From Paulownia fortunei (Eukaryota > Streptophyta > Magnoliopsida > Lamiales > Paulowniaceae): a DNA stretch of 64,000 bases. The notes under the pieces are model-generated. The model did no database searches. It was not told the DNA's origin and saw nothing but the letters and a program-made list of their open reading frames with translations. The stretch spans positions 7,032,071 through 7,096,070 of the forward strand of contig CM033118.1 in assembly GCA_019321725.1 (NCBI GenBank), written 5' to 3'. Below, in pieces: positions 1 through 64,000 of the stretch. Both the position numbers and the translations under genes were made by a program. Within the stretch, counting starts at the first letter, position 1; each line of letters starts with the position of its first letter.

Positions 1-840
1 AAGAAAAATGAGCAAGAGAAAGAGATCCTTGAGACTTTTTAAAAAGTGGAGGTAAACATCCCTCTCTTATTGAAGCGATCAAGCAGGTGCCTCGATATGC
101 TAAGTTTCTCAAAGAGCTATGCACTAACAAATGAAAGTTGAAAGGAGATGAAAAAATAAGTGTGGGGGATAATGTTTTGGCCGTTCTTCAAAGAAAACTC
201 CCTCCAAAGTGTAAAGATTCGATTATTTTTACCATCCTTTGTACTATTGGTAAGACCATATTTGAAAAATCCATGTTAGATTTGGGATCAACAATTAATG
301 TTATGTCATATTCTATTTATGCTTCTCTAAATCTAGGACCTATAAAAGAAACTAGTGCTATCATACAATTAGCTGATAGATCAAATGTATATCTAATTTG
401 GGTTGTGGAATATGTTCTTTTGCAGGTAAATGAATTAGTTTTCTCTACTGATTTTTATGTTCTTGATATGGAGAATAACACATGCCCTAATCCTACACAC
501 ATTCCTTTGAGAATAACATTCATAAACACAGCCTAAGCTAAGATTGATGTTCATGATGGCACTCTTACTATGGAGTTTGATGGCAAGGTTATAAAATATA
601 ATATTTTTGAAGTCATGGGATATCCTACTGATGTGAATATTGTTTCTACAGTTGACATTATTGATCCCAAGTTATAAGAAATGCTTGATTACACTGATAA
701 GAATGGAGTGGGGGTTACTTTACAAAAACATCTACTTATGGAGGATTTGAAAGAAAAGAAGTTGGATGTGCAAATATTGGGGAATGTGGAAAATGATGTA
801 ATGGGGCTAGATTCGTTGCCGAAAAAATTAAGATGATGTA
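1..840 (+). pseudogene. gag C-terminus / retropepsin-like protease remnant of element A
   Basis: The first 130 bases encode a decayed gag-protease spacer that parallels positions 50700-50620 of element C. The longest open piece (138-536, 132 codons) carries a retropepsin-type active-site segment, LDLGSTINVMS, followed by the short beta-strand pattern usual for plant Athila-type proteases. The D-L-G triad variant also occurs in element C (LDLGASVNLLP), so it is not by itself a sign of inactivation. Stops and frame changes follow after 536, so this is a pseudogene. It would have cleaved the element's own polyprotein. Confidence 0.75.
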
Positions 841-884
841 TCTTATGTTGAATTGAAATATCTAATGAAAGACTTCTACTTTCT

Positions 885-1150
885 GTGGTGCAGATATCTA
901 TAATGGAGCTTAAACTAATCTCAAACCATCTTAAATATATCTACTTGGGTGAGAAAGAAATACCACTAGTCAGCATTGCTAAAGACCTCACTCAAGTACA
1001 AACGGACAAACTTATTTGGGTGCTTCAAAATTATAAAATGGTAATTGGATGGATGATGGATTTGGTGGCATATGTTGATGAGTGATGAAGGAGTTAATGT
1101 CAGGCTGAGGACATTAAATCAAGCGTTTGTTGGAAGGCAACCTAACGGAT
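885..1150 (+). pseudogene. Protease-RT linker of element A, fused to post-integrase sequence
   Basis: An open stretch (885-1085) matches the linker that precedes reverse transcriptase in element C (ELKLISNHLKYIYLGE here, ELKPLPVNLKYSFLGE in C). Where C continues into RT, A passes within tens of bases to a segment around 1105-1145 that looks like the region just after integrase in Athila-type elements. No RT, RNase H or integrase motif is present in any frame. The deletion therefore removes essentially the whole catalytic part of pol. Confidence 0.6.
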
Positions 1151-1565
1151 CGAAAAGAAGACTATGAGAGCCAACAATCATAGATTTGCTTTCTCTAACT
1201 CTCATTCTCTTTTCTTTTTAATTTTATTTTACCTTTTTTTTTATTTTATTTTATCCTAATAAAAATTGCATGCTAGCAATGTGGTAAGTAGTATTTGTTT
1301 TTTTAAATTTATCATACAAGAGCACATGGTAGTGACTTTTCGACAAAAAAAATTGCTACAAAGATCTTGCAGTGTGGATTTTATTGACCCATTCTTCTTA
1401 AAAACACTTGCACTTTATGCAAAAGTTATGAAAATTATAAAAAAATAGGATCCTTCTTGGTTAAGTGGCAGATAATGGTACTCCATGGCTATTGAAGTCA
1501 AACTTATCAATTTTCCAAACAACTAATATCTCTGTATAAAATTTCTCTATTTTTCTCATTCTATT

Positions 1566-2170
1566 TTCTTCTTGTTTTCAAAATGAATGATATTCTTATA
1601 ACTATCAAGAAGCAATTTTTTTCTTCCTAAAAATATAATTTTAAAAATTTATAAAACAAGGATTGAAAAATTAAGAATGCTTATGCACAAGGGCATCCCA
1701 AGGGATATACGACAGATAATTGAAGCAAAGGTAAGAATAGCTGGCGAGTTTTCATGAGTTTTTAAAATTGCTTACTAGATACATGCCTGGTTTTAGTAAA
1801 AGCACATATTCAAAAAAACGAAGGGTGAAAAAAAAAATGTAAGTTTGTGACAATGTGCTAGATGGACTTGCAACACAAAGTGTTGTTCCTTAAAAATAGT
1901 TTCTAAAAACCAAGAAGATAAAATTTAATTCATTAAGGATGGATTGAGTAAGGAGACTTTAGATAAAATTATATTAAACTTTTGAAATGCATTGATGCTG
2001 ATTAGTATAATGTGTAATTCTTGATTTATGGAATCACTTTCGAGATGAATATAAGTCTTATAGTCTTGGGGATCTGATATTAAAAGACCATATTTGCTAG
2101 TTTATAAAAAAAACTAGATGGGAAGCATATCCTCAATCCATGCCGTAAGCTGTTACTAGGCGTAAAATCA
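1566..2170 (+). pseudogene. Decayed copy of ORFX in element A
   Basis: This segment is collinear with the 211-residue ORFX of element C (complement of 46988-47623). It includes the nucleotide blocks encoding the MHKGIP-type motif (about 1680-1700), the basic KKR segment and the Cys cluster (about 1815-1880). Several stops and frame changes break the frame, so it is a relic. Its position between pol and the LOG tail is the same as in C, which shows that ORFX is a standard part of this family. Function unknown. Confidence 0.7.
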
Positions 2171-2214
2171 GAGAAAGATGTGAGCCACAATCATAACTAT
2201 ATGAACATTCACGT

Positions 2215-2247
2215 AAATGCAAAATGAATTTGACTCTCAGTCTATGA
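2215..2247 (+). pseudogene. Last codons of a LOG-like gene retained in element A
   Basis: Eleven codons including the stop read KCKMNLTLSL, matching the C-terminus KCKLKLTLSL of the LOG ORF in element C. Immediately upstream the sequence jumps to the region that in C lies upstream of the LOG start (around 46915). The simplest reading is that A once carried LOG and lost nearly all of it by internal deletion. The match is short, but its frame, stop codon and flanks on both sides agree with C. Confidence 0.65.
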
Positions 2248-3880
2248 ATTTATCCTTAATGGTTTCAACTAATAGTGTATATAATGTGTTGTTTCAGCTT
2301 TATTTTTCAATAAGTCATATTTCTGGTAATATTTTTTAAACTCTATATTCCTATTTATTTTCGACATTGGGGACAATGTCACGATTAGGTTGGGGGAGCG
2401 AATAGTTGATATCATGTCTTGTGTGTTCAATATGTATTTTTCTAGTTTTTTTTTAAATTCAAGCGTATTTTTTTTGCCCTTTGAAACCATGAAAAAAGTG
2501 GCATAATAAAAGATAACTTTAACACTTTTGAGACATACCCCCATATTTTTTTTGCATAACACGACAAGTTTTTGAAGTTTTTAACAAAAGTTTATGAATT
2601 GTTAAAAATATTTCTGAGTCGTAGATATTTTTCCAACTTTAGTAATTAAAATTAAGCACGAATAATATGGTTTGATTGATGATGGGTATTATTTTGGACT
2701 TTGATGTTGTTCTTTGGTTAATATATTTTGTGATAATTATACTCAAATCATTTTGCCCAATTAGTTATATTATTATGTGTGGAGACAAGCATGTCAAAAT
2801 AAATAATTTTTATATTATCGCTTTAATCATCACTTGGATTTTTGACATGTAGGGTTGAGTGTTAAAACTTTTCCTTTCAGTCTGTCGAGATGAATGACTG
2901 ATTGAGAACCACAATAAAAAATGATTAAGGCATTAAACTTTCTAGCACCATGGTCAAATCAACTTGTTCTCCATGTGATGTTCTAAGAGAACATTTCCCA
3001 TAGTAAGCCAATTTAAGGCTTTCAATAAATATGCCTTTTTCTATGATAATCATATCTTCTTGCCTAGACCAAATATACTATTATCTTACCCTTGTTCTAA
3101 AAATAATTTGGAGCTTAAGCGACAATCTATTGACAAGGTGAGTTTGCAAAAGAAATTTGGGTTAGAATAGAAGATAAGTGTGGGGGATTTTCTCTTTTAA
3201 AAACATAAAAAAAAAGTTGCAAAGTGTTAAAATTATTATGAGTTGCAACTAAAAATAGAATATTATAAAATCAATAATAATGATGAACAGGGGTCCAATT
3301 TAATAACAATAGACTCTAGTATTGAAAATCATAGAGTATGAGAATTCTTTATTGATAAACTCTATATCGCTAATCTCATAAAGTTTTGAAAACTTTTGTT
3401 GTATCCTATCCTTTTATTTCTTAGTCACATCACTACCCTTTGGTTTCATTATAACCTTTGTTGAAGACCTTTTAATTTAGTGTGGCTACTTCAGCATAGT
3501 GGAGATTTCAACCAAAAAAAGAGACTAAGATGTTTAACTCTTCCATTAGAGAATAGGTGATGGTTTTCGTGAGGTTCTATGGTAATTCACTTGTTTGAAT
3601 TATGCATAGTTTTGTCAATGTTGACATTAAATATTTACACACATACTTGAGTATGTCTATTGTGAAAATGTATTGACTTTTGAATGACTAAGGGTTAGAT
3701 TCAACACTTGTTTGATTTTATTTTTATATTACTTTTTTGCTTCCTCAGAATAATAGTTGGAAGTTAGTTATCATAAGTGTTTGTGGGTATCAAAGGCTTA
3801 TTGCATATTCTAAATGCAATCGTGATTTCCTACAAAAATAAATTAGTTTAGGTTTATTTTAGGCAGGATGAGCAAGGGTT
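2248..3880 (+). other. Noncoding 3' region of element A
   Basis: About 1.6 kb between the LOG stop and the polypurine tract, alignable with 44320-46095 of element C and 20170-21820 of element B. It includes a second G-rich run (AAGTGTGGGGGA, about 3176-3188). I see no coding potential; the few open frames here do not correspond between the three copies. Confidence 0.7.
2363..2380. repeat. Conserved inverted repeat GACATTGGGGACAATGTC (element A)
   Basis: An 18-base imperfect palindrome capable of forming a short hairpin, followed by a G-rich run (GGTTGGGGGAG, about 2387-2397). The same element occurs in C (45966-45983) and, mutated in its loop, in B (21687-21704). It sits about 120 bases after the LOG stop in each copy. 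Function unknown; it may be an RNA structure or an accessory polypurine signal. Confidence 0.75.
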
Positions 3881-3895
3881 AAGTGTGGGGAAATT
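3881..3895 (+). promoter_or_regulatory. Polypurine tract of element A
   Basis: The purine-rich run AAGTGTGGGGAAATT lies directly against the TGATAAG start of the 3' LTR. In the retrotransposon life cycle this tract primes plus-strand DNA synthesis. The same position in element C reads AGTATGGGGGAATT on its coding strand. Confidence 0.75.
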
Positions 3896-5622
3896 TGATA
3901 AGTGCATATTTTGACATATTTTTGTATCAAATCCTTTATACTTTCCTTGCTTTATTCTTGTTAATATTATATTTTTATTAATATTTTCTGTTAGGGATTC
4001 AATAAACAAAAAGAGATAAAAAAAGAGCCAAAATAAAATTAAAGAAGACAATACGTTTCGTGAGCAAGTTGGGAGATCATATTTCATTGGATCAAAGAAG
4101 TATCACAATTAGAAGAAAAGGACCATTTTTACCTATGTCCATCATGTGTAAATCAAAATATATACAAAAAATCATTTGAACTTTGCAAGTGATTGTTGGG
4201 CATGCAAAATAAATATATTTTTAGACTTGTACAATTTTCATATTTTGGGCATAACTCCATATTCAAAATCCTTCTGTACATGAATTTTACTTCATTCAAA
4301 AGCCAAAAGATAGTACTACAATGTTGCTATAGGCTCTACTCAATTCAACCTTGATTAAAGTAGAAAAGTTGTCCAAGTGGGTATGTTAGAAGAAATCTAT
4401 CCATGCTGACATATCTCATTAAATCAAGCATAACTTTCTCCGTGGTGGTTGAAATTAGATGATTTAAGTTGCAAATTTGATCACATTTCTAAAATTAGCT
4501 GGTCGTATAGAGAATAATGTGTGACAAAATTTTGATCTGAAAAGGACATGTGAATTTAGAGCATATTTGAATTTAATTTGGAGTGAATTTAGAGTGAATT
4601 TGGAGATGTCAATTTAGTCACTCGTTTACTAAAAATAGGGGCTCTTGGATGACATTTAAGACACACAGAAACCTTTAGAGGGGAAAATAAAGTTTTATTG
4701 TTGTCTTTCTTTAGGCTAAGTTTTCTAATAGTAATAGAAATGTATTCTCTAGTTTCACTTCTCTTTTTAGTTTTTTCTACTTTTATTATGTCTTTCTAAA
4801 TTTCATTTAGTTGAGGAGAAAGGGTGAACCTCTTAATGGATGAAGAGAAACGGTTATAAAGGTACATAATATTCAAGTGTTATATTATTATTTTAATTTT
4901 TGATTGAAACCCTCCTTGTTTCGTGGTGATGCTTCATTTATGTATCACCAATGACACAATAAATACTTGGGTCTATTCAGCTTATTGTATGGTTCTACTC
5001 TACCAACTGTTTGATTTGTTATAGACAAAAGTGTGCATAAATACTTAATTTCATAAATAAGTGTTGAAGTTAAAACACTTCTCATTTATTGGTGATTCTT
5101 GATTTTTGTATCACCAATTGTACAACAAATATTTGGGTTCATTTAGCATATTGTACGGCTCTACTCTATCGACCGCTAACATGAAATCTTGATTTGTTGA
5201 AGATAAATATGTGTATAAATACTTGATCACATAAACAAGTATTGGTGTTAAAAGATAATTTGCAAACAGTAAGACATATCATGATTATTTTAATGCACGA
5301 GCTATTTGACAACATCTTCCCATTAAAACCTTCATTATATATGAATTCCAATTGTGACATTTAAAAGAGGTAAAAAGAATAAATAATTATTCCACTATCC
5401 AAAACTCAAGTACAGATCCCTAATTCTCAGTACTTTTATTACTTTGATTTCTTAGTTATAGCCTAAATTTTTCTTTATAATCTAAACCATATCCAACCAA
5501 TCTTTTAAAAAATATAAACCCAAGAACTTCAAACAACTTCCCTGAGAATCAATATTGGACTCCCGAAAAATTTATTACTTGACACAACCTGTACTTGGGT
5601 TTGCAACCTTAAAGTTGTAGCA
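3896..5622 (+). repeat. 3' LTR of element A
   Basis: It begins TGATAAGTGCATATTTTG and ends AACCTTAAAGTTGTAGCA, the same termini (in complement) as the two LTRs of element C. It is 1727 bp, longer than the 1614 bp of C because a roughly 178-bp segment is duplicated inside it (4925-5268). Confidence 0.85.
4925..5268 (+). repeat. Tandem duplication inside LTR A (two units)
   Basis: Two consecutive units, 4925-5090 and 5091-5268. Each starts GGTGAT, runs through a GTATCACCAAT block and ends after a GTG(C/T)ATAAATACTT block. Matching landmarks at 5033 and 5211 are 178 bases apart; the first unit has lost about 12 bases. The same unit is single in C and D and triple in B. Confidence 0.8.
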
Positions 5623-7296
5623 AAAATCATCTTGTACAAGCAGTTTCTTGTAATTGATTCTTGCCTACAGCTTGAACATACATTTAGGACCTAAGGATTA
5701 TCCCATAAATACCCTTTTGATACTAGAGTCATTAGGTTCGAGAGAACAATAACTCAACTAAAAGCAATAAAGCAAGAAAAAATGATGTAAATGATAAATG
5801 AGAATTAGAGGGGTAATTATACCTGTTTAAATAGGACATAGGTTGTATGGGCCTTTGATGTGATTTGAACTTATAAACATAATTGGATTAGAATTAAACA
5901 TTTATTAGGCTTAAATGAAATATACCATCACTCATAAACCTCTAATCTACAAAAATTAAATCATTGCAGTACAATAAATATATGTGTTATATACATAAAC
6001 TCTTTTATGTTTTAAAAATCGACAATCTCACGTCAATAATTTTGAGAAATTATGATTTGCCTTTACACATGTTTAGAGCCAGTTTCATGTAAAAATTAAT
6101 AGACCTTACATGTTAAAAAGAAGAATGGCTTTTACAATATTTCTCAATAAAATAAAATGGTAAATCTAATAGTTAAAAAATTAATAAATAATTTGTATTA
6201 AACATAAAATAGAACACATTTAACATAACTTAAGATTACATTCTATATATATATATACATGTAATGGATCTAAGTGCTTTACTTTCAGTGTGATGGTATT
6301 CTCATCATTTATGGTAATCATATATTTAAATTCCAACATCATTCAAAAAATAATATGTCACAAAATGAAATTTCAGTGTCATAGAATAATCTACATAATT
6401 AACTTAAATAAAAATGTAGTGTGATGCCTACCAAAATTGCACGTACCAAGAAATTCCAAATCAACATAACTAATCTTCAATCGCCCAAGACACTACGAAA
6501 CAAGGGTTAGGGGAGCTGAGGGTTACCTAGCGAAAATCCACTGATACTTAAGTTAATAAATTCTTAAAAAGGATAACAGAAAGAAAAGAATGATAGAATA
6601 TAAAATATGTAATAATACATATATCTCAAGAACCATAAAGACTTTATATAATAGTCAAGATAGCAAGGTAATTGAATAAGAGAAAGATTTTGCTTCCTTT
6701 CTTGGATAAACATCAAAATGCAAACCATCAATTAATTAAGTAGTTTATTTAAGGTAGGATTTTATTTGTTTATCCAATACCTAGTAGTGTCATTATAGGA
6801 CTCTAGTCAAATGTCCAGGGTTTTCGGGCAATAATTCTACTTAGACAATAATTCTAATATTAATATCTGATATTAATATTACGAGCCCATGTGAATATAG
6901 TCACTCAAGTTCAAATCTACTAGAGACCCAACAGTTAATTTCATTGATAATGTTGTGGTCCAAATCCCTTTTTTCTATTTTTTAGAAAACTAACATTATA
7001 TTATTTATTCTGATAACATTAGTAATTTTTATTATTTATTTTTAAGTAATAAAATTATCAATTTAAATATATTAAGTAAAACATAAGTTATATATCATGG
7101 TAGGATGCAATTTTTCACAGTTTGAGAATATCTTAAACTATGACTGACCATAATCTATAGTCTTTTATTTTTTAAGTTCAAGAGCAACTTATCAACTCTA
7201 ACTCGTGAATTTTGTTGTTGTTTCAATTGAGTTTATTGATGAGGATGGTCTCATATAAGTATTGATATCCACACGTAGAATATACATAGGACTATA
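5623..7296. other. AT-rich spacer without recognised genes
   Basis: No reading frame or known repeat was recognised between LTR A and copia element E. A small palindromic AT motif (TAATATTAATATCTGATATTAATATT-like) lies near 6860-6885. Sequence flanking the insertions is probably old repeat debris. Confidence 0.5.
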
Positions 7297-7717
7297 TGGC
7301 GGAAATTAAACACAATACACATGAACTAAGTTCAAGAGAACTTACCAAAATTCAGATCCTTTTTACCATGGTTGAATCACTTGTGTTCTTTATCGTTTGT
7401 GGCTCACTTTTGTCCAAACCCGATCATATATGGAAGGAGTTTTGATCCACAATACGAATGCTTCCTCTAGTAGTGTTTTTATCTTCACTTTTTTTTATCA
7501 CAATAGCCCTCTTTTTCTTTAGTTTTTTTTTCTTACGTTATTTTTACATAGAGAGTTTTTTGTATGTTGTCAAAATAGTGAGAAGCTTAGGGGGAAGTCC
7601 TCTTTAGGTTAGATGGGGTAGTTTCTAAAAAACCACTCCCACCAAGTTTAGTTTGAAACACTAGTGTTGGGTCAATCCCACATGGGTGACCCATTTGCCC
7701 ATTTATTATTTCTTACA
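7297..7717 (-). repeat. 3' LTR of copia element E
   Basis: On + it starts TGGCGGAAATTAAAC and ends TTTCTTACA, the counterparts of TGACGGAATTAAAAC and TTTCTTACA in element N. A purine-rich tract (GCAAGTGAGAGA on the coding strand, 7718-7729) abuts it, as expected for plus-strand priming. Confidence 0.75.
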
Positions 7718-8814
7718 TCTCTCACTTGCACATGAGGGTTGGACTTTCATCTATTGTGATCGTAAATATACCCCATAAATTTTAATACAAGCAAATGGAT
7801 CATGTGGCCAGCGAGCATTAACAAGCGCTTAATGTTATATACCATTTAAGGATATATAACAACTCAATTTCTCAAAACACAAGGACATAATATCTCTCTA
7901 TACCCCAGAACTCTTTACTACACCAATCAAATTATCTCTGATCCCTCATATAATATAAGAGCATACTTGATCTCAATGACATATCATGTATTCACAATTA
8001 TGTCCCAAACATCTGAGTTTGACATAATTGTCTGGCCAGTAAATACACATTAGGTGTTAGCCATAAATAGTCTTCATTTCCTACTAGGATCTCTCAACTT
8101 CAAATATAGCTGCTTTCCTAGACGTGTCCTACATTATCGAATCATCCATGGTTATTGGGAGCATGCTAAAGTAGAAACACTACATTAAAGTTTTGAGAAA
8201 AAGTTGAAAGTTATTAGGGTATACAATCAAGTTATACAAACCTCTGGGTCTCACACAATGAGGAAGTAGGGATCTTTTCACTCATTACCCAATGGTCACT
8301 TAGGCACACATGGTATGAAATGCATGCTATGGTGCTTCCTTCCTTCTTGTAAGTATATGTCATCTTTTCAAAAATAATGCACCATACAGATCTTGGTCCA
8401 ACTGTACCCCAACACTTAACTTGAGTTTTCTTCTCTTTTGTCCTCAACAAATTACTGATACCAAGAAAACTCACATCTAGCCATAAGAAAGTTTAATGGA
8501 TAGTGGGAATCCATTTCAATTACCCAAATTTTTAAGAGTATTCTCAACTTGATCATATATCAATGCGACATCTTTTTTATGATTTTATACACAATAAAAT
8601 CATAAATATCTTATCTCTGCATGCAAGTCAACATCAAAGGTGATTGCTCGTCTAAGAGAGTCAATCTCCATTTGTCCGACATACTTAGACATTGCATGTA
8701 TATCATTAAAAATATGTACACATATATAATATTTCAATGTCTTAAATTTATGGGTTTGACTCTGTGAACATTCTAAAGTTTAAAGAGATTATATTCTATG
8801 TAATCCTAGAGATT

Positions 8815-11800
8815 TGATATGGCCCACAAATACATCTCCAGGTTGAGGCTAAGTGGATAGCTACTATGAAATGCATAGACATAGTTATTTCTTTGTAATG
8901 ATATCTCTCACAAAATTATAGCATGTGTTTAGTTTTAATGCATTGGGATTTTTAGTACTGTAAGCAATAGTTGACTGATTATCTCAAGATATTATCAAAG
9001 CTCCCATATAATTGCTTACAACTCCTAAATGTTATAGAACCTCTTAACCAAATACATCATACTTCATATATATATGCCACAAGTTATCCTCAAATTGTGC
9101 ACAATGTTATACATATTTACTTCTTGCTCGTCTAAGAGCTAGCATATTTGCCAAACAAGAAAGCAAACTCAGAGTGGATTTACACTTATCCAAATCACCT
9201 CCTTAATCAACATATGTGTATTCTCTCAATCACAAAGAAAACTTTCCTTCATACTAAAAGAAAACCATCTGCAGTTTTCATAAAGTATCTAAACATTCTC
9301 ATCGTTATTATCCAATGCCACTCATTAGAATTGGATTGATACTTTTTGATCCAGGGCATAATAAATATTTGGAGCAAGTATAGGTTACAATGCAAATCAA
9401 GCTCCAAACAACAATCATTGAGATATAGTGGTATTGACACTACTCTTTGGAGTCTTTGAACACTTTTTAAGGTTGAAACTTCATAATATAGGAGTATTTA
9501 TGAGCTTAAAACTCTCCATTATAAATCGTTCTAAAATTCTACAATTATGACTCTTAGCATAAATTAAGATGTTTTTTGAACGATTTGCATGGATTTTAAC
9601 ACAAAGTACTGAGCTTTACTCATCATGTCCTCTAACTCATAAGCTAAAGAATAACCATATCTCAATGGCTTATACAAACTCCTTATCTTCCTAATTAATA
9701 TGATATCTTCAATAAAGAGATAGAATCACAAATCTCATAATAGACTTTTTCACAAGAGAATAATGGTTTTCATTCTATGATGAAAATGTTTTCATCTCAT
9801 GTACGATCATCTCAAAAACTGCATTAGGTCATGAAGATTTTAAGTTCACAAATTTTATCTTTTTGACCTTGTATTATGGAATCATTCAAGTATTCAATAT
9901 GGATTTCTTTACATAATTCTCTATGGACTAATTCTCCATTTGAGAATACAGTCTTTAGTCTATTTGATGCAATTTTAAATATTAGATATCCATAATAACC
10001 ATGAAACTAGTATAGAGGCATATATCATAATTAGTGAAAAGGTTTGTCTTCAAATAACCTTTTTAACCACTAGGTGACTTCATACCTATCAGCCTTTGGT
10101 TATATTTTGATAATATATTAGTTTTCAATAGCCTTGTTCCCAAGTTTAACCAAAATTTCAAAGTTGGTTTGATTTTGTAAAACAGAACCTTTGTTGTTGT
10201 GCTAAAAGTTGTAGCTTATAGCTACTCTGCAATTCAAATCTTTAAATAGTATAATATCCCGAATGCCACATTTGTTTGAGGTTTTTCCATAAGAGCAATT
10301 ATTCTCACACAAGCTAACAATCGCCTCCTCAACAACTTTTATGAAATGGAAAATATCAATCATGAAGGTTTTTCTAATATAGATGTAGAATCGAGTTAAC
10401 CAAAAGATCTTTCCCAAAGAAAATCAACAAGTTAACTTCTGTTTTCATAGATCTCGTTACATCAAAATAATTTTCTATCCCTTCTCTTGAAAACATCATT
10501 TATGCAAGCATGTTATGAATAGTTAATTACCTTGTAACTCTTGATCCATTACATATATCATCTAAATAAAGAAAAAATCATTCACGTCTTATATCTAGTC
10601 TCAAAATTATATCAATTTGATTCCCTCCCATATCCTAAAACACTCTACTATTTCAAATTATGATATATCAAATAGATATGATCAAGGCAAGTGAATATGT
10701 TATAATTGCAATGAAGTATGAGACTCCATGCCTCTATAACCTTCATATTAATCTGATCATAAAAATCTATAAGAATTTTAGCAAATAAAGGTTGACTCTA
10801 TTGCCTTTTGAATGGTTCTAATGTGAACTTATAGCACAAGCTAACAATCAACTATAAAAGAAAAACTCAATAAGTTTTCTCTTACCAGTTTGTCTCTTAT
10901 CTATTGTGACCTAATCAAACACTCAAAGTGCATACTTTGATGCTTACATTACTTAGAGGACATATATTGATTATAACAGAATAATCAATGCAGTATGCAA
11001 ATATACATTGGTCACAATTCATAACCATAAACCATTCAAAATGTTTAGTTCCTCAATAAGTATCTTTTAGTAGATACTAACCAAGTCACAACACAAATTC
11101 AAGCAAAATAAATAATCTTAGAAGAATAATTTCAAAAATCGAATTCTACAAATTCTTGTACATTGGATACTTTGTAGAATAATAACATCACTATTTTGTA
11201 ATCCAAACATGCAAGTGCCAATCATTTTTGCATTTGATTTCAATTTAATTCTACATATATCTATTTTGTACCAAAGTGAACTTGACAAAATTTCACAAAT
11301 GCCTCTCAATATCCAATTACTAAAAATCTATAATCCACATAGGATAAGATTTAGTAACATAGAGCTTCATGTGTAAATAGCACTTATAGAAACGTCATTA
11401 AGTGCTGTCTTTTTAACTCAGTGCATAATAAACCAACAATATAGCTAATATAGCACTTTTAACCCTATACCACTTCACTTCATTCAATAGTTAGGTTTGT
11501 TCTTCTTAGATTCATTTCCAATCTCTTTTCTATTCTTGCCTTTGTTCTTATCTTAGTTATATTAAAAACTCGAAGCCTTCTTAACAACTAGACTCAGCCA
11601 TAAGGTATAAGCCATTAGCCTAGAAGCAACTAGCCACTTATCCAATAACTTAATATGGCAAACATCATCCAAGAAAGTCTTTTCACATTGAGTAAATCAT
11701 ATTTGACTTTCAGATGTTCTCTATTATTAGAAAGAGAATATTAAATTTGAACTTACTACTCATCAGCAAAGACGTTAACTAGCTGACTATAAAATTTAAA

Positions 11801-12250
11801 ATAATTTAATATCACCCTTAAATGCAATGTCTTTAATCCACAGAGTGTTTGTTGTCAAACTATTGTCAGCTATTTAATGTCTTAATTCCCAATTGTACCT
11901 ATATGTATTTCTCTTAGGTACATCCATAGATCAATAGTTCAATAGTATGATTCTCTCATTCGCATATGAGACCATCAATCATATAGTTTACCCAAATAAC
12001 ATAAGTAGCATACTCTCTTTTCCACTTTTAGTAAACCTGTTGATGTTTTCTCTGCAGAGTAGTATGATCTACACTAAATCTTACGTAACTTGGTTGATAC
12101 TCTCTAGAGCATTTAACTCAGTTATAAGTATACCAAATCTATTGGCACTTAGTGGCACAACTATTACCAATAAATACGTTTTTATAAATAAATACACATC
12201 TATTTTGGTTGTCATGGTCATCAATTCTGGAGATATCACAAATTTGTCCA
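8815..12250 (-). pseudogene. gag-pol remnant of copia element E
   Basis: No long frame survives, but nucleotide blocks align in order with the pol and gag of element N. The RNase H C-terminal region aligns near 8815-9350, RT near 9500-10100, integrase near 10250-10750, the zinc-knuckle/gag junction near 11400-11600, and the UBN2-type gag region near 11640-12250. Frameshifts occur throughout. The open frames on either strand here are chance frames in decayed sequence. Confidence 0.6.
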
Positions 12251-13622
12251 TTTATACATTTGATTTTATACTTAGCAAATTAAAATTTATGATAATTCGC
12301 CGTAATGCACAGGTTCGAAAGGTCACATAGTTCCCAATCATCATCTGTATCAAAATGTTCATTATCATAAATTTAATTTCATAGTACAAAATCTTATAAA
12401 TTCTAGATGAGAATTACTAAAATTTTACCAACCTTAGAACTCCCACTTAAATGCATAATCTAAAATGCATGATACATGCAAGAACATATGTTGCTATTCG
12501 CATAAAGAGATAAACATGTACCATCATATTGAGTGCATAAAACTTAAAATAAATATGCATTCTCATTAATTTCAACATAATCATGCATTCATAAATTTCA
12601 AGTGTCATGGAATGCATAATTGCATGGTACAAATTAAACATGTTATTTTATGTCAATAAACATGTTAAGAGATAATCGATTATCACCTTTAAGTGTCCCA
12701 AAACTCCCACTAAGTAGCCAATATCTCAAAATAATTTTCTAGAATTTACAGAAAAAATTTAAGAAATTTTCTCTCTTAAATTTTTTTTTCTATATTTTTC
12801 ACCAAATTCTACTATATATAATTCGGGAATAATATTTTTGTCAACTAAAAAATTAATTTTAATTTACAAAAAAATAGAAAATCATATTTTGAGTACAATG
12901 GTATTTTTCTAGCTAAAAGGCCACCGAAAAAAATATACACACGCCCAAACGCATCGAAGAGGGACGTCTAGCTAGACTGCTGTGTAAACAGCAGCCCACT
13001 CACCAGTGGCTACATGCGTAGTTTTCTCATATTTTTCAGCAACATTTTATTGGCTAGTCCCGTATTTTTTGATTTCTTAAATCCAATGGTGATGTCCGTT
13101 TTCAATTTGGAGCATCGTATCATGGTGTGCGCACTACACACTCCGATGCCGAGAGTGAGATTAAGCAAAAAATACTATTCATCATCTCCTTCATTTTTTT
13201 AGACTTTTTCAAAAATTCTTAAATTCGACTAAAACTTTGAAGGGTCATATCTCATTTATTTTAAGGTCGATTTTCCCATGTAATATATGGTTGGAAAACC
13301 CTTGACGAGTGGAATCTAATAATATAAATTTCATGCAACAAAAACTATTCTTCATAGATAGAAAATAGAATTTTCAGTCGACCTGGGGCATAAAATATCT
13401 CATAATGTACAAAATATATTGTCATGAAACTTCGTAGATCACATCTACCATGTATAAACATGCTTATGTCAAAAAATCACTACTTATCATTAAACATACA
13501 ATGACTTGCCATTAAAGACCCACCATGCTTTTATAAAATGGGTTGCATGCTTAATGGCATGAAATGAAGCATTTTAATACATTAAATAGAGTCAAATAAC
13601 ATCATAAATTCAACCATATATG

Positions 13623-13634
13623 GCTCTAATACCA
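13623..13634 (-). promoter_or_regulatory. Primer-binding site of element E (initiator Met tRNA type)
   Basis: On the coding strand it reads TGGTATTAGAGC, one base from the TGGTATCAGAGC typical of copia elements primed by initiator methionine tRNA. It lies one base from the LTR start at 13636. Confidence 0.7.
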
Positions 13635-13635
13635 T

Positions 13636-13803
13636 TGATGGAAATTAAACACAATACACATGAGGTAAGATCAAGAAAACTTGCTAAAATTCGGACCTTT
13701 TTTCCATGGTTGAATCATCTGTGTTCTTTGTCGTTTGTAGCTCACATTCATCCAAACTCGATTACATACAGAAGGGGTTTTGATACATAATCCAAACGCT
13801 TCC
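13636..13803 (-). repeat. 5' LTR of element E, truncated by the gap
   Basis: Starts TGATGGAAATTAAACAC and follows the 7297 LTR closely for 168 bases until the Ns. The remainder (about 250 bases expected) is not in the sequence. Confidence 0.75.
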
Positions 13804-13903
13804 NNNNNNNNNNNNNNNNNNNNNNNNNNNNNNNNNNNNNNNNNNNNNNNNNNNNNNNNNNNNNNNNNNNNNNNNNNNNNNNNNNNNNNNNNNNNNNNNN
13901 NNN
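13804..13903. other. Assembly gap of 100 Ns
   Basis: Exactly 100 Ns, the usual placeholder for a join of unknown length. The break falls within an LTR, a typical place for assembly collapse, so distances across it should not be trusted. Confidence 0.95.
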
Positions 13904-14890
13904 CTTGGTGTTTTCTTAGAGTTAGATTATTTGATCCTTTAGAAATATAAATCGGAATTGATTGAATTAATTCTAATAGAAATTGATTAAAATATTTTTT
14001 TACACATTACAGTGCATACAAAATATTTCTTTCACGTTATGGTGCACACAAATTTATTTTTTGCACATTAAGATGAATGCAAAAATATTTTTATGGGTCA
14101 AAACTTTTCATGTCAAAATATTTTTGCGCATTACGATGTATGCAAATTTTTTTATGTAATTAATATGTTCTATATGAGTTGCATGCTATTGCATTTTTTT
14201 TATGTAATTATTTTATGATGCAATTCAAATTGAATTGATGTGATATGAATTAGGTGCTCATGTAAATTGAGTGCTTATTACTTTATATTTAGACATAAAT
14301 TTGTGGAGAAAATTTTTGGAGAAGGTGGTAATTCCATATCTTTATTTTTTATTTTTGAGTAGATTGATTTACTAGACCTTGAATCAATATAATTTTTTTA
14401 TTATTTTCATGGCATGTATTTCTTGAGCCAATTTTGGAAGGCCATGTACCATCAATTTTATAAGAATACTTTTTATTTTATCAATATGGGCCAAAATGAT
14501 CTCAACATGATGCACCAAATGTCAACGTGGTCATATAGAGCTTTTTTTGTTATGCATATTGCATAGTTGCATGCCTGATATGTGTGAATAAATTATTATT
14601 TTATTCATGATCAATAATTTTTTTATTATGTCTTTAATTTAGTGGAAGATGATTAATAGCCTGAGTTACAAAATATTTGAGTATAAAGAATTAATAAAGT
14701 ATTTACTTAAATCTAGAATAAATTATTAAACTAGTACCTATGTTTTTGCGCAAATAATTTAGAAGTCTTAGACTAAATGATGAATATTTAAAAGTGTATA
14801 ATTAATTAGGATTTACATAATTATTTTTATTTTGAAATTATCATTAAAACTCACGATTAAAACATTTTTGTTTTTAAAAGTTTTATCTTT
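13904..14890. other. AT-rich noncoding stretch with a degenerate short repeat
   Basis: Four imperfect copies of a 30-40 base motif, roughly (GCACATTA)-x-GATG(C/T)ATGCAAA-ATATTTTT, occur at about 13997-14150. The rest shows no coding signal; it may be decayed LTR or internal retroelement sequence. Confidence 0.45.
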
Positions 14891-14899
14891 TTTTTTTTG

Positions 14900-16384
14900 T
14901 GCAGGTTTTAGAGAAACTGGCATAATATTTTATTCCAAAATGGTTTTGGGTTAATTCTTGAGGTTATGAATTGATAAGCCATTCATCTACAATATCATAT
15001 AAAATTTGAATCTCATACTAAATGTGTAAAGATCAAAGAAGTTAGATTACAAGTAGTTGTACAAGATAAATCACCAAAAATTCGAATCAGAATTAAGCCC
15101 AATTATGACCTATTTTACCAATTGGGTCATATCTTTTAAACCAAAATTTATTTTGAGCTGAAATGTGGATATATTATATGTAAGAGGTAGATAAACAAGT
15201 TTACTGAAGTTAAGATTGTGAGAAAATATGTCAATATAGTCAATAAATATGTTGCAATGCACTGCTGATATTGAAGGATGACTCTTGAACATGATTTGGT
15301 AATTTGATCATATCTTCCTCATCTGGCAACCAAATTTGGCAAATGATATTTGAAACTGTATCAGAAAATAAAGATCTACAATTTTTATTCTTTACCCATC
15401 ATCAAAATCTAATTGTATCTAGCCACAATATTAATTTAATTAGGTAGTAAAAAAATTAGAGGATTTGTTGTAACAACTTACTAAGTTTTGACAACTAACA
15501 TACCACTTGATTGTCTTCATTATATGTTTGGCCTCTAGCATACTTCAAGAACTATAATCAGGTCATGTATTAAGCTTGTAAAAGTGGGGGGAGGGGTAGA
15601 GAGTTTTTTTAGAATAAGTTTTCTATTAGTAATGTAAGTTTTCTAATAGTAATAGAAATATGTTTTCTAGTTTTTCTTCTATATTTAGCTTTTTCTACTT
15701 TTATTTTATTTTTCTAACTTTTATTTTGTTGAGGAAAAATGGTGAAACTCTTGATGGAGGAAAATGAATAGTTATAAATGTAAAAAATAATTAAGTGCGT
15801 TGTATTATTATTTTAATTTTTGATCTAAACCCTACTTGTTTTATGGTGATTCTTGATTTATGTATCACTAATGACTCAACAAATACTTGAGTTCATTTAT
15901 CTTGAAGTTTGGTTTTACTATAACAACCGCTAACGTAAAATCTTGATTTGTTATTGACAAAAGTGTGCATAAATACTTGATTCCATAAACAAGTGTTAGC
16001 TTTAAGAGATAATTTGCAAATAATAAGACAATATCATGATTACCTTATTGCATGAGCTATTTGATAATATCTTTCCATTGAAACCTTGATTATGTATGAA
16101 TTTCAATAGTGACAATTAGAAGAGGTAAAAAGAATAAATAATCATTCCTCTATCCAAAAGTCAAGAACGGATCCCTAATTCTCAATATTTTTATTACTTT
16201 AGTTTTTTTTAAGTTATAGCATACATTATTTTTTTTATATTATAAACCACATAAAGCTCACCTTTTTTTTAGAATACAATCTTGAAATCTTCAAACAACT
16301 TCCCTGTGGATCGATCTTTAACTTACAAGAAATTTATTACTTGATACAACTTGTATTTGAGTTTGTAATTTTAAAGTTGTAGCA
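14900..16384 (+). repeat. LTR D: solo or truncated LTR of the A/B/C family
   Basis: From about 15030 to 16384 the sequence aligns with the complement of the C LTR throughout: the GGGTCATATC region, the AACAACTTAC/ATACCACTTGATT blocks, the (T)TCTAATAGTAATAGAAAT block, a single 178-bp unit, and the terminal TTTAAAGTTGTAGCA. Homology is weak before 15030, so the 5' end is uncertain. No primer site follows it and no element body is attached, consistent with a solo LTR. Confidence 0.7.
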
Positions 16385-16579
16385 CTAAACTCACCAAATT
16401 TACATTTTAAGCTAATTGAACATGAAAATGGACACGTTGTCCAGTATTATTGTGACTTAGACGCTAACAATATGGTACTGGACTAAGAATAAAGTTTGCG
16501 CTTTAATTTATTTAAGCTGCAAATACAAAATTTTAAGTTGTCTAATCGTGTTGCAACTTAGACGATAATAAGTTGGTTT

Positions 16580-17784
16580 GATACCAACTATTCAATATCA
16601 TTTTTCTTAATGTTTTGTGGGGTTTCAAGCATTTTATCTCAGTTTTATGCATTTTTTGTTAATTTTGTAGATATCAAGAAATGGAGAAAAAAAACTCAAT
16701 AGAAAATTAAAGTGGATGAATTCATGTCGCGACCTAAGAATTTGGAGCTGCGGCACCAATATGTGATTAAAGTCCGAGCCGATAGCCCCAATACACACAA
16801 AATTATCCAGACCACTCTAAGTCGTGGCTCCAATCAGTGAAAAAATAGAAATATAATTTTAAGTTGGGTTTTGAGACTTCTTTTTGGAGCTATAAAAGCC
16901 AACATCTTTCACAAATTGAGGGACTTCTTTTGGCTGAAAAACATGAAAAAAGGTAAGAGGAAAATAGAGCAAGGGCTTGAAGATTCAATATTTTGGTTTT
17001 CTTTTTCAAGATTTCAGAATTCTCTTTTGTCTTCCTTTTCACTTACCTTTTGTCATGAATATAGATTTGTTTATTAATTTGTTAGACATGATTAGGGACT
17101 AATTTTTGTAATCTAAGGTTTTGTTGTAAGCTAGTTAGGATGTTTTGAATTTGTCTTTCAATTCGATTGAATGTTTATTTTCTCAATTGAGTTTTCTACA
17201 TGGATTTTAAGACTTCTAATTACTTGGTCACCAATTGGATGAATTATTAATCATATTGATACGGGAGGTAATATATGTATCTACAGTTCTAAGTATAGAG
17301 AGTCATAAATTTTATGTAAAATAAGAATGTACTTACATAGTTTGTGTAGCCTTAATTGAGTTCCATAAATTTCAATGATTTATTAATAGTTTAATTCATA
17401 TAGGAATATAGTGGGTTAACTATTGGTCAAATTTCATTAGATCTTGGTAGAGGCTATTGAATAATTAAAGGATTCTCGACTATCAACAAGGAAAATAGAT
17501 TGAAATTGATGTAATTGAGTGTTCAAATCCGATTAATTATGGTGAAATTATAAATTCTAGATCTACAAGTCATAAAAGTTAATCTTTGTTTGCTTTCAAT
17601 TCTTAGTTATTATTAGTTTAACGTATTCACATTCATCACTTTAAATCTTTCATTTGATCAAATAAAATTGGAGTTAACATAATTTCAATACTTAGTAGTT
17701 CAATACTTATCGTGGGAATGATGCATTATTCATCCACTTTATTACTTGTTACTAATACATGGACTTACATTCATAAAATCTACA
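16580..17784 (+). repeat. 5' LTR of element F
   Basis: The right end, TAAAATCTACA at 17784, sits 8 bases before the primer site. Most of the LTR (16930-17784) aligns with the complement of 61314-62130. The left end is a guess from a TGATACC at about 16580. An internal TATAAAAG (about 16891-16898) could be its TATA element. Confidence 0.55.
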
Positions 17785-17792
17785 ACAAGTTT

Positions 17793-17812
17793 TGGCATCA
17801 TTTTTGGGGATT
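17793..17812 (+). promoter_or_regulatory. Primer-binding-site relic of element F
   Basis: TGGCATCATTTTTGGGGATT resembles the Athila-type primer site TGGCGCCGTTGCCGGGGA, complementary to a tRNA 3' end (usually given as tRNA-Asp). CpG-type changes account for most differences, as expected in old methylated repeats. Confidence 0.55.
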
Positions 17813-17912
17813 GTTGTCTTCATTAATATCAATACTAAGTAGTTTAAACTTTTTCTTTATTATTTGCTTTTAACTATTGCTCTTGCTTTTTCCAGGTTTT
17901 TTCATTTGGTGT

Positions 17913-18186
17913 ATGAGAAAATTTGAAAGTGAAGTCTTGATTCCTTTTGATTCAGAAACTGAAAAGATGTGCAAAAGAAATTGAATGGAAAAGAGAGAAT
18001 CTTCCAAAATAGCAAACGAAACCATGGAAGATGATAGTGCAGTAGATGACAACAACAACAATGTACCATAACAAGCAGTTGGGGTGAACAACAGTGTGTT
18101 TTGTCATTATGTACTACTTATAGTTCATGAGAATCTTTCAAGAATCAGGCGTCCTGCCATCCGGGCCAATAATTTTGAGATTAAAC
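17913..18186 (+). pseudogene. gag N-terminus of element F, truncated
   Basis: One frame from the ATG at 17913 reads through 91 codons with two internal stops. It ends RIRRPAIRANNFEIK, a segment typical of the N-terminal part of Athila/Tat gag (R-x-P-x-I-x-A-N-N-F-E-I-K). The frame is cut in the next codon by the LTR of element B. The protein would have been the capsid precursor. Confidence 0.65.
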
Positions 18187-20151
18187 TGCTACAACTTTAA
18201 GGTTGCAAACCAAATTATAAGTTATGTCAATTAATAAATTTTTTGGGAGTTTAAGGTCGATCCACAGGAAAATTATTTGAAGTTTTGGCTTTATATTTCT
18301 TAAAAGATGGGTTGAATGTGGTTTAGATTATAAAAAAAAAATGTTATAACTAAGAAATCAAAGTAATAAAAGTATTGAGAATTAGGGATCCACTCTTGAG
18401 TTTTGAATAGATGAACGATTAATTTTTCTTTTTATCTCTTTTCAATACCACTATTAGAATTCATATATAATAAAGGTTCCAATGGAAAGATGTTATCAAG
18501 TAGCTCATACATTAAGGTAACCATGATATTGTCTTGTTGTTCGTAAATTATCTATAACATAAATACTTATTTATAGAATCAAGTATTTATGCATATATTT
18601 GTTTACAACAAATCAAAGTTTCACATTAGTAGTCGGTATAGTATAACCATATAATAATCTAAATGAACTCAAGTATTTGTTATACCATCGATGATATATA
18701 AATCAAGAATTGTCACTAAACAAGAAGAGTTAGAGCGCCAATATTTATTTATGGAATTAAGTATTTTTGCACATCTTTCTCTACAATAAATCAAGGTTTC
18801 ACGTTAATAGTTGATGTAGTAGAACCATATAATAAGCTAAATGAACCCAAGTATTTGTTGTACCATTAGTGATACATAAATCAAGAATCGTCACTAAACA
18901 AGAAGGGATTTAAGACCAACACTTATTTATGCAATTAAGTATTTTTATGCACATCTTTGTCTATAGCAAATCAAGATTTCACATTAGCAATCGGTAGAAT
19001 AAAACCGTACAATATACTAAATGAACTCAAATATTTGTTGTGTTATTGGTGATATATAAATTAAGAATCACCCCAAAATAAAGAGGGTTTCAATCAAAAA
19101 ATAAAATTATAATACAACACACATGAATATTATGCTCATTTATAACCGTTTCTCTTCATCCATCAAAAGGTTCACCCTTTCTCCTTAGTTAAATGAAATT
19201 TAGAAAGACATAATGAAAATAGAAAAGACTAAAAATAGAAGAAAAATTGAAGAATACATTTCTATTACTACTAGAAAACTTAAATTACTACTAAAAATCT
19301 TAGCCTAAAGAAAGACAATAATAAAATTTTTTTTCCTACTTTAAGAGTTTTTTATGTATCTTGAATGCCATTCAAGAGCCCCTATTTATAATAAAAGAGT
19401 GTCTAAATTGACATCTTCAAATTCACTCCAAATGTGCTCTAAATTCACATATTTTTTTCAAATTTAATTTTTGTCACTTATTTTTCTCCATACAATCAGC
19501 TGATTTTGGAAATGTGATCAACATAAAAATTGTATATTTTTTCATTATCTTTATTTTTCAATTTGAATCACCTAATTCTAACCAATAGGAAGTAAGTTAT
19601 ACTTGATTTAAAAAGATGTATCATCATAGATATCTCCCCTTCCAATACGCACATTTGGACGAATTTTGTGCTTTAATCAAAACTGAATTAGGATATTCTT
19701 CCAAAACAAAAGTTGTAGTTCTATATATTGGATTTCTAATAAATTAAGATTTCAATCCATGGAGCTTTTGAACATGGAGTTATGCCCAAAATACGAAAAC
19801 TGCACAAGTTAGGAAACATGGTTATTTTGAATTTAATGCAAGCCCAACAATCACTTGCAAAGTCTAAGTGATTTCTTGTATATAATTTGATTTTCAAATG
19901 ATGGAATTAGACAAAAATGGTTTCGTTCTTTTAATTGTGATGTTTCTTTGATCCAATAAAATATTATCTTCGAACTTGCTCACGAAATGTGTTGTCTTCT
20001 TCAGTTTTATTTTAGCTCTTTTTTATCTCTTTTTGTTTATTGATTCCCTAAAATAAAATATTAATAAAACTATAATACTAATACAAATAAAGAAAAGAAA
20101 GTATAAATGATTTGATATGATACAAAAATATGTCAAAATATGCTCTTATCA
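18187..20151 (-). repeat. 3' LTR of element B
   Basis: Starts TGCTACAACTTTAAGGTTGC and ends TATGCTCTTATCA on +, matching C. It is 1965 bp, about 350 bp longer than the C LTR, almost exactly explained by two extra 178-bp units at 18565-19098. Confidence 0.85.
18565..19098 (-). repeat. Triplicated 178-bp unit inside LTR B
   Basis: Three units with corresponding landmarks (A-x-TTATTTAT) at 18565, 18743 and 18921, spaced exactly 178 bases. Each carries an ACAAATCAA-x-TTTCAC block and a GATA(C/T)ATAAAT block. The units differ from each other at many positions, so the expansion is not recent. Confidence 0.85.
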
Positions 20152-20170
20152 AATTCCTCCACAATTAACC
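20152..20170 (-). promoter_or_regulatory. Polypurine tract of element B
   Basis: Coding strand TTGTGGAGGAATT abuts the LTR at 20151, equivalent to the tracts in A and C. Confidence 0.65.
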
Positions 20171-21819
20171 CTTGCTCGTACTCAAGCAAGCCTAAAACAA
20201 ACTTAAACTAATTGACTTTTGTAGGAAATTATGATTGTATTTAGCATATTTAACAAGCCTTTAAACCCTTATGTGGCCCAAAGAGGACGAGTTATAGTCT
20301 CTTGAGGTTTTTCAGTAGTAATACCTACAAACACCTATAATAACTAACTTACTACTATTATTTTCAAGAAGCAATAAAGTATTATGAAAATAAAATCAAA
20401 CAAGTGTTGAATCTAACCCTCAGTCATTTAAAAGTCAATACATTTCCACAATAAGTATAATCAAGTATGTGTGTGTGTGTGAATAGTTAATATCAACAGT
20501 GATGAAACCACCTAATCTCTAATGGAAGAGTTAAACATCATAGGCTCTTACTTTAGTGCAAATCTCCACTACACCGAAGGCACCACACGAAATCAACAGG
20601 TTTACAGTAAAGGTTGTAATAGGGTCAAACGGTAGTGATGTGGCTAAGAAATAAAAAGAATAAGATACAATAAAGGTTCTAAAACGTCATTGGATTAGAG
20701 ACATAGAGTTATCAATGAAGAATTCTCATACTCCACAAATTTCATCATAGGAGCCTATTATTATTGAATTGGACCACTCTTCATCATTCTTATTGATTTT
20801 GCAACATCTTATTTTTAGTTGCAACTCGTAATATTTTTAACACTTTGCATTTTTTTTTATGAGAAACTCCCCTACACTTATTTTATATTCTAGTCCAAAT
20901 TTCTTTTGCAAGCTCATTTTGTCAATGGGATGTTTCTTAAGGTCCAAATCATTTTGAGAACAAGGGTAGGATAATAGTGTATTTAGACTAGGTAAGAAGA
21001 TATGGTTACCATAAAAAAATATTTATTTATTTAAAGGCTGAAAGTGGCTCACTATGGGGGATGTTCTCTTGGAACATCAAATGGGGAATAAGCTGATTTG
21101 GCCATAATGCTAGAAAGCATAATGCCTTAATTATTTTTCAAATGGTGCTCAATAGGTCATTTGACTTGACAGACTAAAAGAAAAAGTTCTAACACTCAAC
21201 CTGTACATGTCGAAAATTCAAGTGATGATTAAAGCGAAGGCATAAGAACTACCTGTTTTGACATGCTTGTCTCCACACCGGATAGCATAACTATTTATGC
21301 AAAAAGATTTGAGTATAATTATCACAAAATTATATTACCAAAGAACAACATCAAAGTCCAAACAACACCTATTATCAATCAAACCATATTCTTCATGCTT
21401 GATTTAATCATTGAAGTTGGAATGACATCTATAACTTAAAATAAATTGACAATTCACAAAAAAATGTTAAAAAGTTCACAAACTTGCCATGTTATGCAAA
21501 AAAATAAGGGTATGTCTCAAGAGTATTAAAGTTACCCTTTACTCTGCCAACCTTTTTTATGGTTTCAATGGACTCAAAAAAAAATACGCTTCAAAAAAAT
21601 AAATTTCTTTTCTTTAAAAAATTAGAATAACATACATTGAATACACAAGACATGATATCAACTATCCCCTCTCCCAACCTAATCGAGACATTATCGCTAA
21701 TGTCAAAAATTGATAGAAAAATAGAATTTAGAAGATATTATTTGAAACGTGACTTATTAAAAAATAAAGCTAAAAAACATAATATATACACTATTATGTA
21801 AAACCATTAAGAATAAATT
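20171..21819 (-). other. Noncoding 3' region of element B
   Basis: About 1.65 kb alignable with 44320-46095 of element C and, in complement, 2248-3880 of A. It contains the mutated palindrome at 21687-21704 and a short (GT)n near 20467. No conserved reading frame is present. Confidence 0.65.
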
Positions 21820-22013
21820 TCATAGGGTGAGAGTCAAATTCATTTTGTATTTTCAACCATTGTCCCTATTGGACCAATCCACACGAGCCAAAGCTGGATC
21901 AGATTTTGGCACATATGTTAGATTGATCAATCGGTTGGTAAGGTGTTGGAGAAGAAATGAGAATTCATCTCGTAGATAATGAAATAAATTTTTTTTCTAC
22001 AACATGATCTACT
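21820..22013 (-). pseudogene. LOG 3' fragment in element B
   Basis: Nucleotide alignment with the C-terminal 60 or so codons of the LOG ORF in C (46096-46290) is clear: the stop, the LTLSL-coding end, the WSN/DPALAN region and the SAPTPDQLIDQL region. After the GATCTAC at about 22007-22013 the sequence jumps to ORFX, so the N-terminal three quarters of LOG are deleted. Frame-disrupting differences are present. It shows that B descends from a LOG-carrying element. Confidence 0.75.
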
Positions 22014-22260
22014 ATTCTTACTTTTGCTTCAATTATCCATCGTATGTCCCCTAGGATGCCCTTATGCATAAAACATCCTTAATCTTTCAATCCTAACTTT
22101 ATAAATTTTTAAAAATGCATTTTTAGGAAGAAAAGGAAATCACTTTTTGATATTTAGAAGAATGTCATCCATTTTGAAAAGAACAAGGAAAATGAATGAG
22201 AAAATGAGAGAAATATTGTATAGAGATTTTAGTTATTTGGGAAACTAATAAATCCAACTT
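22014..22260 (-). pseudogene. ORFX fragment in element B
   Basis: Aligns with the N-terminal part of C's ORFX (about 47395-47640), including the MHKGIP region and the hydrophobic N-terminus. The Cys cluster and C-terminus lie in the deleted segment. Frame not maintained. Confidence 0.65.
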
Positions 22261-22394
22261 TAATAGTCATAGAGTACCATTATCCGCCACTTAATCAAAA
22301 ATAAAATAAAAAATAAGCCTACAAAACAAAGTTAGAGAAAATATGTATATATATACACATACTACTCATAACAAATGTTAGAAAGAAAAACAAT

Positions 22395-22546
22395 TTCCAC
22401 TTGTGAAATTGATTCTCCAGAAACAATTTAAGTTTTTGTCCATTTACTTTGAATACGTTATCTTTTCTCTGATTCTCAATGTGAATCTCAATTTTTCAGG
22501 AAATAAATGCGATTGAAAATTATAAAGCAAAACCTTTTGACCAATC
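22395..22546 (-). pseudogene. Integrase C-terminus fragment in element B
   Basis: Matches C about 47800-47985, the end of integrase with the segment encoding [13 protein letters not shown]. Homology ends at the TTTTGACCAA at 22537-22546. The truncation point adjoins an unrelated LTR (G). Confidence 0.6.
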
Positions 22547-22927
22547 TCTCATCTCCTTCTTGTTTCTCAGCTTATTTTCACTCTTCTCCTCTCTTCCTCT
22601 ATTTTAAAATCTAATTTTTTTCTCTTGAAGGCCTTTGAAAATACTTAACATTGATGGGACATGCCCTAAAGAGGGCAAAAATACCATTTTTGCCCTTACT
22701 TATCCTCCAAGCAGCGCCTAGGCGCTACTATTCACAAGTCGATTTTTTTTTTTTTTGAAAATGTAAAATGAATGTGGATTTTAGTACATCCAAGTGATAT
22801 TCTTCCTTTATATTCAAATCTACAAAATAAACACTAAAAATGATAATAAAACTCTCAAAAATCTCAAAACTTAATTAAAAAGTTAAGCAAATGGTACTCA
22901 ATTAATGGGTATAAAATCCGCTCATCA
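22547..22927 (-). repeat. LTR G: fragment of a further gypsy-type LTR
   Basis: On the coding strand the LTR begins TGATGAGCGGATTTTATACC at 22927, a start typical of plant Athila/Tat LTRs, next to a polypurine-like run (TAAGTTTGGGTATATT, 22928-22943). It includes a poly-T run near 22745 and a 14-bp perfect palindrome (22713-22726). The left limit is set by the end of element B homology and may be a truncation. Confidence 0.6.
22713..22726. repeat. Perfect palindrome AGCGCCTAGGCGCT in LTR G
   Basis: Fourteen bases, self-complementary, in a very AT-rich setting. A related CAGTGCCTAGGCGC is present in LTR I (about 62250). Confidence 0.8.
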
Positions 22928-22943
22928 AATATACCCAAACTTA

Positions 22944-24300
22944 ATATTTTGCTAGTCCTCGACCAAAAGAAAGAAATAAAACAAGTAAAATAAAAAATGA
23001 TGATCACAACCTACTAACCAAATGAGCTTCAAAAAACTTTGTGAGTTTATAACTCAAGAAAATCTCAAAATATATCAAAATGCACGATTTCAACTCAAAT
23101 GTCAAATTCACCCACTTTTAAATCTTTTGAGTGTGTGTATAGCCTCTTACATCTAACTTTTCGTCACTCAAATTGGTTTATGCAAACTCAATAAAAATAT
23201 TGATATCTTACCTATCATCTATATAAGATTGAGTGGGCATCCTTCACGACTACTTTTGTGGATGTTGATGAGTCAACTTCAAATTTTGATTTCACTTGAT
23301 GCTTTGAGGAATAGATACTATAAAGAAAAAAATGAGCCTAATATTAAGAAAAAGTCTAACAGCTAGTTAATCTTCTATGTAGGTGCAAACCATTAGAAAC
23401 ATGTAGTTTCTAGGGGTCAAATACAAAGTAGATGGGTTTATTGACATGTGTGTCAAATAAGAGCGAAATGTTTACGCCTAATAGAAGAGTATAAAATTTT
23501 TGAAATGTTCTCCCTAAATGGTGAGCTTGCCTCTATTCACCAATATGTCATTGATTATTACCACTTTCATTTAAGTTTGTCCTGGATAATTAAGATTGAC
23601 ATATATGAATGAGGAGTGCACGAGGGGATCTATGTGGATGACCTAATCAATTCAAGAATTGGGGTAAGAGGGCAAAGATTGTTTCTCAAAAAGCTCCATT
23701 TATAACTTGAATTATCAGCCAAGCAGTGTTGCTATCGATTTCATCGAGCTATCACTCTAATAGGCTTACGATGGTTGAGTAAGATCACTAAATATATGTA
23801 AAGATAAATAAGAGAATTTAGTTCACACTGTATTTGGGAAACAATGTGATGGCTAGAAGAGACATGGAGATGTCGCCACTTAGAAGTAGTTGTTCTTTAT
23901 ATTGAGAATGAACATAAGGGAAGTGGAAGCATACTTGGTGTTAATACTAAGATTTTGTATGCATCACACTAACCTTATTGACACACTATAGTCAAATATT
24001 ATGTTCTTCAGTTAAAAGAAATGCCTTAAGATAGAAGTAGAAAAAAAATCTAGCTAATATTGTGCAAGCCATGTACGAAGTTTGATGTGCATTATGTGTG
24101 TACTCGATTAGTATTATGCTGGAGAATTAGATTATTAGTAAGTGGATATCAAAGTGATCCTTAGTGCAAATATTGCGATATAATCAAGTGGATACATAGA
24201 TATGTTAATATAGTGGTTTGAGATTAGTTGGAGGCATCTTGGTATCTTGAAAAGATGTGCATTGTGGCGCACATCTATTAGGTTGTTATTTTTATGATGA
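22944..24300. other. Noncoding: probable 3' internal sequence of G, then unassigned
   Basis: To the right of the G polypurine tract the first kilobase is probably that element's 3' noncoding region, since it lacks coding signal and follows the tract in the right order. Beyond about 23.7 kb it may belong to the copia relic H. No frame was recognised. Confidence 0.4.
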
Positions 24301-24343
24301 TAAAACCACTTTGATGTATGCTTTGGGTACTGAGTACTATTGG

Positions 24344-24530
24344 AGGACCAAGCATAGTTATATAAGATATTATTTCACTTAGAGAAAGTAATGCACATAC
24401 TTAAATTATCCTCAATCATATTTCCATGAGCAATGTGATAGTTTATCACTTTTACTGAGCCTTTGATTAGAGATATGCTCCAAAGGCATATGAGTACTGT
24501 GGGATTATATAGAATTTGTTTTTTATGGCT
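24344..24530 (+). pseudogene. RNase H / pol C-terminus of copia relic H
   Basis: Two short motifs on + are diagnostic. RTKHSYIRYYF at 24344 corresponds to the conserved R-T-K-H-I-D-x-R-Y-H-F of copia RNase H. TEPLIRDMLQRHMSTVG at about 24455 corresponds to the conserved extreme C-terminus (P-L-x-R-D). A frameshift and a stop lie between them. Upstream pol could not be traced with confidence. Confidence 0.6.
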
Positions 24531-25512
24531 TGTGAGAATATTTAATGATTAACGAGATATATTTGTGTTTTCATGGTTGGTACTGGATTTGTGAGTTGTC
24601 ACCAAGTTTTGATTGACCCTCTCACAAGGGAAATCGCCCTAGAGTTATTAGAATGAGCATGATGAGACTTAAAAGATCATGTGGTATAACTGAGGTTTGC
24701 AAATGATTGCCTTCACCCTTGGAGTAGCGAGGAAGGTTAATGTACATTACTAAGAGTCGTCTTATCTTAAAGACTAATATGAGATTAGAGTTGATCGATT
24801 ATAAAGTAAGTTCAAACTCCAATAAGCCTTATTGTAGTTGAATGTTCGAACTTCTAGAAAGAATTTAGAGAGTGACTTTTGGTGGTGTGTAGGGTCAGGC
24901 ACTTAGATAGCGAATCGACTTAGGTTTATATGATGTTTAGAGGATGACATGCCCAATTGAGTAGAAGCTCTGCTTCATCACCGTGTAAGCCCTTATTCTT
25001 TCTTGTAACCTTTGGGACTTTAGACTATGTCATGAAGTGTAAGCTTGATGATACTACTTTCGCATGTATCCAATGGCCAAATATGATTCGTTCTATTGGA
25101 GCATGTCTAGGAAAGTTGTCAAGACCAACCTGATTGGCAAGAGAGGCGAGGAAGAACTAAGTTGATAATGCATTTATGTTCTATGGTTCACAGTCTAGGT
25201 GATTATGTCTAAATATGTTTAACTAGACATGAATATAGATACATATTTGAGCGAGTCGAGCATGCTCTACTTATTTTATTAAGAGATCTAGAGAAACTTG
25301 ATTACGTATGACCACTTGGTTTGGGGTACACAACCAGTTATTGAGTTATAGAGTTATGTTAGTTTGGTGATGACTTAATATAACTCTCATCATCTATGTT
25401 TTCTCGCTTGGTTGCACACCTCATTCGTGTATGAAGAGAATGACGTGAGATTGGGAGATTGTACAATGATGAGATTCAAGAAGATTGAGTTAAATATATA
25501 TGAGTGGGAGAT

Positions 25513-25954
25513 AATGGAAATTGAGTCGGGTTTAGGATCATTGACCCAATTAGCATCCATATTTGAGTTTGATGTTAATTCCACAACTTGAGCAAGATTG
25601 AGTTTCCTAATAAGACTGAGATTCTTCTTTATGTAGAAAGAGATATATATCTTATATATATCAAATCTCTACCCTAATAGAATAAGTCAATCAACATATT
25701 ATTCTCTTGATCTATTTCTCTATGCGTCTTTCCTTGGAGCATCACTATATAACTTCAAGAATTTGAGGTGGGATTTGAGGTATATAATTGAGTGGATATC
25801 TCTAATAGTTATCCATCATCAATGACAAAAATATTTCATAATTAATTCAAGTATGGACCCTTGAATACATATTTGCAGTTCAATTGAAATAGGGCTTGTA
25901 GATGAGCTTGAATTCGAGATATGTGGATCAATAATTCTGCTGCGTATGGTAACA
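25513..25954 (+). repeat. Putative 3' LTR of copia relic H
   Basis: A purine-rich tract, GAGTGGGAGAT (25502-25512), is followed by GGAAATTGAGTCGGG, the usual arrangement at the start of a copia 3' LTR. The TG dinucleotide seems mutated to AATGG. The end is placed at TATGGTAACA (25954). No second LTR is present in the window to confirm the limits. Confidence 0.4.
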
Positions 25955-26296
25955 CCTGATCCACTTATATATATGAATATGTAATTCATATTATTACTTA
26001 TTTTCTTTCAATTAAAAATTAGTCACACAAAAATTGTGTATAAACTGTCATTATCATAAATCGATGGCAAGTATATAGTGATAGCTTAGTGATAAAAATA
26101 ACTACCATAATAGTCTATGACTTTATTTGTTTTGTCATTACTTCACTCATGTCTCACTAACTATCAATAATGACAACTTAGGCACAACTTTTATCACTAA
26201 TAAAATTTTGTTTTGTCCAAAATAAATAATGCTAACTATAACTCATACATATCATTGGAGTTAACTATAACATAAATTTCGTGTATGCAAAAATAT
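25955..26296. other. Short AT-rich spacer, nothing recognised
   Basis: No coding frame, repeat or terminal motif seen between relic H and the direct-repeat structure. Confidence 0.5.
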
Positions 26297-26880
26297 TCTT
26301 CCTTTAAGAATACGATCTTTGGATTTTGATAACTTGAAGATGGAATTTGACTATTTGGTCTCTTTCAAAGTTGATTTGTCCTTCAATAATGTTAATTTGA
26401 AGATTTAACACTCTAATATCAAATTAAATGCTATAATTTGATGGACCCATTGACGAATGCCTTGATATTCACCTTGAACATCGTGGATCTTATTGAATTT
26501 AATGAATTTAAGTTGAGAGATATTTTGGAACCTTCTCCAATGTCTTTCTTCCTCGAATGTAGATTGAGTGTTTAGCTTCTTGAAGACCACTTCTACATAT
26601 AGTTGTATAGGAGCTCTTGTAATGATTATTTGATGAATAAACATGATTTGACTAGCCCTCTATGATTTGATATGTTTGGATTACTGAATTATTAACATTC
26701 ACTTTCATAAGCAGCAATATATGATTTGAATCACCAAAACATCATAATTTCATCCATGGTAATACTTGATTTGCCTATTAATCAAATATCTTATATATCT
26801 TGGAATTCAATAGAAGATAAATATAAATTAAAATTAATAATCAAAAATATATTGTACATGTTAATGCATAATTGACATTA
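26297..26880 (+). repeat. Direct repeat R1, left copy
   Basis: About 580 bp that recurs, with divergence of the order of 20%, at 28292-28890. Shared blocks include TTTTGATAACTTGAAG, TTCAAAGTTGATTT, CTATAATTTGATG and ATCTTATATATCTTGGAATTC. It could be the LTR of an unrecognised element or part of a larger tandem repeat. Confidence 0.7.
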
Positions 26881-26994
26881 AAAAAATTTATGTCTACAAA
26901 TGACCCCTCGAAACTTGTTCACATATCTATTTTGATGGATGTGAAAAGTTAATGTATTTTGAACTCTTTCATCGAGAAGTGACGTAGTTTACTT

Positions 26995-27895
26995 GAATTT
27001 ATATAAAATATAAGACAGTTTAAACTCGTATTAAGGAGCTGCTCAGTTGATTTGATTGGAAGCTGTAAACAATTTATCTGCATATGAAGGAGCTCTTAAC
27101 TTGAATTTATTTGAAATTTATAGATAGTTTAAACTCATATCAAGGAATTCTCCAACTTTAATTTTTAGATATTTTGTACTCGTATAAAGGAGTCTTCATT
27201 TTAATTTAAATTTATTAGATAATTTATACTCGTATCAAGAAGTCTTCATTTCAATTTAAATTTGTTAGATAGGAGTCTCCATTTCAATTTGAATTTGTTA
27301 AATAGCTTATACTCACATCAAGGAATATTAAAATTTATCAATAGTTTATACTCGTATCATGTAGTCTTCAATTTAAATATGAACTCATTATATAATTTAT
27401 ACTCATATCAATGAGATTCCTTTGAATTTGAAACTTGTTAAATAATTTATACTCATATCAAAGAGTCTCCATTTGAATTTAAATGTATTAGATAGTTTAT
27501 ACTTGTATCAAGAAGTGCTCATTTGAATTTGAATATGTTAGATAGTATTACTCGTATCAAGAAGTCATTAAATTTAAAATTTACAGATAGTTTATACTTG
27601 TATCAATGAGTCTTTATTTTAGTTTGAATTTGTTAGATTGTTTATATTCGTATTAAGGAATCTCTATTTTTATTTGATATTTTTCAAATAATTTATACTA
27701 ATATCAAGAAATCTCCATTTCAATTGAAAATTTACAAATAGTTTATACTCATATCAATGAGTTTTTTTTTAATTTCAATTTATTAGATATTTTATATTCA
27801 TGTCACAGAGTATTACTAATAGTATATGTTCTTATCAAGTAACATTGGAGTAGGTTTTAATTTTAAAACTTTAGATAGTTTATTCACGTATCTAG
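26995..27895 (+). repeat. Degenerate minisatellite, about 50-60 bp units
   Basis: Around 16-18 imperfect units across 0.9 kb. The consensus core is GTTAGATAGTTTATACTCG followed by TATCAAGGAGTCTCCATTTG and a short ATTTAAATTT-like spacer. Units differ in length and sequence, so the array is old. It lies between the two R1 copies. Confidence 0.8.
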
Positions 27896-28291
27896 GAATA
27901 TTGAAATTTTGAAATGATAATTTCACATATTTTTGTTCATTTGTTTGGAATTGCTTTTCAACAACTTCAGTTTCATATTTGGTCCCCTTTGAATAGAATT
28001 TGAGTGAAGATATAAAACACCATCTTCATTTATCCTCGCTTGTGTATTTCTTGAAAAAGTTGATTGATGGTTTAATGCAAGAAATTTAAATTTTGTGAAG
28101 ATAGAGTGCTTCTCCTTCGTTTTTATGTGAACTTTGAAGTTGATTTGTGAAGAGAAAAGAGGAGATGTAGAAATTGTCTTACTGGGCATGCCATAAATTT
28201 AAAAAAATACAAGACAAGAAAAGTAATATAAATAAAATTTTATTGAATTTGATTAATAATTGTTGATATAATTTCTATTTCAATCCTATGA

Positions 28292-28890
28292 TTCTTCACT
28301 TCAAGAATGCAATTTTCGAATTTTGATAACTTGAAGGTGGAGTTTGACACTTTGATTTCCTTCAAAGTTGATTTATCTTTCAATAATATTATTATATGTA
28401 TTTAGCACCATAATCTCGAATTAAACACTATAATTTGATGAAACCTACAACGAACACCTTGATATCCATATTGAACACCATAAATCTTACTTGAAATTCA
28501 TGAATTTAAGTTGAAAGAATTTTAAAACCTCATTCAATGTCTCTTGTCCTCAAATGTAGAATTGAGTCTTTAGCTTTTTGAAGATCACTTCTATTACTTG
28601 TAAGATATGAACTCTTATTAGATTATTTGATGAAGTGATATGATTTAATTAGCCCATCACGATTTGATTGACATTTACTACAAGTGTGTGGATTACCAAA
28701 ATATTGCATTTAGTTCCATAACCTACAGGATATAAATTTTACTGCCAAAATAAAGCTATTTTATAATGTTTGATTTGCCTATCAATTATATATCTTATAT
28801 ATCTTGGAATTCAATAAGGATTCTTTACATAAATATAAATATAAAATTGATAGGTAAAAATATATTATACATGTCAACTCCAATTTAATA
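28292..28890 (+). repeat. Direct repeat R1, right copy
   Basis: Collinear with 26297-26880 from the TTTTGATAAC block to the AAAATATATTATACATGT block. The separation between copies is about 2.0 kb. The 27900-28290 segment between minisatellite and this copy has an 88-codon frame on - (27923-28189) that matches nothing I recognise. Confidence 0.7.
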
Positions 28891-29008
28891 AGTAAAATTT
28901 GATAATTTCTTGTAGTGTTGTAACACATCCAAGCTTATTACCTATTTGTGCACAGTTGAATAACCCTACGTGTTTTACAACAAAATAAAAATTTAAACAC
29001 ATTTAAAG

Positions 29009-30044
29009 GGGGTAAAAAGCAAACACCCCAAGCTATAGGGATGATTGCACTTTCCCCCCAATCTTTTGAAATATACAAATAACCCTCAATCTTATCAAAA
29101 ATGAGCATAAATACTCCTTGATCCCATTTTTATGTGAAATACTTTGACCGTAGTGCACTTTATCCCTGATCTGTTAAAAAATATACATTTAACCACTTAA
29201 AATATTTAGAGCATTGCAATTTACCATTAAATTCTTATTTTGGTGGAATAAAATTGAATATTTCACCAAAAATATTGTAATATGCTATTCACTGGTATAT
29301 CAATTCGAGTTATTTTAAAATTATAAACTAATTTATGGCCACATTTTCCTAAGTTTATTTCTGTGAGTTAATTAAAAGTTTCTCTTGTGGTTATCCCAAA
29401 TGATTATTCTTATACAAAAATTTGTGCTTCTGTATTATTTAAAGGTCCACAATCATCTAGAATTTTGATTTGAATATGGATAAGAGAGATGTTGGTTGAG
29501 TGGATGTTGGCGGCAAGAAGAATGGAGCTTAGTATCAGTATTGCCTCTCTCATTTTTTTAAAAATCTGAATTTCAAATAGTCCAATATCTTTCACTAAAC
29601 AAATATGCATAACATTACATATAACACAATAATAACTTGTGGGATAAATAGTAAAATAACTTTTGATTATCTCATATACATAAACTAAGGGAAATATAAA
29701 GATGAAATTAATATATAAATATAAGATAAATCAAATTGACTAAATTTCATATACTAACAAGTGAATAGCATTTAATAACATTTTTAACAAAATATATCAC
29801 GTTATTCTACCCAAATAAAAATCAAAGATAAAGTGCGTTATAATATTTTAAATAGGTGAATGAACATTTTAAAAAGTCAGGGGATAAAGTGCAACATATC
29901 TACTTGTATGTGAGCAGCTTCGACAGAATATTGGGCCAGAAAACAAGATTTGAGTGTCTTGAGTGGGGGTTATCCTCACAATTAGAAGAATGTGTGAGAA
30001 AATACCATCAATCCTGTAGATTGTGGCTTGTTTGCTTTTTACCC
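29009..30044. mobile_element. Long-TIR non-autonomous element L (Mutator-like or foldback)
   Basis: The ends are inverted copies. GGGTAAAAAGCAAACA at 29010 is matched in complement at 30044-30029. Weaker inverted similarity continues inwards for some 250 bases, with shared TGCACTTTATCCC and TTAAAATATT blocks, leaving a core of about 480 bp. The flank TAAAG occurs on both sides (29004-29008, 30045-30049) and may be the target duplication, though five bases is unusual for Mutator (nine expected). No transposase is present. Confidence 0.6.
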
Positions 30045-31416
30045 TAAAGTATACCCAAAAAAAAAAAAAAAAACATCAACTCAAGGTAGGGTGCAAAAAT
30101 TGGTCCACATAAGATCAATCCAAGGTAGGGGTGTAATAAAATAATGATTATAATAAAATAAATAACTTATCCATAGGTGCAACTCAAATTAATGATTAAA
30201 GAAAAAAGAATAGAATGGAAGGAAATCTCGTGGAAATCATTAACACAAAGTTAAGTTCTCTTTGCGAGAAATATTTAAGGGGACAAAAAAGCTTTTGAAT
30301 GTTGATAAAGAAATAAATAGTGATAGAAAAAATTATTCCCAAAAGGCTTTATATATTCATTGTGTATATATATATATGTGTAAGTATATAACGTATTGGA
30401 TTTCCAATAAGACAGATCCTAATTATTAAGCCCATCACTCAACTTTAAATTTTAGTATTACAAATTAAACTGCCACCATAAAAAAAAAAAGATAATTACA
30501 ATCAATAGATTTCAAATCATTTGTTGGTTTTGAACGGTTTCAAATTTTCTATTTTATTTTTTATATTTTATTTTTTAAATTCATAATATATGTCCATAAA
30601 CATTTACTCTTGAATATTTGAATGAGATTTATATTATGAACACACTTGTTGTGAATTCAAATAGTCGAACAGAAAGTAAAATAAGAAAAGTGAAATAAAA
30701 AATTTGAATCAATTTAGAACATATGATTCATGTAAACAATCGTAATCCCAAGCATGATTTTTAAATCAAAACCGAATTGATCGGTTAGATAGATTTAATC
30801 GAAAACTGGTCTTGGTACCAATTCGATTATGTATTTAAAATCGATGGCAAAAAAACCATTGCTACCCGATCAAAATCAGAAGAAACTGGTGGCTCATCAA
30901 CCGCTTCTGATCCGGTTCAAGTTAGTCGTTTTTTTTTTTTTTCCTTTTAATCCACAAACTCGAGAGGAAAAAGAAGAGAAAATAAAAATAAATAAGTAAA
31001 CCTACCAGCAGGCAATATGGAAACAGAGAGAAAACAAAACCTTTGCATCCAGTTTTTCAGTTTCGAGTCTCATTCAATCTCCATCAGAAACTAAAAAGGT
31101 ACAGCATGTTAACAAATTCGACTTCATATATATATTTTGTTATTATAATTGTTTCCAAGTGACATGATGATTTTTGGAGTAGGCCGCTTGGCTTGGGTGG
31201 TTAGTTTTTACTTAAAAGATAAGTTAACTATCAACAACGAACAATAAATTTATCAAAATAGTGAGTATAGTTTTCCTACGTTTCCCTTTCGCTTGAACAT
31301 GAATAGTTCTATTTATTTTGGACTTATATAATTGGATAAATATTTTTATTTAATTTTAATTTTTATTAAGGTTGTTAGTTTTATTTTCTTATTACTAGCT
31401 TTGATATACATATATA
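30045..31416. other. Intergenic, nothing coding recognised
   Basis: Contains an A-rich run at 30057-30073, a short (TA)n near 30367, and a CG-richer patch with repeated AACCG/CGGTT words (about 30764-30930) that may be the end of a decayed hAT-like element. A poly-T run occurs near 30930. No gene model can be supported. Confidence 0.45.
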
Positions 31417-32166
31417 CAGTAAAATCTCTATAAATAAATATTGTTGGGACTAGAAAAAAATATTATTTAAAGAGATTATTTATTTATAAATAAATAAATA
31501 ATTTATTAATTTATGAATTTGTTTTATTTTTATTTTTTACTTATTTTTGTGCATATATCTTTTCTTTTTATCAAGATTCATGTATGAGTTGTAAATGAGA
31601 AAGATAATGGTATATGGTCAAAAATTAATATTCGATAACACTTGTAAAATTTAAGAGGTTTTATGTGGTAATTTTGTATAATTATTTCATAAATATGATT
31701 TTTGATTATTTATGTGTTTCTTTATGTATTTTAAGGCAGCTAAAAATGAAAAGATTATCTAAAAAATAAGATAAAAAATCAACAAAGAAAAAAAAGAAAT
31801 TAAATAATTTCCTAACATATATTGTTTTCCATTTTTTTTGGACAAAATTCAATTTTTTGGTCATAACTTTTGCTACATATATAAGATGATGCGAATTTTA
31901 TGCCATGAAAAGTTAAGAAGAAGAGCTGCAACTTTCCATTTTCAACATTTTGAAAATCAATTAATTTGAAGAAGTAAAATTCATGGTAATATTAAGAATT
32001 ATCTATTTTTTTGTCAATTATTAATTTATATTTTTGTGGGGCTTTAAAGGAATTGAAAAAAAAAAATATTATCTTGTGCATTTAAAGAGATTATTAATTT
32101 AGTATATTGGGCCAGATTGAAAATTTTTATTAATTAAGTAAGGTTATTAATATTAAGATTTTATTG
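31417..32166. mobile_element. TA-flanked TIR element M, about 750 bp
   Basis: The left end CAGTAAAATCTCTATAAATAA and the complement of the right end CAATAAAATCTTAATATTAA are imperfect inverted repeats. Both are flanked directly by TA (31415-31416 and 32167-32168). AAAGAGATTATT blocks near both ends extend the inverted/direct similarity. Size, AT content and lack of coding capacity fit a non-autonomous DNA transposon; the TA flanks suggest a Tc1/mariner-like type. Confidence 0.55.
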
Positions 32167-32400
32167 TAGTTGGATATATTAATACATTCGAGTCAATCAA
32201 TTTTTTCAAAACGAATTAGTGACTCAGTTCGATGTTGGGCAATATACACTAGTTGGTCTGTGGAATTCTCCTTCCCCTGATATCATCTTTCCTCAATGGA
32301 ATGCATTCTTTCCTTTTATATAATCTTAAAAAATTATCTGACAGTAACATTCATGAATCCGAGTATATGTATAATACAAGAATTCCTTAACCTTTAGCCA

Positions 32401-32646
32401 ATGAAATCCCACACTTTGGAGAACAATTTAAATGGAGGCCCCAACAATGAAAATTATAAGCAAGATAAGGTGATGATGGTGATCTACACTTTGTCAGATT
32501 TCCAAAATTATGTGAAAAGCTATCAAGTCAACGTTGACAATAACAGTCAAGGAGCATGGCGCATAATGACGGATGAGTTCCAAGATTTGCAAATCTCAAA
32601 CGATAATATATTTTTCCTATATGGATTGAAGTATAGATCCCATTAA
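32401..32646 (+). CDS. Small unrecognised ORF in duplicated unit 1
   Basis: An 81-codon frame from the ATG at 32401, hydrophilic, without a recognisable domain. Its second half falls in the segment that is tandemly duplicated. The corresponding stretch at 41593-41710 shares the DNA blocks (TTGACAGATTTCCAAAATT, CAAGTCAACGTTGAC) but has indels that break the frame. It may be a gene fragment rather than a gene. Confidence 0.2.
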   Translation: MKSHTLENNLNGGPNNENYKQDKVMMVIYTLSDFQNYVKSYQVNVDNNSQGAWRIMTDEFQDLQISNDNIFFLYGLKYRSH

Positions 32647-33564
32647 ATAAAGGGGTTTGTTTTGTTAGTATTAGCAAAATTATATATGGAAGAGTGTGTG
32701 TTGGCGTTCAAACGAGATTTAATAGAAATTAAAATTGAAGTGAGTTATGTTCGATGTGAATCTTTTTAAAAGAAAGAGGACGTTTGTATTTCAAAATACA
32801 GTACTTCTATATGAATTATTACAACTCTACACTAATTTTATTGGATAAATAAAAAAATTTATCTGCCTTCTTCTTCAAAGAATAATAGGAAACTTGAAAA
32901 TAATCAAAGAATCATGTAGAAAAGTATGAAGGAGGAAGAGATAATGAAACAATTAACTTGACATGTTTTTGGATGATTTGAAATGAATTGGGGATGTATA
33001 TTTATAGATTTCTTTTCGTAATTAGCTATGTCCTTTGGTGTAGATCAATTTGGTTTGTCAGATCCCATCTTTTAAGATCTGATCGGGATTTATTGATCCA
33101 GGTTGCATCGGTTTGCTAAAGTCCACAATTTTACTATGCACCATTGTCAACCAAACTAAAGTATCCAATCACCCACGTCACGTTAGTATTAAGGACTGAT
33201 CATAGTTCACTCGTTCCTCTACCCATGTGAAGAGTCATGTCTAATCGACATCCAGCCACACGGCGACATGCCACGCATGCCAACTGGACATGTTGTCCAT
33301 GCCAATTGCTACGTCAAGCTAGTTGCCACGTGTGCAACAAGCCACTCCACTATACCAACATTTTATTTATAATATTTAAGACTTTTCAATTCATCGTAAC
33401 ATGCGTATGTGCAAAGTGCACCGAAGCACCACTTTGTAGCTCATTGAAGCTAACTTTAAAGCTAGCCAAGGTCCACTAACATGCACCATAAAGAGTTCTA
33501 CTACTTCACTCATATATTAAGTGCATTTTTTTATAAGTTACTTAAGTTAGTTTTATTTTACATG
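32488..33564 (+). repeat. Tandem segmental duplication, unit 1 (left part)
   Basis: Collinear with unit 2. Blocks 32488-33160 match 41593-42689, and blocks 33160-33510 match 54072-54440. Unit 1 is split by copia element N at 33565; its remaining end is 41451-41592. Shared landmarks include AAGTCAACGTTGAC, GATCCCATTAA(G/A)TAAA, TATGTCCTTTGGT and a TAGCTTTAAA(G/T)CTAGCCAAG block (about 33450 and about 54400). Confidence 0.75.
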
Positions 33565-34017
33565 TGACAGAATTAAAACAACAAATTTCATGAATTTTCT
33601 AATAAAAATTCATGTTAAAAATAAGGATTTTTAAAGTTGATTCACTTACCTTTTCTTGTATTTTTATACTTGAACAAGGTCTACAAATCAATCACCTATG
33701 GAAATAGCTTCACGTCCACAATTCAAATACTCCTTTTTATTGTGTCTTACACTTGATCACTATGGCCCTTCTTTCTTATCCTTTTCTGCGTTTTTTTCTT
33801 TTCTATTTTGTTTACAGAGTGAGAAGAAGCATTTTATTTAGGGTTAACTTCTGATAAAGAGTTTTTTTTTTTAAAAACGTATTGTGATGGGGTGGTTTTC
33901 TACTCCAAGAAACCACCCCTACTCAAACTACTCCCACCAAAATGATTTCAAATCATTTGGGTCAGATCAGCTCTCATGGGCGACCCGTTAACCCATTTTA
34001 TTTATTTATTTCTTATA
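33565..34017 (-). repeat. 3' LTR of element N
   Basis: Runs from TGACAGAATT to TTTCTTATA on +. The terminal CA of the other copy is mutated to TA here. The ACATG duplication lies immediately to the left. Confidence 0.9.
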
Positions 34018-34028
34018 TCTCCCACTTG
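34018..34028 (-). promoter_or_regulatory. Polypurine tract of element N
   Basis: Coding strand CAAGTGGGAGA directly abuts the 3' LTR, the standard copia arrangement. Confidence 0.75.
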
Positions 34029-34478
34029 CACATGAGGGCTAGACCATCGTCTATTGTGATCATAATTACAGGTGTTAGTAAAATTCAGCCTTCCTTTTCC
34101 ACTAAAATCTCTCAACTCTATTATAGCTGCTTTCTTAGACATGTACCGCATTACCGAATCATTCATGGCTATTGATAACAAAGTTGCAACACTAAAATAA
34201 AGTTTCAAGAAGTAGTTGAAAGTCTTAAGGGTATAAAATGAGGTCAAATAAACCTTTGGGTCTCACATAATGAGAAAACATAAAATTATTTACTCATTAC
34301 CCAAATGGTCAAATAAGCACATGTGGTTTGAAAACATGTGTTACGATGTGTATCGTCCTTCTTGAAAGCGTATGTCTTTCACTCTTAAATAACACATCGT
34401 ACAGATCTTAGTTCAAGTGTGTCTCAATACTTAACTTGAGTTCTCTTCTTGTTTGTCATCCATATATATAATAATCTA

Positions 34479-34942
34479 AGAAAAATTATCATCTGGCTAC
34501 TAGACAAGTCCAACAGATTGTGGGAAATCCATTTCGATTACAAAATTTCAAGTAGTAATCTCATCTTGATAATATTATCAAGGTGACATGTGTATAACTT
34601 TGTCCTCAACAAATTTAATATTGTCTCATCTCTGCACACTACTTAGTGTCAAAAGTGATTGCTCGTGTGAGAGAGTCAATCTCAAATTGTCAGACATACT
34701 TTTAAATCGAAGAAAAATTATCATCTGGCTACTAGACAAGTCCAACAGATTGTGGGAAATCCATTTCGATTACAAAATTTCAAGTAGTAATCTCATCTTG
34801 ATAATATTATTAAGGTGACATGTGTATAACTTTGTCCTCAACAAATTTAATATTGTCTCATCTCTGCACACTACTTAGTGTCAAAAGTGATTGCTTGTGT
34901 GAGAGAGCCAATCTCAAATTGTCAGACATACTTTTAAATTGA
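34479..34942 (-). repeat. 232-bp tandem duplication in the 3' noncoding part of element N
   Basis: Two adjacent, nearly identical units, 34479-34710 and 34711-34942; landmarks at 34481 and 34713 are 232 bases apart and only a few bases differ. Element E has one copy of this region (about 8480-8700), so the duplication is specific to N. Confidence 0.9.
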
Positions 34943-35040
34943 ATACATATCATATAAAAGCAATATGTGTATGTGTAATATATAATCAAATGTCATAACA
35001 ATAATAAGCATCACATAAACATTTATATGTTCAATTCTAA

Positions 35041-36664
35041 TTACATTCTATGCAAACCAAGAGACCTAACATGACTTATAAAGATATCTCTGGGTATTGG
35101 CTTAGTAAGAGGATCAGCCACCATAAAATAAGTAGACATGTACTTCAAAATCACCTATTTCTAACTATATCTCTAGTAAAATTGTATTTTGTATCGATGT
35201 GTTTAGTTTTGCCATGATATTTGGGGTCTTTAGTATAAGCAATAACTGAATGATTATCACAGTAAATTATTACAACTCCCACGTAATTGCTTACTACTCC
35301 CAAATGATGTAAGAATTTTCTCAATCAAGCACCTTCTTGTACTGTAGAGGCACATGCCACAAATTATGCTTCCATTATGGATAGCGATGCACAAGTTTGT
35401 TTCTTGCTTCTCCAAGAGATAGCACCACCATTTAACAAGAAAGCATATCCAGAGGTGGACTTACATTCATCCAAATCACCACCCCAGTCAGCATCTGTGT
35501 ATTCTTTTAGCAATAGATCTTTTCCTTGATAATAAAGAAAATAATCTGTAGTACCTTTTAGGTATCTAAAAATCCTTTTAACTGCACTCCAGTGTCTTCA
35601 TCCTGGATTGGATTGATACTTGCTAACTAGACCCACGGCATAACAAATATCGGGATGAGTACACATCATAGCATACATCATACTCCCAACAGCACTTGAA
35701 TATGGTACTTTAGACATCTCTTGTTTTTCTTCTGAAGTGTTTGGGTACATCTCTCAACTTAAACTTTTGCCTTTTGCTATAGGAGTATCGATGGGCTTGC
35801 AATGTTCCATTCTGAATCGTTCTAAAATCTTCTTAATATATGATTCTTGAGACAACGCAAGTAGTCTCTTAGAACGATCTTTAAGAAATTTAACACCAAG
35901 AATGTAATTCGCCTCACCTATATCTTTCATCCCGAAGTTGGAAGATAACCATTTCTTAATGGTTTGAACATACTCCTTATCATTACCGGCTAACAATATG
36001 TCATCGAAATAAAGAGATAGAATCACAAACTTTTTATTAGACCTTTTCACATAAACACAATGGTCTTCATCTATCATGACGAAGTTATATGAGATTATCG
36101 CTTTGTGAAATTTCAAATACCATTGTCTAGAAACTGCTTAAGGCCATAAATTAATCTATTCAATTTGCAGACTTTATTTTCTTGGCCTTTGATAACAAAA
36201 CCTGCTGGTTGTTCCATGTAGATTTCTTATTCAAGTTCTCCATTGAGAAAAGTTATCTTAACATCCATTTGATATAATTCTAAATCCAAATTAGCCACTA
36301 TAGTCAATAGTAGGCGAATAGAGGTAAATCTTACTACTGGCGAAAAGGTTTCTTCATAATCAATTTCCTCTTGTTGGGTATAACCTCTTGCCACTAGTCG
36401 AGCCTTATACCTCTCAATAGTTCCATCAGCCTTTCTTCTAATTTTAAGGACCCATTTGTTCCCAATAGCTTTGCGCCCAAATGGAAGATCAACCAGTTCC
36501 CAGACATGGTTTAATTCCATAGACTTTATTTCTTCTTGTATTGCTTTCATACATTTGTCCTTTGAAGGACAAGACAGAGCGTTATTTATGTTTTTAGGCT
36601 CTTCTTCATCTATTGGAGATATGATAAAAGCATGCCTTTCAATCTCATAATGATGTTTGGGCAA
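35041..36664 (-). pseudogene. Reverse transcriptase-RNase H of element N
   Basis: The first open piece (36664-36227) has the copia RT segments VWELVDLPFG and GNKWVLKIRRKADG. The second (36116-35754) has the catalytic block LSLYFDDILLAGND (Y-F-D-D in place of Y-V-D-D). RNase H follows to a stop at 35041-35043, ending MVADPLTKPIPRDIFISHV in the standard C-terminal motif. Frame changes at about 36230-36120 and in RNase H break the polyprotein. The enzyme would copy element RNA into DNA in virus-like particles. Confidence 0.88.
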
Positions 36665-37194
36665 ACCTTTTCTGTTACTTTTTCAAAGTTGAGATTCAGA
36701 TAGATCATTTTGATGAGAATTGCTCCCACTGGGATCAAGTGTTAACTCATCATCTTGAATTTCTAATGATCCTTCTTGCACATACTCATTATCTGAATTA
36801 GGCAACTCAAATAAAGGTTCTCTTTCCCTTATTTCACCTCTACTAGGAAAATCATTCTCTAGAAATGTTGCATTTCATAATTTTGTCTCAGTAATACTTC
36901 CATCATCTTGTTCACCTATGAACACATAACGTTTAGACTGCTCAGAGTATCTAATAAAGATACACTTCTTTCCTCGAGGACCTAACTTTCCAAATTTATT
37001 GGAAGAGTCATGAATGTAAACAGTTGATCCCCAAGGTTTAAGGTTGCTTAGGTTTGGCTTTCTACTAGTCTAAAGTTCATATGGAGTAGAAGATACTGAT
37101 TTTGAAGGCACTTTGTTCAAAATATATGCCGCAGTTAGCAAAGCATCTCCCCAAAAGGAAATGGGTAAGGTAGCTTGCGCCATCATAGACCTCG

Positions 37195-37672
37195 TCATAT
37201 GTAACAATGTTCTATTCCTTCTTTCAGCAACACCATTTTGTTAGATGTGTGAGGAATAGTTAATTGTCTAATTATACCTTTTTCATTACATAGATCCTTG
37301 AATTGATCAAATAGATATTCACGCCCTCGATCAGTTCTTAAAGTTTTTATTATTTTAAATATTTGATTTTCCACTTCATTTACATAACGTCTAAAACACT
37401 CTAGTACCTCATACTTATGAGAAATCAAATAGATATGACCAAAATGTGTAAAAATCATCTATAAATGTAATAAAATATGAGGCTCCATGCCTAGCCTTCA
37501 CACTCATTAGACCAGAACTATCCGAATAGATTAATTGCAATGGAAATTCTGCCCTAATGGCCTTCCCAAATGGTTTTTGTGTCATCTTTCCAACAAGATA
37601 ATGTTCACACGTAGGCAAATCTACTTTAGATAGAGAACCCAATAGTCCCACTTTCATTAGTCGATTCATCAT
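37195..37672 (-). pseudogene. Integrase of element N
   Basis: Two overlapping open pieces show the pre-integrase Cys/His region (LPTCEHYLVGKM) and the core with the first Asp near IYSDSSGL and the second in LRTDRGREYL. The third catalytic residue, the Glu after the HTS-x-Q-x-NG segment, falls beyond a one-base frame change near 37240 and is out of frame. A further integrase C-terminal region down to about 36670 is traceable only in fragments. Confidence 0.8.
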
Positions 37673-37702
37673 GTCTTGCCCAATGTGACATAATCTAGCA
37701 TG

Positions 37703-38140
37703 TCAAGTATAAACATCTACATTTGCAACACTAGATGAACCAATGTTTAGCGAAATATAATGATCAACATAATAGTTAAATATTTGTTTATCAGAATTCA
37801 ACACCATAAAACCATCCCTAAGATGTCCACTCCCATAATACAAATTATCATAGTAAATACGAACTAAACAATTGCTAAAGTTCAAGCTAAAACCTAATCC
37901 TAGAAGAACAATAACAGAAAATAAATTTCACCGAGTCTCCGGTGCATAGAGGACATCATGTAGAATAAGCGTTTGACCACCATTCAACTCCATTTTGCAA
38001 GTGCCAATACCTTTGACTTCAACTCGAGCATTATTTCCTACATATATCCACCTCATACTACAAGAAACCCGACGAAAATTTATAAATGCTTCACGCTCTC
38101 TAGTTACATGGTCTGTTGCACCTGAGTCTATAATCCACAC
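37703..38140 (-). pseudogene. Aspartic protease and spacer of element N
   Basis: 38140-37928 begins MWIIDSGATDHV, the copia protease active site (D-S-G-A-T) with the usual upstream W-I-I. It continues to HDVLYAPE, a conserved end of the domain. The following piece (37885-37703) contains NNCLVRIY/YYGSG-like spacer sequence ahead of integrase. A stop separates the two pieces. Confidence 0.85.
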
Positions 38141-38227
38141 ATGATATGATTTAGTTAATAAAATAATACTAAAGACATATATAATACTTAAAGAAGCATT
38201 ATTAAGTGCTACCTTTTTAGGCTTAGG

Positions 38228-38277
38228 GCACTCACGAGCGAAATGACCAAGTGCTTAACAGTTATAGCACTTCATTT
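38228..38277 (-). pseudogene. gag zinc knuckle of element N
   Basis: The codons encode C-Y-N-C-stop-A-L-G-H-F-A-R-E-C, a C-X2-C-X4-H-X4-C RNA-binding knuckle whose fifth residue has become a stop. It would bind the element RNA during packaging. Confidence 0.75.
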
Positions 38278-38449
38278 TGCTCGTCTTTCTTCTTTCCAAA
38301 ATGCTTATATTTGTTCTTGTGGCTGGGATTCAGGTTGTTATTCTTGGACCCTTCTCCAATCTCTTTCCCTTTCTTATTTTTCTTCCAGTTCCTCTTGCGT
38401 TTAAAGCCCAAAGCCTTTTTGGAACTAGACTCAGCTACAAAAGCACTTG

Positions 38450-39001
38450 CTATGGACTTCGCAGCACCAAGTCGCTCATCCTCAAGTTCAACATGGCGAG
38501 CAACATCAGAAAAAGTCTTAATGCTATGAAAGAGATCGGATCAAAGCTTGAACTTGCTGACTTCAATTCACGTATCATGTTTGACATAGTTCTCAAATGT
38601 TGTTTGATGTTGTGACCAGCTTGCTTTTTATAAGTGTCAAACTTGATAGTTAGTTGTCTCACATGAGTGACAGTCGTACCTCCATATTTTTCCCTGAGGT
38701 ACACCCAAATATCATGAGTAATAGCATGCTGCTCACACTCGTGAATGAGATCATCAATCATAGAGCTAACCCGAATAGCACGAGCGGTGGAGTCTTTCTT
38801 CTTCCACGCTTGGTAAGCCTCTTGATCCCTTCTCTGTTGAGCAGCAGTGCCCACACCAAGATCTTGCATGATTTGGTTGATGCCCTCCAAGGCATCTTGT
38901 TCATCCAGTACATACCAAATCTTATGGCGCCAAGTGTCATAGTTGTATTCATTCAGTTTATCACTTTTGTTAAGGTCAGCTATGATAGATTTTGATGCCA
39001 T
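38450..39001 (-). pseudogene. gag (UBN2-type capsid) of element N
   Basis: Starts at the ATG at 39001 with MASKSIIADLNKSDKLN and includes YDTWRHKIWYVLDEQD and a TVTHVRQLTIKFDTYKK block, characteristic of the UBN2 gag polyprotein of copia elements. The frame holds for about 165 codons and then shifts near 38500. About 2 kb of noncoding leader separates it from the 5' LTR. The product would form the virus-like particle. Confidence 0.88.
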
Positions 39002-40977
39002 GGTCTGTATTTTAAAAGGTGATTACACATGTTAATGCTCATTAAACATACACATTTAAATTTTTACCTAAAATTAATATTTATGATAAGTTTACATATG
39101 GTATAGTTCAAAAGTTTACTCAGTTCCCAATTATCATCTATAATCCAAATGTTTGTTATCATAAATTTAATTTTGGAGTAACAAAAAAAAAATATTGATA
39201 AGTTCAAGGTGAGAATTACTTAAATTCTTCCAACCTAAAAAAATCCCACTTAATTGTATAACTTATGCTATACAAAAATTCATCTTGTTATATATATATA
39301 TATGATAATAAGCATGTATTATTATCACATAATCTTAAAACTATTGCATCATTAAAAGATTCACAATACATACTTTGAAACAAATATATATTACATAGCA
39401 TGAAGTACATTAATATATACTACATAACATGTTCATAAATACAACTATAACAAACATATGTACATAATAAGTTATCTCCTTAAGGAAAATAATTTTTTTT
39501 TCTAACACATAAATGAGACACCATATTGGTTATTCCTTCTGAAAGCCTATCTATTGGAGCGAACTTTAAGATAAGACTACCAGAATTTATCCTCAAAAAT
39601 AATGATTTTTTTATCATGAGTTCCATCTGTTTCCTCCATATCTTAATCAATCTTGATCTCAATACTTTAAGATTTATGTCTCTCTCTCGGTCAATTATTT
39701 CATTAATAATATTATTCCACTTTTCAGGTAGAGAATTTTTAATCATTCGGCATTCTACATAATAACTATGTCCATTGAAATTGTAGCCCAAATGAAGAAG
39801 CTCCTTGTGTTTTTCCTTCATTATAAAAAGATGTTGTGGCTAAGAGTGATCCATATTCATTTTATAATTCTGATAGATTTCCCACTTTGCCAAACGCTCT
39901 GGAGTTCTTCTTTCTCTAGCTTCCCCTCGGAGGATGCTAAAAGTATGTCTGATTATCGTCATATCTAAAAAATAGAAATAAATATTAGATTGGACACAAA
40001 GCCAATCCTAATATTTAAAAATACAAGATGAAAATTTTCTAAATACTTAAAATTGTAAACATGCTCAATTCTATAATTTTCTTGTATGAAAAACTAATTT
40101 TCATACATAATTTAATGAGCACATTAATCAAAAATAAGTTATAAATTTTCATCCAAGTAGCCAAAGTATAGGAAATATTGTTTCAGAATTTATTAAAAAA
40201 ATTCAGAATTTTTTTGGGTTAAAAAATATTTTTATGTAATTTTATACAAATTTTAAAGGTCAAACAATTATAAAAAATATTTTAAATTCAGAAAAATAAA
40301 TTTTAAATCACAGAAAAATAAGAAATTAAATTCTGATGACGACTGTGTTATTTCTGTGAAAAAACGACTACCGGGAGGGGTGCACACGTGCCCCCACACG
40401 CTGCTTTTTGGGTGTTTTTCGGTGACACCGATCCGACTACCCCCTCCCCATTTTCGACCTTCTAAATCCAACGATGCTATCTGTTTGAAAATTTGACACT
40501 TATAGATAGATGTTTGGGTCACACACAAGTAAAAACGAGAGTGAGATTCTTATTTACTGTTCATCTTATTCTCCTAAAATTTCAAAAAATTTCACAATTT
40601 TCTAATGCACGATCCTAACTTCTAAAGGTTATATCTTAGTTATTTCTAATCATTTTTAATCATGCAATATATGATTGGAAAGGTTATTTCATAAGGATTC
40701 TAACCATATAAAAATTATTTCATAATTCAAACAAAAAATTACTAAAAAATGGAGATAAAATTACTGCAATTTTCATGATAAATTCATAATATCTCATTAT
40801 ACATAAAACATGAATGCATTAAATTTTAAGGCATGGTTCTACAACATATAAACATGCTTTCTTTAAAATTTAAAAGCATAATTCAAAGCATATTAAGATT
40901 TACCATGAAAGAGCATAATTATCCACACAATCATTCTTAAAACACATGAAATAATGATAGGATATCAACTAAAACAC
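39002..40977 (-). other. Noncoding leader of element N
   Basis: Nearly 2 kb between the primer site and the gag ATG, alignable with 12300-13620 of element E. The open frames here (for example 39480-39821 on - and 40268-40528 on -) are not conserved in E, so I do not call them genes. A (TA)n run lies near 39291. Confidence 0.6.
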
Positions 40978-40989
40978 GCTTTGATACCA
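40978..40989 (-). promoter_or_regulatory. Primer-binding site of element N
   Basis: Coding strand TGGTATCAAAGC, one mismatch from the copia initiator-Met-tRNA primer site TGGTATCAGAGC, one base inside the 5' LTR. Confidence 0.85.
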
Positions 40990-40990
40990 T

Positions 40991-41445
40991 TGACGGAATT
41001 AAAACAACGAATTTCATGAATTTTCTAATAAAAATTCATGTTAAAAATAAGGATCTTTAAAGTTGATTCACTTACCTTTTCTTGTGTTTTTATACTTGAA
41101 TAAGGTCTACAAACCAATCACCTATGAAAATGGTTTCACTTCCACAATCCAAATGCTCCTTTTTATTGTGTCTTATACTTGATCACTGTAGCCCTTCTTC
41201 TTTATTCTTTTCTGCGTTGTTTTCTTTTCTATTTTGTTTACAAAGAGAGAAGAAGCATTTTATTTAAGGTTAACTTTTGATAGGGAATTTTTTTTTTTAA
41301 ATGTGTTGTGGTGGGGTGGTTTTCTACTCCAATAAACCACCCCTATTCAAACTACTCCCACCAAAATAATTTTAAATCATTTGTATCGGATCAACTCTCA
41401 TGGGCGACCCGTTAACTCATTTTATTTATTTATTTATTTCTTACA
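40991..41445 (-). repeat. 5' LTR of element N
   Basis: Runs from TGACGGAATT to TTTCTTACA on + with intact TG...CA ends, 455 bp, followed by the second ACATG. Confidence 0.92.
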
Positions 41446-41450
41446 ACATG

Positions 41451-41592
41451 CTTAAAGAATCTCTCCCGTTATTGTTTATTTACTATAAATATCATTATGT
41501 AATTAGTCAGAGGATCGAACATCATACATAATTAGTCAGAGAATCCGCATATACATTTGTTGAATAAATTTAGATAGTATTATGGGACAACC
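41451..41592 (+). repeat. Tandem segmental duplication, unit 1 (right part)
   Basis: The end of unit 1 beyond element N, matching 54775-54925 through the blocks TTATTGTTTATTTACTATAAATAT, GAACATCATA and GGAACAACCTA-like sequence. The first base of unit 2 follows at about 41593, which makes the two units directly adjacent. Confidence 0.65.
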
Positions 41593-42148
41593 TACTTTGA
41601 CAGATTTCCAAAATTCTAACAAAAGCTACCAAGTCAACGTTGACTGATGAGTTCCAAGCTTTGCAAATCTCTAAACTATCATTTCATTTCATGTACAGAT
41701 CCCATTAAGTAAAGGGGTTTTGATCTTTTAGGACTTAGTATAGTGGAAAGGAGAATTAATAGATATCGTTTCATGTATAGATTCAAGTATAGATCCCATT
41801 AAGTAAAGGGGTTTGATCTTTTAGGACTTGGTATTGTCGAAAGAAGAATTAATAGAAATTGAAAGTAAAGTAAGATATGCTAGAAACAATTTTTTTTAAA
41901 GTTAAATTTCATCACTTACATAAGTGTTAATAGAAATTTGGGTGTTTGTCTCCCAAAATACAATATTTTTAAATGAATTATTATAGTTTATATTAATCTT
42001 GTCGGACGAACAAAACATTTCGTTGTATTTTTTTTCAAAGAATAACAAAAAGTTTGAAACTAATAATAAAGCAATTAACTTGAAATGTTTTAGAATGATT
42101 TGAAATGAAATAAGAGGAAGTCTATTTATAGATTTCTAAATATATGTC

Positions 42149-42572
42149 ACTTCGTGATTGACTAAGTTCACAAGGGTAATTTATGATATGGCAACCCTAA
42201 ACTCTCTCTCTAATTTTCCTCCTCTTCCTAATCCAAAACCACCTAACCCTAAGCCACCGAATGGCAAGGGGGGTCGGACATTCACCGTTGCTCTCACTGG
42301 TGATACTGATGAATGCTTACGCTCTATGAATACTCTGAAAAAAAAATTAATCATACTGATGCACGTGCATTTTCATCTAAATTAGTTTTAAACGGGAAGC
42401 CGACTCTTGTTTTTAATAAGGATGATTGGGATTCATTGGTGGATTCCTTCCGATACACTTTGATTGGTAAGTTCACTAACGGCGGATTCCTTCCAATACG
42501 CTTTGATTGACAAGTTCATGAACGGATGTACGTATGTCCCCCAATCAATGTACTCAGGCAAAGATTTTCTAG
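42149..42572 (+). pseudogene. LINE ORF1 (DUF4283-like) fragment inserted in unit 2
   Basis: A frame from the ATG at 42188 begins MATLNSLSNFPPLPNPKPPN and, after a frame change in the A-run at about 42340-42348, continues LNGKPTLVFNKDDWDSL and FRYTLIGKFTNG. The latter segment resembles the start of the DUF4283 domain in ORF1 proteins of plant L1-type LINEs. A 7-base direct repeat ATATGTC flanks it (42142-42148 and 42573-42579), and unit 1 has only one copy of that site. There is no poly-A tail. A 36-40 base piece is duplicated at its end (about 42442-42520). Confidence 0.55.
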
Positions 42573-42689
42573 ATATGTCCTTTGGTATAGATCAATTTGA
42601 TCTGTCAGATTGCATCTATTAAGATATGATAGCAATCTAGTGGTTTAGATTACATCCGTCCACAAAGGTCCACAACCCTATCATGCACA

Positions 42690-42694
42690 TTTGC
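42690..42694. repeat. Target-site duplication TTTGC of element C (left)
   Basis: TTTGC lies immediately outside the left LTR and again at 54067-54071 outside the right LTR. Five bases is the size produced by Ty3-type integrases. Confidence 0.9.
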
Positions 42695-44308
42695 TGCTAC
42701 AACTTTAAGGTTGCAAACCCAAGTGCAGGTTGTAGTAAGTAATAAATTTCTCGTGAGTCCGAGGTCGATCCACAGGGAAGTTGTTTGAAGAATTCAAGTT
42801 TATATTTATAAAAAGATGGAGTTTATGTGAATAAAAAATATATGAACAATTAATGTATGATGTAACTAAAGAAAAAACCGAAGTAATAAAAGTACTGAGG
42901 ATTAGGGATCCACTCTTGAGTTTTGGATAGATAAATGGTTATTTATTCTTTTTACCTCTATTAATTGCCACAATTGGAATCCATACATAATGAAGGTTCC
43001 AATGGAAGATATTATCAAGTAACTCATGCAATAAGGTAATCATGATATTGTCTTACTATTGCAAATTATCTCTTAACGCCAACACTTATTTATGGGATCA
43101 AGCATTTATGTACTCCTTCATCAACAACAAATCAAGGTTTCACATTAGCAATCGGTGGAGTAAAACCGTACAATAAGCTAAATGAACCCAAGTATTTGTT
43201 GTGCCATTGGAGATACATAAATCAAGAATCACCACAAAAATAAGTAGGGTTTAGATCAAAAATAATAATAATAATACAACATACTTAAACAATTTCTACC
43301 CTTATAACCATTTCTCTTCCTCCATCAAGAGATTCACCCTTTTTACTCAGCAAAATGAAATTTGGAAAGACATAATAAAAGTAACAAAGACTAAAAATAT
43401 AAGAGAAACTAGAGAATGCATTTCTATTACTACTAGAAAACTTATAATACTAGAAAACATACAAACTAGATAACTTAGCCTAAAGAAACCCTTTTCCCCC
43501 CTCCTCTTCCAAGCTTAATACATGGCCTATTTATAGTACTTGGAGTAAGCTAGAGTCCAAACAAATAATTGAGGGGTTAATCAAGTGGTATGCTAGTTGC
43601 CAAGAGTTGGTAAGTTGTTACACAAATTTCTCATCCACTGAATTGAATTACATTTTTCGATCAGATACAGCCAGATTTTGAAGATACCTAAAGAATCAAA
43701 ATTGTAGATCTTTCAACGATGATATATTTTCATATATCTTTTGTGAAAGTTGGTTATCTTATGAAGGAGATATGGTCAAATTACCGAGTCATGTCCAAGA
43801 GCCGCCCTGTAACATCAGCAGCAACTTGCAGCCTATGGTTTTACCATTTTGACACATTTTCACACCATCTTGTCTTCAGAAAACTTGTTTATTTACCTCT
43901 TGGGTATAACATATCCGAATTTCAGACCAAAATAAATTTGGGCTCAAGATATATAACCGAATTGGTAAAATAAGTCAATACTGGGCTGAACTCTGATCCG
44001 AATTTTGGTGATCCATTTTGTGTAATTACTTGGACAAATTTTCTGCTATCATCAAGACTGAATTGGGTTGAGCCTCCAACATAAAAGTTGTACCTCTATC
44101 TCTTGGCTTTCAAATGAAACAAGCTTCAGGTCCATAGAGCTTTTGATCATGAAGTTATGCTCAAATTACAAAAACTGCACAAGTCTGAAAACATGCTTCC
44201 ATTTATTCCCTAACACAAAACATTAATAAAACAAGAATATTAACAAGAATAAAGCAAGAAAAGTATAAAGGATTTGATATAAAAATATGTCAAAATATGC
44301 ACTTATGA
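42695..44308 (-). repeat. 3' LTR of element C
   Basis: Runs from TGCTACAACTTTAAGG to GCACTTATGA on +. The terminal dinucleotide CA of the partner LTR has become GA. It contains a single 178-bp unit (about 43070-43250) and the TATA-like CTATAAATAG (43527-43536 on -). Confidence 0.93.
43527..43536 (-). promoter_or_regulatory. TATA box of the C LTRs
   Basis: CTATAAATAG on the coding strand, repeated at 53286-53295 in the 5' LTR, in a context (ACTATAAATAGGCC) typical of plant RNA polymerase II promoters. In the 5' LTR it would start the genomic RNA. Confidence 0.7.
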
Positions 44309-44322
44309 AATTCCCCCATACT
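44309..44322 (-). promoter_or_regulatory. Polypurine tract of element C
   Basis: Coding strand AGTATGGGGGAATT directly abutting the 3' LTR. Confidence 0.75.
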
Positions 44323-46095
44323 TAACCCTTGCTTGTCCTCGAGCAAGCTTAAAACAAACATAAACTAATCCACTCGTAGGAAATCACGATTGCATTTAGC
44401 ATATGCAACAAGCCTTTAAACCCCTAGGTGGCCCATAGAGGACGAGTTATAGTCTCGTGAAGGTTTCCAGCAGTGATACCTACAAACACCTATAATAACT
44501 ATCTTCCAACTTTTATTCTCATGAAGCAACAAAGTAATATGGAAATAAAATCAAACAAGTGTTGAGTTTAACTCTTAGTCATTCAAAAATCAATACATTT
44601 CCACAATAATCATACTCAAGTGTGTGTGTGGACAGTTAATGTCAATAGTGATGAAACTATGCATGTTTCAAATAAGTGAATTCTCATAAAACCTTACAAA
44701 ACCATCACTCAATCTCTAACAGAAAAGTTAAACATCATATGCTCTTCCTTTGGTGCAAATCTCCACTACATTGAAGGCACCACACAAAATCAAAAGGTCT
44801 TCAACAAAGGTTGTAATGGGGCCAAAGGGTGGTGATGTAACTAAGAAATAAAAGGATAGGATGCAACAAAGGTTCTAAAAACTTCATGGAATTAGAGACA
44901 TAAAATTTATCGATGAAGAATTCTCCAACTCCACAAATTTCACACTGGAGTCTATTGTTATTGAATTGGACCCCTCTTATTCATCTTGCAACATCTCATT
45001 TTTAGTTGCAACTTGTAGCACTTTGCAACTTTTTTTTTATATTGTTTTTCTTTTTTCTTTTTTCTTTTTTCTTTTTTCTTTTTTCTTTTTTAAGAGAAAC
45101 TCCCCCACACTTATCTTCTATTCCAACCTGAATTTCTTTTGTAAGTTCAAGCTGTCAATTGAATGTCTCTTAAACTCCAATCATTTTTAGAACAAGGGTT
45201 GGATAATAGTGTATTTACGTTAGGTAAAAAGATATGGTTACAAAAAAAAAATTATTTATTGTAAGGCTCAAAATGATTTACTAGGGGGATGTTTTCTTTA
45301 AACATCATATAGGGAACAAGCTGATTTGGCAATGGTGCTAGAAAGCCTAATGCCTTAATCATTTTTCTAGTGGTGCACTATCAGTCGTTCGCCTCAACAG
45401 ACCAAAAGTAAAAGTTCTAATACTCAACCCCTACATGTTGAAGATTCAAGTGATGATTAGAGTAAGGGCATAAGAACTATATATTTTGACATGATTGTCT
45501 TCACACTAAATAACATAACTATTTGTGCAAAATAAAATTTGAGTATAATTATCGCAAAAATATATTAACCAAATAACAACATCAAAGTCCAAAACAACAC
45601 CCATCATCAATCAAACCATATTATTCATGCTTAATTTTAATCATTGAAGTTGGAAGAACCTATACGACTCAAAAAAAAAATTGGTAATTCACAAACACTT
45701 GTTAAAAACTTTACAAACCTGCCATATTATGCAAAAAATAGGGATGCGTCTCAAGAGTGTTACAATTACCCTTTACTCAGCCACCTTTTTTTTCATGCTT
45801 TCAACGGACCCAGCAAAAAACACGCTTGATTATATTTATTTTTTATATATATTTTTTATTTTTTATTTTTTATTTTTATTATTATATTTTTTTTAAATAC
45901 TAAAAAAAACACACATTGAATATACAAGTCATGATATCAATTATCCCTCCCCCCAACCTAATCGAGACATTGTCCCCAATGTCAAAAATAGATAGGAAAG
46001 TAAAGTTTGAAAGATATCACCTGAAATGCGGCTAATAAAGCTGAAACAACAAAAAAAACACACATACTATTAGATAAAATCATTAACAATAAGTA
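44323..46095 (-). other. Noncoding 3' region of element C
   Basis: Between the LOG stop and the polypurine tract. It contains a (CTTTTTT)n microsatellite of about six units (45050-45092), AT/T-rich low-complexity sequence (45840-45900) and the conserved 18-base palindrome at 45966-45983. The frames here (for example 45644-45896 on +) are not conserved in A or B. Confidence 0.65.
45966..45983. repeat. Conserved inverted repeat in element C
   Basis: GACATTGTCCCCAATGTC on +, the complement of the motif in A at 2363-2380. It lies about 115 bases after the LOG stop and is followed by a G-rich run on the coding strand. Confidence 0.75.
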
Positions 46096-46749
46096 TCACA
46101 GACTGAGAGTCAATTTCAATTTGCATTTTCGACCATTGTTCCTGTTGGACCAATCCACATTGGCCAAGGCTGGATCAGGTTTTGGCACATATGCTAGAAG
46201 TTGATCAATCAGCTGGTCAGGTGTCGGAGCAGAAATGATGATTCTTCTCGCAGAAGTTGAAATAAACCCTTTTTTCGTAGCATGATCTACAAAAGATAGC
46301 AAACCATCATAAAAACCATTAACATTAAGAATACCTATAGGTTTTTGGTGAATGTTGAGTTGTGCCCAAGAGACAATTTGGAATAATTCCTCTAGTGTAC
46401 CAAAACCGCTAGGTAGAATGATGAATGCATCCGCATTGTTTAACATATTAGGCATTCTGTCCTGAATGTGTGACACTTTTAGCTCATCTCCAATGGTCAT
46501 ACCTGTGATATTCTGTACTGTTAAACATTTTGGGATAACTCCCAGAACTTTGACACCTCCTACATAAGCAGAAATAGCAACACTCCCCATTAACCCCAAA
46601 CTGCCTCCCCCATACACTAAATGAATTTTTCTTTCTGCTAAAGTTCTACCAAGATTATTGGCTGCCCCTATAAACTCACCATTTTTTCCTAGATTGGATC
46701 CACAAAAAACACAAATGGAATTAAATTTGCGAGTTGAAGAAACTTCCAT
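46096..46749 (-). CDS. LOG-like cytokinin riboside 5'-monophosphate phosphoribohydrolase, carried by element C
   Basis: 217 residues, the normal full length of a plant LOG protein. LOG enzymes remove ribose 5-phosphate from cytokinin nucleotides, releasing the active free-base hormone in the cytosol. Visible motifs: CVFCGSN (13-19), YGGGSLGLMG (46-55), an Arg-containing block DRMPNM (97-102) and LPSGFGTLEE (112-121). The last is the family signature PGGxGTxxE with its first Gly changed to Ser. The end is LKLTLSL, an LxLxL pattern. LOG genes normally have several introns; here there are none, so the copy came from a spliced RNA. It lies between ORFX and the 3' LTR on the element's strand. Remnants in A and B show the capture is ancestral. 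The Lys/Glu changes in the Arg block may be features of its parent clade rather than decay. Whether it is expressed or active is unknown. Confidence 0.9.
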   Translation of the reverse strand: MEVSSTRKFNSICVFCGSNLGKNGEFIGAANNLGRTLAERKIHLVYGGGSLGLMGSVAISAYVGGVKVLGVIPKCLTVQNITGMTIGDELKVSHIQDRMPNMLNNADAFIILPSGFGTLEELFQIVSWAQLNIHQKPIGILNVNGFYDGLLSFVDHATKKGFISTSARRIIISAPTPDQLIDQLLAYVPKPDPALANVDWSNRNNGRKCKLKLTLSL

Positions 46750-46987
46750 TTTTTTTTATTTTTTTTTGAAAATAAGTTGTGCAAAAATAGAGTGAGTACG
46801 GTGATATTTATTGAGGTGTGAACAGGGAATACATTTATTGCATGTCTTTTTCTTTTGTCAAAAAGATTGAAAATAAGGACACATACGAAATTTAAAAATT
46901 ACCTACTAACACGTGTATGTACATGTAGTTGTGATTGTGGCTCACATCTTCCTCTGGTTTTATGTCCAGTAACGGCTTAAACGCCCT
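46750..46987 (-). other. Spacer upstream of the LOG ORF
   Basis: About 240 bp with an A/T-rich run next to the ATG (46750-46768) and no frame. In element A the sequence equivalent to 46917 joins directly to the last LOG codons, so the piece from about 46131 to about 46913 (LOG body and probable LOG 5' leader) is what A has lost. Confidence 0.5.
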
Positions 46988-47623
46988 CTATAGATCGAGG
47001 ATATGCTTCCCATCCAGTTTTCTTATAAACTGGCAAACAGGGTCTTTTAATGTCAGATTCCCAAGACTATAAAGCTCATATTCATTTCGAAAACGATCCC
47101 ATAAATCAAGAATTGCACGTTGTACCAATCCACATGAATGCGTCTCAAGAGTCAATATAATGTGATCTAAAGACTCCTTACTCAGTCCATCCATAATGAA
47201 TTTAAGTTTATCTTCTCGATTTTTAGAGACCATTCCTAAAGAACGACACTTTGTGTTGCAAGTCCATCTAGCACAAATATGACAAACTTTCATTTTTTTC
47301 GCCCTTCGTTTTTTTGAATATGTGCTTTTACCAAAACCAGATATGTATCTAGTAAGCAAATCTGGAAACTCATGTGAAAACTCACCTGCCCTTACCTTTG
47401 CTTCAATTATCCATCGTATGTCCTCCGGGATGCCCTTGTGCATAAGCATCCTCAATCTTTCAATCCTGATTTTATAAATTTTCAAAATTGCATTTTTAGG
47501 AAGAAAAGGAAATCGCTTGTTGAGAGTTAGAAATATGCACCCATTTTGAAAATAACAACAAAAGAGAATGAGAAAAGCAAAGAAAATTTGTACAAAGATT
47601 TTCATTGTTTGGGAAACTGACAA
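46988..47623 (-). CDS. ORFX: uncharacterised 211-residue ORF in the envelope position
   Basis: Open for 211 codons between integrase and LOG. Residues 7-34 are strongly hydrophobic and could be a signal anchor or membrane segment. A basic stretch KKRRAKK (104-110) precedes a Cys cluster C114-X2-C117-X4-C122-X3-C126 that could bind zinc; the C-terminal half is polar and helical-looking. I do not recognise the family. The slot after integrase is where Athila-type elements have their envelope-like ORF, but no clear envelope feature beyond the hydrophobic segment is seen. Decayed copies in A (1566-2170) and B (22014-22260) show it belongs to the family. It could also be an older captured host sequence. 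Confidence 0.6.
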
Positions 47624-48310
47624 GTCCGACTTTTATAGCCACGGAGTACCGTTATCCGCCATTTAACGGGAAAAGAAAAAATAAAAAATAAAAGAAGAAG
47701 AAGAGAAGAAAAAAAATAAAAAATAATGTCAGATAAAAAAAGAATATATACAACACTAATCATAACAAGGGTTAGAAGAAAAAGAATTTCCTCTTGTGAA
47801 AATTGATTTTCTAGAAATGGTTTAACTCTTTGTCCATTTACTTTGAATATGTTACCATTTCTAGGATTCTCAATGTCAATCGCCCCATAAGGATATACTT
47901 TTTTTACAACAAAAGGACCACTCCACCTTGATCTCAATTTTCCAGGAAACAAATGCAATCGAGAATTATAAAGCAAAACCTTTTGACCAACCTCAAATAT
48001 TTTTCTTGAAATTTTATTATCATGAAAATCTTTGATTCTTGCTTTATAAATTTTAGAATTCTCATATGCATCATTTCTCAGTTCTTCAAGTTCATTGATT
48101 TGTAATTTGCGCAATTTTGAAGCTTCATCAAGGTTGAAGTTAAACATTTTGATTGCCCAATAAGCTTTATGTTCAAGTTCAACAGGTAAATAACAAGGTT
48201 TTCCATAAACTATCCTATAATAGAGACATGCCTAATGATGTTTTGAAAGCAGTTCTATATGCCCAAAGTGTATCGGTAAGTCTAAGAGACCAATCTTTAC
48301 GGTTTGGGTT
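47602..48310 (-). pseudogene. Integrase C-terminal region of element C
   Basis: The open piece 48147-47602 includes [30 protein letters not shown] and [14 protein letters not shown], the GPY/F-type module at the end of Ty3-lineage integrases, then runs on into noncoding-like hydrophobic codons. Between 48310 and 48150 the connection to the integrase core requires a frame change near 48230, where [15 protein letters not shown] and [18 protein letters not shown] segments are in different frames. Confidence 0.8.
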
Positions 48311-49298
48311 AACTGTTTTCTCCAAAATTTGTTTTTATCTCCCTATTTGCAAGTTCAACTTGTCCATTTGTCTGAGGGTGATAAGGGGTTGCAACTTTAT
48401 GTATGATTCCATATTTCTTCATTAAAGTTCCGAAAACTTTGTTACAAAATTTTTTTCCCCCATCACTGATAATAGATCTAGGAATTCCAAATCGACTTAA
48501 AATATTTTCTTTCAAAAATTTTATCACTATTTTGTGATCATTGTTTCGATAAGGAATTGCCTCGATCCATTTTGAAACATAATCTATGGCAACCAATATG
48601 TAAAGAAAACCAAATGATAATGGAAATGGCCCCATAAAATCAATACCCCAACAGTCAAAGATTTCAATCACTAGGATAGGGTGTAGGGGCATCATATTTC
48701 TCTTTGAAAGGGACCCTAACTTTTGACAATTTTCACAACTTTTCCAGAAAGTGTAAGTATCTTTGAAAAGAGTTGGCCAATAAAATCCACATTGCAAGAT
48801 TTTTGCAGTAGTTTTCTTTATAGAAAAATGACCACCACATGCTTCTAAATGACAAAATTTGACAATATTACCTATCTCATTGTCAGGCACACATCTTCGA
48901 AAGATTTGATCCGGACAATATTTGAATAGGTATGGATCATCCCAATAAAAAATTTTAACCTCAGTCAAAAACTTCTTTTTATCTTGAGAGTTCCAATGTG
49001 ATGGCATCTTTCCTTCTGATGATATAATGTGTCCAAGAACAATACCAGTTGTTACCATGAAGTGACATTTCTCCCAATTGAGCACAAGATTCTTTTCTTC
49101 ACACCTGATCAAAACCTTTTCTAAATTAGATAAGCAATCATCAAATGAATTACCAAAAACAGAAAAATCATCCATGAAGACTTCAAGAAAACATTCAACC
49201 ATGTCACTAAAAATACTAAGCATGCATCGTTGGAATGTAGCTGGTGCATTACATAATCCAAAAGGCATCCTTCGATATGCAAAAGTACAAAAGGACAT
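48309..49298 (-). pseudogene. RT palm fused in frame to integrase, RNase H absent (element C)
   Basis: A single 329-codon frame. Residues 1-96 are the second half of the RT palm, with MPFGLCNAPATFQ and the catalytic FMDDFSVFG. At residue 97 the sequence passes straight into the integrase N-terminal region. Residues 97-329 carry a zinc-binding H150-X6-H157...C188-X2-C191 and a complete catalytic triad D220, D279, E315, with 35 residues between the last two (D,D35E). RT thumb, connection and RNase H, normally some hundreds of residues, are missing without loss of frame. The integrase core thus looks chemically intact, but reverse transcription would fail without RNase H supplied in trans. Confidence 0.85.
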
Positions 49299-49579
49299 GT
49301 AAAAGTTGTTTTCTCTTGATCTTCAAATGCAATTGCAATTTGATTATATCCAGAATATCCATCTAAAAAGCAATAAAATTCGTGTCCTGCAACTCTTTCT
49401 AAAATTTGATCCATGAAAGGTAATGGAAAATAATTTTTTCTAGTAACTGAGTTGAGTTTTCTATAGTCAATGCACATTCGCCAACCAGTAACAGTCCTAG
49501 TTGGAATTAATTCATCATTCTCATTCTTGACTACAGTAACTCCAGATTTTTTAGGTACAACTTGAGTAGGACTGCCCAT
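49121..49579 (-). pseudogene. RT N-terminal half of element C
   Basis: Contains GWRMCIDYRKLNSVTRKNYFPLPF-type sequence (palm/fingers of Ty3 RT) and the first catalytic Asp in CFLDGYSGYNQI. A frame change near 49295 separates it from the next piece. Confidence 0.88.
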
Positions 49580-50007
49580 TTGCTATCAGAAATAGAATAA
49601 ATGATTCCATTATCTAAGAGTTTAATTACTTCATTTCTTACTACTTCTTTCATATTAGGATTTAGCCTTCGTTGCATTTCTCTAGATGGTTTAGCATTTT
49701 CCTCTAGATAGATGTTATGTGTGCAAATGAAAGGATTAATACCTTTAATATCAGCAATGGTCCATCCTAAAGCATTCTTATGCATTTTCAGAGTTTCGAT
49801 CAACTTACTTTCTTGATATGCATCGAGTTTGGAAGAAATTATTATTGGAAAAGTTTCATTCTCACCCAAGAAAGAGTATTTCAAATTAACTGGCAAAGGT
49901 TTCAATTCAACCACGGGAGCTTTAATACTTGATGGAATAGATTTTACTGTTGATGATGAAAGTTCTTCGAACCTTGGCTTCCAAAAATATTTTTCTTGTA
50001 CCTGCAA
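49531..50007 (-). pseudogene. Protease-RT linker of element C
   Basis: Contains ELKPLPVNLKYSFLGE and ALGWTIADIKGI, the conserved linker before RT in Athila-type pol. The first RT residues (MKEVVRNEVIKLLDNGIIY) follow. The frame breaks near 49560. Confidence 0.8.
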
Positions 50008-50561
50008 AAATTCAGAGATAGTATTAGTGTGTTCCTTTTATAAATACTTTCACTTTCAAAACAAGTCTCCAAAGAATCTGAAGAGTTAGTAATAGTAAAG
50101 TATTCATGAACAAGTTCATCAATTGAATCCACTTCATGTACTTCGACATCTTCTGCAGGTTGCATACAAACATTAAACACATTTAGTTCCAAAGTCATAT
50201 TTCCAAATGATAACTTCAAAATACCATTTCTACAATTGATCAAACAATTTGAAGTTGCAAGAAAAGGACGACCCAAAATGATAGGAATTTGTGTGTGTGT
50301 TTGTGCAACAGGCTCTGTGTCCAAAACAATGAAATCAACTGGAAAGTAAAACTTATCAATTTGTACCAACACATCTTCTACTATTCCCTTTGGAACTTTA
50401 ATCGAACGATCAACTAGTTGGAGTACAACAGAAGTTGTTTTAAGTTCTCCCAAACCTAACTGTTCATAAACTGAGAAAGGTAGAAGATTTACACTAGCAC
50501 CAAGATCAAGCAAAGCACGCTCTATTCTAGTGTTTCCTATGATACATGAAATGGTTGACAA
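49944..50561 (-). pseudogene. Retropepsin-like protease of element C
   Basis: Active-site segment ERALLDLGASVNLLP near residue 15, followed by VPKGIVEDVLVQID and IPIILGRPFLAT, the flap and the hydrophobic-Gly-Arg motif of retropepsins. The D-L-G-A form is also seen in other plant Athila-type proteases, so the domain may have been functional. It is separated from gag and from RT by frame changes. Confidence 0.85.
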
Positions 50562-52355
50562 CCTGGATCTTTGTACTTGGGTGGAGTGAATTGTTGAATG
50601 ATTAAACTAACACTTTCAGTTAAAAATGCCTTCTTTTGTACATGATGTTTTCTTTTGATTGTACACAAATCTTTCAAAAATTTGGCATAAGGTGGAACTT
50701 GCTTGATTGCATCCAATAATGGAATATTAATCTTGACTTGTTTAAAAATTTCAAAAATTTCAGCATTTGAGTTCAATTTCTGAGTTGCTTGCAATCTTTG
50801 AGGAAAGGGTGTTGGAGGTAAATATTTTTCTTTTTCATCATTTTCACGCTTACCTTCTTCAAACTTACCTTCATCGTCAAGACTATTTCCATTTTTCATT
50901 TCTGGAGGTGGATTAGAAACTTTCTCCTTGGATGAATAGTCTTGTCAACAACTTTTCCATTCCGAAGAGTTGTAACTGAATTAGCCTCCTTGACTGCATT
51001 TTCACCTGAAGAAGAAACATGACACTGAGTAGAAAGATTAGGTTGAGGTTGAGCAGGAAATTTACCTTTTTCATGAGTACGCAAAGAAGTTGTCAGTGTT
51101 GAAAGTGTGCTTCTGATCTCATTGATAGCTTGTGAAGTCTGATTATTGATGTTTGTTTGTTCATGCATAAATGCTTGCAAAGTCTCCTCAATAGATTTTG
51201 TATGTGGAGGTGGATAAGAATGAAAGTTTTGTGGTTTTTGTGAATGTAGTGGTTGGGCACGATTATCATCTCGCCAACTGAAATTGGGATGATTTCTCCA
51301 TTGTGGATTGTAAGTTTCAAAATATGGAGAATGGAAAGGCTTTTTGAATGTGTTCATAAAATTTGCTTGTACTGGAAGATTTGGACATTCATGGTGGAGT
51401 GCCCCAAAAGTTCACAATTGTTACAAACTTCTTCCTCTTGCACAGATTTGATTTCCTTTACTTTCTTAAGTTCCATAGCTTCAACTTTTCTTGTTAAACT
51501 AGCAAGTCTAGCATTTAGATCATTTTCTTGGCTAAGGTAATATTTTTCTTTATTACTATTAGAAAGATTAGATCTAATAGAACCTTCTGAAGAATTAACA
51601 CTATGCCATGATTGAGAGTTTTCTGCCAAATGATCTAGGTATTCTAGGGCTTCATCAGGTTCCTTATCAAGAAACTCACCATTACACATTGTTTCAACAA
51701 ATTGTTTTGTTTCAGGAGTTAAACCTTCATAAAAGAAACTAATTAAGCGCTATTTTTCAAAACCATGATGTGGGCATGAATTCAACAAATCTTTAAATCT
51801 TTCCCAACATTGAAAGAAAACTTCATTCGAATTTTGAGAAAAAATTTTAATTTAGTTTTATGAGTTGGAAAGAATTTTTTTCAAGAATTCACCTTGCATT
51901 TCTTGCCAAGTACCAATTGACCTAGGTTTTAAAGAATTAAGCCAATTTTTTGCTTTATCTTTTAAAGAGAAAGGAAATAATTTGAGCTTAACAATCTCAT
52001 TTGTGCAAGTTTGATCAACAAAAGTGGCACATACTTCATCAAATTCTTTTAAATGCAAGTAAGGACTTTCAGAGTCTAAACCATGGAAATTAGGAAGTAA
52101 AGGGATCATACCTGACTTGAATCGAAAATTATTTGCATTTAGAGGAAAAATGAAACAAGAAGGAGAAGAATTTCGAGGAGGTTGCAAGTAATAACGCATG
52201 GTACGCACCTGTTGATTCTCATTTTCATCCTGGACACTTTCATTTTCAGCCATGGTGGAAGTGTGTGGAGATGATTCAAACAAATTTCCAAACAAAGTTT
52301 CGGAATTATTTCTTACTAAACGTCGAGAATTATGACTACGATACCATATAACCAT
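50537..52355 (-). pseudogene. gag of element C (several frames)
   Basis: Gag is spread over open pieces 52355-51858, 51689-51354, 51357-50896 and 50899-50537. The first contains the capsid-type segment EFDEVCATFVDQT and KDKAKNWLNSLKP (W-L-x-S-L). The second contains a coiled-coil-like LTRKVEAMELKKVKEI and a zinc knuckle C-N-N-C-x4-H whose last Cys is lost to a one-base frame change near 51400. Further frame changes lie near 51860 and 50900. The start is uncertain: a more typical gag start is the internal MAENESVQDEN at 52252. Confidence 0.8.
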
Positions 52356-52430
52356 ATATCCATAAAGAAAATAAACAAACTATATTTACAAAGGAAAAAT
52401 ATTAACAAACCTGAATACTTACCTTGCCTT

Positions 52431-52446
52431 CCCCGCAACGGCGCCA
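52431..52446 (-). promoter_or_regulatory. Primer-binding site of element C
   Basis: Coding strand TGGCGCCGTTGCGGGG, six bases inside the 5' LTR. It matches the Athila-type site (TGGCGCCGTTGCCGGGGA, complementary to a tRNA 3' end usually given as tRNA-Asp) except for one missing C. Confidence 0.85.
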
Positions 52447-52452
52447 AAAACT

Positions 52453-54066
52453 TGCTACAACTTTAAGGTTGCAAACCCAAGTGCAGGTTGTAGTAAGTAA
52501 TAAATTTCTCGTGAGTCCGAGGTCGATCCACAGGGAAGTTGTTTGAAGAATTCAAGTTTATATTTATAAAAAGATGGAGTTTATGTGAATAAAAAATATA
52601 TGAACAATTAATGTATGATGTAACTAAAGAAAAAACCGAAGTAATAAAAGTACTGAGGATTAGGGATCCACTCTTGAGTTTTGGATAGATAAATGGTTAT
52701 TTATTCTTTTTACCTCTATTAATTCCCACAATTGGAATCCATACATAATGAAGGTTCCAATGGAAAGATATTATCAAGTAACTCATGCAATAAGGTAATC
52801 ATGATATTGTCTTACTATTGCAAATTATCTCTTAACGCCAACACTTATTTATGGGATCAAGCATTTATGTACTCCTTCATCAACAACAAATCAAGGTTTC
52901 ACATTAGCAATCGGTGGAGTAAAACCGTACAATAAGCTAAATGAACCCAAGTATTTGTTGTGCCATTGGAGATACATAAATCAAGAATCACCACAAAAAT
53001 AAGTAGGGTTTAGATAAAAAAAAATAATAATAATACAACATACTTAAACAATTTCTACCCTTATAACCATTTCTCTTCCTCCATCAAGAGATTCACCCTT
53101 TTTCCTCAACAAAATGAAATTTAGAAAGACATAATAAAAGTAACAAAGACTAAAAATATAAGAGAAACTAGAGAATGCATTTCTATTACTACTAGAAAAC
53201 TTACAATACTAGAAAACATACAAACTAGATAACTTAGCCTAAAGAAACCCTTTCCCCCCCTCCTCTTCCAAGCTTAATACATGGCCTATTTATAGTACTT
53301 GGAGTAAGATAGAGTCCAAACAAATAATGGAGGGGTTAATCAAGTGATATGCTAGTTGCCAAGAGTTGGTAAGTTGTTACACAAATTTCTCATCCACTGA
53401 ATTGAATTACATTTTCGGTCAGATACAGCCAGATTTTGAAGATACCTGAAGAATAAAAATTGTAGATCTTTCAACGCTGATATATTTTCATATATCTTTT
53501 GTGAAATTTGGCGATCGGATGAAGGAGATATGGTCAAATTACCGAATCATGTCCAAGAGCCGCCCTGTAACATCAGCAGCAACTTACAGCCTATGGTTTT
53601 ACCATTTCAACACATTTTCACACCATCTTGTCTTCAGAAAACTTGTTTATTTACCTCTTGGGTATAACATATCCGAATTTTAGACCAAAATAAATTTGGG
53701 CTCAAGATTTATAACCGAATTGGTAAAATAAGTCAATACTGGGCTGAACTCTGATCCGAATTTTGGTGATCCATTTTGTGTAATTACTTGGACGAATTTT
53801 CTGCTATCATCAAGACTGAATTGGGCTGAGCCTCCAACATAAAAGTTGTACCTCTATCTCTTGTCTTTCAAATGAAATAAGCTTTAGGTCCATAGAGCTT
53901 TTGATCATGAAGTTATGCTCAAATTACAAAAACTGCACAAGTCTGAAAACATGCTTCCATTTATTCCCTAACACAAAACATTAATAAAACAAGAGTATTA
54001 ACAAGAATAAAGCAAAAAAAGTATAAAGGATTTGATATAAAAATATGTCAAAATATGCACTTATCA
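52453..54066 (-). repeat. 5' LTR of element C
   Basis: 1614 bp, from TGCTACAACTTTAAGG to GCACTTATCA on +, with intact TG...CA ends; followed by TTTGC. The TATA-like CTATAAATAG lies at 53286-53295 on the minus strand. Confidence 0.93.
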
Positions 54067-54071
54067 TTTGC

Positions 54072-54930
54072 CAACCGAATGGATGTATTCAATTACTCAT
54101 GCCTCAGTCAGCATTTAAGGACCAATCACAGTCCTTTACTCATATTTTATCATAACATATACAACAAGTCACGTCCAATCAGCACTCAATTATATGGTGG
54201 CATGCCACTCACGTGCCAAATGGACATATTATTCACATCACTTGCCACGACCAACTAGTTTATCATGCGAGCTATGGCCGACTCACTCCATCATACCCTG
54301 ATTTTATTTTTGAAATATATAAAATTGCTCAACTTATTGTAAAGATGCATACATGCAAAGTGAGCCCTAACACCATCCTATTAGTAGTGCTCCTTGAGGC
54401 TAGCTTTAAATCTAGCCAAGATCTACTAATGTGCACAATAAAAAATATTCATTTAAAACATATATATATATATATATATATTTTAATTACGTGGGATACA
54501 TTTCCACATTAAAGATATTTTTCTAAAACTTGAAGATTCTTTTTATCACACAAATGCGTTACCCATGATTCCAACAATGTGATCACCCGAAATTCAAGGA
54601 TCCTAGCTGTCATAAAAATTGACCCATGCATGGCACACTGATTCCTATATTAGGATGTAATTTCACAAACGAAGTTGAGTATTTGATTCCAGCTAAACAA
54701 ATTTCCAAAACTAATGAAAATGTAATAATTCTTCGTTAATGATAGGTACTTTAACTTAAACATTGCATGACTTAAAGAATATTTCTTCGTTATTGTTTAT
54801 TTACTATAAATATAATTGTGTAATCGATCAGAGGCGTTGAACATCATAGATAATGAAGGAATGAGAGTTCGTATAATACACTTTGTGAAATATACGTTAA
54901 GAATTTAGAATGGAACAACCTATTTTAAAA
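54072..54930 (+). repeat. Tandem segmental duplication, unit 2 (right part)
   Basis: Continues unit 2 beyond element C: 54090-54440 matches 33170-33510 of unit 1 (AAGTCA(C/T)GTC(C/T)AATC, GGCGACATGCCAC-like, CTAGCTTTAAA), and 54775-54925 matches 41451-41592. An (AT)n run is present at 54460-54481. Confidence 0.7.
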
Positions 54931-55978
54931 GGATTGTGTACGGTTTACTATTATATATTTAATTCAATAATTTGTTCGATTTCAATAACTTACTGTTTTA
55001 ATAATTGATAGGGGTAAATGCCAAAAATCCCCAGTATTTTAATGAATTTGTTAAAAATCTCTTGCGTTCAAAAAATTGTCTAAAAATACTGTATAATTTT
55101 AAAATTCTGCCAAAAACTCGCTACTCCATCAAAGTTAACAAATGTGTTGGACATGCTCTGGAAATAAGAAAGTGATTCTCTAAACTTTTTATTTGATTGA
55201 ATTTGCCATTGAAAATAACTACTATACCATTATTTTATACGTATCTACAATATTAGCAATTAAAAACATAATATAATATAAAACATTACTAATATGTATT
55301 AAATTTACTATTATTTAATTTAATTTAATTAATGATTTTTAACTATTAATTTACTTGAAAAGTAATATATTTAACTATTTAATTTTATTGCTCATTAAAA
55401 AGTAATACACTATGATTATATTTTTTTAATAATAATACTTTATAAAAAATGCAGAATTTCCAAAAAAGCTATAAAATTCATAAAAATGCCATAAGAATAA
55501 AAAATTTCAGAAAAATAATATTTTAAATGTAATTTGTAAAAATAAAAAATAAGATATTTTAAAAATTGTCTATATTTAAATATAATTCAAAAGTGATATT
55601 TTTAACTTTAAAAATCTCTTTTCACTTATATAAGTTAATTACAACAATATATCATGCTTTATTCTAAAATTTATTTTAATAAGTACTTAAATATATAATT
55701 TTCTCCCTTACAAAATGAAAATAGAGAAAATTATACATTACACCATTTATTCTTAAATTTATTTCAATAATCAATATTTTTAATTATAAAATTCTTGTTT
55801 ATTTGCAAAAGTCGAAAGTATTAAATGTCATAATTTATATTTTTATTCTATTGTAGTAAATAAGAAATATAGTATATAATTTATTTTTTTATATTTTTTC
55901 CTTTTTTTTCCATTTTTATTTCTTTTTATTTATTTTCTTCTTCTTCTTCTTCTTCGAATTGCTTCAGATCTGGTGTTA

Positions 55979-56275
55979 ATGGCGGCGGCCATGATGGGAG
56001 GCGGCGGCGGCGGTGACTTTTTCTTCTTCCAACCACCACCCACCCACGACACCAGCAACCGCCGCCACAGACTCTTTCCTCTTCTTCTTTCGCAAAATCA
56101 TAACCCAAGAAAACCTTGAATGTTGAATGTTCAATGTTGAATGAATTTATTGATGAATTTTGAAAATCTTGAATATTCTTTGAGAAGTCCGAGAAGTTAC
56201 AGATCTCTGATCCAAATTGTTTGAGAAGTTTCAGTATTCTTCCGGCAACCGCCGCTGCTGCCTGCGGTGGCGGCT
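55979..56275 (+). pseudogene. GC-rich host-gene-like fragment inside element K
   Basis: From the ATG at 55979 a 46-residue frame begins MAAAMMGGGGGGDFFFFQPP, contains an Arg/His-rich NRRHR stretch and stops at 56117-56119. A second GC-rich patch (CCGCCGCTGCTGCCTGCGG, about 56247-56265) follows. A (CTT)n run lies just upstream (55935-55957), as often found in plant 5' leaders. The base composition contrasts sharply with the surrounding AT-rich DNA, which fits a captured first exon (Pack-MULE style). The parent gene is not recognised. The antisense frame 56108-55926 is a shadow. Confidence 0.45.
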
Positions 56276-56320
56276 CAATTTTTTCGGCAATGTGATAAAA
56301 TTATGTGTGTATATATATAT

Positions 56321-59300
56321 ATACCACGGTCCAGGAACCGTCGCTTACGGTTCAAAAAAATTCCGATTCTTAACCTTAATCGTCAAAGTCGGTTACGGTC
56401 CGGACTCCAAAACCGCCGAGCCAGTTCCGATTACGGTTCCGATTAACCGATGGTTTCAGTTCCGATTCCGACCCTTGAATTTTTTTTATTTTTTTTTACC
56501 TTATATTTTAAAAATTTGTAATATTTTAACTATTATTAATTTTATAAAATTGTAACTTTTGTAAAACAAAAACAAAAATTTGAAATTTTAAACATATATT
56601 TGAATGAAAATTTTTGAATTTAAATTTTAAAAAAAATATCATTAATTTTTGAAATTAATGAATGTTTAACTTAAATTTGAAAAAAAATTATTATTTAAAA
56701 TTTAAAATATCAAATATTCTAATTATAATAAATATATAAAAAAAGATGCTCAACTTAAAATGTTAAAGTTCAAACTTAAATTTCAATAAAAAAATTTGCA
56801 CTTAAATTTTAAAAAAATATTAGCAAAAATTTAAATTATATAATTAAAAACTATTTTAAAAATAAAAATGAGCTTGAACTTAAATTTAAGTTGTGTATAT
56901 ATCTTTTTAAGGTATAGAGGAATCAAAATTCACGTAATTCTCTTACCTTTTAACCCTTCTTACCTTAGGGAGTGGCGTGGCTCAATCACTCCCACCCGTT
57001 CCCATCGTTGTTCCATCTGTGTCCTCCTCTTGATCTTCCTCCGAATCCGACTGACATTGTCTTCATATTGAGGCATTGATCCAATCATCAAGTTATGTTT
57101 GGACTTCTAAATTCTCGAGAGACAACGTTGAGCGTTTCTCACTCAATATATTGTCTCCCGCATTGAAAACTTGTTCCACTGTAACAGTTGGTAAAACAAG
57201 TATCTCCTTCAGTATTACGGATAAAATTGAATACGTTGGCTCCTTTTACGACCACCATCGCAAAATATCGAACTCTCCATCGTTATCTGTTTCATTAAAT
57301 TCAAATGAAATATTAAAATAACTCTCAAGTTCTTGGCTAGAACTTGAGGATCCTCGAAAACGTTTAGTTCGTTCCCTAAGTAAAAGTTGTGCTGTTGTAA
57401 GCCCAAAACTACTACTACTACTAGTTTTATGTATATCAACTTGAGTTGATTGTGAACCATATTTGGAACTGTATTCATTATAAAATTCATTTAAAAGTGT
57501 TCTAATTTTAAATATAATATTATTAATATCTATAGAATAATCATTTTCATTACGAGTTAAAATATTGTAATAAATTAATAACAAGTCTTATAAACTATCT
57601 AATTTAAATCTAGGATAAAAAACATCAACAATTAAATTAATATTTAGAATTCTATAAAAATATTTTTCCCATTTCAACTGCATTGATAAAACACAATTTA
57701 CTAAATTTTCATCTTGGGAGTTAATATTTTCATGTAAAATTGATGCAATATTACAACAATTTAATAATATTAAATGAAAAGTTGGGGACTAAACACTAGA
57801 TAAGTGTAAAGTAGTATCATTAAATATTTTTAAAATATTATAAATTTTTTCACATACTGTCCAATGATGTGAATATAAATGAAAAGGAGTAGAAATAATT
57901 TGTACAAAAAATTAACATAATAAATCTTTATAGTTGATAGATTCTTCTAATAATCTATATGTTGAATTCCAACGGGTTGGAACATCCCGTGAAAATTTTT
58001 TAGGCCTCACACCGTTAGCCTTACAAAATCTAAACCATTATTTATTAATATGTGGATCTGTCCATAAATAAGAAAATGCTTGTCTAATTAGTTTAAGTTG
58101 ATTATCTAAAACTTTTAAGCCATCTTATACATATAAATTTAAAATATGACATATACATCTAATATGAAAAAAATTACTATCAATTAATGGTTCACATACA
58201 ACTTTAAGATCACCAATACTAGCATTATTAGTTGCAGTATTATCAAATGATATTGAAAAAAATTTATTAACTAAATTATATTATTCTAATATTAAAAATA
58301 TAATTTGTGAAATATTTATCGCTGTGTGTGGACTATCAAAAACTCTAAATACAAGTAATCTTTTTTTAAGTGTCCAAAAATCATCAATCTAATGACATGT
58401 AATACCCATATATAAATGTATTTGCCAATGATCACTCTAAATATCACTACATAAAAAAAATTATCATTTACATTATTTAATTATTCTTTTAACTCTTTTT
58501 TAGATTTATTATTTAAATTTTTTACATGGCGTGTTAGTGTGGTTCGTGAACAACTTTAACCGCCGGATTATATGTTGTTTGAATTAATTCATTAAAAAAG
58601 AATTTATTTACAAAATTAAAACTAAGATGTTCAACAAAAATAAATTTAGCTAAATTTTCTCTACATCTAACATCATTATATTTAAATAAAAAAAGATCAT
58701 TACCTCCATCGGCGCCGGAAGATGCGAATGATGGCATTTGAGTTTGGTATGATCAATGCCAAATTCTACTGAATGCTTCTTCTCCACTTGTCTTTTCAAG
58801 GATCCATAACCGCCTCCGATTGAAATTTGTAAGATTGCGAACAATATTTACACTTTACTTGCATCTCTCAATTTGGAAGTATCATTTTATCAAAATATTT
58901 TGTAAAAATAGAAGATTTGAGAGATAAAATAGATCGAGTATGAGCATCATTCATTATTTCTTGAATAGTATACAAGTGAGTTTACTCTTCATCACTTAAC
59001 TAAACTTCACAATCGATGTTGAACCCTGGTTGCTCGTCGGTTGCGCGCATCTTTCTCTTACCTCTATTGTTTGAACCGGTCATTTTTTGATAAATGATAA
59101 AAATTTAGTATATAAAATTGAATAATAAATAATTGAAGATGAAATAAATAAAATATGAAAAAAATTTAATGAAAGAATTAAAATAATATAGAATTGAGAA
59201 TGAATAATTAAGAGCGAAGATTAGAGAATTGAGAGTTGATAATTAGATAATTGAGATTTGAGAATTGAAATGTGGAAAAAATAAAGAATTGATGGGTATT

Positions 59301-59530
59301 TATAGAAGAAAAATAAAATAAAAAAGTCAAACGATCGGTCAAATTTTTTACCGTTGCACTTGCATATGGCAACGGCTACTTTGATTTTTGTTTTTTTTTT
59401 TTTTCTTGAACCGCCGGGTCAGCCCGAAGGTTCACGGGTCCGCGGGTCGGACTTGTGATCAACAGGTTTTGACCCGTTGACCACGGGGCGGGTCCGGTTT
59501 GAACTCGATCCGTGATCAGGTCTATATATA
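56321..59530 (-). mobile_element. Element J: hAT transposon nested in K
   Basis: Limits are set by GC-rich terminal regions: CCACGGTCCAGGAACCG at 56323 and, in complement, CCTGATCACGGATCGAGTTC ending at about 59523. Both sit inside (TA)n runs that probably represent the target site. The terminal inverted repeats are only weakly alike. In between is a decayed hAT transposase gene on -. AACCG/CGGTT-rich subterminal sequence at both ends is typical of hAT elements. Confidence 0.65.
56982..59083 (-). pseudogene. hAT transposase (BED finger, hATC domain) of element J
   Basis: About 700 codons from the ATG at 59083 to a TGA at 56982-56984, the usual length. Early in the protein is a BED zinc finger: VKCKYC at about 58830 and, after a frame change, GGYGSLKRQVEKKH at about 58790-58830. 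The middle has the RNase-H-like core with RDVPTRWNSTYR (about 57970), a hallmark of hAT transposases. The C-terminus has FDILRWWS (57260) and the dimerisation segment LPTVTVEQVFNAGDNILSE (about 57150). Multiple stops and shifts show it is inactive. It would have cut and pasted hAT elements. Confidence 0.85.
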
Positions 59531-59946
59531 TATATTGATGATTATATATATGTATATGCATATATAATAAAATAAAAAATATAATATTTGAAAAAAGGAA
59601 AAACAAAAAAAAAGTTGAAGAGAAAAGAAATAATAGAAAAAAAATGGGCCATTGATATTAATTTCAGATGAAATCTAATGGATAAAATCTTTTCCTAAAT
59701 CCTTTTCTTTTTTAAAGTGAGTGAGATATAAACTGAACCATTGATTTTATCTCAATTATTTTAAGAGTATAATTGATATTTCATGAAAAAAATTAACTTT
59801 GTTAGACTTTATTAACCAGTAGGGGCTAGGGGCTAGTATATAGAATTTAAAGTTACACAAGGATTTTTTATGATATTCTTTTTTAATACAAGGGGTTTTT
59901 AGCAAACTCTGTTAAAGCAAAAGGGAATTTTTTGCATTTATACCTA

Positions 59947-60864
59947 ATAAATATTTAAAATCCCATTGTTTGCCACCAATTCAGGAAATAACTTGGAATC
60001 TTTTTCAGAATCTTTATTTCATAATTAATGAACTGAGGACGTTATTTAAATCAAGTAGTCCTAAAATCTTACTCTACCAACTGCATAAAATAATATATGA
60101 CTTTGAAAACTAATTGAAATAATCATAATATGGTTATCTTAATCTGCAAGAAAGAAGACCTAATTGCATTAATCTGGTCAAAATCCAATTTTAAATTGTA
60201 CTAATGTCTAGCAAGTCCAATAAAATGGGACGTATGGAGCTCACGGTTATATAATTTGTGGGCTCTTCTTGTAAACTAGTTTTACTTTCCCTCAGAAAAA
60301 AAAGAAGTTGAAAAAATAAAATTGAAAAATACTAGCTTTTGCAAAATCAAATTTTCTAATCTTGAATTCATTTAATGTTGAACACAATTCTTATTGTAAA
60401 TTCACGATGCGTGTACAAACCATCCCCATTTTTTTCTATTTTTATTTCTTTAGAAGTTTTTTTTATGTTGATTCCTTTTCAAGAATACAATTTTTTTTCA
60501 TGAAAAGATAACAATTTATGTTTTTAGTACTGTTCTATTTTTATGAAAATACATGGACTTAGGGATTTTATGCTAGCAATTGCATTTTTTTTTAACTTTT
60601 GTAATGATATATATTTTTCGTAATTAGTCCTACTTAATCTTTTTAGATCAAAAATATAAGTGGTGGTACATTTTGTGGTAATTAATTTGAAGCTGAGTGT
60701 ATAAACAGTGTCGATAGGCATGACCCATCTGCTTAGTGATGCCATTACATTAGCATTGGCTTTAAAATGAAGCGCATCCATAACACTGGAGAGAATTTTA
60801 TTTTAGTTTATCTTTTAATCATTATATAAATTTAATATATATAAAAATATATTTAAATTACTAT

Positions 60865-60899
<35 letters not shown>

Positions 60900-61313
60900 C
60901 TATTATATTAATATAAACTTCAATTGATATAGAGTATGAAATGATTCAAAATTCTCATTCCACGATTCACTCCTCTATCGATATCCATACCTCAAGAATC
61001 TCCATGAATCTCGAATTTATGCATGTAAATTCAAATTTTAATTTCCACACTAGAATATTGGAGTGTAGTTTAAATATATGGGAGTGTAGTTTAAATATAG
61101 GAATCTAACTAATATAATTAAATGGATTTAATTGATCTCATCAATTAAATAAGTCTATATTAAATAATTGATTCAATTAATTAATTAAATAGTTCTAGCC
61201 CAATCAAATTATGTCCAATTTTTTAATATAATTATTTAATTGAATGAATTAAAAAAATTTCTTAAATTAATTTAATTAATTAATCCAATCAATTAATTAA
61301 TTAACCCCTACAG
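59947..61313. other. AT-rich intergenic, no gene supported
   Basis: Contains an 85-codon frame on - (60781-60524, MDALHFKANANVMASLSRW at its start) that I do not recognise and cannot support as a gene. It also has a (TA)n run (60870-60895), a short duplicated GGAGTGTAGTTTAAATATA block (61056-61098) and an ATTAATTA-rich stretch (61150-61300). Confidence 0.5.
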
Positions 61314-62330
61314 TGGATTTTACAAATGCAAGTGTACGTTGTCGCTAATAAGTAATAAAGTGGTGAATGAGTATCGTACCCAATAGGACCAATGAATTTT
61401 TAAGTAGCGAAATTAGGTTAACTCTAAATTTATTTGGATAAATAAAAAATTTGAGTTAACGACTGTACAATAAATTAAACTACACTAACTAAGATTTGAA
61501 AGCCCATAAAAATTAGCTTCTTATGACTTAAAAACGTATGATTTATGATTTCACCATAATTATTCAGATTTTTGAATTTCCTAGTTGATAGCTGAAAATC
61601 CCTCCATTATTCAACTTCTCCTAAGTTCTAATAAATTTTTTATCAATTGTCAATCCACTATATTCATATATAAATTAAACAATCAACAAATCATTAGACT
61701 CTATAGATCTCAATTAAGACTACACAAACTATGAAAGTATATTTCTATTCATATACGATTTATGACTTTCTACACATAAAACTAAATATATACATCACCT
61801 CCTAAATCAATATGATTAACAATTCACCCAATTAGTGGTCAATTAATTGGAAGCTTTAAAACCGATGTAGAAATTCAATTAAGAAAGTAAACATTTAATT
61901 GAATTGCAAGAGAAGTTCAAATCATTTTAATTAGGTTATATCAAAACTCTAGATTAGAGAACTTAGCCCATAATCTTGTCTAACAAATCTATAGACAAAC
62001 TTGAATTCATGACAAAAGATAAGTAAAAAGAAAAAGAAAAGAAGAATTTTGAAATCTTGAAGGAAGAAATCCAAATCTTGAATTTTCAAGCCTTTGCCTT
62101 TGTTTTCCCCTTTCTTCTCTAAGTCCTTTCCAGTCAAAGAATGTCATTAAAATCTGCTAGGTAATTTCCATTTATACTACTTCCAAAATTAAGTTCAAAA
62201 TTCGAGTTAAAAATTGTATTTTCAGATTTTCACGCTACAGTGCCGATAAACAGTGCCTAGGCGCAATATACGCAGTTTTGTTTATAGAATGCATCATCAA
62301 TCAGTGCCTAAGCTTGGCAGAATGGTGCTT
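61314..62330 (-). repeat. LTR I: solo LTR related to element F
   Basis: On the coding strand it ends TGTAAAATCCA at 61314 and aligns along about 800 bp with the F LTR (16930-17784): the CATGAATTCAAGTTTGTC/CATGAATATAGATTTGT block, the GACTTTAAAGCTTCCAATTAATTG/GACTTCTAATTACTTGGTCACC block and the TATGAATAGAAATATACTT region. The 5' end near 62330 is uncertain. It contains CAGTGCCTAGGCGC (about 62250), akin to the palindrome of LTR G. No internal region is attached. Confidence 0.6.
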
Positions 62331-62449
62331 ATATGCCATAGTCTCGAATTTTAGCACCTAGCCTTTATACAACAATGCCTAGGTCCGATATACTTAGTTT
62401 TCGGTGCTTGAACTCTATAATAACATATAGAATAAAAACAATCATGTTC

Positions 62450-64000
62450 TTGTTGCAGAAAGTTTCACAATATCATCCATAATCCACTCCCAGCCTTTCG
62501 CTACTCTCTCTCATGTATTATGTATTTTATAATGTAAAATTTAAGAAAATCAAATTTTTTGTTATTTAAAATTTCATAGTACAAACTCCAAGCCACCCCA
62601 CCCCCGCAACTCTTTCTTGTGTTTAGTATTCCAAGATGTAGAATCTAAAAAACTATAATTATTGCCATTTATTTTTTCACACTACAAATGTTGACCACCA
62701 CCACCCTCTTGTTAGACCCTCTCTTTTGTTTTGTATTTTAGGATGTACAATCTAAAAAATCCTAGTTTTTGCTAATGAAATTTTCATCTCAACCACTCGT
62801 TAATATCTCTCTTGTGTTGTATATTTCAAGATGTAAAATCCAAAAAAATCTTAATTTTTACTACTAAAAAATTCACACTACAATCCCTGGGCCACTTTCA
62901 CCCATCAGTACTCTCTCTTGTGTTCTGTATTTCAAGATTCAAAATCCAAAATACTATAGTTTTTGCAACTAAAATTTTCACCCCACTATCTCGCTAACAT
63001 CTCTCATTTATTGTGTATTATAAGATATAGAATAAAAAATATCTAGTTTTTATTGCAGAAAGTTTCACAATACCATCCCTAGGCCACCTCCACCCTTTCG
63101 CTACTCTCTCTCCTATGTTATGTATTTCATGATGTAGAATTTAAAAAAACCATAATTTTTGTTACTTAAAATTTCACACTACAAACCCCAACCACCCCCA
63201 CCCCCCGTAACTCTCTCTTGTGTTTAGTATTTCAAGGTGTGGAATCTAAAAAACTATAATTATTGCCATTTATTTTTTCACACTACAAATCTTGGCCACT
63301 GCCACCCTCTCATTAGAATCCCTATTTTGTTTTGTATTTTACAATGTACAATCTAAAAAATACTAGTTTTGGCTAATGAAATTTTCACCACTACACACTC
63401 GTTAATATGCCTCTTGTGTTGTCTATTTCAGGTTGTAAAATCTATAAAACCTTAATTTTTATTACTTAGAATTTCACACTACGAACCCTAGGCCACTCTC
63501 ACCCATCGGTACTCTCTCTTGTGTTCTGTATTTCAAAATGCAAAATCCAAAAAATCATAGTTTTTGCAACTAAAATTTTCATCCCACCATCTCGCTAACA
63601 TGTCTCATGTGTTGTGTATTATAAGATATAGAATAAAAAAAATCTAATTTTTGTTGCAGAACCCCATTCTTTCGCTACTCTCTCTCATGTGTTATGTATT
63701 TCATGATATAGAATTAAAAAAACCATATTTTTTGTTAGTTACAATTTCATACTATTCCAAGGTGTAGAATCTAAAAAACTATAATTATTGCCATTTATTT
63801 TTTCACACTACAAATTTTGGCCACCGCCACCCTCTCGTTAGATTCTCTCTTTTGTTCTATAATTTAGGATGTAGAATCTAAAAAATCCTATATTTTGCTA
63901 ATAAAATTTTTAGCCACACCTTCTCGTTAATATCTTTCTTGTATTGTTTATTTCAGGTTATAAAATCCAAAAAACCTTAATTTTTCCTACAGAAAAATTC
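62450..64000. repeat. Satellite array with ~107/86-bp monomers and ~600-bp higher-order unit
   Basis: Monomers share a core TGTATTTCAAGATGTAGAAT, then CTAAAAAA, a TTTTTGC-x-A stretch, AAAATTTTCACACTAC, then a CCAC-rich patch and CTCTCTCTTGTGTT. Successive cores (about 62521, 62626, 62733, 62819, 62928, 63014, 63122, 63228, 63334, 63421, 63528, 63616) are spaced 105, 107, 86, 109, 86, 108, 106, 106, 87, 107 and 88. The pattern recurs after about 601 bases, and GCAGAAAGTTTCACAATA is found once per higher-order unit (62456, 63055). From 63655 the third unit has deletions. The array runs off the window. Confidence 0.88.

Follow-up and report, generated by a model that had tools for sequence, protein, structure and literature searches.

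A Ty3/gypsy retrotransposon family of Paulownia fortunei carries two cargo genes after its integrase, in the fixed order of a putative carlavirus-type nucleic-acid-binding protein (NABP) and then a LOG-family gene, and the explanation offered here for the pair is given a probability of roughly 0.6. On this account the lineage's NABP would have come from a flexi-type RNA virus, or be held in common with one, and its LOG would have been acquired long ago from a spliced host transcript, both genes then being kept because they help the element. Direct observation covers the anatomy of the element, the repeated insertion of the two genes together, homologues of each of the two in other eudicots, and one sign of constraint on the NABP between lineages. 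The copy described in detail lies in a 64,000-nucleotide stretch of contig CM033118.1, positions 7,032,071 to 7,096,070 (the window), and is one broken, fairly young member of the family.

The element around LOG spans 11.4 kb (42695-54066) and has the matched LTRs, target-site duplication, and gag-protease-RT-integrase order of a Ty3/gypsy LTR retrotransposon (Table 1). Read on its own strand, the order is gag, protease, reverse transcriptase (RT), integrase, ORFX (the NABP gene), LOG, purine tract, and 3' LTR. LTR comparison and a domain scan bear out the first-pass annotation, which had placed LOG inside an LTR element, on the element's own strand, between matched LTRs and a TTTGC duplication. 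The K2P distance between the LTRs is 0.0214, corresponding to an age of ~0.8 to 1.5 million years at rates of 1.3e-8 or 7e-9 substitutions/site/year; the 3' LTR begins with TC on the element strand, where the 5' LTR has TG. The family belongs to Ty3/gypsy and OTA and probably to Athila, a placing drawn from likeness of the integrase and the primer-binding site (tRNA-Asp type).

RT is split between two frames in the window copy and RNase H had no match in any of the nine element ORFs scanned, so this copy is not autonomous. At 49298..48309, RT passes directly into integrase with RNase H unmatched, and the missing stretch is apparently an internal deletion in the window copy. The C-terminal part of integrase has no Pfam match of its own; it resembles the Rhamnella gene model P0230 (75% over 84 residues) and the contig L071 discussed below (74% over 114 residues). 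A short CTTTTT-type repeat lies between LOG and the 3' LTR (45040-45090). Elsewhere in the window, minus-strand ORFs at 35754-39001 resemble a Ty1/copia element by eye, and an ORF at 138-536 looks like a gypsy gag-protease piece, a fragment of another element.

Table 1. Features of the LOG-bearing element, in window coordinates.
Feature	Position	Strand	Basis or remark
Target-site duplication TTTGC (left)	42690..42694	.	sequence
3' LTR, 1614 bp (element on minus strand)	42695..44308	-	LTR comparison
Purine-rich tract TATGGGGGAATT adjoining 3' LTR	44309..44320	-	sequence; putative polypurine role
LOG-family ORF, no introns	46096..46749	-	217 aa; Pfam, NCBIfam, PDB comparison
LOG C-terminal tail: basic residues then LKLTLSL (LxLxL, EAR-like)	46099..46134	-	sequence
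ORFX, putative carlavirus-type cysteine-rich NABP	46988..47623	-	family-homologous part ~46988-47536
Integrase C-terminal part	47602..48147	-	likeness to Rhamnella P0230 and L071
RT end and integrase (zinc-binding, core domains)	48309..49298	-	PF00078, PF17921, PF00665
RT beginning, other frame	49121..49579	-	PF00078
Aspartic protease part	49944..50561	-	PF13650
gag part	51858..52355	-	PF03732
Primer-binding site TGGCGCCGTTGC..	52429..52446	-	sequence
5' LTR, 1614 bp	52453..54066	-	LTR comparison
Target-site duplication TTTGC (right)	54067..54071	.	sequence

LOG recurs throughout the genome in the same setting. The 509-Mb assembly holds at least 150 LOG matches at 86-100% identity (150 scored out of 4366 first-look candidates); most, though not all, are full length, and 93 of the 150, counted from the table of matches, have no internal stop. 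Among 30 copies fetched with their flanks, ORFX lies upstream on the same strand in 29 and the integrase end in 28; both are absent from the fetched stretch of copy L004, in which the 3' LTR is present. The 3' LTR was seen in all 10 copies checked further, in L016 only partially, and no 5' LTR falls within the fetched stretches of L008 and L004. Both outer LTR ends are visible in seven of these 10 copies, six with a perfect 5-bp target-site duplication and one, L003, with a mismatched one. Because other copies share LOG and the 3' LTR and have target-site duplications of their own, LOG moves with the element, and it is a standing part of the element family. A one-off capture of LOG at the window locus is ruled out by the 150 or more genomic matches and by relatives elsewhere.

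The LOG ORF (46749..46096, minus strand) runs unbroken from ATG to stop over 217 codons. It matches Pfam PF03641 (Lysine_decarbox) at 7.3e-36 and TIGR00730 over its full length at 1.3e-49, and residues 6-203 align to Arabidopsis At2g37210 (PDB 2a33) at 2.9e-61, confirming the earlier description of an intronless, full-length LOG gene. With the NCBI LOG equivalog model NF058542 the window protein scores 112.7 bits, under a 300-bit cut-off that plant host LOGs may or may not reach. Homology to the plant LOG phosphoribohydrolases At2g37210 and At5g11950 extends over nearly the whole length and includes the PGGxGTxxE motif region, but the element LOG differs from both in having no intron, a replaced lysine in the RK pair, and an extra basic LxLxL tail. 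In the window protein the motif is PSGFGTLEE, with Ser114, Arg98 and Glu121 are retained, and Met99 occupies the position of the host lysine. The tail has the LxLxL pattern that defines the EAR motif, through which plant proteins recruit TOPLESS.

These features were surveyed in an element-type set of 121 non-independent rows (the window protein and the best 120 of 4320 matches) and a host set of 120 rows, all best matches of Arabidopsis LOG3. Lys occupies residue 99 in every host row (120 of 120) and in the bacterial one but in only four of 121 element-type rows; the lysine following the conserved arginine is missing in the other 117. Arg98 is retained in 113 of the 121 element-type rows, Glu121 in 117, and the PGGxGTxxE motif in 101. 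LxLxL occurs within the last 15 residues in 86/121 element-type rows versus 0/120 host rows and is usually preceded by a basic patch; among the 35 element-type rows without it are Orobanche variants and gene models with irregular ends. Given that the conserved lysine is mostly missing and the basic LxLxL tail often present, cytokinin activation by element-type LOGs is not assured. LOG could have been kept while ceasing to be a cytokinin enzyme, acting as a nuclear protein that recruits co-repressors of the TOPLESS type or as a nucleotide-binding protein, a reading to which both the lysine and the tail counts lend weight. The largely intact motif and the mostly retained Arg98 and Glu121 argue against it, as do the Orobanche tails without LxLxL and the derivation of the host rows from Arabidopsis LOG3 matches alone, and we consider it less likely than not.

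Relatives of the window LOG extend well beyond Paulownia. The best 120 of the 4320 protein matches include Paulownia, Rehmannia, Reevesia, Orobanche, Populus, Diplodiscus, and Xanthoceras; full-length element-type LOGs of other eudicots are 56-68% identical to the window protein (62-68% in Rehmannia), and those of Orobanche fall in clusters of up to 328 members. Outside Paulownia, "element-type" is mostly a label derived from similarity and copy number, not from LTRs, and the sole direct sight of an element origin there in this analysis is the Xanthoceras gene model P0014, which joins LOG to part of the gag region (60% over 47 residues, 8.7e-12). A LOG relative (P0106) and an NABP relative (P0129) both come from 8723-base contigs, perhaps representing one element in another plant.

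A tree of 57 LOG rows (40 element-type, 16 host, and one bacterial), built by a quick search with long branches flagged, separates element-type from host rows with SH-aLRT 98. It unites the Lamiales genera Paulownia, Rehmannia, and Orobanche (support 97), and rows of the same genus mostly cluster; Reevesia and Diplodiscus, both members of the Malvaceae, fall apart. The phylogenetic comparison proposed in the first-pass annotation yielded relatives and an element/host separation, within a host sample limited to LOG1/LOG3-type rows and one LOG8. In the NABP tree the window copy stands apart from Orobanche, and with this split and that between Reevesia and Diplodiscus, plain vertical descent is not shown. 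Element-type LOGs may derive from one capture or several, and they may have spread horizontally.

Relatives in both asterids and rosids, some in large clusters, suggest that the capture is probably old, and the distribution fits a LOG lineage predating the Lamiales-rosid split. A spliced mRNA is a plausible source of the captured gene. When Sesamum P0259, a LOG3 of host type (93% to Arabidopsis LOG3), served as query, none of the 150 matches scored from 3356 candidates in the Paulownia genome exceeded 53% identity, a result that introns interrupting host LOG3 would account for. The earlier idea of a captured gene thus stands as regards an intronless LOG that lies in an LTR element and moves with it; the genomic copies and the relatives in other eudicots contradict an event peculiar to this locus and make a recent one improbable.

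Variation among the Paulownia copies is near neutral. Singletons comprise 171 nonsynonymous (N) and 49 synonymous (S) changes (3.49), and variants present in seven or more copies comprise 15 N and 11 S (1.36), against neutral N/S expectations of 3.15 (all changes), 2.58 (C>T/G>A), and 1.80 (transitions); the sample is biased, consisting of the 30 copies highest in protein score and 40 hand-picked from the 150-row table, with 20 of the 40 all without stops. Of these 70 copies, 66 are distinct and gapless; Met99 is fixed in them, the reading frame is open in 56, and Arg98 is present in 63, Glu121 in 65, Gly114 in 52, and Gly115 in 49. Near-neutral variation, with Gly114 altered in 14 and Gly115 in 17 of the 66, is what would be seen if LOG were a passenger, caught once and copied along with an element to which it is of no use. 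Without selection, however, the ORF would not be expected to stay open for such a time, and full-length element-type LOGs persist at 56-68% identity in other eudicots with Arg98 in 113/121 and Glu121 in 117/121 rows (rows that are not independent), making a mere passenger distinctly unlikely.

ORFX, on the evidence of profile matches, is a carlavirus-type nucleic-acid-binding protein, putative in function. The window copy scores 25.5 bits with Carla_C4, above the Pfam cut-off of 20.9, in a match that spans 34 residues, and 17.8 bits with Viral_NABP, under the cut-off of 23. At E 0.001 or better 248 relatives were found, and the best 120 of these are mostly ~182 residues long, fall in clusters of up to 566 members, and include Populus, Acer, Xanthoceras, Rhamnella, and Orobanche; NABP-like ORFX proteins occur in at least six plant genera. 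In 24 members chosen for spread, Carla_C4 matches all 24 and Viral_NABP 21 at E 0.01 or better (best E 1.2e-6 and 2.9e-8, respectively), and two unrelated models each weakly match one member. Members share a basic run, KKRRAK, and a set of four cysteines spaced C-x2-C-x4-C-x3-C. Gene models join the NABP to element proteins, namely to the integrase end in Rhamnella P0230 (the 75% match over 84 residues) and to protease in Orobanche minor P0240 (34% over 74 residues). In the NABP tree Acer groups with Xanthoceras, the four rows from Orobanche fall together, and so do those from Populus. The usual family start lies in another frame in the window copy, and 18 of the 29 genomic copies with NABP have a frame step near residues 25-28.

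Structural comparison gave weaker signals. A first NABP model reached pLDDT 53 and a second, of modest confidence, pLDDT 70 and pTM 0.41. A viral structure library returned 12 listed matches, the best at E 0.26 and none reaching E 0.001; five of the 12 are named silencing suppressors or NABPs of betaflexiviruses, all weak, with TM-scores of 0.15-0.19 by query length. No PDB match was found in a fold search with the second model, and no relative in viral contigs scanned with NABP and LOG alignments. The 34-residue span of the Carla_C4 match in the window copy, the weak structure matches, and a viral zinc-finger spacing that differs from that of the element protein could all follow if a small cysteine motif had matched by coincidence, with no viral homology. 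Two separate viral models matching 24 and 21 of 24 members, and silencing suppressors or NABPs making up five of the 12 viral structure matches, render such a coincidence improbable.

The reading in which a host LOG gene was already present and was later surrounded or adjoined by an LTR insertion is rejected: no point in its favor was found, and copies elsewhere in the genome, which have target-site duplications of their own, likewise hold LOG between integrase/NABP and the 3' LTR.

L071, a 3330-bp contig filed under a Candidatus Nomurabacteria MAG, carries integrase and then NABP, each as an unbroken ORF, and is evidently plant gypsy DNA contaminating the MAG. Between the window and L071, NABP dN/dS is 0.25 at dS 0.83 (a single pairwise value involving a broken copy), one sign of constraint between lineages; the two integrase parts give 0.08 and 0.07 at dS 1.7 and 2.8, near saturation. 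LOG is absent from the 983 bases of L071 after NABP, so the NABP-LOG pair is either not universal or not always adjacent.

Gypsy elements with a LOG-family coding sequence are a known kind, and the pairing of NABP with a modified LOG as standing cargo is the new part. A YgdH (LOG) domain has been described in Citrus and Populus Ty3/gypsy elements in work that cites Steinbauerova et al. 2011; the available portion of that article names no neighboring viral-type gene, tail, or lysine change, and the Paulownia family is from a Lamiales tree (PMC9289625). Extra ORFs of other plant gypsy elements likewise lie in sense orientation between pol and the 3' LTR, but those in the available text encode a plant mobile domain, Transposase_28, Athila ORF-1, or env-like proteins rather than NABP and LOG (PMC7264820; PMC6317226; PMC11728184). 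Judged from titles and the beginnings of abstracts, no publication was found linking NABP or carlaviruses with LTR elements. The accessible part of one article mentions Athila and carlavirus in unrelated contexts (PMC5967125), and the two papers containing PF01623 are about glyoxalases.

Carlavirus cysteine-rich proteins (CRPs) are commonly RNA silencing suppressors, and that of chrysanthemum virus B is a weak suppressor and also a transcription factor that induces hyperplasia, according to the available text of one source (PMC12172455). Flexivirus CRP/NABPs and the element NABP have in common the Carla_C4/Viral_NABP region and a basic stretch followed by a cysteine cluster (PMC12172455, in part); the element protein differs in its length, ~182 aa versus 82-129 aa for the named viral matches, and in being encoded by LTR elements in plant genomes. 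The NABP likely counters silencing.

In the two-cargo explanation favored here, the NABP would bind RNA and weaken the silencing directed at the element. LOG, produced from the same region, would shift the cell, in its cytokinin levels or its transcription, toward a dividing, transposition-permissive state. LOG might do so by releasing active cytokinin or, given the lost lysine and the gained EAR-like tail, through a changed role such as co-repressor recruitment; the two routes seem about equally likely. NABP and LOG may act together. More tentatively, and at less than even odds, the two could form an accessory block in a gypsy lineage whose layout is retrovirus-like, with a silencing suppressor of RNA-virus origin next to a remodeled host hormone enzyme whose tail recruits a co-repressor; jointly they would disarm silencing and push the cell to proliferate. 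Such a block would resemble the accessory genes of complex retroviruses, an arrangement for which no description in plant LTR elements was found in the literature.

Most extra ORFs of plant LTR elements have no known conserved domains, as stated in the available text of PMC9289625. The retention of such ORFs still awaits explanation. NABP and LOG both have readable homologues with activities that can be assayed, the former in silencing-suppressing RNA viruses and the latter in the hormone pathway of the host. If confirmed, the proposed roles would make it possible to test directly whether counter-defence and host-manipulating genes are carried by plant retrotransposons, and could reveal that genes pass between RNA viruses and such elements. 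Among proteins annotated as LOG, some probably belong to transposons, such as Populus "LOGL10" (P0071), which is placed in the element-type group of the LOG tree.
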